From Candidatus Binatia bacterium (lineage in GTDB: Bacteria > Desulfobacterota > Binatia > UBA1149 > CAITLU01), in the NCBI GenBank assembly GCA_036493895.1, contig DASXOZ010000017.1:62001-126000 (forward strand): a stretch of 64,000 nt of DNA, given 5' to 3'. The number at the start of each line of letters is the position of its first letter. Within the stretch, counting starts at the first letter, position 1. Under the pieces are notes generated by a model, which ran no database searches, was not told the origin of the DNA, and was given only the letters and a program-made list of their open reading frames with translations. Shown here piece after piece: positions 1-64,000 of this stretch. The position numbers were made by a program, and so were the translations under genes.

Positions 1-30
1 TGAGAAAGGGTGAGAATGGGTGAGAATGCG
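1..30. repeat. Three tandem 10-bp TGAGAAWGGG units
   Basis: The first 30 bases are three near-identical decamers (TGAGAAAGGG, TGAGAATGGG, TGAGAATGCG) running into the hydrolase start codon. The array may extend left of the window. Confidence 0.6.
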
Positions 31-1054
31 TGTGATCGGCGTCATTCTACTCGTCATTGTTGCCGTGATTGCCGCTGTGCCGTGGATCGTCGGCGGCGAG
101 TCGAAGACGCTCGACGATGATGCGAGGCGCGGCGCGCCCGGCGACTTCGTGCGTCTCGAAGACGGCTACACGTTCTATTCGCTCGAAGGGCCTGCCCCGG
201 CCGAAGTCGTCGTCTTCGTGCACGGCCTGAACTCGCCGTCCTACATCTGGGGCGACCTCGTGCAGATGCTGCGGGACAACGGTTACCGCACGCTCGTCTA
301 CGACCTGTACGGACGAGGGTGGTCCGACCGTCCGTGGACCGACTACGACCTCGACCTGTTCGACCGCCAGCTGGGCGGCCTTCTTCGCAGCCTTGGTCTT
401 GGCGGGAAAGTGCACCTGGTCGGGCTGTCGATGGGCGGCATCATCTCGTCGGAATTCACGCTGCGGCATCCCGACGCTGTCGCGAGCTTGACGATGGTGG
501 ACCCCGGCGGATTTCGCATTGCCGTGCCGGGAGGATCGCATCTGCTCACGATGCCGATCGTCGGCGACTGGCTGATCCAGGTGATCGGTGAACGCGTGCT
601 GATGGCAGGGCAGGCGGCCGTCGTGCACGACAAATCGCTCGTTCCCGGTCTGCTCGAGCGATTCCGGCCCCAGCTCGAGTTTGCCGGTTACAAGCGGGCC
701 TTCCTTTCGACGCTGCGCCACGTCCCGCTGTCGGATTTCACCGCACGTTATCGCGAGCTTGCGGCATCCCCGGTGCCGATCGAGATCTTCTGGGGACGCC
801 AGGACGAAGTGGCTCCGGCCAGCGGTGCCGACGTCGCCGCGACGCTGATTCCGAAGGCGACGATCCAATTGATCGACGATGCGGGCCACCTTTCGCACTA
901 CGAAAAACCGAAGGAAGTAGGCCAGGCGCTGCTTCGATTCCTCGCGGACGTGCATGCGCCGAAGCAGACCGGAAACGCCCCGAAGCAGGCCCCGTCGCAC
1001 ATCGGAAATGCGCCGGCTCGCGGCAGCGACAGCGGAGGCAGCGAAACGGACTGA
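20..1054 (+). CDS. Membrane-anchored alpha/beta hydrolase
   Basis: An alpha/beta-hydrolase-fold enzyme of about 344 residues. A hydrophobic segment at residues 5-24 should anchor it or act as a signal sequence, so the catalytic domain probably faces outward. The oxyanion-hole HG is at 68-69, the nucleophile elbow GLSMGG places Ser137, and the likely acid and base are Asp262 (GRQDEV) and His290 (DAGHLSHYE). This is the complete triad of the esterase/haloperoxidase/lipase superfamily. The substrate cannot be read from sequence. Start is either GTG at 20 or ATG at 26; both lie in a short GGGTGAGAAT repeat at the window edge that supplies no clear Shine-Dalgarno. The C-terminal tail after residue 315 is Pro/Ser-rich and probably disordered. 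Two tRNA genes follow on the same strand. Confidence 0.88.
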   Translation: MRMRVIGVILLVIVAVIAAVPWIVGGESKTLDDDARRGAPGDFVRLEDGYTFYSLEGPAPAEVVVFVHGLNSPSYIWGDLVQMLRDNGYRTLVYDLYGRGWSDRPWTDYDLDLFDRQLGGLLRSLGLGGKVHLVGLSMGGIISSEFTLRHPDAVASLTMVDPGGFRIAVPGGSHLLTMPIVGDWLIQVIGERVLMAGQAAVVHDKSLVPGLLERFRPQLEFAGYKRAFLSTLRHVPLSDFTARYRELAASPVPIEIFWGRQDEVAPASGADVAATLIPKATIQLIDDAGHLSHYEKPKEVGQALLRFLADVHAPKQTGNAPKQAPSHIGNAPARGSDSGGSETD

Positions 1055-1135
1055 TTGGACTCCGCGAGGGATTTTTCCTAGCTTTGCCCTCTTTGATGCC
1101 CGCAAATCCGGTGCTCCAGAGGCAGCCGGCACGCG

Positions 1136-1211
1136 GTGGGCGTAGCTCAGTTGGTAGAGCCCCGGATTGTGGTTCCGGTTGTCGCGGGTTCAAATCCCGT
1201 CGCCCACCCCA
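1136..1211 (+). tRNA. tRNA-His (anticodon GTG)
   Basis: Cloverleaf with 7-bp acceptor stem 1136-1142/1201-1207 (GTGGGCG/CGCCCAC), D-arm from TAGCTCAGTTGGTA, and anticodon stem 1162-1166/1174-1178 enclosing TTGTGGT, so the anticodon is GTG at 1169-1171. The T-arm is GCGGGTTCAAATCCCGT. A G at 1135 faces the C at 1208, the extra G-1:C73 pair diagnostic of tRNA-His. CCA is encoded at 1209-1211. Confidence 0.97.
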
Positions 1212-1274
1212 TCTTTTTCGTGCACGCGGCGATGTTGCCCTTCGGACGGGCATCGGGTAGCAGAGCCGGCCTGT

Positions 1275-1350
<76 letters not shown>

Positions 1351-1385
1351 CTTTTTCTTTCCAGATCCGTAAAGTTAAGCGGCTT

Positions 1386-1424
1386 CCGAACCGGGTTGAG
1401 GCAAAAGGCCTCAACCCGGTTCGG
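1386..1424 (+). terminator. Perfect 17-bp hairpin after the tRNA pair
   Basis: Arms at 1386-1402 and 1408-1424 are perfectly complementary around a 5-nt AAAAG loop. It lies 36 bp after tRNA-Lys, so it probably ends the tRNA transcript. There is no T-tract after it, so if it terminates it is not a classical intrinsic terminator; an RNA-processing or stabilising stem is also possible. Confidence 0.6.
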
Positions 1425-1815
1425 CGGTTGTCACCCGCATAGTCACCGGTCGCTGTGCGACGCCGCACTCTCCGAACTCATTGCTCGCCGTTAGCTCAGC
1501 GTCTCGCTCCGTCTGGCCAGCGTCGCAGCAGGCCCCGAAGTTCCGCGCCCGGCGTAGGGTTGGCCGCAGGAACGATTCGTAACGCCCGAGAGCAGACTGG
1601 TACGCCGCCGATGTCGTGCCCTACCGCAGCGATTCGGCTGCCTGGAATCCATTAGTCTGACACTTCGAGCGGTGGCGCTCACCGTCAAGTGGCCTGGATC
1701 ACCGCACGTTCAAACTCCCGTGGACTCGCCGTCAATCGATGTGACAATGATACGGGGCAAAGCCATGGACGGCTTCGCCGGATCGTCGGGCGGAGTTGGT
1801 TGGGAGGACGGGCCC
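1425..1815. other. Non-coding stretch upstream of the cohesin-like lipoprotein
   Basis: About 390 bp with no convincing gene. Positions 1590-1617 carry a 28-nt element that recurs with three mismatches at 5307-5334, upstream of a dockerin-like gene. A GGAGG ribosome binding site at 1803-1807 serves the ATG at 1816. No further promoter-like element stands out. Confidence 0.5.
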
Positions 1816-3249
1816 ATGAACACTCGGTTTCGCGAAGTCGGGATTAGCGCGGCGGTCCTTACGCTGGCCGGCGTCCTTGGCGGCTGTAACAACGGCAGCG
1901 GGGCAGGGCTCGTCAATCTGTTCTTCGGAATCAACGGAAGCGGCAGTTGCAGCAGCGTCATCGTCGACGTGAACTTGACCGAGGCCAGCGCCACCATCGC
2001 GCACAGCCGGGACGGTAGCCCGAGGTGTACGATCAATCCCGTACTCGCTGGCTGCACCCTTGGTGTGGTGGAAACGAGCGACGGCGATCACCGCGCGACG
2101 GTCTCGGGTACCAGCTGCACCATTTCCGCCGTCACGAGCCTGTTCAGCTGCGAGTTTGAGGATGTCGACATCTCCAAGCTCCAGGATACGGCCAGCTCCC
2201 AGTGCGCCTGCAAGACGGCCGGCTGCGACACCACGCCCCCGGTCTGCATCAGCCCGACTCCGGATCCGACATCGTGCGAGAACTGCACGAACGGCATCGA
2301 CGACAACGGCAACGGGCTCATTGACTGCGTCGACCCGAACTGCGCCGACAACCCGGTGTGCCGGGGCTCGACGACCACCACGTCCACCTCCTCGTCGACA
2401 TCGTACACAGGGCCCACCAACACGACGACGACGACCTCGACGACGCTGCCGCTTGCCTGCACGATCCTCTTCCACCTGGACGATGACGTGAACCTTGGGT
2501 CGCTGCAGTTCGACACCGACTACAGCAACGCGCAGGGCTACTTCCTTGGTGAAGGCGGCAGCGTCCAGTGCTCCAGCACGGTCACGGGCGCGCTGACGAG
2601 CTTCAACGACAAAGACGCCCAACATGTGCTGTCGTCCGGCATCATCAGCCTGAATGGCTTCACTGGCCCAACTTATGTTTCCGAGTGCACGTTCAAGTCG
2701 TCAGCCACCCCGGTGAGCGCCGACTTCGGCGTCACCGTAACCGAGGCTTCGTATCCGAATCTCGTTGACGTCGTCCCGCTGCCTGTCGTGTCGATCGCGC
2801 TAATCAACTGCGAGTGGCCGCCGGATACGTTCCAGCCGACAACCACGACCACGCCTGAGCCGACGACGACCACCTTGAAGGGGCTGATCACCGTAACGTA
2901 CCGGCTGATTTCGGCGTCTTCGTCGGTCGGGGCCTTACAGTGGTCCACCAGTTACGCAGGGGCTCCAGGCGGCTTCCGGGGAACCGGGAGCGCCGTGGTC
3001 TGTTCGAACCTAGTTAAGGAGGCGCTGTTCGCACCGAATGATGACGAGGCCAATTCGACGTTGAACCTGGCACTGATCGCGCTGACTCCATTCACTGCGC
3101 CGACCGACCTGGTGCAGTGCACGTTCGACCCGAACGTCGGTCAGACGCCCACCGCCGATCAGTTCCCGGTCACGATCCAGGACGCGACAGACTCCGACGG
3201 GAACAAGATCACCGCCGCCATCGGCGTGACTGCCGCCGTGGCGCCTTGA
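1816..3249 (+). CDS. Exported lipoprotein with two cohesin-like modules
   Basis: A 477-residue exported protein. The start at 1816 is set by GGAGG nine bases upstream and by a lipoprotein signal ending in LAGVLGGC (lipidated Cys24); the open frame upstream is not needed. After a Cys-rich N-terminal region there is a CTNGIDDNGNGLIDC calcium-binding-type motif near residues 157-171, a Thr/Ser linker (about 185-212), a first beta-rich module (about 214-335), a second Thr/Pro linker, and a second copy of the same module (about 362-477). Both modules share the order Gly-(Ser/Ala)-Leu-Gln near the start, Tyr-(Ser/Ala), a Cys, FNDKD or PNDDE, FTGPT or FTAPT, then CTF. That pattern resembles cohesin domains, which bind dockerins, and the next two genes encode dockerin-like modules. 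The cohesin assignment is inferred from residue pattern only. Confidence 0.8.
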   Translation: MNTRFREVGISAAVLTLAGVLGGCNNGSGAGLVNLFFGINGSGSCSSVIVDVNLTEASATIAHSRDGSPRCTINPVLAGCTLGVVETSDGDHRATVSGTSCTISAVTSLFSCEFEDVDISKLQDTASSQCACKTAGCDTTPPVCISPTPDPTSCENCTNGIDDNGNGLIDCVDPNCADNPVCRGSTTTTSTSSSTSYTGPTNTTTTTSTTLPLACTILFHLDDDVNLGSLQFDTDYSNAQGYFLGEGGSVQCSSTVTGALTSFNDKDAQHVLSSGIISLNGFTGPTYVSECTFKSSATPVSADFGVTVTEASYPNLVDVVPLPVVSIALINCEWPPDTFQPTTTTTPEPTTTTLKGLITVTYRLISASSSVGALQWSTSYAGAPGGFRGTGSAVVCSNLVKEALFAPNDDEANSTLNLALIALTPFTAPTDLVQCTFDPNVGQTPTADQFPVTIQDATDSDGNKITAAIGVTAAVAP

Positions 3250-3281
3250 TCGACTTCGATGGCGGGTGGCCAAGCGGTCAG

Positions 3282-5183
3282 ATGCCCAGCGCTGCCGTGG
3301 TGCTGACTGCGCTGGTGACCGTTCGGCGATCTCTTCGTTTCGATTTCCGTGCGGCTCGACTGGCTTGGAGCTTCGCGGGCTTGGCGCTGTTTTTTTGGGG
3401 AATTCCCGCGTCGGCGCAGCCCGCGGAGCCGTGTGGCGCGCCGCATACCGGGAACGTGTCGCCGCAAGCTTCTGACGCGCTGGCGATTCTCCGGGCTGCG
3501 GTCGACGGCCCCGACTGCGACGCGCGACGCTGCGCCTGTGACGTAAATTCGAGCGGCTACATTACCGCGAGCGATGCGCTGCTCGTGCTGCAGGCCGCGG
3601 TCGATCTACCGGTCCCCCTGGTGTGCCCGTGTTACGAGCCTGACATTGCATGTTCATCATTCGAAGTTCGCTCCGGGTTTGGCTCGGAGCTGAAGGAAGG
3701 TTGGACTGGACTGGACGTTCAGTCCGGGTTCGCGGGACGGCTTTTCGATCTCAACGTGGTACGCCACTGCACTACCGATGCGAGTGTCTGCACAGACGAC
3801 AAACAGTGCGGCTCGGGCTCTTGCGTCGCCACATGCGATTGCAACGTCGATACGACGTGCGAGCTGGCCGGACCGAGCCAGGGGCGCCGGTGCTTATTTA
3901 CGTTCGAGTCCTGCGTGAGCAATGCCGACTGCGCCGGTAGTCCCTGCGTCGCCTTGTTCGGGCCGCCGCGGCCGATCTCCGCGGGCGGCGTTTCGCTCTG
4001 CTCGGTCACATGGTTCGACGGCGATGCGACGGGCACAGCGGACTTCGCCAGCGGGACGCTCAGCTTGTCCGCCCGACTGGTGCGACGCTTCACGAGCGGG
4101 GTCAGTCTCGATCTGCCGTGTCCGCGCTGCGGCCGCCCGGACCAGGCCCCGGTGATCGGTGACAGCTTTGCGTGCGAGGGCGGTCCCGCCAGTGGGTCAG
4201 TCTGTAATGTAGACGCTGTAGACCAGGAGTTTGGAGGAACATCGTTTGAATGTCCGCCGGAGCCGCAGGCCGACTCCGGTGAACCAGGGATTCCGCTGGG
4301 CCGAGTTCGCATGACGACCGACCGAGTGGAGAAGACCGCCCAGCTCCCGTGTGCCAACGTCTCGTTCGGGTCGAATCCCTTGCTCGGCAATGGGAAATGC
4401 ACTGACCTGGAGACCCCGTGTTCAAGCAATGACGACTGCCGTCGCTGCGCCGGCGACAGCGGTCGCCCGTGCAAGAGCGACGCTGCCTGCGATGACGAAG
4501 GGCCATGCGTCGCGTGGCCGGCCCTGCCGGTGACCTGCGGATACTGGTGCCACTGCGGCTTCTGCGACGATGACCCGTCCCAGCCGTGTTTTGATGAGAG
4601 CGACTGCCCGGCCGGCCAGGCCTGCCAGGCGGGCAGCGGTATCGCGACGGCAGCGAACGCGCCACAACAGAAGCCCAACCAATGCTCAGATGACGGGTTC
4701 CAATGTGGCGCCTGGCTGCCTGAGCAGTGCAATCAGACTCTAACCCAACACTGCGAGCTTGAGCCGCAGCGGCCATGCACGGACGACGCAACCTGCCAGG
4801 GCAACAACGCTGGCGCATGCATCAGCGAAAGGCTCCCATGTTTCGGACCCCGCGTCAGTCGGGAGGGGCGTCCTTCGCCGCTCGGCAGGTACTGCAGCAC
4901 AAGCCACAAACCTTGTCGTGGCCCGATTGACTGCGCGGTCCATGAGCCGTGCCTTCACGGTGTCGCGGTTCCTCGGCTTGAGGTGCTCGCCTGCATGCCG
5001 GCCACGACGTCCTCTACTACCAACAACTCGATCGGGCTTACGGGGCCATCGGCGCTGGAGATCCACGCGCTGATCCAGCCATGCTACTGCGGCGACGGTG
5101 TCATCGGTTGTTCGGAGACTTGCGACGATGGCAATACCGTCAATGGTGACGGGTGCGACGATCGGTGCCGGAAAGAGCAGTAG
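3282..5183 (+). CDS. Exported Cys-rich protein with N-terminal dockerin-like module
   Basis: A 633-residue secreted protein. The start chosen is the ATG at 3282, giving a long signal peptide ending near PASA/QPAE at about residue 45. Residues 55-105 hold a dockerin-like pair: SDALAILRAAVD, then CDVNSSGYITASDALLVLQ, where the second has the DxNxxGxxxxxD calcium loop and the first has lost its loop. The middle is dense in C-x-(S/D)-x-(A/Q)-x-C pairs such as CVSNADC and CKSDAACDD. The last 30 residues are one Myxococcus-type cysteine-rich repeat (CGDGVIGCSETCDDGN, then NGDGCDDRC). Enzymatic function is not recognisable. It lies 32 bp after the cohesin-like lipoprotein and is probably co-transcribed with it, which suggests attachment to that scaffold. 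Confidence 0.82.
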   Translation: MPSAAVVLTALVTVRRSLRFDFRAARLAWSFAGLALFFWGIPASAQPAEPCGAPHTGNVSPQASDALAILRAAVDGPDCDARRCACDVNSSGYITASDALLVLQAAVDLPVPLVCPCYEPDIACSSFEVRSGFGSELKEGWTGLDVQSGFAGRLFDLNVVRHCTTDASVCTDDKQCGSGSCVATCDCNVDTTCELAGPSQGRRCLFTFESCVSNADCAGSPCVALFGPPRPISAGGVSLCSVTWFDGDATGTADFASGTLSLSARLVRRFTSGVSLDLPCPRCGRPDQAPVIGDSFACEGGPASGSVCNVDAVDQEFGGTSFECPPEPQADSGEPGIPLGRVRMTTDRVEKTAQLPCANVSFGSNPLLGNGKCTDLETPCSSNDDCRRCAGDSGRPCKSDAACDDEGPCVAWPALPVTCGYWCHCGFCDDDPSQPCFDESDCPAGQACQAGSGIATAANAPQQKPNQCSDDGFQCGAWLPEQCNQTLTQHCELEPQRPCTDDATCQGNNAGACISERLPCFGPRVSREGRPSPLGRYCSTSHKPCRGPIDCAVHEPCLHGVAVPRLEVLACMPATTSSTTNNSIGLTGPSALEIHALIQPCYCGDGVIGCSETCDDGNTVNGDGCDDRCRKEQ

Positions 5184-5477
5184 GACACGCGGACCACGTT
5201 GTGACATCAACCACGGGCGGCAAACCGGCTACAGGGAGCCGCCGCAGGTCGGCAGCCCAGCTCGCCAAGAGCGTCGCCGCCGAACGACCACCCCTTACGT
5301 CCTCTTGAGCAGGCTGGTACGCTGCCGATGGCGTCGCGCGAACGCCCGGGGCAGGAGCAGCGATTTCGGCGGTGTGTGCGGTGTATGCGTGGAGAATGGC
5401 CCCACCTCGACTCACGGGATTTCATGGGGCACGCCGACTCGCGCGCTTGCGAAGTCGCGAGCCGGCATGGAGGCCAT
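5184..5477. other. Non-coding gap containing a duplicated element
   Basis: 294 bp between two exported-protein genes. It contains the second copy (5307-5334) of the 28-nt element also found at 1590-1617. GGAGG at 5469-5473 is the ribosome binding site for the ATG at 5478. The open frame that continues upstream from 5478 lacks coding character. Confidence 0.5.
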
Positions 5478-7103
5478 ATGTGGTGCCGCGGATTGGTGCG
5501 ATGGATGTTTTTCGCTTTCGCGGTTTCGCCGTTCGTGACGACCGTGTTTGCGGGAAACGCGGTGAGCGCGGCTGACGAACCGCAGTTGTCTCGCGCGAAC
5601 CAGATCACCGGGAGTCGCGCAGTAAGTGACGACCGCATGGCGCGCCAGACGTCGGGCTGGGGCCGCCCGGCTTCAAGGCCTTCCATCCTGGAAACGAGCG
5701 GAGAGTGCGGCGACGGCATTAAACAGCCCGACGAAGAGTGTGACGACGGCAATGTTGCCAACTGCGATGGATGCAGTTCGTTTTGTGAGATCGAGTTCTG
5801 CGGTGACAGCATCGTCCAGTGTAACGAACAGTGCGACGACGGGCCAGACAATTCCGATACCACTCCCGATGCGTGTCGCACAAGCTGCGAGAATCCGAGG
5901 TGCGGCGACGGGGTAACGGATCCGGGTAACGGCGAGGAGTGCGACGACGGCAATACCGTTGCCGGCGATTGCTGCTCGCCTCAGTGTCTGCGAGAGCCGG
6001 CTGGTTCGGACTGCTCCGATGACGGCAACCCCTGCACTACGGACCTCTGCAATGAGACTGGCGAATGCATCCACGATGCGGGCAACGCGGGAACGCTCTG
6101 CAGAGCCGAACGTAAAGGTCCGGAGTGCTCACCGCGAAGCGTCCCCGCCGGAACCATTTCGATCCCGGTTGCCATTTCGTCCGCTTGGTTCCAGTTCCAT
6201 GCTTGCGGACCCGACTCCAAGATCCGGCTGTATCCAGTCGGCTCGATAGATAGCTGCGCGGGCTGGCATACCTTTACGGTGTATCCGTCGAGTGCTGCCA
6301 GGCTCGGAACGATCCTGACCGGATTAAAAGCGGGCACGTACGTGAGTCCGGAAACAGAAGCCGACCGTACGTTCTATAATTTTGCGAACGGCAGCATTGA
6401 TACAGAGTTCAACAACATTTGGAGTCTTTACAAGGCGAAAGCGGATGCGAACGGGATATGGTCAACCGCTGTGGCCGTCTATGACAGCCCCGGGTCCTGT
6501 CAGAGCCCGAGCGGAGCAGTGAAGGTTCTGGGTTTTGCGACCGTACGCATCTACTCGGCCTCGCCACAAAACTTTTTTTTGGATGCATACGTAGATTGCG
6601 GCTTTGTGACGAATGGCGAACCACGAGGACGTGATTTCGGCACTCGCATCGCGGAGTGTGCGGATTGCGATATGCCCGAATACTGCGATGGGTTCACCGA
6701 GAATTGCCCGGCGGACGAGAAAGCATCGATGGGCACCCCATGCATCGTTGACGGGAGTCTGTGTTCTTCGGATGTCTGTGATGGCCTCGGCAATTGCGTA
6801 AGCGCGATTGCCGAGGCCGGAACTCCGTGTCGAGTTACGACGGGGATCTGTGATGCCGTCGAGACCTGCAATGGAAGTTCGGGCATCTGTCCGAACGACA
6901 GGTGTTGCGACGCCAACGGAGACGACGAAGTCACCATTGCGGACGCCCTGCTCGCCCTCAGGGCCTCCGCTGGCACTGCCAACTGCGTACTGGCGCGTTG
7001 CGACTTCAATGGAGACGGCCGTGTTACGATACTCGATGCTCTCGCGATCCTGAGGGCCGCCATCGGTATTCCTGGAACTCCGAATTGCCCGCCAGGGTTG
7101 TGA
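5478..7103 (+). CDS. Exported Cys-rich repeat protein with C-terminal dockerin
   Basis: A 541-residue exported protein. The ATG at 5478 has GGAGG just upstream and opens a signal peptide that ends near NAVSA (residue 31). Residues about 75-170 contain three Myxococcus-type cysteine-rich repeats ([49 protein letters not shown]), then a DDGNPCTTDLC-type motif. The central 200 residues, with few cysteines, look like a beta-sandwich but I do not recognise the family. The C-terminus (about 478-535) is a complete dockerin pair: DANGDDEVTIAD followed by ALLALRASAG, and DFNGDGRVTILD followed by ALAILRAAIG, both with intact calcium loops. It is likely a surface or extracellular component that docks on a cohesin-bearing partner. 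Confidence 0.85.
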   Translation: MWCRGLVRWMFFAFAVSPFVTTVFAGNAVSAADEPQLSRANQITGSRAVSDDRMARQTSGWGRPASRPSILETSGECGDGIKQPDEECDDGNVANCDGCSSFCEIEFCGDSIVQCNEQCDDGPDNSDTTPDACRTSCENPRCGDGVTDPGNGEECDDGNTVAGDCCSPQCLREPAGSDCSDDGNPCTTDLCNETGECIHDAGNAGTLCRAERKGPECSPRSVPAGTISIPVAISSAWFQFHACGPDSKIRLYPVGSIDSCAGWHTFTVYPSSAARLGTILTGLKAGTYVSPETEADRTFYNFANGSIDTEFNNIWSLYKAKADANGIWSTAVAVYDSPGSCQSPSGAVKVLGFATVRIYSASPQNFFLDAYVDCGFVTNGEPRGRDFGTRIAECADCDMPEYCDGFTENCPADEKASMGTPCIVDGSLCSSDVCDGLGNCVSAIAEAGTPCRVTTGICDAVETCNGSSGICPNDRCCDANGDDEVTIADALLALRASAGTANCVLARCDFNGDGRVTILDALAILRAAIGIPGTPNCPPGL

Positions 7104-7180
7104 CCTTAAGACCGGGTACTAGGGCCTAGGCGGCGAGCCCGTCGGCGCAGCCGGCGGTGGCGGTGTCTGCGCGTGCCAGC

Positions 7181-7996
7181 TCAAAAACCACCGCGGACAG
7201 CACGAGCGTTACAGTTGGTCGTCTTGTTGTTGACGTCCGCGTTGCCGCCTTCCGTGTTCGTGCCCCATCCGACGGCCGGAAGGCCCGAGATCGTGGAACC
7301 GGACCAATAGCCCGACGAAGCGTCGCAACTGCATCCCGGGTTCGTGAAGTCCGTACATGCCGGCCCGCAGTTCGCACCGTGGAATGCCACGTTGAGTGCC
7401 GGCGAGTCCGTGCCGTTGTCGATGATACTCGCTAACTCGTTCTTGTTCGGCAGCCGCCAGTCGCGATGCCCGGCGAAACCGCAGGCTCCTCCCAGAGCGC
7501 TGCAATCCGCGTTGGAGGCGCAAACCACCGCGGTATTGTGGTTGCATCGGTTGTTGAGCTGGTTGAGGAAGATCGTCTTCACCGTCCCGTCGTACGCGGT
7601 CTGAGAGCAGCACACCCCAGCCGACCAGGTATACTTGTTGTCCGCGTTATGCGGATTCGCGCAGGTTCCCGTTTCATCCCGGCAGCGTCTGCCGAGGCTG
7701 GTACCTTGTAGCTTATTGTCCGCGTTATGCGGATTGGCGCAGACTCCCGTCTCATCCGTGCAGCGTTTGCCGCCGCCGGTGCCTTGCACCTTCTTCTCCC
7801 ACATCAAGCCAGTGTTGTTGTCGGTGATTGTGCCGTCGTGGTTGTCGGTGAATGACTGCGCTGCACCGGCGCGCACCGCGCCGTCGTCGCCTGCGCCGTA
7901 GCTCGTCGTCTGGCCGGTAGCCGGGATGTGCTCGGTCGCGCAACCGCACGTAAATAGGATGCCGATGGCCACGAGGCCGGACGCTACGCTTCGCAC
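7181..7996 (-). CDS. DUF1566 (Lcl C-terminal) lipoprotein
   Basis: A 271-residue lipoprotein read on the minus strand. GTG at 7996-7994 is the start because GGGAGG lies six bases upstream and it opens a lipoprotein signal (GILFTCGC, then ATEHIPA). The body is a DUF1566 domain: FTDNHDGTITDNNTGLMWEKK near the N-terminus, GHRDWRLPNKNELASI in the middle and the terminal RAVRGG signature. In the family this is a C-type-lectin-like fold found on cell surfaces. A 26-codon segment containing DETGxCANPHNADNK is tandemly duplicated. A CASNADC motif links it to its Cys-rich neighbours. It converges on the dockerin gene with 77 bp between stops. Confidence 0.87.
   Translation of the reverse strand: MRSVASGLVAIGILFTCGCATEHIPATGQTTSYGAGDDGAVRAGAAQSFTDNHDGTITDNNTGLMWEKKVQGTGGGKRCTDETGVCANPHNADNKLQGTSLGRRCRDETGTCANPHNADNKYTWSAGVCCSQTAYDGTVKTIFLNQLNNRCNHNTAVVCASNADCSALGGACGFAGHRDWRLPNKNELASIIDNGTDSPALNVAFHGANCGPACTDFTNPGCSCDASSGYWSGSTISGLPAVGWGTNTEGGNADVNNKTTNCNARAVRGGF
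7636..7791 (-). repeat. 78-bp tandem duplication inside the DUF1566 gene
   Basis: Two copies with a period of 78 bp (26 codons); the shared core TCCGCGTTATGCGGATT begins at 7641 and 7719 on the plus strand. The period is a multiple of three, so the reading frame is kept. Confidence 0.85.
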
Positions 7997-8194
7997 GCGG
8001 GCCCTCCCGTTCAGTTTGTCGCTGCAGTGCGGGTCAGTCCGCGGAACCGGGACCGCCCCCGTGGGAACGAGGGGACACCTCATATCTTGGCCAAAGCGCG
8101 CGATGCAACGTGGTCTCCCACTGCGCTGTTCCATTGCTGGCCTTCCGCCTCCCGCTTGCGCTCGGACCAGCACGCGCCAATGCTGGGAGCGTCG

Positions 8195-8437
8195 ATGTAC
8201 TTCTTCCTGATTGCACTGCTCGTCGTGCTCGTTCTCCAATCCATCTCGCCTTTGGGATGGGCGTCCATCTTTGTTTTTGGCCTGAGTTTTCGGTGCATCG
8301 CACCGATCGGCGGCGACGGCGCGGCAATCTGGGCTTCGGTCTTCGTCGTCCTGGTATTTCGCGTGTTGATTGGATGGCAAAGAGAGCGGAACCATAGGCG
8401 GGTCTTTCCCGGCCCCGACAACGTGACAACCGCTTGA
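8195..8437 (+). CDS. Possible small membrane protein
   Basis: A possible 80-residue protein starting at ATG 8195, eight bases after GGGAG. It has three hydrophobic stretches (about residues 1-20, 22-33 and 43-58) and a basic, polar C-terminus (WQRERNHRR). I recognise no family. The evidence is hydrophobic pattern plus ribosome binding site only; a chance open frame in GC-rich DNA remains possible. Confidence 0.35.
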   Translation: MYFFLIALLVVLVLQSISPLGWASIFVFGLSFRCIAPIGGDGAAIWASVFVVLVFRVLIGWQRERNHRRVFPGPDNVTTA

Positions 8438-9059
8438 GATTCGCTCCGCGCCAACGTGCTGATGCGCGACATTGAGCAAGGTGTCACCTACCAGTCAGGC
8501 TCAAAACAGAATGCGGGAAGCGGTTGTCACGCTGTCACCCTCGACAAGTCCACGCCGTAGTGACGTCCTCCCGCCAATAGCGCTTGCCCCGATCGTCGCC
8601 CGAACGAACCGTGGGCCCCGGGTCGAGGTGCGCTTCCGGCGCCCGCTGGCAATCGACCCCTGGCGCCCCCACCAATTTCCCCTCCGCCAGACCTCGGCGA
8701 TCGCCAAGCCGGCCCTTGCGACCGGCGGGGTCGAGAGAATGGCGTCACCGCCCGAAACGACGGCCCGGCGGCCCGCCCGGTCTCGGTGTGCCGGCCGCCG
8801 CGGCCGATAGACCGCCCGCCGCGCCGCGCCGCTCCGCAGTTTCGCTTCGTGGGATCGGCACTCCTCGCGTCGCTCCTGGCAGTTATGCAGAGCGCCCGCA
8901 TCCCGCATTTCCCACAGCCCGTGACGAAAGATAGGGTTTTCGCGAACCTGCCGCCGCAGGGGCCTTGCTCGGGCGGGTTGGTCCGGGTCAAGGTCTGCGC
9001 AGGCAGGCTGCGCGCGGGCCCGGGGCCCGGCGCCGCAGGCAAAGGTAGAGGGGGAACCC
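8438..9059. other. 620-bp GC-rich stretch without a clear gene
   Basis: Long open frames exist on both strands here but none has a domain, signal peptide or plausible composition (mostly Arg/Ala/Pro/Gly). No tRNA, terminator or repeat is evident. AGGGGG at 9049-9054 belongs to the next gene. Confidence 0.5.
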
Positions 9060-9620
9060 ATGAATCGCGCGCTCGGACTGATCTGTATCTTCTCGCTGCT
9101 GCTCGTCTCCGACTGTGCCGGCACGGCCCATCGGCAACGGGGCAAGAGCAGCTGCCGCTCCATCCTCAAGATCGAGGAAAAGTGCGGCATTTTCTCGGGC
9201 GGGACGATGAACTGCTATTCCCAGCCCGAGCGCCAGATCGACGACTGCCTGCTCGGCTGCATGGAGCAGGCCACCTGCGGCCAGATTTCCGACTACGCGT
9301 GTTTCGGCGTCCAAACCACGTGCACCAACCACTGTTTCGGCGGCACGGTGTTCACCTGCGACAACGGCGAACAGATCGATCCCCAGCTCCAGTGTGACGG
9401 CAGCGACGACTGCGCCGACCGCTCGGACGAGAAGGGCTGCGAGATCCCGCACTACGACTGCAGCCAGTTCATCCAGATCAAGGGCAACGAGGTCTGTGAC
9501 GGCACCGTCCAGTGCGCCGACGGCTCGGACGAGAGCAACTGCGGAGCACTGGATTGCCCGATCAATCCCGGCACCGGAAACGATACCGCGACGGCAACCG
9601 GCAACGACCAGGGAAACTGA
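9060..9620 (+). CDS. Exported protein with two LDL-receptor class A modules
   Basis: A 186-residue exported Cys-rich protein. The signal peptide is LGLICIFSLLLVSDCAG, possibly a lipoprotein type with Cys19. AGGGGG precedes the ATG. After a Cys-rich region (about 30-95) come two LDL-receptor class A modules: FTCDNGEQIDPQLQCDGSDD with CADRSDEKGC (about 101-130), and CSQFIQIKGNEVCDGTVQC with ADGSDESNC (about 135-163). Both keep the Ca-binding CDGxxDCxDxSDExxC acid cluster, although the second has TVQCA in place of the usual xxDC. The C-terminus is Thr/Asn/Asp-rich. LDLa modules are characteristic of animal proteins and sporadic in bacteria. Role is unknown; calcium-dependent ligand binding at the cell surface is the family expectation. 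Confidence 0.85.
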   Translation: MNRALGLICIFSLLLVSDCAGTAHRQRGKSSCRSILKIEEKCGIFSGGTMNCYSQPERQIDDCLLGCMEQATCGQISDYACFGVQTTCTNHCFGGTVFTCDNGEQIDPQLQCDGSDDCADRSDEKGCEIPHYDCSQFIQIKGNEVCDGTVQCADGSDESNCGALDCPINPGTGNDTATATGNDQGN

Positions 9621-9650
9621 CGCGTCGGCGAGGCGACGTCGGATGCTGGC

Positions 9651-10826
9651 GTGACGACGCTGCGAAAAAGGGGAGCAACCTGGCTCCTCGTCGCGGCGCT
9701 CGCGTTGCTGTCCTGGCAGCTGTTCACGTGGGGCCGCGGCGTATCGATCGCCGGCCTGATGGCGCCGGGCGGACGTGCCAACCTCGTCGTCCCTCCCGGA
9801 TTTTCCGCTACCGTTTACGCGCAGGGCCTGTCGGGTCCGCGTTTTCTCACGTTCGGTCCCGACGGGCGCCTTTACGTCGCCGAAAGCGGCAAGAACCGCA
9901 TCGTCGCGCTGCATGACTCCAGGGGCAACGGCGTCGGCGACGAAGTGCGCGAGTTCGCCGCGTCGGTGCCGTCGCCGCACTCGGTGGTCTGGCACGACGG
10001 CAAGCTGTACGCCGGAGTTCCTACCGGCGTCATCGAGCTGGAAGACCGCGACGGCGACGGCAAGGCCGACCGCCGGCGTGTCCTCATCGACGACTATGCG
10101 ACCGAAGGCCACAGCACGCGCACCGTCCTCTTCCTGAACGACGGGCGCATGCTCGTGTCGGTCGGCTCGAGCTGCAACGTCTGCAAGGAGAACGACCCGA
10201 GGCGCGCATCGATCGTCGTCTACGACGGTCCCGGCGAAGGCAAGAAAGGAGAGAGAGTGTTCGCGCGCGGGCTGCGCAACGCCGTCGGCCTGGCATTCGA
10301 GCCGGTGACCGGTGAGCTGTGGGCCACCTGCAACGGTCGCGACTGGCTCGGCGACGATCTTCCGCCCGATACCGTCGACATCGTCCACGAAGGCGACGAC
10401 TTCGGCTGGCCGCGCTGCAACGCGGGCGACCTCGTCGATCCCGACTTCGGCGGGCCCGGCTCGTGCAGCGGCGTCGCGCAGCCGGCGATCAAGCTGCAGG
10501 CGCATTCGGCGCCGCTCGGGCTCGCGTTCTATACCGGCACGAAATTTCCGCCCGAATATCGCGGTGACCTGTTCGTAGCGTTCCACGGCTCGTGGAATCG
10601 CTCAGTGCCGACCGGCTACAAGGTCGTGCGCGTGCACATGCAGGACGGCAAGGTGGCCGGTCCGGTCGAGGATTTCGCGACGGGATTTGCCAACGAGGGC
10701 GCGACCCGGGTATTCGGTCGCCCGGTCGGCCTGGCCGTCGGACCCGACGGCGCGCTTTACGTGAGCGACGACAGATCGGGCTTCATTTACCGGATCGCAT
10801 ATACGCGCGCCGCGAAGGAGCAGTGA
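9651..10826 (+). CDS. Sorbosone dehydrogenase-like beta-propeller
   Basis: A 391-residue protein with an N-terminal anchor or signal segment (residues 9-25) and a six-bladed propeller of the soluble glucose/sorbosone dehydrogenase family. Blade motifs are visible: GPRFLTFGPDGRLYVAESG, PHSVVWHDGKLYAG, GLRNAVGLAFEPVTGELW, and GRPVGLAVGPDGALYVSDD. The segment GDDFGWPRCNAG matches the family's conserved GWP region. Many members bind PQQ and oxidise sugars in the periplasm; whether this one does so cannot be seen. GTG start at 9651, 30 bp after the LDLa gene. A DinB gene follows after 10 bp. Confidence 0.82.
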   Translation: MTTLRKRGATWLLVAALALLSWQLFTWGRGVSIAGLMAPGGRANLVVPPGFSATVYAQGLSGPRFLTFGPDGRLYVAESGKNRIVALHDSRGNGVGDEVREFAASVPSPHSVVWHDGKLYAGVPTGVIELEDRDGDGKADRRRVLIDDYATEGHSTRTVLFLNDGRMLVSVGSSCNVCKENDPRRASIVVYDGPGEGKKGERVFARGLRNAVGLAFEPVTGELWATCNGRDWLGDDLPPDTVDIVHEGDDFGWPRCNAGDLVDPDFGGPGSCSGVAQPAIKLQAHSAPLGLAFYTGTKFPPEYRGDLFVAFHGSWNRSVPTGYKVVRVHMQDGKVAGPVEDFATGFANEGATRVFGRPVGLAVGPDGALYVSDDRSGFIYRIAYTRAAKEQ

Positions 10827-10836
10827 GACATCTGCC

Positions 10837-11394
10837 ATGGACGCCTGCGACATCTATCGCACCCAGGTCCGCTACAACCGCTGGTTCAACGCCCGGCTTT
10901 ACGAGGTCGCCGCGGGCCTCACCGAAGACGAGCGCCGTCGCGAGCTCGGGGCTTATTTCGGATCGGTGCATCGCACGCTGAATCATCTCATCCTCTGCGA
11001 TTGCGTGTGGCTGCATCGCTGTGCTCCCGGCCTGGGCGAGGCCGTTCCTCGCGGGGCCGACGGTCAAGAGCTGAAGCCGGCCGGTCTCGACAGCGTACTC
11101 TATGAGGATTTCGACCTGCTGAAGCGCCGTCGCACGGCGCTGGACGCGGCGATGCAGCAGTGGGTGGACGCGCTTTCGACCGACGACCTCGAGCGCGAGA
11201 TCTCCTACCGCACGACCAAGGGCATCGCGCAACGTCATCCGATGTGGTGGGCACTCACGCACCTGTTCAACCACCAGACCCACCATCGCGGCCAGGTCAC
11301 GACGCTGCTGTTTCAGCTCGGGCGCGATCCGGGAGTCACCGATCTGCTGGCGATGATGCGTGAAGAAGCCGCCACGAGTGGGACGCCCGCGTGA
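10837..11394 (+). CDS. DinB-family metalloprotein
   Basis: A 185-residue four-helix-bundle protein of the DinB/YfiT family. The three-His metal site typical of the family is suggested by HRTLNHLILCD near residue 47-53 and HLFNHQTHHRGQ near 140-149. Members include thiol-dependent transferases with bacillithiol- or mycothiol-type cofactors and proteins of unknown function. It overlaps the next gene by 4 bp, suggesting translational coupling. Confidence 0.87.
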   Translation: MDACDIYRTQVRYNRWFNARLYEVAAGLTEDERRRELGAYFGSVHRTLNHLILCDCVWLHRCAPGLGEAVPRGADGQELKPAGLDSVLYEDFDLLKRRRTALDAAMQQWVDALSTDDLEREISYRTTKGIAQRHPMWWALTHLFNHQTHHRGQVTTLLFQLGRDPGVTDLLAMMREEAATSGTPA

Positions 11395-12083
11395 GCGATG
11401 CACTCGAGCGGGGAATCGCACGGCAGCACGCCGAGCTCGCGCGACGCCTGACCGCCGGCATGCCGCGCGCAGGATGGAAAATCTGCATCAACGACCTGCG
11501 CATGCAGAAGCGGCTCGGCCTCACGTCGTCGTTTCCCGGTTTTCTCAATGGCGCCCTGCAACTGGACGACGGCGGTGAATGGGTAGTCGGCGAAACGAGC
11601 GTGCCCGCGGTCGAGCCGGAAATTGCGCTTCGTTTCGGGCGGGCCATCGCACCGGGTGCGGACCACCGCGCGATCCGCGCAGCGATTGCCGGGGCGGCGC
11701 CTGCCCTCGAGCTGGTCGACTGGAAAGATGCAAAGCTCGACCTCGAGAGCCTCGCCGCGTCGTCGAGCTTTCATGCCGGCTTCGTCGTCGGCTCACTGGC
11801 GCCGCTGGAGACGGTGCCGGCGATCGGCGACGGCTGTCCGCGGTTCGTCAAAGGGGACGAGATCGCCGGAATTCCCGATCCGTCGCTGGTGCCGTCCGAT
11901 CTGGTCGGGCTCGTCGCGTCCGTGGTGGCGTTCCTGGCGCCGCGCGGGCACGCAATCGCTGCCGGCGACTGGCTGATCTGCGGCGCGTGCACGAATCCGG
12001 CGCGCGTCGAGGCGGGCGACCTCGTCACCGCCGACTTCGGTTCTCCAGGAGCTGTCTCGATTCGCGTGCGGCGCAATTCGTAG
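11391..12083 (+). CDS. 2-keto-4-pentenoate hydratase-like protein (FAH superfamily)
   Basis: A 230-residue protein with the fold of MhpD-type hydratases: GWKICINDLRMQKRLGL, VEPEIALRFG (acidic metal ligands), ALELVDWKDAKLDL, and the late glycine-rich GDWLICGACTNPARV. In meta-cleavage pathways such enzymes hydrate 2-hydroxypenta-2,4-dienoate. No other meta-cleavage gene is nearby, so the substrate is uncertain. The GTG start overlaps the DinB stop. Its 3' end faces the YyaL-type gene with 8 bp between stops. Confidence 0.82.
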   Translation: MSDALERGIARQHAELARRLTAGMPRAGWKICINDLRMQKRLGLTSSFPGFLNGALQLDDGGEWVVGETSVPAVEPEIALRFGRAIAPGADHRAIRAAIAGAAPALELVDWKDAKLDLESLAASSSFHAGFVVGSLAPLETVPAIGDGCPRFVKGDEIAGIPDPSLVPSDLVGLVASVVAFLAPRGHAIAAGDWLICGACTNPARVEAGDLVTADFGSPGAVSIRVRRNS

Positions 12084-12091
12084 CGAGGTTT

Positions 12092-14395
12092 TCAACGCCG
12101 CAACTGCGCTGCGAATACCGTGGGATCCGTCGTCGGCAGCTCGCAGACCCTCGCCTGGCAGACGTAGGCAGTGGGCTTGCCGTCTTTGGTCTTCTTGTCC
12201 TCGACGAGAGGACTCGATGCGGCGCCGGCGCAGTCTTTCGCGGCCGGTACGATCACGCGGTCCGGTACGAAGGCTTTGGCAATCTCTCGGTAAAACGGCT
12301 CGAGGCTGGCGCGGTCGGAGTCGCTGACGAGGACGATCTCCTTTGGAAGCGAAGCAGCGAAGTGCAGCGCGACGAGGGTCTCGCCGAACGACAACGGCTC
12401 GGCCTCGGCGCGCGTGGCCATCGACGCCAGTGTTTTGGTGGCGCGATCGCGCAGCGCCTGGTCGCCGGTAATTTCGGCCAGGCGAAGAAGATTCGATGCA
12501 TGCACTGCGCCGGCTGACGGCTCGGCGCCGTCGCCGACGGGCTTTTCCCGCGCCAGCAGGCCCTGCGATCCGGCGGCCGTTCGGAACAGGCCTCCGGCGC
12601 TGTCCTCGAAATCTTTCGCGAGAACCCTGTCGAGAGCGAGTGCCTGATCGAGCCTGCCGGCGGAGTCCCCGCTCTCGAACAGGTCGAGAAGTCCGGCCTC
12701 GACGAATGCGTAGTCGTCGGCAAAAGCCTCGTCCTGACGCTTGCCGCCAGCGATGCTGCGAGTGAGACGGCCGCTGCGGGCGAAATCGCCGAGCACGCAG
12801 TCGGCGGCGCGCGAGGCCGCAGCGTTCCACTTGCGATCATCGAGCACGACCGATGCGCGCGCCATCGCGGAAATCATGAGGCCGTTCCACGCAGTGACGA
12901 TTTTTTCGTCACGAATCGGCGCAGCACGGCGGCTTCGTACGGAGAGGAGGTCGCGACGATCGTCTTCGAGAGCTTTGGCGACCTGTTCCTCGCTGAGCGA
13001 AAAATGCGTCGCAAGCGCGGACAACGGCTCCGCAACGTGCAACACGCTTCGTCCGTCGATGTTGCCGCCCGCCGTTACACCGTACGCTTCGTCGAACATC
13101 GCACTGCGCGTGGCGCCGAGCGCCGCGGCGACTTCTTCGGGAGTCCACGTATAGTAGAAACCTTCGGCCGGCCGGCCGTCCGGACCGGGGCTGTCGGCGT
13201 CGAGGGCCGAGAAAAAACACCCATCGGGCGACGTCATCGTTGTCGCCGCCCATTCGAGGATTCCGCGCGCTGCATCCGCGTAAGCCGGCCGCGCTGTGGC
13301 CTGGAATGCCTCGAGATACGCAACGGCGAGCAGCGCGTTGTCGTAGAGCATTTTCTCGAAATGGGGCACGAGCCAGGCGTCATCGGTGCTGTAGCGATGA
13401 AACCCTCCGTCGAGCTGGTCGTGGATTCCCCCGGCCGACATCGCATCCAGCGTCCGCGTGACCATCGACATTGCATCGGCGTCGCTGCCGAGCCGAAGGA
13501 GCGCGCGAAGGGGAAGCGAGCTCGGGAACTTCATCCTTGCGCGCACGCCGCCGTGCACGGGATCGTAGGCAGCCACCGCCTGGCTGCGCAGCGCCGCGAA
13601 CGTCGCTGCGGCAGCGACAGAGGGCGCGAATGCCGAGTCCGCCCTCGTGGCGGAGCTCGTGGCCTCGAGCTCGCTGCGCACGCGTGCGGCCAGCTCGGCG
13701 GCGTCTTTGGCGAGATCTGCGGCGTGGTCCCGCCACGTGCTGTCGATCTTCTGCAATACGGTCAGCAGGCCGGTAGCGCCCGGGCGGTCGCCGTCGCGCG
13801 CAGGAAAATACGTGCCGGCGTAAAAGGGACGTCGGTCGGCATCGACCCAGACGGACATCGGCCATCCGCCGCGACCGCTGATCGCCTGGACGGCTGCCAT
13901 GTAGATCGCATCGAGGTCCGGCCTCTGTTCGCGGTCGACCTTGATCGCGACGAAGTGCTCGTTGAGGAAGCGGGCGATTTCCTCGTCTTCGAAGGATTCT
14001 TCCTCCATCACGTGGCACCAGTGGCACGTCGAGTAGCCGATCGACAGGAACACCGGGCGGTGCAGGCGGCGCGCGGCGGCGAATGCCTCGTCGCCCCAAG
14101 GGTACCAGTTGACGGGATTGTGCGCGTGCTGGAGCAGGTAAGGACTCGACTCGAGGGCGAGGCGGTTCGTGTACGACGGTGATCCGTCGGCGCTGCGGTG
14201 GTGGACGCGCGTCAAGGCGGCGGCGCTCTCGCCGCTTCGTGCGGCGGCCAGCGCCGCGGCGGTGGGTGCATCGAAGGGTTCGGCGCCGGGTAACGACGAC
14301 ATCGTCGCAGCAGCCGGCGGCGTCGGGGCAGCTGGACTCGTGCATCCCGCTGCGATCGCGACGACTGCAAGGATGACGGCGCGCAGCACGGCCAC
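12092..14395 (-). CDS. YyaL-type thioredoxin-domain lipoprotein
   Basis: A 767-residue member of the YyaL/SPATA20 family: an N-terminal thioredoxin-like domain (residues about 75-240) with the hallmark [16 protein letters not shown] (Cys124, Cys127) and NPVNWYPWG, then a long alpha/alpha-barrel related to sugar epimerases and glycoside hydrolases. The open frame continues 680 bp upstream, but I place the start at GTG 14395 or 14389 because it opens a lipoprotein signal (VVAIAAGC, Cys18). A lipid anchor is unusual for a family normally regarded as cytoplasmic. Function in bacteria is undefined. It is divergent from an ankyrin gene with about 108 bp between them. Confidence 0.88.
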
Positions 14396-14503
14396 GCTTT
14401 GGTCTATCGGCTGGCAGGCTCCGAACAAAGTCGCCGCCTGCTTTGACCTCGCCTCGGGGTGCAAGCATGACTGGCCGAGTCCTCGTCCGCCGGGAATCAC
14501 CGT

Positions 14504-15235
14504 GTGAAGGCGATCCGATCCCTCTTGGCGCTGGTGCCCGCGACGGCGGCCGTCGTCCTTCTTGCGTTCGCCGGCCGTGGCGCTGCCGATGAACCCGGCG
14601 CATCGGCGACGCCCCTTCGCGACGCGATCGACGCGCACGAAAGGAGCGCATTCGCGGCGGCGATCCTCGGCGGCGCCGACTGGCATGAGGCGGGCCTCGG
14701 CGACGCGGACGCGCTCGTGCTCGCCGCCGCTGCCGATTCGCCGGCAGCAGTGCGCTATCTCGTCTCGCGAGGAGTCGCGGTCGATGCACCAGGCACGGGC
14801 GGCACGACCGCATTGTTCGCGGCCGCCGCTGCCGGCGCTGTCGATGCCGCGAAAACACTGATCGAGCTCGGCGCCGACCCGGACGCTCGCGTCCAGACGG
14901 CGACCGCTCCGTCGTGGACTCCTTTGTTTGCTGCCGTGGACAACGGCCGCGAAGTCGCCGCGGGGCTTCTCCTGGCGGCGCCTCGGCGTGACGGCGACCG
15001 CTGTGTCGAGCGCGTGGATGCGATCGACCGCTACGGGCGCACGCCAATGTTCTACGCCGCGCTTTCCGGTCAAAGCCTCCTTGCGATTCTCCTCATCGAT
15101 CGCGGCGCGGATCTTTCCATTCGCGACCGTGACGGAGCGACGGCTCGAGACCTGGCCGAGGCCGCCGGGCGCAGCGACCTCGTCTCGTTGCTGGATGCCG
15201 CGAAGGCGGCGGGCAAAAGCGGACCAGTGCGGTGA
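14504..15235 (+). CDS. Exported ankyrin-repeat protein
   Basis: A 243-residue protein with a signal peptide (residues 1-28, ending GAADEPG) and four or five ankyrin repeats: [60 protein letters not shown], and [20 protein letters not shown]. Ankyrin stacks bind partner proteins, so this is probably a periplasmic scaffold or inhibitor. GTG start at 14504. Its last 4 bp overlap the start of the next gene, so the two are translationally coupled. Confidence 0.85.
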
Positions 15236-16896
15236 AAAGCTGGATGCTCGCCGCGTGGGCCGCGGGTACCGCGCTCTACTGCCTCGCGCTCGATCCGCTG
15301 ACGCGGCCCCTGATTGCCGACAACCAGCTCTACTTCTACATGGCCGAGCGTGCAGCCTCCGGAGTGCCGCCGCACGTCTCCCACGTTGACTCGAAATCCG
15401 ACCTCGGCGTGCTGCTGACGGCAGCCGCGATCGATGCAGGACGCGCCGTCGGGATCGACGACGTACCGAGTTCCCGCTTCATCAGCATCGCTTTTACCGC
15501 CGCATCGGTGGCGCTCATTGCCGAGCTGGGCTGCACGCTGGGCGGCAGCGTCGTCGCCGGCCACGCGGCGGCGATGTCGCTTCTTGCCGTCCGGGCCTTC
15601 ACCGAACACACGGCGGCCGGCAACAACGTCAAGATCTTCGTGGTCACGTTCCTGCTGCTCGCGCATGTCGCGATGACGAGAATCCGCCGCGGCACGGCCT
15701 GGTCGCGAAACGAGATCGTCGCGGGCCTGGCCGCCGGTGCCGCGTTCGCGTGCTGGCAGCCGGTGCTGCTCGTAGTGGCTGCCGTCGTGCTCGAAGGCCT
15801 GGTCGGTCGTGGCGGAGGGCCGGCCAGGGCCGTGCGAATCGCAATTGCCGCCGCCGTGCCGACCGTGCTGTGCGAATCGTACTTCGCATGGCACGGGGTG
15901 CTCGCGCAGCAGATTTACCAGGTGCTCGTACTTCCGCTGGCCAGCGTGCACCCGCCCACCAGGCTGCTCGAGTCGCTGAGATTCGTGCTCACCGAAGCCG
16001 ATCCCGACGAGCATCGAATCGTTCCGGCGGCGGCCGCGCTGTTTGCGATCGTGCTCGCCGTTCGGGCGCTGCGTTCGCCGCGAAATGCTTTGGCAACTTT
16101 GCGGAGCACGCCGGGAGCGCTTTCGGTGCTCGCCGGGGGAGCGGGCGCGACGCTGTTCACGCTGTACGATCACCAGGGCGTGCCCGACCTGTTTTTCCCT
16201 GATCCGTACTTCGCCCTTGCGACGGGTGCGCTCGTTGCTCGAATCGCAGGCGCAAAGAAAGGAGGGGGAGGCGAGAGCATCGCGGGCGCGGCGCGAACAT
16301 GGATCGTCGTTGCGTCCGTCGCCGTCGCGCTGGTGCTGCAGATCCGCTACGACGCCGCGCACCGGCGGCCGCCCGCGTACACGTGGCAGGACCAGCGCCG
16401 GATCGCCGATGTGGTGCGCATCTGGCACGAGCAGTACGGCAGCGTCTGGGCGTACGGCGCCGTGCATCTTCTCGGCCTCGCGCACCTCGACAACCATGTG
16501 CCGTACGGGCTGTTCTACGACGACATCCGCGCGGAGACCCCGTTCGAAACGTACCGTCCCGTCGCGCGAGGCCTCATGCCGGAGATCATCGTGCACACGC
16601 GCGGCGCGTTGCCGGGTGGCAACGGGTATCTCGCGGACGGGTACGTCGACATCACGCCGCCGGCGTTTGCCGAGCAGCTGGTGATGGTGTGGCGACGCGT
16701 TGCGCCACAGGCCGCTCAGGCCGACGACTGGCGGCGGCTGGGACCTCCTGCGGAGCTTTCGCCGCCGACACCGCTGATTCGCGGCGGGGCGGACTGGGAA
16801 AGACCGCAACTTCCGGCAAGATTGCGCCAGCTCCCGGTCAAAAGCCCGGCTCCGCCGCGAACCCCCCTGACAAAGCGACAGGAATCGCTACACTGA
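15232..16896 (+). CDS. Polytopic membrane protein, glycosyltransferase-like
   Basis: A 554-residue integral membrane protein with roughly nine to eleven hydrophobic segments in the first 370 residues and a soluble C-terminal domain (about 375-510). An acidic and aromatic first loop ([16 protein letters not shown]) after the first membrane segment is the layout seen in lipid-linked-sugar glycosyltransferases of the GT-C fold, but the exact family is not recognisable. The last 40 residues are Pro/Arg-rich and may be disordered. The GTG start overlaps the ankyrin gene. A GT-B glycosyltransferase lies one gene downstream, consistent with an envelope polysaccharide role. Confidence 0.75.
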
Positions 16897-16901
16897 AACC
16901 A

Positions 16902-17879
16902 GTGCCCTGGAAGACTTCTACCGTTGCAGCCGCCGCCGTGGCCGCGTCGCTGGCCCTCGCCGTGAAGACCGCCTCGGCCGCGGGCGAACCTTTCGGCTCT
17001 TTTGCCGGAGGCACCCTGTCGTCCGGCCACACCGTCACTCGCGGGCCGAAAGTCATCAACGTGCGCCCCGAAGACTACGGCGACAACAACGCATCGATCC
17101 ATCAGACCGCCGACCGCGACACGCTGCTTCGCGAATTCCCCGACGACCTCGTCGAGCGGATGTGGATCCAGGACTGGCAGGATCTCGAGCGCGCCTACCA
17201 GGTCGGTCGCCTCGTCGACGTGCCGTCGGACCCGGTGGGTCGCGGCATTGTGCTTCGTCTCGAAGGTGCCTCGCGCATCGGCGAGCTCGAAGAGGACGCG
17301 TATCGCCAGACGCTGCTGTGCCGCCTGACCAAGCCTGCTGCCGGTCTTCTCTACCGCGTCGCCGCACGCATGCGGCTGATCGAGGGCCAGGCGTACCAGC
17401 CTCTGGAGATCACGAGCCTGGTGCGTACGTGGGAATACCAGCTGCGACTGGCCGACGTGAATCCGAATGCCGACAAGACGCGCGAAGGCGTGCCGCCTAC
17501 GCACGTCCTCGGCGTTGCGTTCGACATCGCGCGCTCGCAGATGCCGCTGGAGCGCCAGGAGCGGATGGAATTCCTGCTCGACCAGATGGCCCGCAACGGA
17601 GAGCTCGCGTACTACAAGGAAGGCTCGAGCAACGGCCTGATGCACTACCACGTGATCGCGCTGCCGAGCGCCGAGCTCGCGCTCACGCACGAGTTCGAGC
17701 ACCAGACCGTAGCGGCGCAGCGCCAGAGCGACGCGATGGAGCGTCATCATTATCTTCCGGAAGCGCCGTGCGTGACCTTCGGGAGCTCGATGGAGCCGTT
17801 CAGCGCGATCTGCAGCTGCGAGCTTCCGCTGGAAGCGTCCGCTGCGTCGGCAGCCTTCGAGGCGCCGACCTCGCACTGA
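16902..17879 (+). CDS. DUF5715-family exported protein
   Basis: A 325-residue exported protein. GTG 16902 opens a signal peptide (VAAAAVAASLALAVKTASA). The C-terminal half carries PTHVLGVAFDIAR and GLMHYHVIALPS. These place a His, an Asp and a later His as in the M15-type zinc peptidases (HxxGxAxD ... WxH), to which the DUF5715 family is likely related, although this is inferred. A role in cell-wall peptide trimming is plausible but unproven. It starts 5 bp after the membrane protein gene. Confidence 0.72.
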   Translation: MPWKTSTVAAAAVAASLALAVKTASAAGEPFGSFAGGTLSSGHTVTRGPKVINVRPEDYGDNNASIHQTADRDTLLREFPDDLVERMWIQDWQDLERAYQVGRLVDVPSDPVGRGIVLRLEGASRIGELEEDAYRQTLLCRLTKPAAGLLYRVAARMRLIEGQAYQPLEITSLVRTWEYQLRLADVNPNADKTREGVPPTHVLGVAFDIARSQMPLERQERMEFLLDQMARNGELAYYKEGSSNGLMHYHVIALPSAELALTHEFEHQTVAAQRQSDAMERHHYLPEAPCVTFGSSMEPFSAICSCELPLEASAASAAFEAPTSH

Positions 17880-17891
17880 AGCGCAACGCTC

Positions 17892-18980
17892 TTGCGCTTC
17901 GTCATCAGCCTCCTGGCGCTTCGAGCCGGCCGCATCGGCGGCACGGAGAACTGGCTTCGCAGCCTGCTCGCCGCCCTTCCGGGGCAGATGGGCGGCGACG
18001 AAGTCGTCGTCGTCATCGGGCGCGATACTGCGCAATCCGTGCAGACGCCGGGGCTGGAGCGGGTAATCGTCGACGCCGGCGACGGGGCTCTCGTCGCACG
18101 GCGCGCGGCCGAAGCGTTCAGTTCCTGGCAGGACCGCGCTCTCGAAAAGGTGTTCGGCGATCTGCGTCCGGACGCCGTCCTGTTTCCGCAGATCTCGCTG
18201 TTTCCGAAGATGGTGTCGGCTCCTGCGGTCGCGACGGTCGGCGACGTGCAGCACCTCGCGAGCCCGCGCAGCATCCGCTTCGCCGATCGCGTTTTTCGTC
18301 GCGCGATCTATCCGTACAGCCTCTCGAAAGCGGCCAGCGTGATCGCGTTGTCCGAGACGACTCGCGACGACCTGGTCTCTCTCGCGGGCCTGGCGCATGA
18401 AAAGGTGTGCGTGATCCGGCCGGGCTGTCCGCCTGCTCGCGATCGCGGCACGATCGCGTTGCCGCCGGTGTCCGGTCCGTACCTGTACTACCCGGCCGTT
18501 ACGCATCCGCACAAGGGCCACGTCGAGCTGCTCGATGCGTTCTCGTACCTGGTGATCGCGCGCGGGCCGCTGCGCCTCGTGCTGACCGGCCAGAAGACGT
18601 CGCACTGGCGGCGCATTCGCGCGCACGCGAAGATGCTCGGCATCGCACACCGCGTGCTGCATCTCGGGTACGTGACGGACGACGTCGTCGATTCCCTTTA
18701 CGCGCACGCCGCCGCGGTGGTGTTCCCGTCACGCTTCGAAGGGTTCGGGCTGCCGCTCATCGAAGCGGCTTCGCTCGGAGCGCGCGTCGTCGCGTCCGAC
18801 CTGGCGGTGTTCGACGAGAACGGCACCGAGGGCGTGCAGCGCATCGATTTCCGCGAGCCCGAGCAGCTTCGTGCGGCGTTGGCCTCGACGACGCGCGCGC
18901 GCATTGCCCCCGGCGCCTGGACCCGCGCCGACGAGGCCCGCGCCACGCTCGCGGCGCTACGCCAGGCGGCGAGCCGGTGA
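17892..18980 (+). CDS. GT-B glycosyltransferase, family 4-like
   Basis: A 362-residue glycosyltransferase. The N-terminal Rossmann half has GRIGGTENWLRSLL, the acceptor-side glycine motif. The C-terminal half has THPHKGHVELLDAF, LGYVTDDVVDSLY and FPSRFEGFGLPLIEAASLG, the E-x7-E nucleotide-sugar signature of family GT4. It probably adds a sugar to an envelope glycan. The start is a TTG at 17892, 12 bp after the DUF5715 gene, so the run 14504-18980 looks like one transcription unit. Confidence 0.9.
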   Translation: MRFVISLLALRAGRIGGTENWLRSLLAALPGQMGGDEVVVVIGRDTAQSVQTPGLERVIVDAGDGALVARRAAEAFSSWQDRALEKVFGDLRPDAVLFPQISLFPKMVSAPAVATVGDVQHLASPRSIRFADRVFRRAIYPYSLSKAASVIALSETTRDDLVSLAGLAHEKVCVIRPGCPPARDRGTIALPPVSGPYLYYPAVTHPHKGHVELLDAFSYLVIARGPLRLVLTGQKTSHWRRIRAHAKMLGIAHRVLHLGYVTDDVVDSLYAHAAAVVFPSRFEGFGLPLIEAASLGARVVASDLAVFDENGTEGVQRIDFREPEQLRAALASTTRARIAPGAWTRADEARATLAALRQAASR

Positions 18981-19074
18981 CCGGTGGCGATTGTACCGCA
19001 AAGGCGGGGCCGTTAGGGTCCCCCTCCGGAAAAGTTCCCGCCAAGCTTCCCGAAAGGCGAGGTCGCACAGTCAG

Positions 19075-20112
19075 ATGAGCATGAACGTTCGCGAAGGTTT
19101 CGTCGGTGCCATCGGCAATACGCCGCTGCTGCGCCTGAAGGGTCCGTCCGAGGCCACCGGCTGCGAGATCCTCGGCAAGGCCGAGTTCCTCAACCCCGGC
19201 GGCTCCATCAAGGACCGCACGGCGTGGTTCATGGTCGAGGATTTCGAAAAGCGCGGCCTGCTCGAGCCCGGCGGCGTGATCGTCGAAGGCACGGCGGGCA
19301 ACACCGGGATCGGCCTGTCGCTGGTGGCCGCCGCGCGGGGCTACCGCGCCGTCATCGTGATGCCGGAGACCCAGAGCAACGAGAAGAAGGAAACGCTGCG
19401 CCTGTTCGGCGCCGACCTTCGCCTCGTCAAAGCGGTGCCGTACAAGGATCCCGGCAACTACGTGCACGTCTCCGAGCGCCTGGCCGCGGAAATGGCGAAA
19501 ACCGAGCCGCACGGCGCCGTCTGGGCCCAGCAGTTCGACAACACGGCCAATCGCGAAGGCCATTGCCGCCAGACCGGACGCGAGATCTGGGAGCAGACGT
19601 CGGGGCGCATCGACGGTTTCGTCTCCGCGATCGGCACCGGAGGCACCCTTGCCGGCGTCGCGACTTTCCTCAAGGAGAAGAAGCCGGACGTGAAGATCGC
19701 GCTGGCCGACCCTCTCGGAGCTGCGATGTACGCGTGGTTCACGCGCGGAGTGCTCGAGTCGAGCGGCTCGTCGATCACCGAGGGAATCGGGCAGGGCAGG
19801 GTAACCCGCAACATCGAGGGCGCGCCTGTGGACCTGGCCTTCCAGATTCCGGACGACGAGATGCTCACCGTGGTGTTCTCGCTGCTTCGCGACGAAGGCC
19901 TGTGTGTCGGCGGCTCGACCGGCATCAACGTCGCCGGCGCGATCCGCCTGGCGCGGGACCTCGGCCCCGGCCACACGATCGTCACGATCCTCGCCGACGG
20001 CGGGCAACGCTACCAGAGCAAGATGTTCAACGCCGAGTTCCTGCGCTCCAAGGGTCTGCCGGCGCCGGCGTGGCTGGACACCATGGAATCCGCAGCGGGC
20101 GGGGCGGGCTGA
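19075..20112 (+). CDS. cysK: Cysteine synthase (O-acetylserine sulfhydrylase)
   Basis: A 345-residue PLP-dependent beta-family enzyme that makes cysteine from O-acetylserine and sulfide. Seen: GNTPLL at 14-19, PGGSIKDR with the Schiff-base Lys46, the phosphate-binding GTAGNTGIG, and GTGGTLAG. It has a long C-terminal region similar to cystathionine-beta-synthase-like members, so the reverse-transsulfuration enzyme cannot be fully excluded. ATG at 19075 (or 19081) is preferred over the frame's upstream extension, which overlaps the glycosyltransferase. A hairpin terminator follows. Confidence 0.9.
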   Translation: MSMNVREGFVGAIGNTPLLRLKGPSEATGCEILGKAEFLNPGGSIKDRTAWFMVEDFEKRGLLEPGGVIVEGTAGNTGIGLSLVAAARGYRAVIVMPETQSNEKKETLRLFGADLRLVKAVPYKDPGNYVHVSERLAAEMAKTEPHGAVWAQQFDNTANREGHCRQTGREIWEQTSGRIDGFVSAIGTGGTLAGVATFLKEKKPDVKIALADPLGAAMYAWFTRGVLESSGSSITEGIGQGRVTRNIEGAPVDLAFQIPDDEMLTVVFSLLRDEGLCVGGSTGINVAGAIRLARDLGPGHTIVTILADGGQRYQSKMFNAEFLRSKGLPAPAWLDTMESAAGGAG

Positions 20113-20118
20113 TCGAAA

Positions 20119-20155
20119 AAAGGGCCGACTCCGCGTGAGCGGAGCCGGCCCTTTG
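20119..20155. terminator. Bidirectional intrinsic terminator
   Basis: Stem AAAGGGCCG-A-CTCCGC (20119-20134) and GCGGAG-C-CGGCCCTTT (20139-20154) with a GTGA loop and one A:C mismatch. An A-run before it and TTTGTTT after it suit termination of cysK on plus and the pectinacetylesterase-like gene on minus. Confidence 0.85.
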
Positions 20156-20192
20156 TTTCCTCAGCGATCTCCGATCGCTGCCGGCGGTCCGG

Positions 20193-22298
20193 CTACGGAG
20201 CCGGGCAGTTCACCCACGAGCAGGCGCCGTTCGTGCAGTCGGCGTTGGACGTGCACACCGAGCCTGCGTCGCTTCCGTCGAAGCATCGGCCGTTGGCCGA
20301 GCCGCACGGACACGATTCCGGGGCGCACGTGACGGTGTTGTTGTCGGCGAACGGTGCATTGGTCGTATCTGCGTCGAGCTGGCAGCTGCCACCGGGGCAG
20401 TCCACGTTGCTCGTATTGCAGGTTCCACCACCCGGGCACTCGCTGGTGTTCAGGCAGTCCCCGGTATCGTTGGTGCCGCCCGAGCACTTCTTGGAGCAGT
20501 GCAGGCCGGCGTTGGTGCCACCCTGGCAGGAGTCGGTCAGCGAGCAATCGCCGCCCGAGTTCTTGCAGTCCGTGTCGACCCAGTTCGAATCGTCCGCGAT
20601 CATCGAGTTGACCCAGTCCACGAACGTCACCGGCATGTGGTCGGTGCTGCGCGTGCTCTTGGTCTCCGTGTAGACCTTGTCCGAGCCGAAGATCGTGTGG
20701 CGGGAACCGGCACCCGTGAAGAAGTGGTAGTTGCCGCCGTGCGACACTGCCCGGGTGGAGTTGGCGGCCTTGAACTCGGTCGCACACTGGTTCCAGTCGC
20801 ACGTCGATTCCCAGAAGTTCGCCCACTTGGGAGCGGCGTTGAGGAGGCCGCCAGCGGGCGTCGGGTCGTGACGCATGACCTGGAAGAACTGCGACTGGCT
20901 GCCGCTGCCGCCGTCGTACGAGCTGTCGTAGTTCGCGAAGCGCGCGCCCTGGTATTTGCTCGCCAATCCGTCGATCAGCTGCACGAGCGACAGATTGCTG
21001 GCCGGCGGAGCGACGCCGGGCAGGTCGGTCGGGAAGTGCTTGTCGACTCCCCAGTGGTCGATGTAGCTCGCGAGGAACTGTTTGGTGATGACGCCGACGC
21101 CTGCATCGCCGAGCACCGAGAAGTCGGAGTTCGGCCAGACGTTCTTCATCAGGTAGTACGAGTTCATCAGCGCACCGTAAGAGCCGGCGCTCGAGCCGGT
21201 CACGAAGACGCGGTCCGGATCGAGGAAGTGCTCGCGCGCCCACTTCTCGACGACCTGGGAATTCTGGTGCCCGAAATGGAAGGCGATATGCGGCGGGCTG
21301 CCGCCGTAGTTTTGCTGGTTGTCGCCCCAGTGCACGTCGCAGGTGCAGTAGCTGATGAACACGACGCTCCAGTCGTGGAAGGGATTGGCCGGGTTGTCGT
21401 AATTGGCGAACCCGGTCGTGCTCAGGTCGGGGTTGTCGCCCGCAGAGACGGTTCGCTTGCAGATGCTGCCCTGCCCCGGGATGGTCTGGATGTTGAAGCA
21501 GGAGTCGTAGCTCCAGCACGCGCCGCCGCCCTGGTAGTACATGACGACGTTGTTGCTGGTGCCCTTCTTCGCGAAGTACATGTACGGGTCTCCGTCCACG
21601 CACTTAGGAGTCAACTCGTCTTTGCCGTAGGTGACGGTTTCGCAGTCACTGTTCTGCGTGCAGGCGTTCTGGCTGCCGCCGCAGAGGTTGGCGGTGCAGA
21701 CCGCCGGCGAGATTCCCTGGAACGTCGTCGGATAGTCGGGTGCGTCCGTGGTGTCCTCGACGAGATCGGCCTGCAACTGGTTGGCGGCGGTCACTGCACC
21801 GGGGCTGGCCGAACCCAGCTTGTCGGTGCCGGCCGCGTCGAGTGCGGTCGACAGTGTCGCCTTGCCGGGATCCTTGGTCGGGTCCTTGATGTACTTTCCT
21901 TCTGCCTTCATCACGGCGGCGATGTAGCTCGTCACGGCGTCGCGGTCCGCAGCAGTGCCCAGGCCGGTGACGGTCGAGTTGACTGAGTCGCTCGCAGCCG
22001 TCGACGTCGATGTCGATTCGCTGCAGCTTGTCTGCTTGCTGATGGCTTTCGCTTCGTTCTTGGTCCACGCGCCGTCGAGCTTGGTGAACGCGTCGGCGAT
22101 CGCAGTGTTTCGCGAGGCCGTATCCGACGGGAACTTGTCCCAGGCCTTGCCGACCGACGAAGCGTACTTGCCGAGCGCGGCCTGTTTCTTGGAGACGCAG
22201 CCGTTGCCGGCATAGCCTCCAGCCTGGGCGGCAGTCGCCACCGCCAGGACAACGGCAGTCGCCGCAGCGACAGCCGAGAGTCTGGATGCGAACATCAT
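20193..22298 (-). CDS. Exported pectinacetylesterase-family protein with Cys-rich tail
   Basis: A 701-residue exported protein. AGGAGAGG precedes the ATG pair at 22298/22295 and a signal peptide ends near AAQAG. Residues 30-190 form a helical, Lys/Asp-rich region. The catalytic domain (about 220-560) is of the pectinacetylesterase/Notum type: VVMYYQGGGACWS (oxyanion glycines), GSSAGSYGA (nucleophile Ser), and a late AVSHGGNYHFF. The last 120 residues carry repeated Cys motifs (CLNTSECPGGGTC, CTSNADCTNGAC) like those of the 2-7 kb proteins. The likely activity is deacetylation or ester hydrolysis of an extracellular polymer. Converges on cysK through a shared terminator. Confidence 0.85.
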   Translation of the reverse strand: MMFASRLSAVAAATAVVLAVATAAQAGGYAGNGCVSKKQAALGKYASSVGKAWDKFPSDTASRNTAIADAFTKLDGAWTKNEAKAISKQTSCSESTSTSTAASDSVNSTVTGLGTAADRDAVTSYIAAVMKAEGKYIKDPTKDPGKATLSTALDAAGTDKLGSASPGAVTAANQLQADLVEDTTDAPDYPTTFQGISPAVCTANLCGGSQNACTQNSDCETVTYGKDELTPKCVDGDPYMYFAKKGTSNNVVMYYQGGGACWSYDSCFNIQTIPGQGSICKRTVSAGDNPDLSTTGFANYDNPANPFHDWSVVFISYCTCDVHWGDNQQNYGGSPPHIAFHFGHQNSQVVEKWAREHFLDPDRVFVTGSSAGSYGALMNSYYLMKNVWPNSDFSVLGDAGVGVITKQFLASYIDHWGVDKHFPTDLPGVAPPASNLSLVQLIDGLASKYQGARFANYDSSYDGGSGSQSQFFQVMRHDPTPAGGLLNAAPKWANFWESTCDWNQCATEFKAANSTRAVSHGGNYHFFTGAGSRHTIFGSDKVYTETKSTRSTDHMPVTFVDWVNSMIADDSNWVDTDCKNSGGDCSLTDSCQGGTNAGLHCSKKCSGGTNDTGDCLNTSECPGGGTCNTSNVDCPGGSCQLDADTTNAPFADNNTVTCAPESCPCGSANGRCFDGSDAGSVCTSNADCTNGACSWVNCPAP

Positions 22299-22465
22299 TT
22301 ACCTCTCCTCAATGAACGAAAGTTGGGCGGGAGGCGCCGTACAGCCCACTGCTGCACGTCCTCCCCGAGCGCACCCGCACACTTAGTCGCCTCGCATGGG
22401 ACAAGTCAACGAAATGTCGTGCTGCGTGACGGAATCCGCTTAGCCAGGATTCCTCACGCGATGCG
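22299..22465. other. Intergenic leader of the pectinacetylesterase-like gene
   Basis: 167 bp between two minus-strand genes, holding AGGAGAGG before the ATG at 22298. No clear -35/-10 pair is visible. Confidence 0.4.
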
Positions 22466-25108
22466 TCATTCGGCATAGCCGAGGGCGCGAAGTCGCTCGG
22501 TGGTGGTCTTGTCGGCCGGCGCTGTCGTCGATTCCCCTGCCGTCATCTGCTTCCACGCCGCGATCCCGGACGTCTGGATCTGGTCGAGAGCGGCGGAGAT
22601 CGCCGCGTCGACGATCTTCTCGGAGAGTCCAGCCTGCGTATCCTCGACGGCGAACTGCGCCGTACCGAGGTCGATGCGCCGAAGCGGAGCAGGCCCCGAC
22701 GAGGGTACAGGCAGCAGCCGCCCGGCCGAGTAGTCGGCGTCCCTGGTGCACGAGCGCAGCCACAGCGAGGACGGCGTCGCGAATGAACCGCAACCGGCGG
22801 CGCGACGCTCACTGCCATTGAGAAGCATTTCTTCTGCGGGAATCGCTCGCGCGGGGGCCTTTCCTCCACGAAGCACGGACGCCAGCGACAGGCCGTGCAT
22901 CACCAGCGGCGCCGGGTCGATCGATGCGAGAGCGAGCAGCGTCGGCATGACGTCGAGCAGGGCCACCGGCTGCGCGATGCGCGCAGGCGTCGCGCCGGGT
23001 GCGCGCATCAGCAGCGGCACGCGCGCAACTTCGACGTACGCCGGAAAATGGTGGCGCCACATGCCGCCGTGCTCGCCGAGAAACTCTCCGTGGTCCGCAA
23101 GCACCGCAAGCACCGAGCGGTCGAGATCGCCGAGCGCCGCCAGGCGGTCGAGCAGCGTGCCGAGAGCGAGGTCGTTCGTCGCGACTTCGGCGTCGTAGAG
23201 CGCGCGGCGCGCACTCGCACGCGGATGCTCGATCCAGTCGGCATCGATCGAGCGATCGCGCAGGAGCTCCGGCTCCTGGCCCGCATCGGGCAGGGCAGGG
23301 CGCGGTTGCGGATCGTAAGGCCCGTGCGGATCGAGAAAATGCACGTAGGCAAAATACGGGCGCCCCCGCTGCTTCGTGATCCAGCGATCGAGCGGTGATC
23401 CAGCCGCGACGAGGTCGGCCGGGCGCGCGTCGCTCCTTTCGTCGTCGAACACGACGTCGAATCCCTGGGCGAGCCCGGCGTAGCGCCCGGCGTTGCCGTT
23501 CTGGATGAACGACGCCGTTGCGAAACCGCAGGCCCTCAGCGCTTCGGCCAGCGTCACGTAACGATCCGAAAGCGAGTCCGAGAAGTCCCAGGCGCCGGTG
23601 GCGCTCGGAAGAAGCGACGTCATCAGCGACGGAACCGACGATCGGGTCTGGGTCGCCTGCGCGAAGGCCCGTTCGAAGACGACGCCGGCGGCGGCAACCC
23701 GCTGGTGCGCCGGCGAGGCGACGGGTCCGCCGTACACCGACAGGCGGTCGGCGCGCAGCGCGTCTTCGAGAACGACGAGCACCGGCTCGGTTTTGACGTC
23801 GCCGAGGCGCGGGCGCACCAGCGGCGAGCTCCACAGCCCGACCGCAGCCGGGCTGCCGCGAACCGACAGCGTGATCCGTGCCCGCTTTCCGGCCCAGCCG
23901 CCGAGATCCAGCGCGACGTCCTGCCACGGACCCTCGTGCACGAGGCGCTTGAGCAGCACGTTCTTCGAATCCGGCGGTCCGGGCGCTGCATCACTGGCAC
24001 TGCGCTCTGTCGGGACGGTCGCTGCAGAGGCGGTGCTCGCAACCTCTTCGATTGCGACCTCGAACTCGACGGCGGCGTCCTGCCCGACCACACCGAGGCC
24101 GGTCTCCAGCACCGGCTGCGTCGCGGGAACGTCGACGTCGAACGCCAGGCCTGTAGCCGGTCTCGAGAAAAGCACGCTGCGGAGCTCGCCTTCGCGCTCT
24201 TCGCTTCGCGTGCCGAACGCGGCGGCGCCGAAACGCCCGGCGTGGCCGAGCACGCGGAAGCCTGCCACGACGACTTTCGCGTCGCTTCGCGAAGCGACGA
24301 AGAATCGCCTCACCGACGCGTTCGCTGCCAGGCCTCGCGCGAGCGCGCTGCCCGCGTCGATCGTGTACGTGTGCATGCGGCCGTCGCCGGACAGCTCGAT
24401 GCGAGAGTTGTTGCGTCGCAGGCGCGGGGCATCGGCTGCCTCGCTCCAGCCGACGAGGATCTGTCCGGGTGCCGTCGTCGTCGCGTCGATCTCGATCGTG
24501 CCGACCTCACCGCGCGCCACCGCAATCGCGGTCGTCGTTCGCACTTGTCCTTTTTCCAGTACGAGACCGTCGCCGTTGCAGGACGCGATGGTTTGCTTGT
24601 CGACGCCTTCGACGGCTCGGCACGGCGCCGCGCCGTCCTTGATCGAAAAGTCGAGAGTGACCAGGCGCTGCGCGGGCGCGGGCGACGCTTTGCCCGAGAC
24701 GGCAACCGGCACGATTTCGTCCAGGCGCGTCACGTGGCGTGCCGCGCAAGAGCGACGAATGGCATCGAGGACGCCGTGCTCGAATCCGGTGCCGGCGCGG
24801 CGGGAAAGCTCATGATTGCGCGCGACGATGCGGTCGGCTTCGGCGCGAATCGCGACGGCGTCCGAAAGCTGCGCTGCCGCCGGCGACGGCAGCAGGACAG
24901 CGAGCGCAGCCAGCGCGAGAACGGCAATCAGGGGCGCAGCAATCCTGGAGTAGCCCGCACCAACGGGGGCGTGCGTCACTGCGCGCGAGCCGGGATCCGC
25001 GCCCGATCCGGCGAACGCGACCGGCCTTCGCGCTTTGTTCGCAAGCCCGCGAGGCGCCTGCGCAGTTCCCGGACCCGGCGCGCAAGCGTGTTTTGACGCG
25101 GATCTCAT
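22466..25108 (-). CDS. Sulfatase-fold membrane-anchored protein
   Basis: An 880-residue protein. A membrane segment at about 54-79 follows a basic N-terminus, then about 330 residues with no recognised family, then a sulfatase/alkaline-phosphatase-fold domain (about 430-770). Seen: VLVVLEDALRADRLSVYGG (metal Asp with LRADRL), RSSVPSLMTSLLPSATG, HFLDPHGPY and VLADHGEFLGEHGG. The usual C/S-x-P-S-R formylglycine motif reads S-V-P-S-L, so the maturing residue would be Ser and the following Arg is missing. It may therefore be a phosphoester hydrolase or a degenerate sulfatase. The start is ATG 25108, with no strong ribosome binding site; a later start is possible. Confidence 0.82.
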   Translation of the reverse strand: MRSASKHACAPGPGTAQAPRGLANKARRPVAFAGSGADPGSRAVTHAPVGAGYSRIAAPLIAVLALAALAVLLPSPAAAQLSDAVAIRAEADRIVARNHELSRRAGTGFEHGVLDAIRRSCAARHVTRLDEIVPVAVSGKASPAPAQRLVTLDFSIKDGAAPCRAVEGVDKQTIASCNGDGLVLEKGQVRTTTAIAVARGEVGTIEIDATTTAPGQILVGWSEAADAPRLRRNNSRIELSGDGRMHTYTIDAGSALARGLAANASVRRFFVASRSDAKVVVAGFRVLGHAGRFGAAAFGTRSEEREGELRSVLFSRPATGLAFDVDVPATQPVLETGLGVVGQDAAVEFEVAIEEVASTASAATVPTERSASDAAPGPPDSKNVLLKRLVHEGPWQDVALDLGGWAGKRARITLSVRGSPAAVGLWSSPLVRPRLGDVKTEPVLVVLEDALRADRLSVYGGPVASPAHQRVAAAGVVFERAFAQATQTRSSVPSLMTSLLPSATGAWDFSDSLSDRYVTLAEALRACGFATASFIQNGNAGRYAGLAQGFDVVFDDERSDARPADLVAAGSPLDRWITKQRGRPYFAYVHFLDPHGPYDPQPRPALPDAGQEPELLRDRSIDADWIEHPRASARRALYDAEVATNDLALGTLLDRLAALGDLDRSVLAVLADHGEFLGEHGGMWRHHFPAYVEVARVPLLMRAPGATPARIAQPVALLDVMPTLLALASIDPAPLVMHGLSLASVLRGGKAPARAIPAEEMLLNGSERRAAGCGSFATPSSLWLRSCTRDADYSAGRLLPVPSSGPAPLRRIDLGTAQFAVEDTQAGLSEKIVDAAISAALDQIQTSGIAAWKQMTAGESTTAPADKTTTERLRALGYAE

Positions 25109-25201
25109 CGAATTCGCCGCAGAATGCGCAACCGGAGAAAACGTTGCCTCAGGTCGAATCCGTTTGCTCGCCGCGCGACTGCCATTGCATCATGCCCCCC
25201 C

Positions 25202-25843
25202 GTGAGAGCTACCCCCGGACTTCTGGATCCGCCGTCCGACGACGAGTTGTTCTCGCTTGCCGGATTCCTCGTCGAAAGGCCGTGCGGGCGGCCCGCTCTC
25301 GGCATAGAGCAGCTTCACGGGTTCCTGACGGCGCTCCATTGCGTTCCCGGTTCGATGGAGCCGCGCAACTGGCTTCCGGTCGTCTTCGGCGGCGACATCG
25401 AGCGGGCCCGGGGAAAGACCGGCGGCGCGATGATCGCGGTCGCGATGCGCATGAGCAACGAGATCGCCCGTTCCCTGTTCGATACGACCAATCAGGAGCG
25501 TTACGAGCCGCTGGTCGCCTTTCCCGGCACCTGCCAGCAGGTCTCGGCGCGTGCGTGGTGCGACGGGTTCCTCGTCGGGCTCGACCTGAAGTCGCGGGCG
25601 TGGGTGGAGCACGTCGAAGAAGACGCGGCAATGCGCCGCGTTCTTTGTCCCATCATTGCGCTGTCGACGCGATTCGGCGCGGTGCTCGAGTCGGCCGGTC
25701 GCCGCCTCGAGGACGACGCGGACGAAGAAGAGCTCGAATCCATGCTGCCGGCCGCCGTGCTGGCTGCCTACAACTGGTGGAGGCTCGGATCGCGGCCGAA
25801 CGGCCTCAGCGCTGCGAGCGAAATCACCAGCGCCATCATCTGA
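25202..25843 (+). CDS. UPF0149 (YecA/YgfB) family protein
   Basis: A 213-residue helical protein of UPF0149. Seen: DDELFSLAGFLVERP, IEQLHGFLTALHCVPG, WCDGFLVGLD and ALSTRFGAV. The C-terminal SEC-type zinc motif found in YecA is absent. Function is undefined in the family. GTG 25202 is chosen because the upstream frame is Arg/Cys-rich and overlaps the divergent sulfatase leader. Its last 76 bp overlap the convergent ABC permease gene on the other strand. Confidence 0.82.
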   Translation: MRATPGLLDPPSDDELFSLAGFLVERPCGRPALGIEQLHGFLTALHCVPGSMEPRNWLPVVFGGDIERARGKTGGAMIAVAMRMSNEIARSLFDTTNQERYEPLVAFPGTCQQVSARAWCDGFLVGLDLKSRAWVEHVEEDAAMRRVLCPIIALSTRFGAVLESAGRRLEDDADEEELESMLPAAVLAAYNWWRLGSRPNGLSAASEITSAII

Positions 25844-27498
25844 CCTTCGATCGCAAGCACGCCTGAGAACTGCGATCCGGCCGACGAGCACGCCGCCGAC
25901 CACGCGAGCTGTGCGACCAGCGCCCATATCCAGCCGCAGCGCAGCGCAATCGCCCCGAGCGCCAGCGAAGCCGGCAGCACCATCCACGGTGTCGTCGGGC
26001 TCATCGCGATGCACCAGAGCACGGACGCGGCGATCCAGCCGAGCCTGTTCTGCACGATGCTGCGGAACAGGACGACCTGCCCGAACACCGCAACCAGCGC
26101 GGCCACGGCCTGGCCGGGCGATGCGAACATCGCGCTTGGCACCGCGCCTTCGCGAAGGCGCTCGAGCATCGTGACGATCGCGGGGTTGGCGGTGCCGGTC
26201 TGGGCCGCAGGGATTGCGCCGGCCACGGCAAGAGCCGTGGAAACGGCGATCGTCACGGCCAACGCGACGACGGCGCTCACGCGCGTCGGCCGGACCAACG
26301 TCGCAGAGTACCCCGGCGTTTCCCTTGCCAGCGCAATGATCGCGCAGGCAAGCAGCGCGACGCCGCCGACGAGCATCGAGCGGTCGATCGGCGTGACCAT
26401 GTCGGAGGTGGAACCCGATGGTCCGGCGCTCCACACCGCGGGCCCGGCCACTGTAAGCCACCACAGCAGCACGGCGACGCCGGAGAGTCCGACCGCTCCC
26501 CAGCGCGTCGGTGCAGCGGTATCGATGCGGTCGAGGTCGGCGCCGGTGCGGATGAGGATCGCAACGATGAACGCGGCGCTGCCGACCGCGGCCGCTGCAA
26601 GCTGACCTCCTGTCGGGAAAAGGTCGGCAGCAACCAGCAGCGGGCCGCCGAGCGGAACCGCAGCCGCGAGCGTCGGGCTCGACTCGCTGATCACGCGCGC
26701 CAGCGCCGCCATTCCTCCGGCTGCGACCGGCAGCACGCGCATCGGCGCCGCCGATCCGCCGACGACATCGTCGACGAGGCGCACCAGCCACAAGCCGAAC
26801 GCGACCGACGAACCGATGAACAGCGGAAGCCCGGCCAGCCACCATCCGGGAACCTGCACTCCGCGCCAGATGGCCAGCGCGGCCGCTACCGCCGCTGTCA
26901 GCGATGCCGAAAGCGTCCATGCAAGCCATTTGCCGCCGACCAGCTCCCCACGCGTGATCCCGGCCGTCAGCAGCACCTCGAGCGTGCGCCGCGCCCGTTC
27001 GCCGGGCAGAGCGTCGGCAAGCGGGCCGGTGAGCAGCGACACCGCAAGGATCGCGATCAGCAGCGAACGGCCGGGCAGGCGACCCGGAATGAGAAAATCG
27101 CGCACTTCGAGACGCTTCGGGCCGGCGAGAGTTTCCAGCGCCGAGCGCAGCTCGACCGGAACCTCGGGAGCGACGACGACGAGGGGATTGCTTCCACGAA
27201 ATTCGAACGGCGCATCGTCACTGTGCTCGAAGCGCCACTCGAGCGACGACGGAATATCGCCGCGTACGTGGATTTTCGGCGGCATCGGCGGCCCGATGAA
27301 CGAAGGATCGCGCGTATCGGCGCGCACCGGCGGAGGAGTGCCGAGGGCCGGAGGGCGTATGTGGGGAGTGGGGATCAGTCCTGCAGGAAGCAGGAGCGCG
27401 CTGGCGACGCCGAGCAGGCGAAGCGCCTGGCGACCCTTCATGTGGCAGCGCATTTCGTAGCGCGCCACCGCGGCGATGCGGCTGGGTCTCGGGATCAC
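25768..27498 (-). CDS. ABC-2 type permease, larger subunit
   Basis: A 576-residue membrane protein with about twelve hydrophobic segments. The segment GERARRTLEVLLTAGITRGE, followed by LVGGKWLAW, is the typical coupling region of ABC-2/NatB-like permeases. A roughly 90-residue extracytoplasmic domain lies after the first membrane segment. Together with the next permease (27506) and ATPase (28560) on the same strand it forms an exporter; the substrate is not evident. Its 3' end overlaps the UPF0149 gene tail to tail. Confidence 0.85.
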   Translation of the reverse strand: MIPRPSRIAAVARYEMRCHMKGRQALRLLGVASALLLPAGLIPTPHIRPPALGTPPPVRADTRDPSFIGPPMPPKIHVRGDIPSSLEWRFEHSDDAPFEFRGSNPLVVVAPEVPVELRSALETLAGPKRLEVRDFLIPGRLPGRSLLIAILAVSLLTGPLADALPGERARRTLEVLLTAGITRGELVGGKWLAWTLSASLTAAVAAALAIWRGVQVPGWWLAGLPLFIGSSVAFGLWLVRLVDDVVGGSAAPMRVLPVAAGGMAALARVISESSPTLAAAVPLGGPLLVAADLFPTGGQLAAAAVGSAAFIVAILIRTGADLDRIDTAAPTRWGAVGLSGVAVLLWWLTVAGPAVWSAGPSGSTSDMVTPIDRSMLVGGVALLACAIIALARETPGYSATLVRPTRVSAVVALAVTIAVSTALAVAGAIPAAQTGTANPAIVTMLERLREGAVPSAMFASPGQAVAALVAVFGQVVLFRSIVQNRLGWIAASVLWCIAMSPTTPWMVLPASLALGAIALRCGWIWALVAQLAWSAACSSAGSQFSGVLAIEGQMMALVISLAALRPFGRDPSLHQL

Positions 27499-27505
27499 CG
27501 TCTGC

Positions 27506-28534
27506 TCACACGCACTCGCGGCGATGGAAATCCGCCGACACCAGCGCCGCGACCGCCAGCGTCACTGGCACCACTGCCCAGGAAGGAGGTGTGCCGGCGA
27601 ACGCCGATCCCAGAGACACCAGCGGCAGGTAGTGTCCGAAGCCCGGCTGCACGTATCCGAGCGTGATCAGGCCCATGCTCGTGCTGAGAGCCTGGGACAG
27701 CGGCGCCGAAAATCCCTTCTGGGACCCTGCCCGCGCCAGCAGCACGACACCGAGTGCGCCGCCGAACAGCGCAGCCATGAAGCCGACGAAGATCCACGTC
27801 TGCACGCTGTGAATCGGCATCAGCGCATCGACGACGAAGAGACTGACGACGAGCGCCGGCCCGAGCACCACGGCGAGCGCAACCAGCCGTGCGGCTCCGT
27901 GGATCCAGCGCGGAATCGCAAGCGCGAGGTCGGACTCGAGCACGCCGCTGCTGCGATCGCGATACAGCGAGCCGGCGCCGATCACGACGCCGTAAAGCGT
28001 GAAGAGAAGCCCGACGATTCCGGCGAGAAGGCCGGTAAACGGCCGCAGCTCGACGCTGTCGCGGCTTCGCTTGACCGGCGGAGGGAGCTGCAGGCGCCAG
28101 CGCTCGCCGACGTAGTCGCGAAGCACCGACTCCGCCTTGTACGTCAGCAGCCCGCCCCACGTCGCGCCGAGCACGAGGCGGTCGCCTTCGCGCCAGACGG
28201 CGCGCTCGGCGCGGCCGTCTTTCAGCGTTGCGGCCGCATCCGGTGCGACGCGCACTTCGAAGTGTTCGGCGGCCAGAGGCGCGACCAGCGCCGAATCGTC
28301 GACATAGATGACGGGATTGTTGCGCCACGCGATCGTCAGCGCAGCAGACGCGAACATCGAAAACGCGGTGAGCACGCCCGGCCACGCAAGCGCGCGGATC
28401 ACGAGCCCTTCGCGCAGCAGGCGAAGCACGATCGCGGCCGAAAGACCGGCCAGCGCGCGGACATTCGAAGGACGGATGTCGGCGCGGCCGATGCCGAGGC
28501 TTGCGCTGCCGCCCGTTGCCTGTTCGCCCGCCAT
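27506..28534 (-). CDS. ABC-2 type permease, smaller subunit
   Basis: A 342-residue membrane protein with a first membrane segment near 46-68, an extracytoplasmic domain to about 165, then five or six membrane segments. GAGSLYRDRSSGVLESDLAL is the equivalent of the (E/D)R-x2-G-(T/V)-L-E coupling region of ABC-2 permeases. It is separated from the other permease by 7 bp and from the ATPase by 25 bp, so the three form one operon in the order ATPase, small permease, large permease. Confidence 0.83.
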   Translation of the reverse strand: MAGEQATGGSASLGIGRADIRPSNVRALAGLSAAIVLRLLREGLVIRALAWPGVLTAFSMFASAALTIAWRNNPVIYVDDSALVAPLAAEHFEVRVAPDAAATLKDGRAERAVWREGDRLVLGATWGGLLTYKAESVLRDYVGERWRLQLPPPVKRSRDSVELRPFTGLLAGIVGLLFTLYGVVIGAGSLYRDRSSGVLESDLALAIPRWIHGAARLVALAVVLGPALVVSLFVVDALMPIHSVQTWIFVGFMAALFGGALGVVLLARAGSQKGFSAPLSQALSTSMGLITLGYVQPGFGHYLPLVSLGSAFAGTPPSWAVVPVTLAVAALVSADFHRRECV

Positions 28535-28559
28535 TTCCCCCTCCGCCGCCGGGTCCGCG

Positions 28560-29294
28560 CTAGGCCGCCGTATCGCGCGTAAGGCTCAGGAAAGCGTCGC
28601 CCAGCTCGTCGGTTCCGGTCGAGGTCAGCAGCGTCGCGACCGACCCTTCGGCGACGATGCGGCCTCCCGACATGACTCCGAGGCGAGAGCACAGCGCCTC
28701 GACTTCGCCCATGATGTGCGAGGAGACGATGACCGCGCGTCCTTCGCCGGCAAGGCCGCGCACCAGGTCGAGCACGTCGCGGCGGCCGCCGACGTCGAGC
28801 CCGTCGGTAGGTTCGTCGAGAAGCAGCAGCGGGGGATCGTGAATCAGCGCGCGCGCGAGCACGACGCGCCGTTTCATTCCCGTCGAGAGCGCGGAGCACG
28901 GTGTCGAGGCGTAGCGGACCGCTCCGAGGCGCTCGAGCAGGTCGGCAGCGCGCGAGGCTGCTCCCCGGATCCCCTGGATCTCGCCGAACAGACGCACCGT
29001 CTCCAACGGAGTCAGCCTCTCGGGAAGACCGGCTTCGGCCGGGACGTACGCGAGGCGGGAGCGCGCTCCGACCGGGTTGGCGATCGCATCGACCCCGTCG
29101 ATGTGGATGCGCCCGCGATCGGGGCGAAGAAGCGTCGCCAGCAGGCGGAGCGTCGTCGTCTTGCCGGCGCCGTTCGGACCGAGCAGCCCGTAGATCTCCC
29201 CGCATTCGACGGTAAGGTTGAGACCCTGGACGGCATCGACGCGGCCCCTGGATCCGTCGAGGAAAGAGCGCGCCAGATCATCGGTAACGAGCAC
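28560..29294 (-). CDS. ABC transporter ATPase (NatA/CcmA-like)
   Basis: A 244-residue ATPase. Walker A is LLGPNGAGKTTT, the signature is LSTGMKRRV (LSxGM type, typical of ABC-2 exporters), Walker B is LLLLDEPTDGLD and the switch His is in VSSHIMGEVE. GTG 29294 is chosen; the longer frame to 29348 begins in a GCGACC-type simple repeat. It drives the two permeases that follow, probably for drug, sodium or polymer export. Confidence 0.92.
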   Translation of the reverse strand: MLVTDDLARSFLDGSRGRVDAVQGLNLTVECGEIYGLLGPNGAGKTTTLRLLATLLRPDRGRIHIDGVDAIANPVGARSRLAYVPAEAGLPERLTPLETVRLFGEIQGIRGAASRAADLLERLGAVRYASTPCSALSTGMKRRVVLARALIHDPPLLLLDEPTDGLDVGGRRDVLDLVRGLAGEGRAVIVSSHIMGEVEALCSRLGVMSGGRIVAEGSVATLLTSTGTDELGDAFLSLTRDTAA

Positions 29295-29600
29295 GGCGCG
29301 AGTGTAGCGGGGCGGCAGGGTCCTTCCAATTCGCACAATCGTGCGCACAATCGTGCACGCGACCGCGACCGCGACCGCGACGGGGCACGCGACCGCGAGC
29401 GGGCGTGCCGGCGGCGTGTATTCCGCGAAGGCGACAAAGGCCGCCGCTTGCGCCCGGACCGGCTGCTGACATCATGCACGGCGCTGCGGCATTGCGGCGC
29501 GGCCGGCCTTTCGGTGCGCTCGTGGTGGCAACTGCAACGTCGCAAGCCTGCCGTTCTGGAGCTTCGTCTGGTGCCCCGCGACGAAATACCTTCATCCGCA
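29295..29600. other. Divergent intergenic region with simple-sequence repeat
   Basis: 306 bp between the ABC ATPase (minus) and the LspA-like gene (plus). Positions 29356-29406 are a low-complexity run of GCGACC/GCGACG hexamers with two GCACGCGACCGCGA units. No other gene is evident. Confidence 0.5.
29356..29406. repeat. GCGACC hexamer repeat
   Basis: Imperfect tandem GCGACC units followed by a second block GGGCACGCGACCGCGAGCGG. It lies upstream of the ABC ATPase start and could vary in length by slippage. Confidence 0.6.
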
Positions 29601-30350
29601 ATGGAGCGCGCCGCAGCGTTCCTTCGTCGTCACCGTGTTCTGGTCGCGCTGCTCGCGGCCGATATTGCGACGAAGCTCGCGGCGTTCCGGCTGCTGCCCG
29701 AGGGAGAGCCGGTGCGGGTGTTGCCGGGCCTCAAGCTGTACCTCGCCGTCAACGAATGGGGTGTCATGGGGGGAGTGCACGGGATCGACAAGGTCACCTC
29801 CAATCCGGCGTACACGATGATGCTCGCGCTCGGACTTCTGCTATTTGCGTTCTCGGTCGTTCGCCTGGCTTCCTCGCGACTCGGGTTCGGGGCGCGCGTG
29901 GGTGCCGGCACGGCGGTATTCTTCGCGGTCGCATTCTTTGCACAGGCGGTCTCCGCGCCGCTGTCCCATCTTGCGGTGCCGACCGAGCTCATCGTCGCGA
30001 CGATCCGCTGCGCCGTGCTCGCCGTGACGATTGCGTTCTATGCGGCGTCGCGAGTGCCGCTGGCGCGCGGCGCGTTCACGCTGCTCGCTGCGGGCGCCCT
30101 GGCCAATGCGGCGTCGTACGCTTATCCGCCGTTCGCGGTCGTCGACTTCCTGACCATTCCCGTCGAACCGCTGGCTGCGCTGCTCGGGCGCAGCCAGCTG
30201 GTCGCCGGCCAGACGAGCGTCGGCGTGATCAATCTTGCCGATCTTTACCTGTTCGGGTTTCCGCTCGCGCTTGCTGCGTGGCCCGCGGCACACCTGATGT
30301 CTGCAGGCCGCCGCCGCCGGGTGACGCGCCGCAACGCTGCGCCGGCGTGA
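29601..30350 (+). CDS. Divergent signal peptidase II (LspA)-like membrane protein
   Basis: A 249-residue membrane protein with about five hydrophobic segments. It has the LspA order of motifs: ADIATKLAAF (D-x-x-T-K), LAVNEWGVMGG (the N-x-G-x-x-F/G region), VVDFLTIP (first catalytic Asp) and INLADLYLFG (N-x-x-D, second catalytic Asp). LspA cleaves prolipoprotein signal peptides. This protein is longer than typical LspA (about 165 residues) with about 50 extra residues between motifs two and three, so it may be a paralogue with a changed role. ATG 29601 or GTG 29571 may be the start. Confidence 0.65.
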   Translation: MERAAAFLRRHRVLVALLAADIATKLAAFRLLPEGEPVRVLPGLKLYLAVNEWGVMGGVHGIDKVTSNPAYTMMLALGLLLFAFSVVRLASSRLGFGARVGAGTAVFFAVAFFAQAVSAPLSHLAVPTELIVATIRCAVLAVTIAFYAASRVPLARGAFTLLAAGALANAASYAYPPFAVVDFLTIPVEPLAALLGRSQLVAGQTSVGVINLADLYLFGFPLALAAWPAAHLMSAGRRRRVTRRNAAPA

Positions 30351-30585
30351 TCCGCGCCTGGCGCGACAATCCACCCGAATCGAAGCGCCCGGCTCGACGA
30401 ATCAGCAGAAGGAGCGCGCAGCGCAATCGGGGAGACAGGATGACTCTGCGCTCGGCCGGGTGAAGGATCGGGCGAAAGATCGTACTGGCGGCGCACAACG
30501 GGTCGGGATCGGCTAAGGTGAAACCGCCGTGACCACCACCCGTAACCCGCTATGGCCGACACGCCCGCCACAACGGAGGATCCCC

Positions 30586-30762
30586 GTGGAACGTCGCGAA
30601 TTCTTTCTTGCCATCTGGATCTTCGTTGCGATGGCGATTTTCGGCGCTGGTTTTGCGCTCTGGTTCGTCGGCCGCTACGCGCCGGGCCAGGCCCCGGTGG
30701 TCGGAGACACCCAATCCGGCAGCCCGAACGAGATGAAATCCCCGAGCGACAAGAACCAGTAG
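30586..30762 (+). CDS. Small single-pass membrane protein
   Basis: A 58-residue protein. GTG 30586 follows GGAGGA (30575-30580) by five bases, which decides the start over the longer frame beginning at 30529. Residues 6-25 (FLAIWIFVAMAIFGAGFALW) are one membrane helix and the polar C-terminus ends in SPSDKNQ. No family recognised. Small size suggests a structural or regulatory partner of a membrane complex. Confidence 0.6.
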   Translation: MERREFFLAIWIFVAMAIFGAGFALWFVGRYAPGQAPVVGDTQSGSPNEMKSPSDKNQ

Positions 30763-30779
30763 CTTGCGCAGGTGCGGGA

Positions 30780-31235
30780 TCAGCGACGGACCCACGGACG
30801 TCGGCGCAGTCGCGGGACCGCCGCGCGCGCGATTTCATTCAGCACCCGTGTCAGCGGACGAGGCCCGTCGCCTCCGAGCACCTCGTCGAGCGCGGCCAGT
30901 CGGTCCAGGCTCGGTTTCAGCTCGCTTGCGCTGATCGCACCGCCGGCCTCGCGGCAGAAATGCGTGCGGCATCCGAAGGGCCGTCCCTCGTAGACAGTGC
31001 AGGTCTTCTGGTCCGAAGCCAGGAACGGACACGCACGGTCATCGCGAGGCGGCGGCATTCGCCGGCCCTGGGAGCGTAGCACCGCGAACAGGTAGTCGGT
31101 CTCGGCTCGCGTGACGTACGGCTCGCGCCCCGTTTCGGCGAAGCGGCAGCAGCGCGTCGTGCGCGTGCAGTTGCGCGCGGGCAGCGATGCCTCGGCGTCC
31201 GCGTAGATCTTCTCGATGTCTTCGTGGCCTTTCAT
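30780..31235 (-). CDS. YkgJ-family Cys-cluster protein
   Basis: A 151-residue protein of the YkgJ (UPF0153) type, thought to bind zinc or iron-sulfur through eight conserved cysteines. Seen: CTRTTRCCRF near 23-32, RACPFL near 69, and KTCTVYEGRPFGCRTHFC at about 77-94. Function is unknown for the family. It sits 4 bp downstream of the SDR gene on the same strand, at the end of the DUF1214-sulfotransferase-SDR run. Confidence 0.85.
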   Translation of the reverse strand: MKGHEDIEKIYADAEASLPARNCTRTTRCCRFAETGREPYVTRAETDYLFAVLRSQGRRMPPPRDDRACPFLASDQKTCTVYEGRPFGCRTHFCREAGGAISASELKPSLDRLAALDEVLGGDGPRPLTRVLNEIARAAVPRLRRRPWVRR

Positions 31236-31239
31236 CGGC

Positions 31240-32019
31240 CTACCAGAACCAGTGACCGGCGTTCACGTCGAGCGATTGCCCCGTAATCACTCGGGACATG
31301 TCCGATGCGAAGAAGACGACGCTCTCGGCGATTTCTTCGGAAGTCGGGATGGTCTTGAGCGCCGTCTGCGCCGCCACGGCGTCGTAGACCTCTTTCGGCG
31401 TGATTCCGGCCCGCGTGGCCTCTCCGTCGAAATACGCCTTCAGCGGTGGCCCCCAGATATATCCCGGCATCACCGAATTGACGCGGATGTTGTAGGGGCC
31501 GAGCTCGAGCGCGAGCGTCTGCGTCGCGACGTTGAGCGCAGCCTTGGAAGCTGCGTATGCGCCGAACATTTCCATCATCCTGCGCATCGACATGCTGTTG
31601 ATCATCACGATCGAGCCCGACCGGCGCTCCTTCATCGACGGAATCACAGCCTGGGAGAGCCGAAGCGTGCCGAGCACGTTGATTTCGAACGGGGCGCGCC
31701 AGGTATCGAGGTCGATCGTCTCGATGCGCTCGTAGATGCCGGGATGGTACGCATTGTTGACGAGGCAGTCGACGGCGCCGAATTCCGAAAGAGCCTTGTC
31801 GACGACGTTGCGGCACGATGCCGGGTCGGAAATGTCGGTCGCCACCGCGATTGCGCGGCCGCCTTTGCTGCGGATCGCCTGTTCGAGATCGCGCAGCTTG
31901 TCTTCGCCGCGGGCGGCCAGGACGACGGCCGCGCCTTCGCGGGCGAGCGCAAGGCCGATGGCCTGGCCGAGGCCGGGACCGATTCCGGAGACGATGGCGA
32001 CCTGGTCTTTGAGCAGCAT
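31240..32019 (-). CDS. Short-chain dehydrogenase/reductase
   Basis: A 259-residue classical SDR. Cofactor motif SGIGPGLG at 11-18, NNAY at 89-92, catalytic Ser142, Tyr155 and Lys159 (YAASK). The Gly motif has Gly-x-Gly-x-x-Gly spacing slightly different from the TGxxxGIG consensus. It oxidises or reduces an alcohol/ketone with NAD(P). Genes around it (sulfotransferase, DUF1214) suggest lipid or sterol-like substrates, an inference only. Confidence 0.93.
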   Translation of the reverse strand: MLLKDQVAIVSGIGPGLGQAIGLALAREGAAVVLAARGEDKLRDLEQAIRSKGGRAIAVATDISDPASCRNVVDKALSEFGAVDCLVNNAYHPGIYERIETIDLDTWRAPFEINVLGTLRLSQAVIPSMKERRSGSIVMINSMSMRRMMEMFGAYAASKAALNVATQTLALELGPYNIRVNSVMPGYIWGPPLKAYFDGEATRAGITPKEVYDAVAAQTALKTIPTSEEIAESVVFFASDMSRVITGQSLDVNAGHWFW

Positions 32020-32085
32020 GGAGTTCTCCTGGCTTCGTAGCTTGGCTTGGATGTCTGGCCTGATCGTCTCTGTCGAATTGGCGCG

Positions 32086-33336
32086 TCAGCGTCCGTTCTC
32101 GGCCTCGATCCCGAAGCGTTCGATGTACGACGAAAAACGTTCCCGCATCGCGCCGGCCTCCAGTCCGAAGTCCGCCGCGCTGTAGCGGTGCTCGCCGTGC
32201 TTGTGCTGCGGGTGGTCACGATGCCACGTTCGCAGTGCCGTTTCCGTCTCCGGCGCATAGTCGATGCCGAAGTGCGCGTAGACACGGCCGACGGCGCCGG
32301 CGGGATCGGTCACCGTCTCACGGAACGGCACGTCGAAGAAGCGCTCTTCGCCGAGCTCGCGGCGCGCAGCCATCGCGTCGTCCATCGTCCTCGCCCAGAG
32401 GTCGACGACCCACGCCGCGATCGCGCGCCGGTCCGGCTGATCCTCGTAGATGCCGCGCCGTCCGGCGATCAGGCTGCACAGCGACGGCAGTACCCGCGCC
32501 GGATCGCGATGCGTCTGCACGATGCACGCGTCCGGATAGATCTCGACGAGCTCGCGCAATCTGCGAAGGTGCGACGGATACTTGAGCACCCAGCGCCGGT
32601 CGGGGGAGCCCGATCCGATGATGCGCAGCAGGTCGCGGTGACGACGGTAGGCCGGTCGCATGTCGCATTCTTCGTACCACTTCGAGTACGAAGGCACCGT
32701 GGCGTTGCACTCGAAGCTGTCGTCGCGAAACGTGTGCTGCAGCAGCAGGCGGCATTCTTCGGGACCGTCGGCCGTAAGAAGGTGGATCGCCTTCAGCTTG
32801 GGATCGAGCCAGTAGCTGAGCGCCAGTCCCTGGGCAGCTTCCTTGAAACGAGCGTCCTTCTCCCACTGCTCGCGCGGCGGCCGCGGCTTCGGGGACGAGG
32901 CCAGCCAGTATTCGAGCACCTGGTTGGCAGGATCCTGCGCGATGAGAGCATGAAGCGCCGTGGTCCCGGTGCGCGGAAGGCCGAGAATGAAAATCGGGCG
33001 GCGCACTTCGATATCGAAGAATTCCGGATGCTCGCGGCGCCAGCGCTCCGATTCGAGGCGGCCGCGAAAGATCCCGACGAGCTGCTGCGTCGTCATCCAG
33101 CGCCCGAACGGATTCAGGCGCGACTCCTCGTCGTAGGCGCGAAGCAGGACGGACAGGCCGTCGCGGAAGTCGTCGTCGCCGAGGTCGGTGGCGCCGCCGG
33201 CGGCCTTGCTTGCCGCGGCGATCATTTCCTCTTCGGCCGCAACAAAGGACCTGCGCGAGCGCCCGAGCGACTCGAGCACGCGTGCGGCACCATTGATGAT
33301 GCGGATGGGCAGGCGCTGGTCGCGTTCGGAGGACAT
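32086..33336 (-). CDS. Sulfotransferase-family protein
   Basis: A 416-residue PAPS-dependent sulfotransferase-like protein. The 5'-phosphosulfate loop is FILGLPRTGTT (120-126), and the 3'-phosphate motif is likely WVLKYPSHLRRL with its conserved Lys/Ser. Bacterial members of this long type are common in actinobacteria and deltaproteobacteria-like genomes, and sulfonate an unknown hydroxyl acceptor. It lies 66 bp upstream of the SDR gene in the same direction and 21 bp after the DUF1214 gene. Confidence 0.87.
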   Translation of the reverse strand: MSSERDQRLPIRIINGAARVLESLGRSRRSFVAAEEEMIAAASKAAGGATDLGDDDFRDGLSVLLRAYDEESRLNPFGRWMTTQQLVGIFRGRLESERWRREHPEFFDIEVRRPIFILGLPRTGTTALHALIAQDPANQVLEYWLASSPKPRPPREQWEKDARFKEAAQGLALSYWLDPKLKAIHLLTADGPEECRLLLQHTFRDDSFECNATVPSYSKWYEECDMRPAYRRHRDLLRIIGSGSPDRRWVLKYPSHLRRLRELVEIYPDACIVQTHRDPARVLPSLCSLIAGRRGIYEDQPDRRAIAAWVVDLWARTMDDAMAARRELGEERFFDVPFRETVTDPAGAVGRVYAHFGIDYAPETETALRTWHRDHPQHKHGEHRYSAADFGLEAGAMRERFSSYIERFGIEAENGR

Positions 33337-33357
33337 TGACGGATCCGTGGCGGAGCT

Positions 33358-34473
33358 TCAGTCGGGCTCGACGTCGTCCAGGCGCAGGACGCGGCACGCG
33401 GGCTCGGGATGGTGCGCTGCCTTCACCCAGCGCAGTCCCATCGTGCCGCGGCGGTGCCCCGCCGTGTCGATCCAGTTGGCGAAGCCGCGGTTTTCGGCGG
33501 CAACGACGATGCGGAACGAACCGTCGGCGCGGTAATGCGTCGTGTGCTTGTTCGTCGTCACTGGCCTGTAGCGGTAGTCGAGGGATTCCATCCAGACGTT
33601 GTTCAGCTGGAAATTCCAGTACTGGCACTGCGGCGGAACGCCTTCGATGACGAGCGCCTCGTGCGGCGCGAGCTCCCACCAGCCCATGTAGAAGAAGATG
33701 TTCGGATCGCCGTGGGCGCCGCCGGTGATCTTCGGATCCATCGCAAGCAGGCGATTGGGCGTGCGGCGAAAGCCGGCGGCCCAGTTCGCGAACAGCGACG
33801 CGGTTCCCTGCACGTAAGAGGCGGCGCCGCGTAGGCCTTCGACGAGATGGGCGCTCGAAAGTGGAGCGGGAGGCGCACCGGTGCCGATGCGCTCGAGCTT
33901 GAGCTCGGCGGCAACTTCGGTTGCACGGTCGAGATAGTTCTGGCGCACGATCAGCATCGACGAATCCGGCTCGAGCTTGATCCAGTTGCCGTCGTGCGGC
34001 TGCGCCGAAAGGACGATTTCGATACCGCCGCCGGCATCGGTGCGAATCTGGCTGCCTTCGAGGTAACCGCTGCAGCCCGAGCGCGCGCCGGAGCCGTAGT
34101 GCCCGTAGTAGGCGCCGATTCCGAGATAGGCGATGGTGCCGCGCGTTCCGCTCAGGCGGTATTCGCAGGAGCCGTCGATGGCGGCGTTCTGGTAGAAGCT
34201 GTCGGGATTGTCGCAGCCGATCTTGGCCGTCTCGTGGCTGAGCCGGTAGAACGTCGGCGCCAGCGGGTCGGCGTGCTCGAGGAACTTCTCGAGGGCCAGG
34301 CGCGCGAGGCGCGTCAGGTATCGGTAGCCTTCGGCGCGGTCGAGAGCGTCACCGGCCAGGTCGCGCTCGATGACGCTGCCGGCGCTCCTCAATGCGTCGC
34401 AGAATTCGGCCCAGAGGCGGCCGCTCTCGACGAGCTCGTCGGCCTCCCTGGCCATGTTCTGCGGACCCGGCAT
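33358..34473 (-). CDS. DUF1214-domain protein
   Basis: A protein of about 371 residues. The C-terminal third is a DUF1214 domain: YWNFQLNNVWMESLDYRYRP, FANWIDTAGHRRGTMGLRW. The N-terminal region is helical (ADELVESGRLWAEFCDAL). Such proteins accompany sulfotransferases and SDRs in steroid- and xenobiotic-rich genomes; the activity is undefined. The open frame runs on upstream to 34803 through a 21-bp repeat array, so the true start is at 34473 or 34455 and the array is outside the gene. No strong ribosome binding site is visible. Confidence 0.82.
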   Translation of the reverse strand: MPGPQNMAREADELVESGRLWAEFCDALRSAGSVIERDLAGDALDRAEGYRYLTRLARLALEKFLEHADPLAPTFYRLSHETAKIGCDNPDSFYQNAAIDGSCEYRLSGTRGTIAYLGIGAYYGHYGSGARSGCSGYLEGSQIRTDAGGGIEIVLSAQPHDGNWIKLEPDSSMLIVRQNYLDRATEVAAELKLERIGTGAPPAPLSSAHLVEGLRGAASYVQGTASLFANWAAGFRRTPNRLLAMDPKITGGAHGDPNIFFYMGWWELAPHEALVIEGVPPQCQYWNFQLNNVWMESLDYRYRPVTTNKHTTHYRADGSFRIVVAAENRGFANWIDTAGHRRGTMGLRWVKAAHHPEPACRVLRLDDVEPD

Positions 34474-34524
34474 GCGAAGCGGCCGACCATAGCCGCAGCC
34501 CCGCCCCGCCGCCACAGCGTCCAT

Positions 34525-34650
34525 GAATGGGGTCAGGCACCAGAGGAATAATGTCTGGCACCAGGGGAATGGGGTCAGGCACCAGGGGAATGATGTCTGG
34601 CACCAGGGGAATGGGGTCAGGCACCATTCCTCTGGTGCCTGACCCCATTC
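34525..34650. repeat. Alternating 21-bp repeats closed by an inverted copy
   Basis: Five 21-bp units alternate between AATGGGGTCAGGCACCAGGG and AATGATGTCTGGCACCAGGG forms at 34526, 34547, 34568, 34589 and 34610 (the last shortened). The last unit runs into an inverted copy. The outer arms 34525-34549 and 34626-34650 are a perfect 25-bp inverted repeat, so the array can fold into a long hairpin. The period of seven codons keeps both strands open. It lies between the FMN-barrel gene and the DUF1214 gene. Confidence 0.92.
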
Positions 34651-34666
34651 CTTGTCCTCGCGAGTT

Positions 34667-35365
34667 CTATCCGCAGTTTCCCGGCCTGCGGTACTGGGTC
34701 GCGTGCGGCGCCGGCGCGACGCGCGGAGGTACCATGGGATCGTCGACCGGCGCCCCCGGCACCAGCCGCAGCGGGATCGTTCCGGCCCAGACGTCGAGCG
34801 CATGGTCCTCCTCGTCGTCCACCGGTCCGCCCATGCGTTCCTTCACCGAGACCTCGACGATCGGAAAGCGCACCACCAGCGTGCGCAGCACCTCGTCGCG
34901 GCTCGGCGGTCTCACCGACGGCGCGCGCCCCGGAACGATGTGCTCGACGATCGCCGCCAGCGCGCGCTCGTGCTCTTCGGCATCGGTCACCTTCTCGCCC
35001 GCCCCGTAGATCACGACGCAGCGGTAGTTCATCGAGTGGTGGAACGCCGAGCGCGCGAGTACGAGCCCGTCGATCAGCGTCACCGTGATGCAGGCCTGGG
35101 CCCCCGATGCCAGCGCGCGCAGCATGCGGTTTGCCGTCGATCCGTGCAGGTACAGCACGTCGTCGATGCGACCGTACGCGGTCGGGATGATCGCCGGCCC
35201 CGATTCCATCGTGAATGCCACGTGGCAGACCAGGCCTTCGTCGAGGATCGCGTGGACGGCGGCCCGGTCGTAACGGCCGCGCACGGCCAGGCGCTTGAGG
35301 GTCGTGCGCGCGGTGGGCGCGAATCGATCGTCGGCGTGGCTGACGGGAAGTGCGGTCGTGCTCAT
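34667..35365 (-). CDS. Pyridoxamine 5'-phosphate oxidase-like FMN-binding protein
   Basis: A 232-residue split-barrel flavoprotein of the pyridoxamine-oxidase-like/NimA group. Seen: RGRYDRAAVHAILDEGLVCH, the barrel strands AIIPTAYGRIDDVLYLHGST, and FHHSMNYRCVVIYG. It is divergent from a MocR regulator gene, an arrangement common for genes of vitamin B6 metabolism, and is probably the regulator's target. It could be a B6 salvage oxidase or an F420/FMN reductase. Confidence 0.85.
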   Translation of the reverse strand: MSTTALPVSHADDRFAPTARTTLKRLAVRGRYDRAAVHAILDEGLVCHVAFTMESGPAIIPTAYGRIDDVLYLHGSTANRMLRALASGAQACITVTLIDGLVLARSAFHHSMNYRCVVIYGAGEKVTDAEEHERALAAIVEHIVPGRAPSVRPPSRDEVLRTLVVRFPIVEVSVKERMGGPVDDEEDHALDVWAGTIPLRLVPGAPVDDPMVPPRVAPAPHATQYRRPGNCG

Positions 35366-35406
35366 CGGAACCTCCGTATTGGCCGGCTTGCCTCACCGGC
35401 TCTCTT

Positions 35407-35420
35407 TTGTTACAGTACAA
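35407..35420. promoter_or_regulatory. Probable operator between FMN-barrel and MocR genes
   Basis: TTGTTACAGTACAA is a near-palindrome (five of seven pairs) in an AT-rich island within GC-rich DNA, 11 bp upstream of the MocR start and about 40 bp from the divergent gene. MocR regulators bind such intergenic sites. Confidence 0.5.
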
Positions 35421-35430
35421 ACTACTTTTT

Positions 35431-36753
35431 GTGACGGCACGTAGTGGTATCACGGGACGCAGCGCGGACGCAATCGCCCGCAGCGTCGAGCATGCGCTGG
35501 AGACGGGGCGCCTGTCCGAGCGCGACCTGCTGCCGCCGGTACGGGCCCTGGCCGCCTCCCTCGAGGTCAGCCCGACCACGGTGGCCGCCGCCTACCGGAC
35601 ACTGAGGCAGCGAGGAGTCGTCGTCGGCGACGGCCGCCGCGGCACGCGGATCGCGCGCCGCGAAGCGGAAGGCCCGCGCCTTCGCATTCCCGTCATCGAC
35701 GGCGCCGTGCACCTGGCAGACGGCAATCCCGATCCCGCTCTTCTTCCCGATCTCGAGCCTTTGCTGAGGCGGGTGCCGATGCCGCGCGACCTCTACGGCG
35801 AAGCGTGCATGATTCCCGAGCTCGCCGATGCGGCCCGCCGCCTGCTCGCTGCCGATCGAGTGGAGATTCCGGCGCTGACGGTAGTTTCGGGTGCGATGGA
35901 CGGAATCGAGCGCGTGTTGCTTACCCAGCTTCGTCCCGGTGACAGGGTCGCCGTCGAAGATCCGGCGTTCGCCGGAGTCCTCGATCTTCTCGCGGCGATG
36001 GCTCTGGTGGCGGTGCCGTTCATGCTCGACGGCGAAGGCCCGGTTCCCGCTTCGTTCGAGTCGGCGATCGCATCGGGAGTGCAGGCCGTCATCGTCACTC
36101 CCCGAGCGCAGAATCCCACCGGCGCCGCGACCAGCCCGGCTCGCGGCGTCGAATTGAGGAAAATCCTCGATCGCCATCCGTCGGTTCTGCTGGTCGAGGA
36201 CGACCACGCGGCAGGCGTCGCCGGCGCGCCGCTGGTCTCCTTGCAATCGCGCAAGCGCGTGCGCCACGCCTACCTTCGCTCGATGGCCAAGGCTCTCGGG
36301 CCGGACGTTCGCGTGGCGTTCCTTGCCGGATCCGTCGACGTCGTCGCGCGCGTCGAAGCGCGGCAGATCGTTGGGATGCGCTGGGTCAGTCGCCTGCTTC
36401 AGCGTCTCGTCGTAGCCGCGCTGAAGGACAAAAAAGTGCTTGCCGCGGTCGCCCACGCCGAAGCGGAATACACGCGGCGTCGCCGCGCGGTGATCGAGGC
36501 GCTGGCCGCGCGCGGGGTGCGCGCGACGGGAGCTTCCGGCATGAACGTGTGGATCCCGGTGCGCGAGGAGGCGGTCGCGCTGCAGACGATTGCCGTTGCG
36601 GGCTGGACCCTGGCCCCCGGCGAGCGCTTTCGCGTGAAATCGCCGCCGGGGCTGCGCGTCAGCATCTCGCGGCTGGCGGTCGCGGATACGTCGCGCTTTG
36701 CCGATGCCGTCGCGTCGGCGCTGGTGCCGCGCCGCGCGGCAACGTCGACCTGA
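35431..36753 (+). CDS. MocR-type GntR regulator with aminotransferase domain
   Basis: A 440-residue regulator: an N-terminal GntR winged helix (about 1-75; ALAASLEVSPTTVAAAYRTL) and a class I aminotransferase-like domain. The PLP Lys is Lys287 (YLRSMAKALGPDV) and the PLP-phosphate region includes TPRAQNPTGA. MocR proteins (such as PdxR) sense PLP or amino acids and control B6 or related genes. GTG 35431 is chosen since it begins at the DNA-binding domain, adjacent to the AT-rich operator. Divergent from the pyridoxamine-oxidase-like gene. Confidence 0.9.
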   Translation: MTARSGITGRSADAIARSVEHALETGRLSERDLLPPVRALAASLEVSPTTVAAAYRTLRQRGVVVGDGRRGTRIARREAEGPRLRIPVIDGAVHLADGNPDPALLPDLEPLLRRVPMPRDLYGEACMIPELADAARRLLAADRVEIPALTVVSGAMDGIERVLLTQLRPGDRVAVEDPAFAGVLDLLAAMALVAVPFMLDGEGPVPASFESAIASGVQAVIVTPRAQNPTGAATSPARGVELRKILDRHPSVLLVEDDHAAGVAGAPLVSLQSRKRVRHAYLRSMAKALGPDVRVAFLAGSVDVVARVEARQIVGMRWVSRLLQRLVVAALKDKKVLAAVAHAEAEYTRRRRAVIEALAARGVRATGASGMNVWIPVREEAVALQTIAVAGWTLAPGERFRVKSPPGLRVSISRLAVADTSRFADAVASALVPRRAATST

Positions 36754-36759
36754 GCGGGT

Positions 36760-37941
36760 TCAGGAGCCGGCTTCGGCTTCGTGCTTCGGAGGAATCAGCA
36801 GCGACGCGACGACTCCTCCGGCAAGAATCAGCACCACCGCGGCCAACATCCAGAAATTGTATTCGTGCCCGAGCCACTGGTCGAGGAAGTCGGCCAGCAG
36901 CATCTTGGTGCCGACGAGCGCGAGCACGATGGCGAGCGCGATCTCGAGCAGATGGAAGCGGTCGAGCATTCCCGCCAGCGCGAAATACAGCGAACGCAGG
37001 CCGAGAATCGCGAAGATGTTGCTCGTGAACACGAGGAACGGATCGGCAGTGACCGAAAAGATCGCAGGTACCGAGTCGACGGCGAAGATGACGTCGCAGG
37101 TCTCGACGACGACCAGGGCCAGGAACAGCGGCGTCATCATCAGGATGCCCGGGCTCGCGGCTTCGACGGCGCGGTCATGATCGGCGCCGGGGCGATCGTG
37201 CGCAGCGGAGGCCGCAGAACCGGCCCTCACGAAGAACGAATGCCCGTGGAAATGGCTGGTCAGCGGAACGAAGCGCCGCACCATGCGCACGACGGGGTTG
37301 TTCTCGGGATGCGGGTTTTTGACATCCAGGCGCACCATCCTCCACGCAGTCCAGATGAGGAAGGCACCGAAGAAATAGAGGATGCCGTGGAAGCGCTGGA
37401 TCAGCACGGCGCCCGCCGCGATCATCGAGCCGCGCATCAGCAGCGCTCCGAGGATGCCCCAGAACAGCACGCGGTGCTGGTAGAGCCCGGGCACCGCGAA
37501 CGACGAGAAGATCACCGTCATCACGAACAGGTTGTCGACGCTGAGCGAGAGCTCGACGAGATAGCCGGTGACGTACTTGAGCGCAGCCCGGGGGCCGTCG
37601 TTGGCGAGATGGTCGACAGGATCGACGGCGCTGCCGAGGCCCATCCAGCCCGAGCCGTACGCATAGTAGACGAAGACGCCGAACATCAGCGCGATCGTCA
37701 TCCACAGCAACGACCAGGCCATTGCCTCGCGCACTCCGACGACGTGGGCGTGGCGGTTGAGCACGCCGAGGTCGAGCGCGAGCAGCAGCAGGATCAGGGT
37801 GAGGAAGCCGGAGTAGAGCAGGAACATCGTCGCAAGCGTCCGGCGCGGCTTCGATGTAACGACGCGGGTGGCCGTTGGCAACTGCGGCGGCGGTGCGCAA
37901 CGCGGAGCTTCGGGGCGTTGCTCCTCGTCCGGGGCCGGCAT
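36760..37941 (-). CDS. TerC-family membrane protein
   Basis: A protein of up to 393 residues with seven to nine membrane helices and the TerC/Alx signature: ELSLSVDNLFVMTVIFSSF, RVLFWGILGALLMRG, VVVETCDVIFAVDSVPAIF, and SNIFAILGLRSLYFAL. The acidic residues within helices suggest metal ion transport; Alx/MntP relatives export Mn. The His/Asp-rich loop HDRPGADHDR between the halves may bind metal. The first 38 residues are Pro/Arg-rich, so ATG 37827 is an alternative start giving 355 residues, close to family length. Divergent from an ankyrin lipoprotein gene. Confidence 0.88.
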   Translation of the reverse strand: MPAPDEEQRPEAPRCAPPPQLPTATRVVTSKPRRTLATMFLLYSGFLTLILLLLALDLGVLNRHAHVVGVREAMAWSLLWMTIALMFGVFVYYAYGSGWMGLGSAVDPVDHLANDGPRAALKYVTGYLVELSLSVDNLFVMTVIFSSFAVPGLYQHRVLFWGILGALLMRGSMIAAGAVLIQRFHGILYFFGAFLIWTAWRMVRLDVKNPHPENNPVVRMVRRFVPLTSHFHGHSFFVRAGSAASAAHDRPGADHDRAVEAASPGILMMTPLFLALVVVETCDVIFAVDSVPAIFSVTADPFLVFTSNIFAILGLRSLYFALAGMLDRFHLLEIALAIVLALVGTKMLLADFLDQWLGHEYNFWMLAAVVLILAGGVVASLLIPPKHEAEAGS

Positions 37942-37961
37942 CCGGGATAGCTTGCCGCCTC

Positions 37962-38633
37962 GTGGACATCCAGAGCATTCGTCCCGCGACGGCTTTCTTC
38001 CTGTTGTTGCCGCTTCTGGCGGGTTCGTGTGCGAAGCCCGCGGAACCCGTTTCCAAGACGGCCATTCACGAGGCCGCCCAGGCCGGCGATCTCAAGGGCG
38101 TCGAAGCGGCGCTCGCGGCCGGCGTCAGCGTCAATGCAAAAGGGCGAAGCGATGCAACGCCGCTGCATCACGCGGTATTCGGCGACAAGCCCGACATCAT
38201 CCGCTTCCTGGCTTCCAAGGGCGCAACGGTCGATGCCCTCGACGGCAGCGACCGTACGCCGCTGCACTACGCCGCTTCCAACGGGTTCCTCGATTGCGTC
38301 ACGGCGCTGCTCGACGTCGGCGCCGATCCTGACGTACGCAACGCGTACGGATACTCGCCGCTTGCCGCAGCCGCGATGGAAGGCCGCGTCGAGGTCATCA
38401 AGCTTCTGGTCTCGAGAGGCGCGAGCGTCGATCTTCCGGACCTTGCGTCGAAGACGCCTCTCGATTTTGCGCTCAAGCAACGACAGGACGCCGCGGCTCG
38501 CGCGCTCGTCGAAGCGGGTGCCGACGTCAACTCCGTCGATCGCGAAGGTAGACGGCCGCTGACCGAGGCGCGGGCCCGCGGCTGCGATCCGTCCACGCTC
38601 GATTTTCTCGTTGCGCACGGGGCGCACGATTGA
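37962..38633 (+). CDS. Ankyrin-repeat lipoprotein
   Basis: A 223-residue lipoprotein. GTG 37962 opens a signal ending in LLAGSC, so the mature protein is lipid-anchored. Five or six ankyrin repeats follow (residues about 33-215): AIHEAAQAGDLKGVEAALAA, TPLHHAVFGDKPDIIRFLAS, TPLHYAASNGFLDCVTALLD, SPLAAAAMEGRVEVIKLLVS, and TPLDFALKQRQDAAARALVE. It is probably an envelope protein-binding scaffold. Its stop codon abuts a cluster of palindromic repeats. Confidence 0.9.
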   Translation: MDIQSIRPATAFFLLLPLLAGSCAKPAEPVSKTAIHEAAQAGDLKGVEAALAAGVSVNAKGRSDATPLHHAVFGDKPDIIRFLASKGATVDALDGSDRTPLHYAASNGFLDCVTALLDVGADPDVRNAYGYSPLAAAAMEGRVEVIKLLVSRGASVDLPDLASKTPLDFALKQRQDAAARALVEAGADVNSVDREGRRPLTEARARGCDPSTLDFLVAHGAHD

Positions 38634-38634
38634 T

Positions 38635-38725
38635 GGGGACAGGCACCAGCCGCATCGTTGGGGACAGGCACCAGCCGCATCATCTCGGCGCTGACGCACA
38701 GTTGATGCGGCTGGTGCCTGTCCCC
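38635..38725. repeat. GGGGACAGGCACC repeat cluster between convergent stops
   Basis: Two direct 25-bp units (from 38635 and 38660; core GGGGACAGGCACCAGCCGCA) and one inverted copy at 38704-38725 that is the exact complement of 22 bp in each. The cluster fills the space between the ankyrin stop (38631-38633) and the convergent gene's stop (38727-38729). It can form a long hairpin in either transcript and probably serves as a terminator. The core is closely related to the GGGGTCAGGCACC array at 34525. Confidence 0.92.
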
Positions 38726-38726
38726 T

Positions 38727-39410
38727 TCAGCGGAAGCGAAGGTCCGTCGCCTGCCAGTCTCCTTCCGGTGCGCGGAACGTCAGTAGTCGCAGGGCCGTCG
38801 TCACGGTGGCAAGGCTGCCGTGGGCGTGCACGGCCTGGACGTTCTCGCGAAGCTCGAGCCCGGCCTGGAAAATGCCGCCGCCGGCCGCCGCCTCGCCGAG
38901 CACGCGATTGCGTGTGACCGCGACGGCGACGTTGGTTCCTGCCTGAACCGACAGCACGGGCTCGCGCCGCTGCAGGAAGGCTTCGCTCCACGAGCCGTTG
39001 ACTCCTTCGAAGCCGAGCACGCGCCGATCGGTGACGATCATCGCGACGCGTTCCCCGATGACGATGCCTTGGGGCTCCGATTCCCTCAGCTCGAACGCGC
39101 GCTCGGCCCAGTGGCTCTGGCCCGGCACCGTCCCCAGCGCGCGGCGGTCGGTGACCACCAGCGCCACTCGCCCGCGCACGCCGGTCCACAGCACGTTCTC
39201 GCCGCGCTCGAGATCGGCAGAGACGACGCCGCCGGTGAAAGCGTTGACGGCGAGCAGCTCGCGCGCTCGCACGACGATTTCGAGCTGGTCCTCGATCGGA
39301 CCGAAGTCGAGGAAGGGAGGCTGGGAAAAAAAGAATGTCGCGACCGCCGGGGGCGGGGCGGTGGCGATGCCGGCCAGCAGCACTGCGACGACGAGCAACA
39401 GCCGGCTCAT
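38727..39410 (-). CDS. Exported protein with four propeller-like repeats
   Basis: A 227-residue exported protein; ATG 39410 opens a signal peptide ending near PAVATFFF. The rest has about four imperfect repeats of 45-50 residues, each with the pattern V-x-V-T-(D/R)-x-R-x-L-G: VALVVTDRRALGT, VAMIVTDRRVLGFE, VAVAVTRNRVLGEA, and ATVTTALRLLTFR. This resembles blades of a beta-propeller, but I do not recognise a family. The open frame continues upstream by 490 residues of Arg/Gln-rich sequence that is not credible. Confidence 0.72.
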   Translation of the reverse strand: MSRLLLVVAVLLAGIATAPPPAVATFFFSQPPFLDFGPIEDQLEIVVRARELLAVNAFTGGVVSADLERGENVLWTGVRGRVALVVTDRRALGTVPGQSHWAERAFELRESEPQGIVIGERVAMIVTDRRVLGFEGVNGSWSEAFLQRREPVLSVQAGTNVAVAVTRNRVLGEAAAGGGIFQAGLELRENVQAVHAHGSLATVTTALRLLTFRAPEGDWQATDLRFR

Positions 39411-39557
39411 GGAAGTCTTGTAACACGTGCGGCGCGGCGCCGCATCGGACAACATCGAACCCGTGCTGTAGCCCCGGATGCACGGGACCGAGGTGCTGCC
39501 GACGGTTTCCGAACAGCCGCGGGTGCTACGGCGAAGGCGCTGCGCTAGAGCAGCGCC

Positions 39558-40808
39558 GTGCCCGCACCGCTCGTCCTTGCCTGCTTCTGGTTCGCGATCA
39601 TGGGTGCGCTCGGGACGTTCTTCCCGCTGTTCAGCCTGTATCTTTCCGAAAACCTGGGACTGTCCGGAACCCAGACCGGAATCGTCACCGCCGCGCTTCC
39701 GCTGGCGGGCCTGCTGGCGCAGCCCCTTTGGGGCTCGCTCGCCGATCGCAGCGGATCGCGGGTCCGCGTTCTTGCGCTGGTGACTGCCGCGGCAGCGGGC
39801 GGTTACTACAACCTTTCGGTGCAGCGCAGCTTCCCGGGCGTGCTCGCGGCGACGCTGCTGTTCGCGTCGTTCTCGAGCGCGGTCATGCCGTTGTCGATCT
39901 CGGTTTCGCTCGCGCTGCTGAGGGAGCGCGGTCGCAACGCTTTCGGCATCGTTCGCTCGTTTGGCACTCTCGGCTATCTCGTCGCCGTCGCCGGCTTTCC
40001 GCTGCTGCTGCGCGCGATCGGCGAGTCGGCGCCGGAGGTGTCCGCAGCCGGACATGCTGCTCCGTCCCAGCCTCACCTCGCGCTGATGCTGCTGGTCGCG
40101 AGCATCGCGATGGGCGCCGGAGCGGTGCTCGCGCTCGGTCTGCCGCGCGACGGTGCGGTGGCGCTTCGCGCCGACGCCGGCGACTGGCGATTTCTCCTGC
40201 GCAGTCTTCCGTACCGGCGGCTGCTGGTCGTGACGCTGGCCGAATACACGTTCCTCCAGGGACCGCTCGTGATGTTCCCGATGTTCGTGCGCTCCCTTGG
40301 CGGCGGCCTCGACGTCGTCAGCCACCTGTGGATCTGGATGCTCGCGTTCGAGATTCCGCTGCTGGCGGGAGTTGCTGCGGCCCCCGAGTGGATCGGCGCA
40401 CGCGAGCTGATCGGAATGGGCATCGTCGCCGACTCGACGCGCTGGCTCGTGTGCGCGTTGTCGCCGAGCCTGGATGTCATCTACGTCGTGCAGGTGTGCC
40501 ACGGGCTGGCAGTGGCCGGATTCGTCGTCGGCAGCGCGCTGTACGTCGAGGCTGTCGTTCCGGGTCGTCTTCGCTCGACGGCCCAGGGCCTGGTCTACAT
40601 GGCCGGAGTCAGCGTCGGCGGCGTGCTTTCGAGCGCGGGCGCCGGGGTGCTCATCGATGCGTTCGGTCCGCGCGCGCCGGCGCTCGTCGGAGGCATCGGA
40701 GGCGCGTGCCTGGCTGCGTCCCTGCCGTGGCTGCTGCCGCGCGTGGCGCGCCATGCGCACGACGACATCATCGCGATCGAGGCGGTCGACGAACGGGCCA
40801 CGGTTTAG
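39558..40808 (+). CDS. MFS transporter
   Basis: A 416-residue major facilitator with 12 predicted helices. The loop 2-3 motif is GSLADRSGSRVRVL (GxLaDrxGxr). Residues such as FFPLFSLYLSENLGLSGTQ and GIVRSFGTLGYL resemble the MFS_1-like/3-phenylpropionate-nucleoside symporter group. Substrate unknown. GTG start at 39558. A phosphatase gene follows after 13 bp. Confidence 0.88.
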   Translation: MPAPLVLACFWFAIMGALGTFFPLFSLYLSENLGLSGTQTGIVTAALPLAGLLAQPLWGSLADRSGSRVRVLALVTAAAAGGYYNLSVQRSFPGVLAATLLFASFSSAVMPLSISVSLALLRERGRNAFGIVRSFGTLGYLVAVAGFPLLLRAIGESAPEVSAAGHAAPSQPHLALMLLVASIAMGAGAVLALGLPRDGAVALRADAGDWRFLLRSLPYRRLLVVTLAEYTFLQGPLVMFPMFVRSLGGGLDVVSHLWIWMLAFEIPLLAGVAAAPEWIGARELIGMGIVADSTRWLVCALSPSLDVIYVVQVCHGLAVAGFVVGSALYVEAVVPGRLRSTAQGLVYMAGVSVGGVLSSAGAGVLIDAFGPRAPALVGGIGGACLAASLPWLLPRVARHAHDDIIAIEAVDERATV

Positions 40809-40821
40809 GCAGGACACGCGA

Positions 40822-41298
40822 ATGGTCAAGGTCCTCTTCGTCTGTACCGGGAACATCTGCCGCTCGCCGACGGCCGAAGGCGTCATGCGCAGCTTCGTGC
40901 GGCGCGAAGGGCTCGAATCGCAGATCGAGGTCGCCTCTGCCGGGACCCACGCCTATCACGTCGGCGAAGGCGCCGATTCGCGCACAGTGCGTGCGGCGCG
41001 TCGACGCGGCTATGACCTTGGCGCGCATCGCGCTCGCAAGGTTACGGCCGGCGATCTCCAGAGTTTCGATCACGTGCTGGCGATGGACCGGGACAACCTG
41101 CGCCAACTCGACGCGCTCGAAGCTTCCACGCCGCGAGTCCGGACGTCTGCGCGGCTGTTTCTCGAAGGCGTGCCGCGGGTGAAGTACCTGGAAGTGCCGG
41201 ATCCGTATGCGCTCGCCGACGAAGGCTTCGAGATCGTGCTCGACCTCGTCGAGAGCGGCTGCGAGGCGCTGCTGGAGCGGATCCGAGAAGGCGGCTGA
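40822..41298 (+). CDS. Low-molecular-weight protein tyrosine phosphatase
   Basis: A 158-residue phosphatase. The P-loop CTGNICRS (Cys8 to Ser15, Arg14) lies at the N-terminus, and the acid is Asp127 in VPDPYA. In bacteria such enzymes dephosphorylate tyrosine kinases of polysaccharide export or arginine-phosphorylated proteins. ATG 40822 is chosen as the P-loop must be near the start. It is co-oriented with and close to the MFS gene. Confidence 0.94.
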   Translation: MVKVLFVCTGNICRSPTAEGVMRSFVRREGLESQIEVASAGTHAYHVGEGADSRTVRAARRRGYDLGAHRARKVTAGDLQSFDHVLAMDRDNLRQLDALEASTPRVRTSARLFLEGVPRVKYLEVPDPYALADEGFEIVLDLVESGCEALLERIREGG

Positions 41299-41345
41299 CG
41301 CCGCGACGCGAACAAAGCGACGGATTCAGCCGGAGCCAGGCGGAC

Positions 41346-41882
41346 TCAAGGGCAGATGATCGGCCGCTGGGTCGAATCCAGGCACTGAAGCCGATCCTGC
41401 TTCAGGTCCAGATGGAGGCCCTCGCGAAGAGTGCCCTCGAAGGACCAGCGCGAGTAGCCCCACGATTCCCGCTGCGCATAGCGCCCGGTGAGGATTGCGA
41501 TCTCGCAGCCCGGAGTGCTCGGCGCAAGGTGCAGGTCGCTGAACGTCTGGAACAGCCGCGGCGTGGCCAGCAGGGGCCGGGTCGTGACCGCCGGCTTCGC
41601 GCCGGCATCCCGGCTGAGGACGACTTCCTGGAGAAGGATCTGGTTGCTGGCCTCGTCGGCACCTACGTTCAGTACCCGGAACTCGATGGACGTCGTCGCA
41701 GTACTGGAACAGGACGGGACCCGTGTCGTCAGTACGTCGCGTACGGAAAGCGGGACTGCGGCCGCGATGGAGGCCGGGTCGTCATCCGCCATTGCGACCG
41801 TTCCCGTCGCGATGGTGAGCGCGGCAGTGCAAAGGAGCAGGCTGCAGGCACGATCGCGGAGCGGTGGAAGACGCAGATTCAT
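41346..41882 (-). CDS. Exported protein of unknown family
   Basis: A 178-residue protein with a signal peptide (CSLLLCTAALTIATGTVAMA) and a mature region with strand-rich pattern and Cys residues near its middle and C-terminus (VPSCSS, TPGCEI, RLQCLD, IICP). I do not recognise it. A start 48 bp upstream at 41930 is possible. It lies 44 bp downstream of the acetoacetate-decarboxylase-like gene in the same direction. Confidence 0.6.
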   Translation of the reverse strand: MNLRLPPLRDRACSLLLCTAALTIATGTVAMADDDPASIAAAVPLSVRDVLTTRVPSCSSTATTSIEFRVLNVGADEASNQILLQEVVLSRDAGAKPAVTTRPLLATPRLFQTFSDLHLAPSTPGCEIAILTGRYAQRESWGYSRWSFEGTLREGLHLDLKQDRLQCLDSTQRPIICP

Positions 41883-41926
41883 CGATGACGGAACCGTTGG
41901 TGCGGCAAGAGACAGCAATAGCCGGA

Positions 41927-42685
41927 TCATCGCCCGTGTTCGAGCAGTCGCGCGGGCTCGAACGTCGCGCTCATGTGTTCCATCCACATTCCCATCAGCG
42001 GAGCCTTCGGAAGCCCCAGAGCCGCGAGCTCTCGCGACATAGGATGATCGCCGAGCTCGAGCTCGATCCCGCTGCGGAAAAATCCGGTTCCCTTCGAGCG
42101 CGAGACGAAGCGCGTCGCGGCGGTGCGGTCGCCGATCATCGTGTACGTAGTCATCGCGTTTTCGGGAAGCTCGCGGCTGCCGCCGCGAGGCATCGACAGC
42201 GTGAGCACGTGCCGGCCCCGGCTCTCGAGGCGACAGCGGGCGCGATCGCCGTTGTGGTCGAACGTGATCGTCTCGATCGTCTTCGGAAAACCCCAGAGCT
42301 TTTCTCCGGCTTCGCGCGTGAACGCCTGGTCCACCGGAAGCCAGACGATGAAAGTCCCGGCGCGGCCGCGAAGGAAGGAGACGGCGTCGCTCACCCAAGG
42401 GATGCCGCGCCCCTTGGTCTTCTCGCGCACGAACAGCGTCAGCGACACTTCGTTGTAGTCGCCGAGGTCGTTGTCGACGTAGTCGATGCACGCCAGCGTG
42501 AACAGCGAGCGTCCGGGGAGCACTTCGATGACGTCCAGGTCCGGACTCGGCAGCAGCGCGCGGGCGGCAGCCGCGTCGACGAGCCACGTGACGGACGCCG
42601 ACGCCGCGTCCCGGACGGTGACGGGCCACGTGATGCGCCGGCCCTGGATGACGTGTTCGTTCGCCTGTGCCGCTGCCGTCGCCAT
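41927..42685 (-). CDS. Acetoacetate decarboxylase-family protein
   Basis: A 252-residue protein of the ADC superfamily: VIEVLPGRSLFTLACIDY, DLGDYNEVSLTLFV, and GEKLWGFPKTIETI, in which Lys135 is at the position of the conserved FPK Lys. True decarboxylases use a neighbouring Lys pair; here a single Lys in FPK suggests a family member with another aldol/enamine activity. ATG 42685 is chosen; the upstream frame crosses an 11-bp tandem array. Divergent from a metallo-beta-lactamase gene. Confidence 0.83.
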   Translation of the reverse strand: MATAAAQANEHVIQGRRITWPVTVRDAASASVTWLVDAAAARALLPSPDLDVIEVLPGRSLFTLACIDYVDNDLGDYNEVSLTLFVREKTKGRGIPWVSDAVSFLRGRAGTFIVWLPVDQAFTREAGEKLWGFPKTIETITFDHNGDRARCRLESRGRHVLTLSMPRGGSRELPENAMTTYTMIGDRTAATRFVSRSKGTGFFRSGIELELGDHPMSRELAALGLPKAPLMGMWMEHMSATFEPARLLEHGR

Positions 42686-42725
42686 CGCGCCGCGTGTACG
42701 ACGACGCGGAGCGGGACGCAACCGC

Positions 42726-42780
42726 GAGGCATTCGGGAGGCAATCGCGAGGCGTTCGGAAGTCATCCGGGAGGCATTCGG
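42726..42780. repeat. Five tandem 11-bp repeats in a divergent promoter region
   Basis: Units GAGGCATTCGG, GAGGCAATCGC, GAGGCGTTCGG, AAGTCATCCGG and GAGGCATTCGG follow one another without gaps between the ADC-like and metallo-beta-lactamase genes. The 11-bp period is about one helical turn, so the same face of the helix would present every copy. Confidence 0.85.
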
Positions 42781-42847
42781 GACTGTCGGGCGCTGGCCTC
42801 GCGTCGGTGGATGCGCCAGTGTCGGCTCCCTTCACGGAGGGACTTCC

Positions 42848-43729
42848 ATGAGCGGGCCGGGCGCGAACATCGCGAACAACTGGAAAGTCGGCAGTTGCAC
42901 GATCACGACCGTCGTCGAAGATCGCAGCGACAGGCTGCCGCCCGAAATGTTCTTCCCCGAGGCGACGGCCGCCGACGTGCTGCGCCATTCCTGGCTTGTG
43001 CCCGACTTCGCCGATTCACGCGGCCGCATATCGATGAGCGTGCAGGCTTTCGTCATCGAAGTCGCCGGTCGCTGCGTGGTTGTCGATCCCTGCGTCGGCA
43101 ACGACAAGACGCTTGCGGTGCCGTACTGGAACGAGCGCCGGTTTCCTTTCCTCGAGCGCTTTGCCGAGGCGGGCTTCGACCCGGCACGGGTCGATACGGT
43201 CGTGCACACGCACCTGCACGCCGACCATGTCGGCTGGGACACGCAGCTGGTCGGCGGGAAGTGGGTGCCGACCTTTGCGGCGGCGCAGCACCTGTACACC
43301 GAGCGCGAGCTCACGTGGTGCCGCGGCGGCGGCAACATGGCGATCGACGGCGTCTACGAGCAGTCGATCGCGCCGATCGTCGAGGCGGGCCTGGCCGTCA
43401 TCGTTGCGGAAGATGCCGATCTCGGCGACGGGATGTCTCTGGAACCGACACCCGGGCATACGCCCGGCCACGTGTCGCTGTGGATCGAATCCGACGGCGC
43501 GACGGCGCTCGTAAGCGGCGACTTCCTGCACCATCCGGTGCAGTGCGCCGAGCCGCATTGGGCGGAAGTCGGCGACGAGGATCCCGAGAAGGCGAGGGCG
43601 ACGAGGCGAGCCATGCTCGGTCGCGCGCAGCAGCGCGAGGCGCTGTTTTTCGGCACGCATTTCTCGACGGCGCCGGCCGGCAGGATCTGCGCCGACGGCG
43701 ATGTCTGGCGATTCGTCTCCCGCGGCTAG
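42848..43729 (+). CDS. Metallo-beta-lactamase-fold hydrolase
   Basis: A 293-residue MBL-fold enzyme. The metal ligands HTHLHADHVGWD are at 120-131, followed by the PGHTPGHVS His, the bridging Asp in SGDFLHHP, and a late FGTHFS. It resembles the lactonase/quorum-quenching (AttM-like) and Zn-hydrolase subgroups. The GGAGG site just before ATG 42848 decides the start. Divergent from the ADC-like gene across the 11-bp array, so the two may be co-regulated. An 8-bp hairpin follows. Confidence 0.92.
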   Translation: MSGPGANIANNWKVGSCTITTVVEDRSDRLPPEMFFPEATAADVLRHSWLVPDFADSRGRISMSVQAFVIEVAGRCVVVDPCVGNDKTLAVPYWNERRFPFLERFAEAGFDPARVDTVVHTHLHADHVGWDTQLVGGKWVPTFAAAQHLYTERELTWCRGGGNMAIDGVYEQSIAPIVEAGLAVIVAEDADLGDGMSLEPTPGHTPGHVSLWIESDGATALVSGDFLHHPVQCAEPHWAEVGDEDPEKARATRRAMLGRAQQREALFFGTHFSTAPAGRICADGDVWRFVSRG

Positions 43730-43742
43730 CGTAAGCGGGAGA

Positions 43743-43762
43743 CCCCCCGGCTTTGCCGGGGG
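43743..43762 (+). terminator. GC-rich hairpin after the MBL gene
   Basis: CCCCCGGC (43744-43751), loop TTT, GCCGGGGG (43755-43762): an 8-bp stem 14 bp after the MBL stop, followed by ATCCTTA rather than a T-tract. Confidence 0.6.
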
Positions 43763-43764
43763 AT

Positions 43765-44017
43765 CCTTACCAGCCGCCCGGCGAAGCGTCTCAAAACTCG
43801 GCAATCGAAAATGCGAGCGACGACACCGTATTGCTTGCGGAAGTCCGCGAGCAGCCGCAGCCTACCGTTCGCGGAGTCGGAAACCTATACTCCGGCCCGT
43901 GCTTACGCCATATTCGAATTCCTCATCGCGGCGATGGCGGGCTGGGCGAGCCACTGCCGTCCGCGTCAACATCGGCAGCTGCTCAGCGGCAACCCCCATC
44001 ATCAATTTGCGATCGAT
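43765..44017. other. Non-coding stretch at the start of the mobile scar
   Basis: About 250 bp with lower GC than neighbours. Short open frames on plus show no domain or ribosome binding site. I see nothing assignable. Confidence 0.4.
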
Positions 44018-44221
44018 TCATTCGCCAGAAACCCTGAGGTTTGGTTCCGCATCACAGATGAATTTGCGAACGTGTAGAATCTCCCCGATCGCCATTCCGA
44101 GAAGTTTGAGAGTCTCTCGTTGCGGTTCGAGACGCCTACTGCCGACTATCCGGGTAGCCTCATCGAGTAACGCCATACTGTCGTTGAGAACGTCGTGCGG
44201 GCGAACAATTTCTTGATCCAT
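44018..44221 (-). CDS. Small helical protein, unknown
   Basis: A 67-residue protein on the minus strand. AGGAGA lies eight bases before the ATG at 44221, which supports real translation. The sequence is helical with a regular acidic/hydrophobic pattern (VLNDSMALLDEATRIVGSRR). No family recognised. It lies in the lower-GC region that holds toxin-antitoxin and phage remnants, so it may be an accessory gene. Confidence 0.5.
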   Translation of the reverse strand: MDQEIVRPHDVLNDSMALLDEATRIVGSRRLEPQRETLKLLGMAIGEILHVRKFICDAEPNLRVSGE

Positions 44222-44355
44222 GAATCATTTCTCCTAAGGCCTAGAACTCGAAATCTCCGGACCAGCTCAAGGCAATAGCCGGCCCGTTGATGAGATCTAT
44301 TTATGTCACGTAGTTCTGAGGTGAAGGAACTCCGGCGTTCGCCGTTCCTCCTCCA

Positions 44356-44495
44356 CGAGTTTGTAACCGTTGCGAATGCCCTCGCGCGGTCCGCGGCATC
44401 CGACCGTGCGACTCTCGTGCCGGCGATCACAAGCGGGCTGCAGCTCGGGCGTCGGCATCCACGAGGGCGACGAGTTCGTAACCGGTACGAATGCC
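44356..44495 (-). repeat. Pair of 25-bp imperfect direct repeats
   Basis: 44356-44380 and 44471-44495 match at 22 of 25 positions, spaced 115 bp apart. Reverse-strand translation gives similar GIRxGYxLV peptides in different frames, suggesting fragments of one coding sequence. Confidence 0.6.
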
Positions 44496-44561
44496 ACCGC
44501 TGTCGATCTAACACCCGAGCGCCAGTCTCCGATCAACTCGCCGGCTCTCGTTTAACAGCGC

Positions 44562-44631
44562 GGGGGTTTTGTCGGGAGGGGGTTTTGTCATGAAAAGTGG
44601 GGGACACCCCCCGGTCATTTTGGACAAAACT
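44562..44631. repeat. GTTTTGTC inverted-repeat cluster
   Basis: Two direct copies of GGGGGTTTTGTC (about 44562 and 44578) face GACAAAAC at 44623-44630; between them lies a hairpin GTGGGGGAC/ACCCCCC. This resembles the end of an insertion sequence, but no transposase is nearby. Confidence 0.45.
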
Positions 44632-44905
44632 TCCCTAGAATCCGGTCGGAATCCCACTCTCAGACGGCGCCGCTAAGTTCGCCTGGCGAGACAAACGGGC
44701 GCCCGGATTTCCGCTCCGCAAACCCCGCGGGGAGGTCGCAGCTCGGCACCGGTACAGTTCCGGCGGGGGAGGGCGCAGGATCGCCCTGAATGGCCCCGAG
44801 GCCCCGCTGAAGGGCTACAATTCCAAGGCCAAGTTCCCGTCGTCCGGGCGCGGCGCGGGCTGCCGCCGTAGGGCCAGACGACGGGGTCCACGACCTTCGG
44901 GGGGA

Positions 44906-44940
44906 TGTCAAACATTGACATTTATGGCCATAGCGCGCTA
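44906..44940. promoter_or_regulatory. ParD operator/promoter
   Basis: TGTCAA-ACA-TTGACA (44906-44920) is a perfect 6-3-6 palindrome whose right arm is a consensus -35 (TTGACA). ATGGCCAT and the perfect TAGCGCGCTA palindrome (44931-44940) follow, ending 11 bp before the antitoxin start. Toxin-antitoxin operons are autoregulated through such sites. Confidence 0.6.
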
Positions 44941-44951
44941 CCCATGGGGCC

Positions 44952-45218
44952 ATGAACATCTCCCTGACGAAGGAACTCGAAGAGTTCATCACCAGCAAGG
45001 TTGGCTCAGGTCGCTACCTGTCGGCGAGCGAGGTCGTCAGGGCGGGCCTTCGGCTCTTGGAACACGAGGAAGAACTCCTCGAACTGCAGCGGGTCGAGCT
45101 TCGCCGGGCGATCGCCGTCGGCGTCGGCCAGCTTGATCGCGGCGAGGCGGTCTCGGGCGCGGAGGTATTTGCGAAGGCTCGAAAGAAACTACGCGCGCGC
45201 CGCACCGCGGCCAAGTGA
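44952..45218 (+). CDS. parD: ParD-type antitoxin
   Basis: An 88-residue ribbon-helix-helix antitoxin. The N-terminal MNISLTKELEEFITSKVGSG and YLSASEVVRAGLRLLE are the standard ParD/CopG DNA-binding and dimer segment. The C-terminal half (SGAEVFAKARKKL) is the toxin-binding part. It would repress its own operon through the palindromes upstream. It overlaps the toxin gene by 4 bp. Its toxin partner is frameshifted, so the antitoxin may be orphaned. Confidence 0.9.
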   Translation: MNISLTKELEEFITSKVGSGRYLSASEVVRAGLRLLEHEEELLELQRVELRRAIAVGVGQLDRGEAVSGAEVFAKARKKLRARRTAAK

Positions 45219-45504
45219 AGGACTACGTACTCGCGCCGGCGGCCGGCGCGGACCTCGAAGAGATCTGGCTCCACATTGCGAGCGACAATATCGACGCAGC
45301 CGAACGTGTGCTGGATGAGCTCGAAGCCGCCTGTCAGCTGCTCGCCGGCCGCCCGGATGCCGGCCACGTCCGCGAGGACCTGACGGACTCCAGTGTAGGT
45401 TCTGGCCGGTGCGCTCCTACCTGATCGTCTATCGCCCGGACCGCGTTCCGCTCGAGATCGTTCGCTTCTGGCACGGCGCCAGAGGGATGCCGAACCTGCT
45501 TTAG
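45215..45504 (+). pseudogene. parE: ParE/RelE-type toxin, frameshifted
   Basis: The first 60 codons read as ParE: MKDYVLAPAAGADLEEIWLH, AAERVLDELEAAC, LAGRPDAGHVREDL. The frame then ends early at 45424. From 45397 the -1 frame continues exactly as a ParE C-terminus: RFWPVRSYLIVYRPDRV, then PLEIVRFWHGARGMPNLL, and stops at 45504. A one-base deletion near 45395-45397 therefore splits the gene. This gives a truncated 69-residue product without the catalytic end, unless ribosomes shift at this site. Confidence 0.88.
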
Positions 45505-45550
45505 GTACGCGGCGGCGGGCCGCCCGACATGGGTTACCCTGCGCTGTGCT

Positions 45551-45862
45551 TCACTGCCGCGACCAGAGCTCGACATAGTCGATGCCTGCGAGCAGGTCCT
45601 GGATGGCATCGATCATCGGGTCGACCTGATCATCAAACAGGTGGCTGTCGTCGGCCGTGAACGCCTCGCACTCGGCCACGAAGTCATTGGTGAAGGGCGC
45701 ATCCTCCGGCGGCATCACCCTGCCCGCTTCGATGTAGCTGAGCATGTCCATCATCATGCGCGTGTACTTGTCCCGGTTTCGCTCGATGCCTTCGACGGGG
45801 ATCGAGGCCTGGGAGGTGAGCTCCTGAATAAGGCCAGTTCCACTTGTTTCTCGGTCTTGCTG
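45551..45862 (-). pseudogene. Phage terminase large subunit, C-terminal remnant
   Basis: On the minus strand, about 104 codons read as the end of a terminase nuclease domain: QQDRETSGTGLIQELTSQ, IPVEGIERNRDKYTR, IEAGRVMPPEDAPFTNDF, VAECEAFT, and LFDDQVDPMIDAIQDLL. The SGTxLIQ, RxxDKxxR, EaGrV-x-lP and DDQvD motifs are those of large terminase subunits. The N-terminal ATPase domain and any other phage gene are missing, so this is a prophage scrap. A short ATG-initiated frame (45757) covers only the last 68 residues. Confidence 0.82.
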
Positions 45863-46028
45863 CCGAGCCGTGACGCTGCGGGCCCTATTCCGCCGCGGGT
45901 TTCGCGGTGCAGTTTCCCGACCTTAGCGGGCCTTCCCTGCCGAGTCCCTCGTCACCGATGCAGGGCTGCGACGTTTCGGACTACAGTGCAGATGTCCTCC
46001 CGCGAGTGGTCTCACGCCCCACTTGTAA

Positions 46029-46049
46029 AATAGCTATAGACTAGCTATT
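46029..46049. promoter_or_regulatory. Palindromic operator of the Phd/PIN module
   Basis: AATAGCTA-TAGAC-TAGCTATT is a perfect 8-5-8 inverted repeat ending 7 bp before the antitoxin ATG, in an AT-rich patch. It overlaps a TATAGACT sequence that could be a -10 element. Confidence 0.75.
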
Positions 46050-46056
46050 CAGAAAC

Positions 46057-46320
46057 ATGGTCACCGTTTCCGCACTTGAAGCCAAAACCCGGCTCGGCAA
46101 GCTCCTCGATCGCGTGGCACGTGGGGAAGAGATCGTCATTACGCGGCACGAGAAACCCGTGGCTCGTATGGTCCCGGCGGGGCCAAAGAATGCAGCCACG
46201 GTGCGCCGCGCGGTGGCGGATCTCGCGCGACTGCGAGATCGGATCAGGACACGAAGCAAGGGACGGGCGAAGTTGTCGGCGAGAGACGTCCGGTCTGCGA
46301 TCGAGGAAGGCCGGCTTTGA
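46057..46320 (+). CDS. Phd/YefM-family antitoxin
   Basis: An 87-residue antitoxin. The N-terminal half is standard Phd: MVTVSALEAKTRLGKLLDRV, ARGEEIVITRHEKPVARMVP. The C-terminal part (KLSARDVRSAIEEGRL) binds the toxin. It overlaps the next gene by 4 bp, as typical, and is preceded by a perfect palindrome that it probably binds. Intact, unlike the upstream ParDE module. Confidence 0.93.
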   Translation: MVTVSALEAKTRLGKLLDRVARGEEIVITRHEKPVARMVPAGPKNAATVRRAVADLARLRDRIRTRSKGRAKLSARDVRSAIEEGRL

Positions 46321-46736
46321 CCACTGGATTCGTCGCCGATGCGTCCGTCGCAATCGCGTGGGTTCATCCGGGGCAGGCCACCGCGGAATCGGATGCTCTA
46401 CTCCAAGCCGTCGAGAAAGGTGCCCGCGTGAGGGCGCCGGCGCTCTGGCCGCTGGAGACCGCCAACGCGCTTCTCGTGCTGACGAGGCGCGGCAAGTTGA
46501 CCGAAGGGGATCGTCGCCTTGCGCTTTCCGCGTTGTCGGGCCTTCAGGTCGAGCTCGACCATGAGATGGCAGCTCTTGCCTATGGAAAACTGTCGGACCT
46601 CGCGCGAAAGTATCGATTGAGCGTCTACGACGCGTCTTATCTCGAGCTCGCCTTGCGAAACGAGCTTCCGCTGGCATGCAAGGACGGCCCGCTACGCGAT
46701 GCGGCCAAGCGGTGTCGCGTCAGGCTCGCCATGTGA
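46317..46736 (+). CDS. vapC: PIN-domain (VapC-type) toxin
   Basis: A 139-residue PIN-domain ribonuclease toxin. Acidic residues are in place: FVADASVAIAW (Asp8), WPLETANALL (Glu), YDASYLELAL (Asp) and CKDGPLRDAAK (Asp). VapC enzymes cleave tRNA or rRNA when released from the antitoxin. GTG or TTG initiation at 46317 overlaps the antitoxin stop. Confidence 0.92.
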   Translation: MTTGFVADASVAIAWVHPGQATAESDALLQAVEKGARVRAPALWPLETANALLVLTRRGKLTEGDRRLALSALSGLQVELDHEMAALAYGKLSDLARKYRLSVYDASYLELALRNELPLACKDGPLRDAAKRCRVRLAM

Positions 46737-46930
46737 AGACGAGTTTCTGACGCGTGCGACTCGCGCGCACGACCTTGGCATCGAGGCGACTCCATGCGTG
46801 ATGACGACCTCCCACTCTTCTCCGGCCCTCACATCCCCATCGTCCGGTATCGCAACGCGCTCGACCGCCACGACCCGCGCGGCGCTTTGCACTGCCCTGT
46901 TTTAGCTCGACGGCGATACCGAACGGGATG
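46737..46930. other. Non-coding gap ending the mobile scar
   Basis: 194 bp between the toxin stop and the acetolactate synthase stop. I see no gene, terminator hairpin or repeat. Confidence 0.4.
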
Positions 46931-48790
46931 CTAGAAGTAGCCGCCTTCGGTCGAGTCGGCGACCTTGGTCGGCGGCTTGCGCCCCTTGATGTTCTTTCCG
47001 GTGATCATGTCCTTGTAGCCCATGCCCGGTCCGATCATCGGGTAGACGTGCTCGCGCTGGTCCACCATCACTTCGAGCAGCCCGGCCCCCTCGAACTTGA
47101 CGAACTCCTCGAGCGCCGATGCAAGCGCCTCGCGGCTCGTCACACGCTTGGCGAATCCGAAGCCGTCCGCTTCGGCCGCGCGCACGAAGTCCTTCTTGTG
47201 AAGAGTCTTGTCCGAGCCGGAGTAGCGATTGGCGTAGAACAGGTCCTGCCACTGGCGAACCATGCCGTCGCCCATGTTGTTGAGCAGCAGCACCTTGACC
47301 GGAATCCCGTAGTTCGTCAGCGTCTCCAGCTCTCCGAGGTTCATGCGGATGCTGCCGTCGCCGTCGACGTCGATCACGAGGCGACCGGGATTGGCGAGCT
47401 GGGCACCGATGGCCGCCGGCAACCCGAAACCCATCGTTCCCATGCTTCCCGAAGTCAGCCAGTCGCGCGGATTCTTGAAATCGATGTACTGGGCCGCCCA
47501 CATCTGGTGCTGCCCGACGCCCGTGGCGACGATCGCCTCGCCGTGCGTCAGCCGGTTGAGCAGCTCGAGCACTTCTTCCTGCTGGATGTCCTTGCTGGTC
47601 TTGTCGTAAGCCAGCGGATGTTCCTGCCTCAGCTTGGCGACGTGCTCGCGCCAGGGGCCGAAATCCTTGCGGAACGATTTGCCGGCTTCCAGGAGCTCGG
47701 CCAGGCCGCGGCGCGCGTCGCAGACGAAGCTCCAGTCCACGCCCTTGACCTTGCCGATCTCGGACGCGTCGACGTCGAGGTGCGCGATCTTCGCGCCCGG
47801 TGCGAATTCCTTGACCTTGCCGGCCACGCGATCGTCGAAGCGGGCGCCGACGGCGAACAGCAAATCGCAGTCCTCCACGGCGTAGTTCGCGTACGCGGTG
47901 CCGTGCATGCCGAGCATGTGCAGCGCCAGCGGGTGCGTCGTGTCGATCGACCCGATGCCCATGAGCGTGGTCACGACCGGAATGCCGAAGCGCTCGGCGA
48001 AGCGGCGCAGCTCGCCGGCGGCCTCCGAGTTCGGCACGCCGCCGCCGACGTAGAGCAGCGGCCGTTCCGAGCGAGACAGCATCTCGTAGAACGCCTTGGC
48101 GAGCGCGGGGTCGAGGTGCGTGCGCGACTGTTCGACGCGGCGCTCGTCGTAGCCTCGAAGACGAAGCAGCCCTGCGCCGCGGAATGCCTGCTGCGTGAGC
48201 TGCACGTCGCGCGGGATGTCGACGACCACGGGACCGGGGCGACCGCTGCGCGCGATTTCGAAGGCGCTGCGCATCGTCTCCTCGATCTTCGTCTCGTCGG
48301 TCAGCAGGAAGACGTGCTTGGCGCACGGCGACATGATGTTGAACACCGGCGCTTCCTGGAACGCGTCGGTGCCGATGGCGGCGCGCGGCACCTGGCCGCA
48401 GATCAGCACGATCGGGATGGAGTCGGCCTGGCAGTCGCGCACGGGCGTCACGGTGTTGGTCGCGCCCGGCCCGGACGTCACCAGCGCGACGCCCACGCGT
48501 CCGCTCGAGCGCGCATACCCGGCGGCCATGAAGCCGGCACCCTGCTCGGTGGCGGGCACCAGAAGGTTGATGCGACGGGCCGGATTGGCCTCGTTGTAAC
48601 GGAAGACGGCGTCGTAAGTCGGCAGGATGGCCCCGCCGCTGTAGCCGAAAATCGTGTCGACACCCTCGTCGGCCAGGACCTGTACAACCGCATCCGCTCC
48701 GGTCATGACGGTTCCGGCCATCGGGTGTGTGGCCTTGCCCGTAGCGAGTCCCAGGTGCTGGGCTCCGGATGTCTTGCGGCTGGTGGTCAT
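46931..48790 (-). CDS. ilvB: Acetolactate synthase, large (catalytic) subunit
   Basis: A 619-residue ThDP enzyme that condenses pyruvate to acetolactate in valine, leucine and isoleucine synthesis. Seen: GYSGGAILPTYD, catalytic Glu82 in VPATEQGAGFMA, TSGPGATNTVTPV, FDDRVAGK (FAD region) and VIDVDGDGSIRMNLGELETL (ThDP/Mg motif). AGGAAAGG precedes the ATG at 48790. No small subunit (ilvN) or ilvC is adjacent. The first 28 residues precede the conserved TGADAVV start and may be disordered. The leader carries five 30-bp repeats. Confidence 0.95.
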   Translation of the reverse strand: MTTSRKTSGAQHLGLATGKATHPMAGTVMTGADAVVQVLADEGVDTIFGYSGGAILPTYDAVFRYNEANPARRINLLVPATEQGAGFMAAGYARSSGRVGVALVTSGPGATNTVTPVRDCQADSIPIVLICGQVPRAAIGTDAFQEAPVFNIMSPCAKHVFLLTDETKIEETMRSAFEIARSGRPGPVVVDIPRDVQLTQQAFRGAGLLRLRGYDERRVEQSRTHLDPALAKAFYEMLSRSERPLLYVGGGVPNSEAAGELRRFAERFGIPVVTTLMGIGSIDTTHPLALHMLGMHGTAYANYAVEDCDLLFAVGARFDDRVAGKVKEFAPGAKIAHLDVDASEIGKVKGVDWSFVCDARRGLAELLEAGKSFRKDFGPWREHVAKLRQEHPLAYDKTSKDIQQEEVLELLNRLTHGEAIVATGVGQHQMWAAQYIDFKNPRDWLTSGSMGTMGFGLPAAIGAQLANPGRLVIDVDGDGSIRMNLGELETLTNYGIPVKVLLLNNMGDGMVRQWQDLFYANRYSGSDKTLHKKDFVRAAEADGFGFAKRVTSREALASALEEFVKFEGAGLLEVMVDQREHVYPMIGPGMGYKDMITGKNIKGRKPPTKVADSTEGGYF

Positions 48791-48802
48791 GGTCCTTTCC
48801 TA

Positions 48803-48950
48803 TTTGATCCTCGCCCTTTCGGGCTGCGGATGTTTGATCCTCGCCCTGTCGGGCGCGGATGTTTGATCCTCGCCTTGTCGGGCTGCGGAGATTTGATCCT
48901 CGCCCTCTCGGGGTCCGGATGTTCGATCCTCGCCCTTTCGGGCGCGGATT
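48803..48950 (-). repeat. Five 30-bp repeats in the acetolactate synthase leader
   Basis: Units begin at 48803, 48833, 48862, 48892 and 48922 (TTTGATCCTCGCCCTTTCGG on plus). Read in the mRNA direction (minus), each has a short hairpin, GCCC-GAAA-GGGC or variants with GACA and GAGA loops, followed by GAGGATCAAA, which resembles a ribosome binding site. The last hairpin lies about 20 bases before the ilvB start. Confidence 0.9.
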
Positions 48951-49014
48951 GCTTGATTTGGGGCGGCACGGCGCCGCCCGAGCCAGCCACTATGACGCAA
49001 TCAGGCTGCGTTTC

Positions 49015-49452
49015 CTACGATCGGGACGGGGGAGCGGTGGCCGCGGACTGGCGGCGGTGATGCTCCTTCAGGATGCACCGGTCCACGACCACCAGCAGGC
49101 CTGCAGACCGGGCCCGGGCTGCAGCATCTTCGTCGATGACCCCTTCCTGAAGCCACACGGCGCGGGCGCCGATCGCGATGGCCTCATCAACCGCGGCGCC
49201 GGCTTCGGCGGAGCGGCGGAACACGTCGACGACATCCACCGGCTCGGGCACCGCGTGAAGGTCCGGGTGACAGGGAATCCCGAAAACCGATTGGTAGAGA
49301 GGGTTTACCAGCGAAACCTTAAACCCCTGCCTGATCAGATATCCGGCGACTTCGTTAGACGGTCGCTGCGGGTTTTCCGAGATCCCGACGACGGCGATGT
49401 GCCGCATCATCGACAGGATCGCATCGATCGCGGGCTGCTGGGGATCGTTCAT
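49015..49452 (-). CDS. CoA-binding domain protein (YccU type)
   Basis: A 145-residue Rossmann-like CoA-binding protein. Seen: RHIAVVGISENPQRPSNEVA, GYLIRQGFKVSLVNP, VDVVDVFRRSAEAG, and ARAVWLQEGVID. Small stand-alone members may sense acyl-CoA. ATG 49452 is chosen over the frame start at 49530 because it fits family length. It is oriented like ilvB and lies upstream of its repeat leader. Confidence 0.9.
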   Translation of the reverse strand: MNDPQQPAIDAILSMMRHIAVVGISENPQRPSNEVAGYLIRQGFKVSLVNPLYQSVFGIPCHPDLHAVPEPVDVVDVFRRSAEAGAAVDEAIAIGARAVWLQEGVIDEDAAARARSAGLLVVVDRCILKEHHRRQSAATAPPSRS

Positions 49453-49654
49453 GGCGGGGTCCGCAGGTACTGGTGATCGGGCTGATGGGACTGTCGCGGC
49501 AAGCATGGGGACGGTGCGCGCCATCGGCAAGCGTTGGCGACCGGCCGGCCCCGGGGCATGCCCGCGGGCAAGTTATTGCTCCCGCCGCAGTCCCGGACAG
49601 ATACGCGGCGTCGCCATTCGCAACGTGTCCCTGTCCCGGATTTCGGAGGTCCCG

Positions 49655-50299
49655 ATGCAGGTCCAGATCCGCCCTGCCGCCCATGACGATCTCGATTTCG
49701 TCTCGTGGGTCATGTTCACCGCCGCGCGCTCCCATCTCGAACGATCCGTGTGGGAAGCGATGTTCGACCGCGACGAGGCGTGGGTTCGCGGCGTGTTGCG
49801 CCGCGTGGCCGTGAGCGAGCAGCCGCACTGGTGCCACCTGTCGAAATTCCGCATCTGCGAAGTCGACGGCCAGCGGGCCGGCGCGCTTGCCGGCTATGAT
49901 CCGGTCACCGAGGGCACCGACGTGCTGACGGCCGCCATGCTCGAAGCCGTCGCGGCAGCCGGAGACGCCGATCTCGACCTGGAGGCGGTGCTCGCGCGCG
50001 CGGACATCGCCGATTCGTGCACGCCGAAGAAGTATCCAGGCGCCTGGGGCGTCGAGAACGTCGCCGTGGTGCCGGAGCTGCGCAGCCGCGGAGTGCTCGA
50101 TCGCCTGATGGAGAATGTGCTCGCCGAGGGCCGCGGGCGTGGATTCGGTCACGCGCAGATCATGGTGCTGGCCGGCAACACTCGCGCGCAAAAGGCGTAC
50201 GAGCGAAACGGCTTCGCCCCCTGTGCCGAGTATCGCAGCGTCGCCTTCGAGGACGCGTTTACGAGCCCCGGCATCAACCTGCTGGTGCGCGCGATCTGA
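49655..50299 (+). CDS. GNAT-family acetyltransferase
   Basis: A 214-residue GNAT enzyme. Seen: IRPAAHDDLDFVSWVMFTAA at the start, ENVAVVPELRSRGVLDRLME, the acetyl-CoA pyrophosphate motif in the Q/R-x-x-G-x-G/A style, and AQIMVLAGNTRAQKAYERNG near the end. The acceptor is not known. GGAGG at 49646-49650 before ATG 49655 decides the start. Confidence 0.9.
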   Translation: MQVQIRPAAHDDLDFVSWVMFTAARSHLERSVWEAMFDRDEAWVRGVLRRVAVSEQPHWCHLSKFRICEVDGQRAGALAGYDPVTEGTDVLTAAMLEAVAAAGDADLDLEAVLARADIADSCTPKKYPGAWGVENVAVVPELRSRGVLDRLMENVLAEGRGRGFGHAQIMVLAGNTRAQKAYERNGFAPCAEYRSVAFEDAFTSPGINLLVRAI

Positions 50300-50424
50300 C
50301 CGTCGCTTCGTTTGGGTGGCAGGCGGCGGCGCAGCCGGGGCGCGTGCGGCGCCGCGCCGGCAATTCCGCTTGCGGACGGCCTGTGGCAATTAGCTGGGCC
50401 CCGTTTCCTCGTGCATAGTGCCGC

Positions 50425-53133
50425 ATGGTGCCGCAGGTGCTGCACGGTGCTACGCAGCAGGGAACGGCCGAGGGAGCAGCCGAGTTGGAACAGGAAGCGC
50501 CACGCACCGTCCACCGCAGTGATTATCGCCCGCCCGACTACCTCGTCGACGACGTCGAGTTGCGCTTCGATCTCGGCGAAGACGAGAGCCTCGTGCGTGC
50601 GACCCTCAGCGTGCGCCGCAATCCCGCTCGTCCCGACGCCTCGCCTGATCTCGTGCTCGACGGCGAAGGCCTCGAGCTGCGCTCTCTCTCGGTCGATGGC
50701 CGCGAGCTGAAGCACGGCGACTACGAGATCGACGAGCGCAGCCTGCGCATTCCTTCGGTCCCCGAGCGTTTCACCGTCGTCAGCGAAGTGGCGGTGCACC
50801 CGGAGAAGAACACCGACCTGACCGGGCTTTACCGCTCGCGCACGATGTTCTGCACGCAGTGCGAGGCCGAAGGCTTTCGCCGCATCACGTACTTCGTCGA
50901 TCGCCCCGACGTTCTCGCGCGCTTCACGACGACGATCGTCGCCGACGCCGAGCGTTACCCGATCCTGCTGTCCAACGGCAATCCCGACGGAAGCGGCCGC
51001 ACCGAAGGCGGGCGCGCGTGGGCGCGCTGGCGCGATCCGTACCCCAAGCCCTGCTACCTGTTCGCACTGGTGGCCGGAAAGCTGATCTCGCTCGAGGACA
51101 GCTTCACGACCGCGAGCGGCCGCGAAGTGCCGCTGCGGATCTTCGTCGAGCCCCAGAACGCCGACAAGTGCGCCCACGCGATGCGATCCTTGCAGCACGC
51201 GATGGAGTGGGACGAGAAGGTGTACGGTCGCGAGTACGACCTCGATGTTTTCTCCATCGTCGCCGTCGACGACTTCAACATGGGTGCGATGGAGAACAAG
51301 GGCTTGAACATCTTCAACTCGAAGTACGTGCTGGCCAGGCCCGACACCGCGACCGACGACGATTACGCGGCCATCGAAGGTGTCGTCGCCCACGAGTACT
51401 TCCACAACTGGACCGGCAACCGCGTCACCTGCCGCGACTGGTTCCAGCTCAGCCTGAAGGAAGGCCTGACGGTCTTCCGCGACCAGGAATTCTCCGGCGA
51501 CCGCGCCTCCCGCGCGGTGCGCCGCATCGGCGACGTCCAGCTTCTTCGCATCTACCAGTTCGCCGAGGATGCCGGGCCGATGGCGCACCCCGTGCGGCCG
51601 GACTCGTACATCGAGATCAACAACTTCTACACGACGACGGTCTACAACAAGGGCGCCGAAGTCGTGCGCATGATGCACACCCTGCTCGGGCCCGAGCGCT
51701 TCCGTGCCGGCGCCGATCTTTACTTCGAGCGCCACGACGGCCAGGCCGTCACCTGCGACGACTTCGTGCAGGCGATGGAAGACGCTTCCGGCGTCGACCT
51801 GGCCCAGTTCCGCCTCTGGTACTCGCAGGCCGGCACTCCCGTGCTGAAGGTGCGGCGCAGCTACGATGCCGCGAGCAAATCGCTGACGCTGGAGATCGAC
51901 CAGCAGTGTCCGCCGACTCCCGGCCAGAAGGACAAGCTGCCGATGCACATCCCGCTGTCGGTCGCGCTTCTCGGCCCCGACGGCGGCGAGCTCGCGATGA
52001 AGCTCGACGGAGAGACCACTGCCGCGCCCGCGACGATCCGCGTGCTCGAGCTGCGCCAGCCGAGCGAGCGGTTCCGTTTCGTCGACGTGCCGGTCGAGCC
52101 GGTGCCGTCGCTGCTGCGCGGATTTTCGGCGCCGGTCAAGCTCGAAGGTGCGTGGAGCGACGAAGACCTCGCGTTCCTCGCGGCCAACGACGCCGATGCG
52201 TTCAACCGCTGGGAGGCGGGACAGCAGCTCGCGCTGCGGCGCGTGCTCGAGCTCGTCGAGGCGCATCGCGGGGGCAAGGACCTCTCTCTTCCACCCGAGC
52301 TGCTGCTGGCGTTTCGCAACACGCTGACGTCCGAGCACCTCGATTCCGCGTTCATCGCGCGCGCGCTGGTGCTTCCCACAGAATCGTACGTCGCCGACCA
52401 GATGGCGCAGGTCGACGTCGAAGGGATCCACCTGGTGCGCTGTTTCCTGCGAAAACAGCTCGCCAAGGCGTGCCGCCCCGAGCTGGAGGAGCGTTTTCGC
52501 CACTGCCGCGGAGACGCGCGCACCTCGCTCGAGGCCGAGGCCGTCGGCCGCCGCGCGCTTGCCGCGGTCTGCCTCGCGTACCTTTCGCGCCTCGGCGAGC
52601 GCTGGAGCGAGATCCTCGCGTTCGAGCAGTTCGCGATCGCCGACAACATGACCGAGTCGATTGCAGCGCTCGGAGTTCTCTCGCACCTGGACTGCCAGGA
52701 GAGGCGCTGGGCGCTCGACGAATTCTACGGGCGCTGGAAGCACGAGCCGCTGGTCGTCGACAAGTGGCTCGGCGTACAGGCGATGTCGGAGCTTCCCGGT
52801 ACGCTCGGGGAGGTCGAGAGGCTGATGGGCCACGAGGCCTTCGACATCAAGAACCCGAACAAGGTGCGCTCCCTGGTGGGTGCGTTCTGCAGCGCCAACG
52901 CCGTGCGCTTCCATGATGCGTCGGGAGACGGCTACCGCTTCCTTGCCGACAACGTGTTGAAGCTCGACGGCCTCAATCCCCAGGTCGCCGCGCGCATGGC
53001 GGGCATTTTCAGCCGCTGGAAGCGCTACGACGAGGCGCGGCGCGAGCTGCAGCGCGCCGAGCTGTCGCGCATCGCCGCCGAGCCGACGCTGTCGCGCGAC
53101 GTTTTCGAAGTCGTCACGAAGAGTCTTTCGTGA
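50425..53133 (+). CDS. pepN: Aminopeptidase N
   Basis: A 902-residue M1 zinc metallopeptidase of the bacterial PepN type. GAMEN (287-291) binds the peptide N-terminus, HEYFH at 323-327 and Glu346 bind zinc, with catalytic Glu324. The long C-terminal helical domain is present. It removes N-terminal amino acids in the cytoplasm during peptide turnover. The ATG at 50425 gives a poorly conserved N-terminal 28 residues; a TTG at 50485 is an alternative. It overlaps the YhbY gene by 4 bp. Confidence 0.95.
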   Translation: MVPQVLHGATQQGTAEGAAELEQEAPRTVHRSDYRPPDYLVDDVELRFDLGEDESLVRATLSVRRNPARPDASPDLVLDGEGLELRSLSVDGRELKHGDYEIDERSLRIPSVPERFTVVSEVAVHPEKNTDLTGLYRSRTMFCTQCEAEGFRRITYFVDRPDVLARFTTTIVADAERYPILLSNGNPDGSGRTEGGRAWARWRDPYPKPCYLFALVAGKLISLEDSFTTASGREVPLRIFVEPQNADKCAHAMRSLQHAMEWDEKVYGREYDLDVFSIVAVDDFNMGAMENKGLNIFNSKYVLARPDTATDDDYAAIEGVVAHEYFHNWTGNRVTCRDWFQLSLKEGLTVFRDQEFSGDRASRAVRRIGDVQLLRIYQFAEDAGPMAHPVRPDSYIEINNFYTTTVYNKGAEVVRMMHTLLGPERFRAGADLYFERHDGQAVTCDDFVQAMEDASGVDLAQFRLWYSQAGTPVLKVRRSYDAASKSLTLEIDQQCPPTPGQKDKLPMHIPLSVALLGPDGGELAMKLDGETTAAPATIRVLELRQPSERFRFVDVPVEPVPSLLRGFSAPVKLEGAWSDEDLAFLAANDADAFNRWEAGQQLALRRVLELVEAHRGGKDLSLPPELLLAFRNTLTSEHLDSAFIARALVLPTESYVADQMAQVDVEGIHLVRCFLRKQLAKACRPELEERFRHCRGDARTSLEAEAVGRRALAAVCLAYLSRLGERWSEILAFEQFAIADNMTESIAALGVLSHLDCQERRWALDEFYGRWKHEPLVVDKWLGVQAMSELPGTLGEVERLMGHEAFDIKNPNKVRSLVGAFCSANAVRFHDASGDGYRFLADNVLKLDGLNPQVAARMAGIFSRWKRYDEARRELQRAELSRIAAEPTLSRDVFEVVTKSLS

Positions 53134-53471
53134 GTGCCGCCGGGATCGTTTCCGATCCTCGCACGGGTCTTGACGGCAGCGAGCGAAAGTACCTGCGCGG
53201 TCTTGCGCACTCGCTGAATCCGCTCGTCCACGTCGGCCGCTCGGGCCTGACCGACGCGGTGATCGAAGCAACCCGGCGCGCGCTCGACGAGCACGAGCTG
53301 ATCAAGGTCAAGATCGCCGCCGACCGCGACGAGCGCGAGCGCATCGCCGAAGCGATCCGTACTCGCTGCGACGCCGAGCTGGCCGGAAGCGTCGGCACAA
53401 TCGCGATCCTCTACCGCCAGCAGCCCGATCCCGAACGCCGCCGAATCGAGCTTCCGCCGCGGCGCCAGTAA
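53130..53471 (+). CDS. yhbY: YhbY/CRS1 RNA-binding protein
   Basis: A 113-residue protein of the CRM-domain family, which binds the large ribosomal subunit. Seen: RKYLRGLAHSLNPLVHVGRS, GLTDAVIEATRRALDEHELI, and GTIAILYR. It has an N-terminal extension of about 15 residues. The GTG start overlaps the pepN stop, so the two are coupled. Confidence 0.93.
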   Translation: MSAAGIVSDPRTGLDGSERKYLRGLAHSLNPLVHVGRSGLTDAVIEATRRALDEHELIKVKIAADRDERERIAEAIRTRCDAELAGSVGTIAILYRQQPDPERRRIELPPRRQ

Positions 53472-53508
53472 CGCAGCGCCTGCCGCCGCGGCCCAAGCAA
53501 CGCAGCGT

Positions 53509-54726
<1,218 letters not shown>

Positions 54727-54899
54727 CCTCTGGTCTCCTTTTTCGTGCTGAGAGGCAGCCGCGAAGGTCGTTGCGCAGCGGGTTCGCGTCGGCGGATCGT
54801 CGAGCGAACACCGGGCCGGCGTTTCGCGATGCAATCTTGCAAGGCACCGCGCCCATCACAAACGCGCAACGCGGCTTCTAAACCGCTCCCGGCACGGCT

Positions 54900-55316
54900 A
54901 TGCTCGGACGCGGCATGGACCGGCATTCGATTTCGCTCGGCCTCCTGTTTCTTAGGCTGATCGGCGGCGGACTCCTGATCGAAGGGCGCGCCGGCCTGTG
55001 GTCCTCGATGATTCTGAACAGCGGAGGCTTCGTCACCGATCCGTTCGGAGTCGGCGGCGAGGCGAGCTGGATCCTGACCCTTTTCTCCGAGCTGCTGTGC
55101 ACGGTGCTGGTGATGCTCGGGATTTTCACGCGCTTCACCGCGGTTCCGCCGCTGGTGGTCATGCTGGTCATTGCGCTGGCGCTGCCCGCGGGCACGCCGT
55201 GGTCCGTGCGGGAGCTGTACCTCTTCTATGCACTGCCGTTTTTCGTGCTCACGTTTACCGGGCCGGGCGACTACTCCGTGGACGGTCGCGTCTCGACCTG
55301 GGCCAACCCTCGCTAA
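54900..55316 (+). CDS. DoxX-family membrane protein
   Basis: A protein of 138 residues with four membrane helices. Seen: LGLLFLRLIGGGLLIEGRAG, LTLFSELLCTVLVMLGIFTR, PPLVVMLVIALALPAG, and a last helix with DYSVDGRV. DoxX-like proteins are linked to thiosulfate:quinone oxidation or redox stress. ATG 54915 is an alternative start. The DUF420 gene follows after 42 bp. Confidence 0.82.
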   Translation: MLGRGMDRHSISLGLLFLRLIGGGLLIEGRAGLWSSMILNSGGFVTDPFGVGGEASWILTLFSELLCTVLVMLGIFTRFTAVPPLVVMLVIALALPAGTPWSVRELYLFYALPFFVLTFTGPGDYSVDGRVSTWANPR

Positions 55317-55358
55317 CGGCTGCCGGTCTTCTTCGTTCGTGACGCGGGGCGACGGGGC

Positions 55359-55880
55359 GTGAACGACAGGTTTCTGCGCGCCGCGGTGGCGGTCGTCTCG
55401 GTAACGGTCCTCTCGTTCCTGGTGTGGCTGCTGTACGTGCATCCCGCCGCTTCGGACGGCGCCGGGGCGCGATCCCCGCTCCCGGTGCTCAACGCGACCT
55501 TCAATTTCCTGTGCGCGGCCTGCCTGGTCGCTGGCTACCGGGCGATCCGGGCCGGCAACCGGCGCCGTCATCTGGTCTTCATGCTGGCGGCCGTAACTTG
55601 CTCCGCCATGTTTCTGGTCGGATATATCGTCCATCATTACCGGGCGGGTGACACGCCCTTTCCGGGACAGGGACCCGTACGATCGCTCTACTTCACGATC
55701 CTCGCAACGCACGTGCTCGCGACGACCATCGCGTTGCCGATGATCCTGTTCACGCTCGCCCATGCGGCCGCCGGACGATTCGTGCAACACAAAAAGATCG
55801 CGCGCCGCACGCTGCCGCTATGGATGTACGTTTCGGTGACCGGCGTTCTGGTCTTCGCGTTTCTGCGATGGTGGTCCTGA
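55359..55880 (+). CDS. DUF420-family membrane protein
   Basis: A 173-residue membrane protein with four or five helices. His residues fall at helix ends (VGYIVHHYRAG, ATHVLATTIALPM, RRTLPLWMY), as in DUF420 proteins linked to cytochrome oxidase assembly. LNATFNFLCAACLVAGY is the first conserved helix. GTG 55359 is the start. Its last 13 bases overlap the start of the giant repeat protein gene. Confidence 0.82.
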   Translation: MNDRFLRAAVAVVSVTVLSFLVWLLYVHPAASDGAGARSPLPVLNATFNFLCAACLVAGYRAIRAGNRRRHLVFMLAAVTCSAMFLVGYIVHHYRAGDTPFPGQGPVRSLYFTILATHVLATTIALPMILFTLAHAAAGRFVQHKKIARRTLPLWMYVSVTGVLVFAFLRWWS

Positions 55881-58800
55881 CGCGGGCATCGCAACGGTCG
55901 GCCGCGGCACGGTGGCCTCTGGTCGCGATGGGCCTGGTCTTGTGGGCCGGCATCGCGGCGGCTGCAGACGTGCACGTGACCGCGCTCGGCGATCGTGGCC
56001 CCGGCACCCTGCGCGAAGCGGTCGAGAAGGCCTCGCCCGGCGACACCGTGCACATCGACGTCCCGGGCGTGATCCGCCTGACGACCGGCGAAATCCAGAT
56101 CTCGCGCCCGATGACGATCGAAGGGCCCGGGGCGGACAAAACCTCGGTGTCGGGAGACGACCAGTACCGCATCTTCAGCATCCCCGTGCGCGAGCCGACG
56201 CCGAAAGTGAAGATCAGCCGCCTCGCCGTGATCCGCGGGCGCAGCGACGAGCGCGGCGGAGCGATCGTCAACGCGGCCGACCTCGAGCTCGACGGCGTGC
56301 TCGTCGATTCCTGCCGCGGCGACCTGGCCGGCGGCATCTACAATACAGGCCAGCTTTCGATCACGAGCAGCACGATTTCCCACAATCGCGGCTCCCTGGC
56401 CGGCGGCATCTACAACACCGGCGACGCGACGCTCGTCAACGTGACCGTCAGCGGCAATTTCGGCGAGCTGAGCGGGGGCGGGATCTACAACGCGACCGAC
56501 GCCAACGTCACGCCCAAGCGCGTCGCGCACATCGAGATTTCCAGCTGCACGATCACCGACAACCGGGTCGGCGCCGACGCGGCCGGAATCTTCAATCTCG
56601 GCGGCCAGGTGCATATCCGCAACTCGATCGTCGCCGACAACAAGAAAGGCGGCAACTGCATCGGCGCGCTGCTTTCGCTCGGGCACAACATCGACGACGA
56701 CGGCTCGTGCCGTCTCGCGTCGCCGGGCGACATTCGCCCCGGCCGCGACGTCGGTCTTGCGCGTCTGGACATGAACGGCGGCGGCACGCCGACCCACGCG
56801 CTGATCGTCGGCAGCCCTGCCATCGATGCCGGCGACAACGCGTCGTGCCCGAAGGACGACCAGCGCGGCTTCACGCGCGACGTCAGCGGCGATGGAAAGG
56901 GCACCGGGCGCTGCGACATCGGCGCGTTCGAGGCGCTGCTGAGCTGGTGCGGCAACGGCGTCGTGCAGCCGGGCGAGGAGTGCGACGACGGAAACCTCGT
57001 CGACGGCGACGGCTGCGATCGAAGCTGTCGCAGGGAAGTCTGCGGCAACGGCATCGTGCAGAGCGGCGAGGAATGCGACGACGGCAACACGGTCTCCGGC
57101 GACGGCTGCGACAGCGTCTGCCTGCGCGAAATCTGCGGCAACGGCGTGCTCCAGGCCGGCGAGGAGTGCGACGACGGCAACGTCGAGAACGGCGACGGCT
57201 GCGACTCGCATTGCCGCCGCGAGCCTTGCGGCGACGGCATCGTCGGTGCCGGCGAGCAGTGCGACGACGGCAACCTCGTCGACGGTGACGGCTGCGACTC
57301 GACCTGCCACAAGGAGGAGTGCGGCAACGCGATCGTGCAGGCCAACGAAGAGTGCGACGACGGCAACCTGCGCAACGGTGACGGCTGCGATTCGCACTGC
57401 CGGCGCGAGACCTGCGGCAACGGCGTCGTCCAGGGCTCCGAGGAGTGCGACGACGGCAACACCGCTGCCAACGACGGCTGCGATCCCACCTGCCGCAAGG
57501 AACGGTGCGGCGACGGCAAGAAGCAGACGAAAGAAGAGTGCGACGACGGCAACACCGCGGGCGGCGACGGCTGCGATCCGACTTGTCATCGCGAGGTTTG
57601 CGGCAATGGGCTGCTGCAGGCGGGCGAGGAGTGCGACGACGGCAACGTGACGGCCGGCGACGGCTGCGATCCGCATTGTCGCAAGGAAGTCTGCGGCAAC
57701 GGGCTGCTGCAGGCGGGCGAAGAGTGCGACGACGGCAACAGCACCGCCGGCGACGGCTGCGACCCGACCTGCCGCCGCGAGATCTGCGGCAACGGCCTCG
57801 TGCAGGCCGGCGAAGAATGCGACGACGGCAACCACATCGCCGGCGACGGCTGCGACCCTTCGTGCAAGAAGGAAGTCTGCGGCAACGGCATCGTGCAGAA
57901 GGGCGAGGAGTGCGACGACGGCAACAGCGTCGCCGGCGACGGTTGTGACCCGACCTGCCACAAGGAGGTCTGCGGCAACGGCATCCTCCAGGCCGGCGAA
58001 GGCTGCGACGACGGCAACCTCGTCGATCACGACGGCTGCGATTCGCGCTGCCGCGTCGAAGCGTGCGGCAACGGTCGCGTCGACAGCGGCGAAGAGTGCG
58101 ACGACGGCAACCAGAAGAACGGCGACGGCTGCACCGCCGAATGCAAGCTCGAGCGCTGCGGCGACGGCGTCGTCAACGATGGCGGCAAGGAGCAGTGCGA
58201 CGACGGCAACAACGCCGACGGCGACGGCTGCGACCACGACTGCAGGCGCGAATTCTGCGGCGACGGGGTCGTCAACGACGGAGGCAAGGAGCAGTGCGAC
58301 GACGGCAACAGCGTCTCGGGCGACGGCTGCACGCCCGACTGCGTCAAGGAGCGCTGCGGCGACGGCATCGTCAATGACGGCGGCAAGGAGCAGTGCGACG
58401 ACGGCAACGACGTTGCCGGCGACGGCTGTACTCCCGACTGCATCAAGGAGCGCTGCGGCGACGGCATCGTCAACAACAGCGGCACCGAGGAGTGCGACGA
58501 CGGCAACACGTCACCGGGAGACGGCTGCACGCCGCTTTGCCGCAAGGAGTTCTGCGGCGACGGCATCATCAACAACAACGGTCGCGAGCAGTGCGACGAC
58601 GGCAACAGCATTGCCGGTGACGGCTGCACACCAAAATGTGTACTCGAGCGCTGCGGCGACGGCATCGTCAACAACAACGGCATGGAGGAATGCGACGACG
58701 GCAACGCGGTCAACGGCGACGGCTGCGACGTGTTCTGCCACAAGGAGGCGCCTCCGCCTCCACCACCGCCGTCGACACCGCCGCCTGCTGCGCCCGTAGC

Positions 58801-60712
58801 GCAGGCCGAGCCGGCAGCGGCACCGGCCGCAGCGGCAACGGCACCGGCCGCGCCGCAAGCGCACAACAAACCAGCCGCACACGGTGACGATCCGCCGAAC
58901 GCCGCGGCGAGCGATCCCGAGCCGGGGGCAGGAGGCGCCGCAGCCGCAGCCGCAGTCGCCGTCGCGACAGCGCCGCCTGTTGCCGAGCCGGCATCACCGA
59001 CGCCTTCGCCATCGGCGTCCGCGCCGCCTGCGGCGAGCGAGCCTGAAGCTGTCGGTCCGACCGCCGCTGCACCGGCACCTGCGCCTGCTCCGACGCCCGT
59101 GCCGCCGTCGGGTCCTTCATCAATCGCTGCGCCCACGCCGCCAACCGTGCCCGCGCCGCCAAACGTTCCGGCAGCGCCTATCGCGCCTGCCTCACCGCCC
59201 GCCCCTGCGAAGCCGCGAGCTCAAGCTGCGACAGCGCCGTCCGCTCCCACGGAAGAATTCGGCCCGCCGGCGCCGCGGAAGATTGCGCCTGCGCCGACTG
59301 CTGCAGCGGCCGCGCCCGCTGCGGGCGCGGCGCCCGCGCCGGCAGCCGGCAACAGTCCGTTTGCGGCAGTGCCGGGTCCGCTTCCCGGCGACATCAAGGC
59401 TCCTGCGCCCGACAAGGAGCCTGCATCCGACGCCGCGTGGCCCCTGGCGTTCGAGAACAAGCCCGTCGAATTCGGCGAAACGAAGGAAGCCGCGCCCGCG
59501 CCGCCCGCAGTCCGCTGCGGCAACGGCCGCATCGACGGCAACGAGGAATGTGACGGCGGCGATTGCTGCTCGGCCACCTGCAAGCGCGTCGTCGCGGATC
59601 CGAAATGGCGCTGGGTCGCGTTCGGCACCGGCATCAGCGGAGACGAGATCGGTGGAAGCACGGCAGTGCACGCCGTCGCCGTCAATGCCGGTACGGTGAT
59701 CGCCGGTGGAGAATTCACGAGCGCGGGAGGGACCGCGGCCGCCGACATCGCACGCTGGAACGGACAGTCGTGGTCGCCGATGGGCGACGGTTTCGACGGC
59801 CGCGTCCTGGCGGTTGCGATCGCGCCGGGAACCTCCGATGTCTACGCTGCCGGGGAGTTCACGCACAGCGGTCACACACCGCTTGCCCACGTTGCGAAAT
59901 GGGATGGCAAGGCGTGGACCGATGTGGGCGGCGGCCTGTCCGGCGCTGCGCGCGCCCTCGTGTTCGTCGACAAGGTGCTCTACGCGGGCGGAGATTTCGC
60001 AGCGGCTGGAGGAATCGCCGCGCTTCACGTCGCGCGATGGACGGGCACCAGATGGGAGGCCGTCGGCACCGGTTTCGATGCCACGGTGCGCGCGCTTCTC
60101 TACGTCGAAGGACTGCTTTACGCCGGCGGCGATTTCCGTCGCGCCGGAGACGTTGCGTCGGCGGGCGTTGCACGCTGGGACGGACAGGCGTGGCAGAACG
60201 TCGGCGCCGGCATCAGCGGGCGAGTGCACGCGCTGGCGCTCCTCAGCGGTACGCTGGCAGCCGGCGGCGACTTCCTGACCTCCGGCGACGGAACCTTCCT
60301 CGGCAACATCGCGCGCTTCGACGGGGAATCGTGGGCGTCGATCGGAGAGGGCGGTGCATCGGCGCGTGTGACATCGCTGGTGGTGGACGGACAGGACCTC
60401 CTTGCGGCCGGGGATTTTTCGCTGATCACCGGAATTCCGTCGGGGTACGTCGCGCGCTGGCACGACGGCGAATGGTCCCAGGTCGGCGAAGGATTTCCCG
60501 AGCCCGTGTGGTCGCTCGCGCTGGCCGCAGGCGGTGAGCTCGTGGCCGGCGGGCGCTTCGTCCGCAGCGCCGGCAGGGACGCTTCGCGCGTCGCCGAGTG
60601 GCGCCTCGTCGATTGCCGCCCGGCGCCGCCGCCGGTCGCGGCGGCTCCTGTTCCCGCACCTGCCGCGGCGAAGACGCCGGCAAAACCCGCGAAATCCGCT
60701 GCGAAGCACTGA
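55868..60712 (+). CDS. Giant exported Cys-rich repeat protein
   Basis: A 1614-residue exported protein; ATG 55868 opens a signal peptide ([16 protein letters not shown]). Residues 30-350 are a beta-helix of the kind in polymorphic outer-membrane and choice-of-anchor proteins ([38 protein letters not shown]). Then come 19 cysteine-rich repeats: 13 of about 31 residues ([20 protein letters not shown]) and six of about 33 with a GGKEQ or NNxGxE insertion. A 250-residue Pro/Ala linker, another partial [12 protein letters not shown] repeat and a propeller-like region of six or seven LYAGGDF/VARWDGxxW repeats follow, ending in a Lys/Ala-rich tail ([13 protein letters not shown]). A surface-exposed structural role is inferred. 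Confidence 0.85.
56950..58745 (+). repeat. About 19 tandem 93-99 bp coding repeats
   Basis: Tandem repeats encoding CGNG...ECDDGN...GDGC within the giant protein. The first 13 have a 93-bp period and the last six 99 bp. High similarity between adjacent units (such as units 8 and 9, [16 protein letters not shown] in both) indicates recent duplication or gene conversion. Confidence 0.9.
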
Positions 60713-60718
60713 GACGGC

Positions 60719-61396
60719 ATGAAACTGGCCGTTTTCGACATCGACGGGACGCTGACTCTCGGCGACGGACTGGGGACGCGCTGTTTCTTCGAGTGTTTCG
60801 ACGCGGTGTTCGGCGCCGGTTTCGCCGACCGGCGCCTCGACAGCTACGTCGAGTCCACCGACTGTGGAATCGCGCGGGAGGCGGCGCGCCGTGCGCTCGG
60901 CCGTCATTGCAGCGACGCGGAATTCGTAACGTTCAAGGCGGCGTATCTCGAATCGCTGGAAGCCGAGATCGGATTTCGCGACCGGGCGTATCGGCCGATC
61001 GACGGCGCGGACGGCCTGATGCAGGCGCTCGCATCGGCGGGCGGCTGGACCGTCGCCATCGCGACCGGCAACTGGCGCCGCGCCGCGCATCTCAAACTCG
61101 CGTGCGCGCGCATCGAGGCGCCGGTGCTCGCTGCGTTCTCGGAGGACGGGACTACGCGCACCGAAGTGCTGGCCCGCGCCGTCGCGATCGCGACCCAGCG
61201 AAGCGGCGCCGCATTCGAGCGCATCGTCTATGTCGGCGACCAGCCGTGGGATCTCGGCGCGGCGCGCGACAACGGCGTCGCGTTCGTCGGCGTAGGCAGC
61301 GGAGAGCGCGCCGCGAGGCTTCAGGGCCACGGCGCGACGGTCATTGCAGGCTATCGCGACACGGCGCGGTTCCTTTCGATGCTCGAATCGGCCTGA
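60719..61396 (+). CDS. HAD-superfamily hydrolase
   Basis: A 225-residue HAD phosphatase. Motif I is FDIDGTLT (Asp7, Asp9), motif II is ATGNW, motif III/IV is YVGDQPWDLGAARDNG. The alpha-helical cap (about 15-95) is of the phosphoglycolate phosphatase type. Phosphomonoester substrate unknown. It begins 7 bp after the giant gene, so co-transcription is possible. Confidence 0.92.
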   Translation: MKLAVFDIDGTLTLGDGLGTRCFFECFDAVFGAGFADRRLDSYVESTDCGIAREAARRALGRHCSDAEFVTFKAAYLESLEAEIGFRDRAYRPIDGADGLMQALASAGGWTVAIATGNWRRAAHLKLACARIEAPVLAAFSEDGTTRTEVLARAVAIATQRSGAAFERIVYVGDQPWDLGAARDNGVAFVGVGSGERAARLQGHGATVIAGYRDTARFLSMLESA

Positions 61397-61427
61397 AGCC
61401 CGTGGTGGCCCTGTCGGCCGCCCGCGG

Positions 61428-62555
61428 TCAGGCTGCCGGCGCGGCTTGCTTCAGCGCACGGCCGATCGGCTTGCGGCCGCGATTGATGTCGCGCAGGTAG
61501 GCGATGCCCTCGTCGGCGATCGAATCGCCGACCGTCACGTCGCCTTCGACCTTCAGCTCGTCCATGTCGACCCACATCGCGTAGACGCCACGGGTGCGGT
61601 CGGTGATGATGCCGGCATTGAGCAGGGTCTTGATCAGCACGCGGAAGATGTTCGTGTTCTCGCGCATCAGGCGGCGCCGGTCGTTGTCGGTGAACGCTTC
61701 CTGCACGGCGCTGCGCACCCACTGCCAGTCGAGCCCGAACTGTCCGTAGATGACCTGCTTCTGCTCGGCATTGACGAGGTTGAAGAAGATCTTCTGGAAG
61801 CAGTCGGCGGCCCACTGCTCGACGATCTCGTGCTGCTCCTCGGAAAGCTGCGGTACGGTGCGGTCCGCCCAGATCTTTCCGAAGCGATGGTGAAAGGCCT
61901 CGTCGGTCATCACGAGCTGCACCATGCGGCGCAGCAGCGGATCGCGGGTCTTGGTGTGCAGCGTCGCGAACGCGCCCATCGCGAGCCCTTCGATCAGCAT
62001 CTGCATGCCGACGAGCTTCTTGTAGACCTCCGGCGCCAGTACCAGCTCGGACATCAGCTCGCCGAGAGTCTGGCCGCAGGGGTAGGGCGTACCGAACCGC
62101 TTGTGGATGTATTTGGTGAAGGCGGTGACGTGGCGGGCTTCCTCGCGCACCTGGTTGCTCGCGTATTCGAGCGCGCCGGGGTCGCGAAGGATGTGGCAGA
62201 GGCTCGCCGACAGCGACAGCGCGCCCTGCTCGCCGTGCAGCAGGCTGGAAAGGCTCCAGCGCGAGACTTCGTTGGCCAGGCGGATCTTCTGGCCTTCATC
62301 GAGCTTGTCGGCCACCGCGCTGTTGAGCTCCACCGAGAAGTCCATCGGCATGATGGTCTCCTGCGTGAGGTCGAAGCTCGTGCTCTCGTAATCGATGTAG
62401 GCGGGGTCGACGGGGTCCCAGAAGTGATCGTGTGTTGCCGAGATGATCGCGTCGAAGGCGCCGGTGCGCTCGCCGTAGCGATGGACGTCGAGCATCGCGC
62501 GAAAATCGTCGCGCCCGACCGTGTTGTAAATGGGATCGTGCGTGATGTCGCTCAT
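61428..62555 (-). CDS. Ferritin-like diiron protein (AurF-like)
   Basis: A 375-residue helical protein with a complete carboxylate/His diiron set: Glu109 (LHGEQGAL), Glu139 and His142 (REEARH), Glu189 (LIEGLAMG), Glu219 and His222 (TDEAFHHRF). The order E...ExxH...E...ExxH marks ferritin-like oxygenases/N-oxygenases such as AurF and of acyl or amine oxygenases. It may oxidise a hydrophobic substrate with O2. The TetR gene upstream overlaps by 4 bp (ATGA), so the two form an operon and the regulator probably controls it. The start at 62555 is chosen for that reason. Confidence 0.85.
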   Translation of the reverse strand: MSDITHDPIYNTVGRDDFRAMLDVHRYGERTGAFDAIISATHDHFWDPVDPAYIDYESTSFDLTQETIMPMDFSVELNSAVADKLDEGQKIRLANEVSRWSLSSLLHGEQGALSLSASLCHILRDPGALEYASNQVREEARHVTAFTKYIHKRFGTPYPCGQTLGELMSELVLAPEVYKKLVGMQMLIEGLAMGAFATLHTKTRDPLLRRMVQLVMTDEAFHHRFGKIWADRTVPQLSEEQHEIVEQWAADCFQKIFFNLVNAEQKQVIYGQFGLDWQWVRSAVQEAFTDNDRRRLMRENTNIFRVLIKTLLNAGIITDRTRGVYAMWVDMDELKVEGDVTVGDSIADEGIAYLRDINRGRKPIGRALKQAAPAA

Positions 62556-63190
62556 GGCTGTCTCCGCTCCGGCCCGTCGGGCCACGAAAACTGAAGTCGG
62601 ACGAGAGTCTCGATGACGTCTTCGCGCGAGGCGCGCGAAGGGTCCTGGGTCCACCAGTCGATCAAATGCGTAGTCATGCCGACGTGGGCGCGGGCGCAGA
62701 CGGCCGGGTCGAGGTCGGCGGGGAACTTCCCTTCTTCGCGGTCGCGCCGCAGGCGTCCTTCGAGCCCTGCAGCCAGCCTCGTCATCGCGTCGGCCTCGAT
62801 GGACGCCGCCTCGGCGTCGGTGCTGAACAGGATGCGGACGACGCTGCGGTTGCGCTCGGCGTAGCGAACGATCGTCTCGGCGCGGGCGCGCTGGGCGAGC
62901 ACGGGAGCCGATGCCGCGACTGCCTGCTGCACGTCGTGCGCGAGCTCTTCGATCGCGTGAAAAACGATGTGGCGGTACACATCGGTCTTGTCGCGGAAGT
63001 GCAGGTAGAAGGTGCCGGAGGCGACGCCGGCCGCGCGCGCGATCTCGTGGCTGGTGACGCCGTGAAGACCGCGCTCGCCGAACAGCCGCGTCGCCGCGTC
63101 GATCAGCCTCTGACGGGTCTGGATACGGCTGCGCGCGGGCGCAGATGTGACAGGAATGACATCCACGTCAGTCGGTGACGGTATTGTCAT
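62552..63190 (-). CDS. TetR-family regulator of the diiron operon
   Basis: A 212-residue TetR protein. The helix-turn-helix is at about 27-72: RLIDAATRLFGERGLHGVT, SHEIARAAGVASGTFYLHFR. The C-terminal domain (about 80-205) is ligand-binding. It overlaps the diiron gene by 4 bp. Its intergenic region faces another TetR gene. Confidence 0.95.
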   Translation of the reverse strand: MTIPSPTDVDVIPVTSAPARSRIQTRQRLIDAATRLFGERGLHGVTSHEIARAAGVASGTFYLHFRDKTDVYRHIVFHAIEELAHDVQQAVAASAPVLAQRARAETIVRYAERNRSVVRILFSTDAEAASIEADAMTRLAAGLEGRLRRDREEGKFPADLDPAVCARAHVGMTTHLIDWWTQDPSRASREDVIETLVRLQFSWPDGPERRQP

Positions 63191-63288
63191 GTCGGGCGCC
63201 AGTCAAGCGGAAAATTCGTTTAGGCCGCACAACATTCCGGAAAACCCTGTTCGTCAGCGGCGCCTAATGCGGGTAGGATCCACCGGGC

Positions 63289-63336
63289 GCGTCAGGGGAA
63301 AGGGACCGGGGGCGTCAGGGGAAAAGGACCGGGGGG
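63289..63336. repeat. Two tandem 24-bp repeats before a TetR start
   Basis: 63289-63312 and 63313-63336 are near-identical CGTCAGGGGAAA(R)GGACCGGG units with a 24-bp period, ending 1 bp before the GTG start of the last gene. They may be an operator, and the run of G/A could serve as its ribosome binding site. Confidence 0.75.
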
Positions 63337-63337
63337 C

Positions 63338-63949
63338 GTGACAAAGCCGGGGATCGGGACACCGTTGGCCAGCAAACACGAGCAGAACCGGGCGGAGAAG
63401 CGCGAGCGTCTCCTGAAGGCCGCGGTCGAGGCTTTCACCGAAGCCGGCTTCGACAACACCACTGTCAGTGACGTGGTTCATCGTGCCGGCATGACGCCGA
63501 GCACGTTCTACAACTACTATCGCGACAAGGACGCCCTGCGCGACGAGATGGTCGCCAACGCCGCAAGGCGCATGGTCGACGCCCTGGCCCAGATCCGTTC
63601 CGGCGGCGTCGGGGCCGAGGAATACTTCGGCATGGCGACGCGGCGCCTGCTCGAAGCCGTGGTCGCCGATCACACCACCGCGACTCTCCTTCGCCGCAAC
63701 CTGTCGCTGCTTCGCACGCTGCTCGACGACAAGGCGCTGCGCCCCGTCTATGCGGCGCTGCGCAGCGACATCGACGCCGCGGCCACGCGCGGGCAGATGA
63801 CGCCGATCGATGCCGACTATGCCGTCGCGGTCTTCCGCGCGGCGTCGCTGGAGCTGGCGGTGGTGCTGCTGTCGCGCTCGGCGCCCGACATCAACGGTGC
63901 CGTCGAGTTCCTTACGCGCGTGCTCGGCGCAGCCTTCCGCTTCCGCTGA
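63338..63949 (+). CDS. TetR-family regulator
   Basis: A 203-residue TetR regulator. The helix-turn-helix is at about 22-70: RLLKAAVEAFTEAGFDNTTV, SDVVHRAGMTPSTFYNYYRD. The C-terminal domain is helical. GTG 63338 follows two 24-bp direct repeats. Divergent from the diiron-operon TetR gene; target genes may lie past the window. Confidence 0.94.
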   Translation: MTKPGIGTPLASKHEQNRAEKRERLLKAAVEAFTEAGFDNTTVSDVVHRAGMTPSTFYNYYRDKDALRDEMVANAARRMVDALAQIRSGGVGAEEYFGMATRRLLEAVVADHTTATLLRRNLSLLRTLLDDKALRPVYAALRSDIDAAATRGQMTPIDADYAVAVFRAASLELAVVLLSRSAPDINGAVEFLTRVLGAAFRFR

Positions 63950-64000
63950 GGGGGCAGGCTTACGCCGGATCGGACGGAGGCGGCTCGTTGAGCCTCAGCC

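Follow-up and report, generated by a model that had tools for sequence, protein, structure and literature searches.

A phased array of 21-bp units in a Candidatus Binatia genome, very probably one copy of a transposase-linked repeat family

What is a short run of 21-bp units, alternating between two forms and closed by an inverted copy of one of them, doing between two protein-coding genes, and how did it come to be there? The question is raised by positions 34525-34650 of the window, by which we mean the whole 64,000-nt stretch of DNA analysed here.

Structure of the array

The segment is laid out as A-B-A-B-A (n = 5) followed by an inverted A unit. An earlier note on this DNA had described five units alternating between GGGGTC and GATGTC forms, which is borne out by the (+) core starts at 34529 (A), 34550 (B, AATGTCTGGCACC), 34571 (A), 34592 (B, GATGTCTGGCACC) and 34613 (A). 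The inverted A core starts at 34634, and the spacing between cores is 21 bp everywhere, including across the switch of orientation. The closing inverted copy, said to form a perfect 25-bp inverted repeat, likewise proved correct by direct reading of the letters. The features at and around the array are as follows.

34525..34545, plus strand: unit 1, A form, core GGGGTCAGGCACC at 34529-34541
34546..34566, plus strand: unit 2, B form, core AATGTCTGGCACC at 34550-34562
34567..34587, plus strand: unit 3, A form
34588..34608, plus strand: unit 4, B form, core GATGTCTGGCACC at 34592-34604
34609..34625, plus strand: unit 5, A form, left arm of the terminal hairpin
34626..34651, minus strand: inverted A unit; its first 25 nt, 34626-34650, are a perfect reverse complement of the first unit, 34525-34549
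34608..34651, no strand: terminal 19-bp perfect inverted repeat with a 6-nt loop, in which unit 5 pairs with the inverted A unit; folded as DNA it has -23.7 kcal/mol, z -9.3
33358..34473, minus strand: DUF1214 protein gene (PF06742), start 51 nt from the array
34667..35365, minus strand: pyridoxamine 5'-phosphate oxidase (PPOX) family gene (PF12900), stop codon 15 nt from the array
38634..38725, no strand: the window's second member of the wider repeat family, of the GGGGACAGGCACC subfamily, cores + + - at 38635, 38660 and 38713, with an inner segment of 40 nt between the last two

Fold z-scores of the array (127 nt) and its hairpin (44 nt), taken as DNA or RNA, range from -7.4 to -9.6, the two strands of the array scoring -8.7 and -9.6 as RNA and -7.4 and -8.8 as DNA. 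Matches to the core pattern with at most one mismatch exceed chance in the window, where 11 are found against a shuffle mean of 3.2, and none of 100 shuffles reached 11. Over 34525-34626, Tandem Repeats Finder reports 96% matches for a 42-bp period and 81% for a 21-bp period, which makes the A-B dimer the module that repeats. The two-letter alternation that had been called unusual is thus present, but it is a local effect of repeating this 42-bp dimer; the B core with its flanking bases (the 14-mer ATGTCTGGCACCAG) occurs twice in the whole genome, both times within this array.

A dispersed family with a fixed order of orientations

Copies elsewhere in the genome, on which the earlier reading of the array as a REP-like element depended, are plentiful. 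The core GGGGTCAGGCACC occurs 238 times exactly (124 forward, 114 reverse) in G000, the 4.50-Mb genome of the window, and its reversed control not once; the related core GGGGACAGGCACC has 39 copies. Cluster statistics were taken from 64 segments (212,155 bases, holding 159 of the 238 exact copies), which comprise 100 of the 238 core places, the transposase locus described below, the window, and a further 47 places picked by a TAAT/TGAT pattern, so that the flank set is biased toward TAAT/TGAT. All 70 clusters have (+) units ahead of (-) units, and 41 of them contain both kinds. Exactly 21 bp separates 65 of 105 adjacent core pairs (22 ++, 27 -- and 16 +-), a count made in 41 regions and the window with up to three mismatches allowed and therefore including some chance hits. 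The longest head-to-tail run has up to 8 units.

A second class has longer inner segments. Of the inner gaps between 30 and 90 nt (n = 15), lengths of exactly 40 nt and 46 nt account for four each, two pairs of the 40-nt segments share sequence by BLAST, and 38660-38725 of the window is one member of the 40-nt class. The dispersed inverted pair forming a hairpin, a feature of REPINs, is thus found here in both shapes. Within arrays the foot of the unit reads GGAAT; on their outer side it is often TGTAAT, and the GT[AG]G tetranucleotide is absent from the hairpin foot in this family.

These observations bear on whether the array might simply be an ordinary minisatellite, coding or non-coding, that arose in place. 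Its units do run head to tail at 21 bp and open frames pass through it, yet 238 dispersed copies, a fixed inverted-pair grammar and the link to a transposase speak so plainly against such an origin that we give it hardly any weight. The codon-length period noted earlier is real as a 21-bp period, but no coding meaning was found for it, as the array lies in an intergenic insertion and some cores elsewhere are spaced by 53 or 59, neither divisible by three. A coding repeat was considered for the open frames that cross the array and was dropped, since the sister genome G001 lacks the segment and the DUF1214 gene there starts after it. Helical phasing was also considered, 21 bp being two helical turns; the related family of G001, however, uses 27 bp, and unit length is therefore the simpler reason for the period.

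Outermost cores are often preceded by a 17-nt stretch with a consensus of approximately nATNMC-N6-TGTAAT (for example G000:C10:23207 and G000:C16:35809). TATNNC stands at the tail position in 20 of 110 flanks, from the set biased toward TAAT/TGAT, against 0.4% of controls. Nine pairs of flanks share at least 15 of the 17 bases, where column shuffles give about 0.01, and in two pairs of unlinked loci all 17 tail bases are equal while the next 17 differ. Two readings of the tail were tried and set aside. One, a guide/cleavage-site pair, takes its idea from the guide pairing of IS608 in the part of PMC8266576 that we draw on; symmetric positions gave no clear covariation (best -12/-5, p 0.04, eight pairs), and the genome holds a single perfect dyad ATTAC-N6-GTAAT. 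The other, in which TATNNC would be a -10 box, was given up because a crude gene call often places the ends of genes at this position.

A candidate transposase and its relatives

The search for a transposase with matching repeats was successful. G000 has two Y1_Tnp genes, unlike each other, and one of them, P0001 on contig C77, is flanked by GGGGTCAGGCACC repeats on both sides; at this locus (L031) the gene lies between five (+) cores at 1083-1179 and two (-) cores at 2023-2056, with a 21-bp period, and the best inverted match between its flanks scores 41. P0001 has 233 aa with the motifs NHWH and YIEANP. Pfam assigns it to Y1_Tnp (E 2.6e-15), and the NCBIfam model for REP-associated tyrosine transposases gives 79.2 bits, with a cut-off of 80. 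It aligns with PDB 4er8 (TnpArep, E 0.005), the HuH motif as H-W-H and the Y---NP motif being in register, and 4er8, which we take to come from E. coli, is the only PDB sequence that matches P0001 at E 0.1 or better. A reading frame at 2024-2533 of L031, presumably Nudix-like, has its ATG start seemingly right at the edge of the right-hand repeat.

The second Y1 gene (locus L032, contig C59, 1-832) has upstream of it a repeat of its own, GCAGCCCTTCAGGGCTGC, mostly with a 30-bp period and with four exact copies in the genome, all on C59; its product passes the NCBIfam REP-associated cut-off with 97.4 bits. At 48803-48957 the window carries a 30-bp tandem repeat of 5.2 copies with a GCCCT-TCGGGC inverted core, the same period as beside this second transposase.

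Di Nocera et al. (2013, PMC3733652), in the portion of the text used here, define a TIRtron as a Y1 transposase gene between terminal inverted repeats (TIRs), give GGGGWSAS as common to some of them, call TIR families moderately abundant, and state that some TIRtrons have dispersed TIR families. In P0001 and its surroundings we find the HuH and catalytic tyrosine motifs, inverted repeats on both sides, the GGGGWSAS motif in the terminal repeats, here as GGGGTCAG, and TIR copies dispersed as a family of 238 exact cores. Since GGGGWSAS and the protein motifs occur without a GTAG foot, P0001 appears, by sequence, to belong with the TIRYT branch, relatives of the RAYTs, and not with the classical GTAG-REP RAYTs. 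The earlier comparison with REP-like sequences moved by RAYTs is supported, with a refinement: dispersed repeats do flank a Y1 transposase gene, and the branch appears to be that of the TIRYTs, the GTAG foot being absent.

The likeness to TIRtrons extends to dispersed copies, some of them in dimers or clusters. Here, however, one period governs all contacts, the order is fixed as + then -, runs reach 8 units, and a sister species has another core and period; the same portion of PMC3733652 makes no mention of unit-phased arrays. P0001 also resembles TnpA-Y1 subclass 2.1 as given in part of Quentin et al. (2018, PMC6006769), with NH-x-H and Y---NP motifs, GGGG[AT][CG]A[CG] in flanking inverted repeats and a median length of 238 aa against 233, an agreement in motif and length. 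According to that part of the paper, REP-like sequences were not found beside subclass 2.1 genes, whereas in G000 they are numerous and their pairs fold into strong hairpins. With REPINs, as far as the sections of Bertels and Rainey (2011, PMC3116915) in hand describe them, the family shares dispersed inverted pairs, tandem arrays and clusters beside the transposase gene, our REPIN-like class having 40- or 46-nt inner segments; the alternating GI/GIII REP arrays of those sections are spaced at 112/72 bp, against a 21-bp period and no GTAG foot here. IS200/IS605 elements have a transposase of the same HuH/Tyr family and hairpin ends, but here only two unlike Y1_Tnp genes stand against 238 repeat copies. 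Neither GGGGTCAGGCACC nor its reverse complement was found in the literature searched. The kind of element, a TIRYT with TIR repeats, is already known, but the strictness of the array rules is unusual.

Among 98 genomes searched, its own included, the GGGGTCAGGCACC core occurs in 14, with at most three copies outside G000, and a P0001 match occurs in 42, the best outside G000 being a transposase with 48% identity in G001, a genome from the same genus. Copies of GAAATCGGGGACAGACACTGATTTC flank this G001 transposase. The corresponding core, CGGGGACAGACACTG, was counted 63 times in G001 and not once in six other genomes searched (G000 among them), and the GGGGTCAGGCACC core is absent from G001. 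In 47 of 48 G001 clusters + comes before -, with - + in one, and 51 of 60 adjacent pairs lie at 27 bp; the two genomes share an array grammar and differ in core and period. Two genomes of one genus whose TIRYT-like enzymes differ, and in each of which the enzyme gene adjoins a separate family of dispersed, strictly phased repeats, offer a natural pair for studying hairpin recognition, divergence of specificity and the growth of REP-like arrays.

Relatives of P0001 in named genomes (24 loci) are mostly from Planctomycetota MAGs, with a few labelled Deltaproteobacteria, Acidobacteriota, Actinomycetota and others. In a set of 29 transposase loci, for which L039 alone was used of L039 and L062 (the same contig) and the weaker matches L063-L066 were left out, flank inverted repeats score at least 14 at 24, the P0001 and G001 loci among them, against 1 of 580 shuffles; direct flank repeats occur at 4 of the 29. 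Many of the flank repeats at relatives' loci read AAAAGGGGAC or AAAAGGGGTC. The loci below a score of 14 are L033, L034, L051, L055 and L056; the DNA upstream of L055 is short, and at L034 copies of AAAAGGGGTCAG stand in direct orientation in place of inverted repeats. We note that G013, a genome of the same class, has 21 matches to P0001, spread over many contigs, and that over 2,135 bases a contig of G013 shows no difference from one in the MAG Deltaproteobacteria bacterium isolate NC_groundwater_697.

Insertion, growth and possible function

The gene order sulfotransferase, DUF1214, PPOX is the same in G001, with protein identities of 80, 77 and 69%. From the PPOX stop to the DUF1214 start there are 193 nt in the window and 55 nt in G001 (the latter counted by hand from the sequence), and the difference of 138 nt is close to the 127 nt of the array. 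Because the gene order is kept and the shorter gap in G001 lacks the array, we read the array as an insertion, probably a gain in the species of the window and not a loss in G001. The exact insertion point is not fixed by this comparison because the intergenic DNA of G001 has diverged too far, and G005, where the DUF1214 and PPOX matches lie further apart, provides no empty site.

Taken together, we hold with considerable confidence that the array is one copy of a non-autonomous family of REPIN/TIR type, whose cognate enzyme is most likely P0001, a single-strand HuH/Tyr transposase of TIRYT type. In this scenario P0001 would recognise the imperfect hairpin of a GGGGTCAGGCACC unit with its foot in single-stranded DNA, would cut and rejoin DNA at the unit hairpin or foot, and might thereby move segments bounded by inverted repeats, of the form (+)m...(-)n with the GGGG ends outward, mostly to the ends of genes. 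One such segment perhaps entered the PPOX/DUF1214 gap after the split from the sister species; the B variant would then have arisen inside it, and the A-B dimer would have been repeated locally as a 42-bp block to give A-B-A-B-A and the closing inverted A. Recognition, cleavage and mobility are, like the direction of change and the exact way in which the array grew, what we infer from these patterns. We count against this reading that the array in the window lacks the outer 17-nt tail of many other copies, that P0001 falls just under the NCBIfam cut-off, that a genome with three GGGGTCAGGCACC cores (G009) has no P0001 match, scattered cores thus also occurring without the enzyme, and that the test for dimer-wise growth, to which we now turn, is moderate.

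Dimer-wise copying is well supported at 34525-34650. Other runs of the family alternate too, for instance as ACAGGAAT/AGGGGAAT beside the transposase gene and as GGGG/AGGG/GGGG triplets, and units at lag 2 are more alike than at lag 1 (permutation p 0.034, a moderate result from nine runs of at least four units), by which dimer-wise copying across the family is only suggested. How the units are added may be seen in two ways, either as slippage or unequal recombination, or as additions made by the transposase itself, in which unit-length single strands would be joined at the foot of an existing unit and the period would equal the unit length; the latter is a rival to local duplication as the growth route and not to the reading as a repeat family. 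It would account for the equal period in ++, -- and +- contacts, 21 bp here and 27 bp in G001, of which the equal +- spacing is left unexplained by slippage alone, and the transposase gene itself bears phased runs of units at both ends. On the other hand, the repetition of the A-B dimer in the window array, with a B unit that occurs nowhere else, fits plain duplication, and no unit-length intermediate is known here. We therefore regard transposase-made additions as a tentative proposal. Still more speculative is the generalised form, in which a TIRYT acts as an array builder, adding hairpin units singly and in fixed phase to the ends of inverted-repeat elements, with unit length setting the period (21 vs 27 bp) and each species having its own enzyme-repeat pair.

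The array might instead be a selected regulatory element, working in the upstream gene's mRNA as an attenuator or as a stabiliser of the 3' end. It starts 15 nt past the stop of the PPOX-family gene on the same strand, its RNA fold has a z of -8.7, and clusters lie mostly at convergent (18) or co-directional (25) places and seldom at divergent ones (4). These counts, for 70 clusters, come from a crude stop-to-stop gene call with unreliable gene starts; 17 others were at edges or unclassed and six inside frames, the window array among the six, its stop-to-stop frame extending past the DUF1214 start. Terminator-like, promoter-like and Rfam matches were all absent at the array, however, the sister species has no array at the same place, and the presence of hundreds of copies next to unrelated genes suggests in the first place an element that spreads. 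We thus consider a regulatory origin improbable, while the array may still have some effect on mRNA.

One other repeat-rich stretch of the window, 56947-58726, consists of long imperfect tandem repeats with periods of 93, 99, 186 and 279, and looks like repeat-rich coding sequence.

Follow-up and report, generated by a model that had tools for sequence, protein, structure and literature searches.

A probable REP-like insertion family, restricted to one genus of Binatia and placed beside Shine-Dalgarno sequences, accounts for a repeated hairpin in an ilvB leader

The leader of an ilvB gene in a Candidatus Binatia genome contains a tandem array of short hairpin units, and units of the same kind precede eight other unrelated genes in this genome and a congener. 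We consider it probable that the array is a copy of a genus-restricted, REP-like mobile palindrome that was inserted 5' of Shine-Dalgarno (SD) sequences and then tandemly amplified. Our overall verdict, held with the same moderate confidence, is a genus-restricted REP-like insertion family whose SD-adjacent placement is unusual. The stretch of 64,000 nucleotides that was analyzed is referred to as the window, the genome to which it belongs (98.9% complete) as G000, and the single congener examined as G001.

The tandem array upstream of ilvB is real. TRF placed it at 48803-48957, with a period of 30, 5.2 copies, and a score of 217, and a repeat search of the leader recovered five copies with spacings of 29, 30, 30, and 30. 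The array (consensus unit, ATCCGCAGCCCGAAAGGGCGAGGATCAAAC) is 148 nt long (48950-48803, − strand) and lies 12 nt 5' of the ATG at 48790 (Table 1); the product of the gene 3' of it is an acetolactate-synthase-type TPP enzyme with three TPP domains. The pattern GGGCGAGGATC occurs 15 times in the G000 genome versus once for its reversed control, and a 61-nt double unit from the ilvB array matches four other loci with E values of 1.5e-19 to 1.7e-9. The array is not a chance repeat, and these genome-wide matches, together with TRF and the repeat search, confirm the five units of about 30 nt that the initial annotation had described. A repeat peptide was rejected because the unit spacing (29/30 at ilvB and 26 in C70) breaks the reading frame. 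A known RNA family was likewise rejected, as an Rfam search of the array returned no family at the gathering score, the best match being rnk_pseudo on the opposite strand (25.2 bits versus 55). A scan around the array found no terminator-like site.

Table 1. Features of the ilvB locus in window coordinates (CM, covariance model)
Feature	Coordinates	Strand	Basis
Unit 1 (5'-most), AATCCGCGCCCGAAAGGGCGAGGATCGAAC	48921..48950	-	Repeat searches; CM match 48921-48953
Unit 2, ATCCGGACCCCGAGAGGGCGAGGATCAAAT	48891..48920	-	Repeat searches; CM match C17:110891-110924
Unit 3, CTCCGCAGCCCGACAAGGCGAGGATCAAAC	48861..48890	-	CM match 48861-48894
Unit 4 (29 nt), ATCCGCGCCCGACAGGGCGAGGATCAAAC	48832..48860	-	Repeat search; CM match C17:110832-110864
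Unit 5 (adjoins SD), ATCCGCAGCCCGAAAGGGCGAGGATCAAA	48803..48831	-	CM match 48802-48835, 51.7 bits
SD region directly 3' of array, AGGAAAGGA	48793..48801	-	Sequence
ilvB-type acetolactate synthase, 619 aa	46931..48790	-	ORF; TPP_enzyme N/M/C domains
GC-rich hairpin GGGCGGC-GCCGT-GCCGCCC, without U tract, 5' of array	48961..48979	-	Sequence and fold
Promoter-like block TAGGAA-17 nt-CATAGT	49017-48989	-	Conserved upstream of ilvB in six genomes
CoA-binding protein gene upstream of ilvB	49015..49461	-	CoA_binding_2

Folded alone, a typical unit is predicted to form the two-part hairpin AUCC-GCA-GCCC-loop-GGGC-GA-GGAU, in which the helices AUCC/GGAU and GCCC/GGGC flank a conserved GCA/GA internal loop; degenerate units fold more poorly relative to shuffled sequence. 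The initial annotation had proposed a GCCC-GAAA-GGGC hairpin followed by an SD-like tail. The hairpin stands, but it is larger, and the supposed tail (GAGGATCAAA) is largely its lower stem: as AUCC pairs with GGAU, GAGGAU lies mostly in that stem and no free tail is left. Across 22 units from the two genomes, standard pairing holds in 93.2% of pair cells, compared with 26-49% once the partners are shifted by one to three columns; double-sided changes in the stems number only two, and covariation support is therefore weak.

This fold bears on two functions that had been suggested for the repeated motif. If the units acted as decoy or standby sites for ribosomes, 30S subunits would be captured at every GAGGAU and fed to the real SD, and both the GAGGA in nearly every unit and the nearby SD would suit such a role; however, in most units the predicted fold pairs GAGGAU with AUCC, and loci with a single unit exist, which makes this reading very improbable. 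The five GGA motifs near hairpins had also suggested a multisite platform for CsrA/RsmA, yet GGA falls in the predicted stem rather than the loop, and no CsrA family match was found in G000 despite its completeness, nor in G001. With csrA undetected in both genomes, the platform is largely refuted and retains hardly any probability.

DNA and covariance searches located the unit at five loci in G000 (contigs C12, C17, C48, C70, and C72) and at four in G001 (C2, C8, C39, and C34), corresponding to 15 and four covariance model matches, respectively; the weak G001 matches that were inspected all lay inside long frames. Among 148 genomes of the class, the model found the unit only in G000 and G001, apart from one isolated weak match without the GAGGAT end, and in a phylum sample of 395 genomes it was found in G000 only. 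Scans for the exact pattern, in collections from which records very close to the G000 genome may be absent, yielded just single copies inside open frames across 84,980 GTDB species and three matches in viral contigs, each single and nontandem. A wider spread was rejected on the basis of these open-frame and nontandem matches, and the unit appears to be restricted to one genus, where it occurs in two congeneric species.

At all nine loci, the array lies in sense orientation beside the SD and ends 12 to 18 nt before the ATG, with one to five tandem units per locus. In G000, domain searches identified the target genes as encoding a class IV aminotransferase of the ilvE type (C12), IlvB (C17), an acetoacetate decarboxylase family protein (C48; four units), a polyketide cyclase-like/SRPBCC protein (C70), and a CXXCH cytochrome (C72). 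Those in G001 encode a YflT-like protein (C2), a NIL-domain protein (C39; domain search), and, by sequence only, a pyridoxamine-oxidase-like (PNPOx-like, here PNP) protein (C8; two units) and a bacterioferritin-like protein (C34). The nine genes are unrelated and share no common pathway. At C12 and G001-C39, the unit falls inside the last part of the coding frame upstream, and the C48 array begins directly after the upstream stop codon; since the upstream frame runs through the unit or ends right before it, these units are likely part of a shared transcript. Such positions argue against an array of DNA operators at which a dimeric transcription factor would bind the palindrome, as do the location of the ilvB units downstream of a promoter-like block and the fixed orientation, which a symmetric operator would not need. 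The imperfect dyad symmetry and the spacing of about 30 bp are what an operator array would predict, but overall we regard it as improbable.

How the unit came to lie so consistently beside SDs is less easily explained. On rough gene calls within the 64-kb window only, SDs make up 29% of noncoding AGGA sites and 47% of AGGAG sites, and by a rough count the chance of SD placement at 9/9 loci under AGGA targeting alone is about 1e-5 to 1e-3. Targeting of AGGA alone is therefore insufficient, and strong selection or another targeting rule would be needed. A literature search, mostly outside subscription journals, found no described repeat family with SD-adjacent placement. At the acetoacetate decarboxylase gene of G001 (G001:C5:15000-15800), a different palindrome (GGGGACAGGTACATTTAAAA ... 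TTTTAAATGTACCTGTCCCC) lies between the upstream gene and the SD.

Relatives were located for eight target genes, and their leaders were read and searched for the unit, which was absent from all leaders read; none of the eight comparable target genes (0/8) has the array in both G000 and G001. The ilvB gene is no exception: the initial annotation had looked to conservation upstream of other ilvB genes as the test of its reading, and covariance searches found no unit in the ilvB leaders of five relatives (G001, G002, G004, G005, and G006). Regulation specific to ilvB is thus contradicted both by these relatives and by the unit's presence before eight other unrelated genes.

Two leaders contain empty sites. 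At the NIL gene, the site is exact to the base, with GCGCAA[GATCCACAGCCCGCGAGGGCGAGGATCGAA]TAGGAATCCCTCATG in G001 versus AACAAATAGGATCAACCCATG in G002; the difference is a 30-nt insertion with no target duplication, and the T of TAGGA lies 12 nt from the ATG in both genomes. The second site, at the PNP gene, is close: G001 reads GGCAAGCCGG, two units, and ACAGGAG..ATG, versus GGCAAGCCGGCCAATACGGAG..ATG in G000, where GGCAAGCCGGCCAATACGGAGGTTCCGATG stands opposite GGCAAGCCGG and the two units. This G000 copy of the gene lies within the window and has no unit upstream. The remaining leaders are too divergent for base-exact comparison. Single-strand, IS200/IS605-like insertion, which would be marked by a fixed strand, a short target at one end, and no target duplication, may have left this exact 30-nt empty site and the close one, although selection could also account for the SD (AGG) at the right end. 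In addition, units are more alike inside a locus (identity, 0.81) than across loci (0.75; permutation p, 0.0006), as expected from a single insertion followed by tandem expansion.

The ilvB array is probably transcribed as part of the 5'UTR, as the initial annotation had assumed, because a conserved promoter-like block lies upstream of it. The block has identical internal spacing in six genomes but no constant distance to the ATG; that distance is greatest in G000, in which the array intervenes. A consensus scan upstream of ilvB found no sigma-70-like site. The first half of the block (49017-48989) shares bases with the CoA-binding gene's stop codon. Occlusion of the SD by the array was rejected, since in silico the opening energy of the SD at ilvB hardly changes with loss of the array (4.5 versus 4.2 kcal/mol) and the effect at other loci is mixed. 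The array probably has a modest effect on ilvB expression, one without a link to branched-chain amino acids. Tandem riboswitches and ilvB attenuators are repeated structured leaders of branched-chain amino acid genes; the array differs from them in not being kept at ilvB in relatives, in being present at unrelated genes, and in matching no Rfam family at the gathering score. What survives of the proposed new regulatory RNA element is therefore a repeated hairpin array that belongs to no such family and is probably transcribed, and not a regulator specific to ilvB.

A broader regulatory role deserves consideration. A genus-specific posttranscriptional element, in which an RNA-binding protein, small RNA, or ribosome feature reads the SD-side hairpin and the number of units tunes a fast-changing regulon, would account for the sense, SD-adjacent placement at 9/9 loci at a near-constant distance from the start codon, for the conserved internal loop and the pairing in 93% of pair cells, and for units that probably lie within transcripts. 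Against it stand the lack of any comparable target bearing the array in both species, targets without a common pathway, an SD opening at ilvB that hardly depends on the array, and the weak covariation with its two double changes. We therefore consider this element unlikely. A conserved regulon of the nine genes also seems unlikely, as the targets share neither a pathway nor a comparable member common to both species, whereas the units may have some general effect on translation or on the stability of the mRNA.

Returning to the REP-like insertion, we propose that an imperfect palindrome of about 30 nt with a GCA/GA internal loop would insert directly 5' of an SD and then expand in place to one to five tandem units. 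Its movement would be REP-like, as single-stranded DNA, through a Y1/HUH transposase (RAYT or IS200-like) acting on the strand opposite the gene, with the insertion point after CCT in most loci; copies elsewhere may have been removed by selection or may never have arisen. In the ilvB mRNA, the outcome would be about 150 nt of stacked hairpins added to the leader, with SD accessibility about unchanged in silico. At most loci, the gene-antisense strand indeed has CCT, complementary to the SD AGG, in front of the unit. For TnpA_REP of Escherichia coli, the cleavage site on single-stranded REP is a CT located 5' or 3' of the structure, and GTAG is required; IS200/IS605 enzymes choose their sites by guide sequences 5' of palindromes (PMC8266576). 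The CCT before the unit fits an enzyme of the Y1/HUH type, yet it is confounded with selection for keeping the SD. It is possible, though doubtful, that insertion is directed to SDs through this opposite-strand CCT and that the palindrome passes between genes as a ready-made hairpin leader, expandable in tandem, that spares translation.

Candidate enzymes are present, with Y1_Tnp genes on contigs C59 and C77 of G000 and one in G001; the C77 and G001 genes share 49% identity, and the C59 gene is about 30% identical to either. Upstream of the C59 gene stand 9.7 copies of the 30-nt unit TGCTGTAGCGCAGCCCTTCAGGGCTGCCGA, which has GTAG and a hairpin. This array shares with the ilvB unit its 30-nt period, its tandem arrangement, and 17 of 20 core bases (on the opposite strand), a match equaled by 0.025% of trials in a crude null of random GC-rich hairpins; it differs in its GTAG, its longer perfect stem, and its occurrence at C59 only. 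As the adjoining unit differs and G001 lacks a close relative of the C59 enzyme, this enzyme was rejected as a proven mobilizer. No Y1 transposase gene in either genome is flanked by exactly the ilvB-type unit: the arrays that flank the C77 gene consist of the 21-nt GGGGTCAGGCACC, and the G001 gene has no array beside it. Contig C59 starts inside the 9.7-copy array, directly upstream of the Y1 gene (G000:C59:1-292), and the assembly probably broke at the 30-nt repeat. Within the window, arrays of the same family as the C77 flanks lie at 34525-34646 and 38635-38725, and copies of GGGGTCAGGCACC / GGGGACAGGCACC, both tandem and inverted, occur at 34525-34646 and 38623-38725.

REP elements and REPtrons (TnpA_REP/RAYT) of E. 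coli and Marinomonas (PMC8266576) are the closest parallel that we drew. They likewise are imperfect palindromes of 20 to 40 nt with unpaired stem positions, occur at several places per genome alongside Y1/HUH genes, and leave no target duplication, as at the exact empty site; the opposite-strand CT beside the insertion point recalls the cleavage at CT by the E. coli enzyme (PMC8266576). The ilvB-type unit is similarly short and dispersed, its nine loci lying between genes or at gene ends. It differs in its head-to-tail, one-direction arrays, its constant position 5' of an SD, a cognate transposase that is only a candidate, and the absence of a tag, as neither GTAG nor CGTC was found at the palindrome foot on either strand of the 22 aligned units. 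Copy number is high in neither G000 nor G001; REPs usually number >100 copies per genome (PMC2817692), whereas G000 has 15 model matches at five loci. GTAG- and CGTC-tagged palindromic repeats (PMC3733652) are also small dispersed palindromes without other homology, and the CGTC families include no transposase flanked by the same repeat (PMC3733652); the ilvB-type unit has neither tag and is solely SD adjacent.

If the placement reflects targeting, the unit would be a mobile element for which ribosome-binding sites are a safe place to insert time and again, and the 5'UTR structure supplied to unrelated genes would be a route to new leader regulation; if it reflects selection, the unit would be a portable translation or stability element. 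The nine loci and the relatives with empty sites make this question directly testable. The ilvB array also cautions that a repeated leader hairpin need not mean a pathway-specific regulator.

Other repeats and small genes were seen elsewhere in the window. Two 78-nt direct repeats (CTTATTGTCCGCGTTATGCGG...) lie at 7634-7786. Judged from the letters alone, a long tandem array of about 93 nt per repeat at 56947-58726 forms a large open frame with cysteine-rich repeats, and small frames at 44952-45218 and 46057-46736 resemble a ParD-type antitoxin and a Phd/PIN toxin-antitoxin pair.
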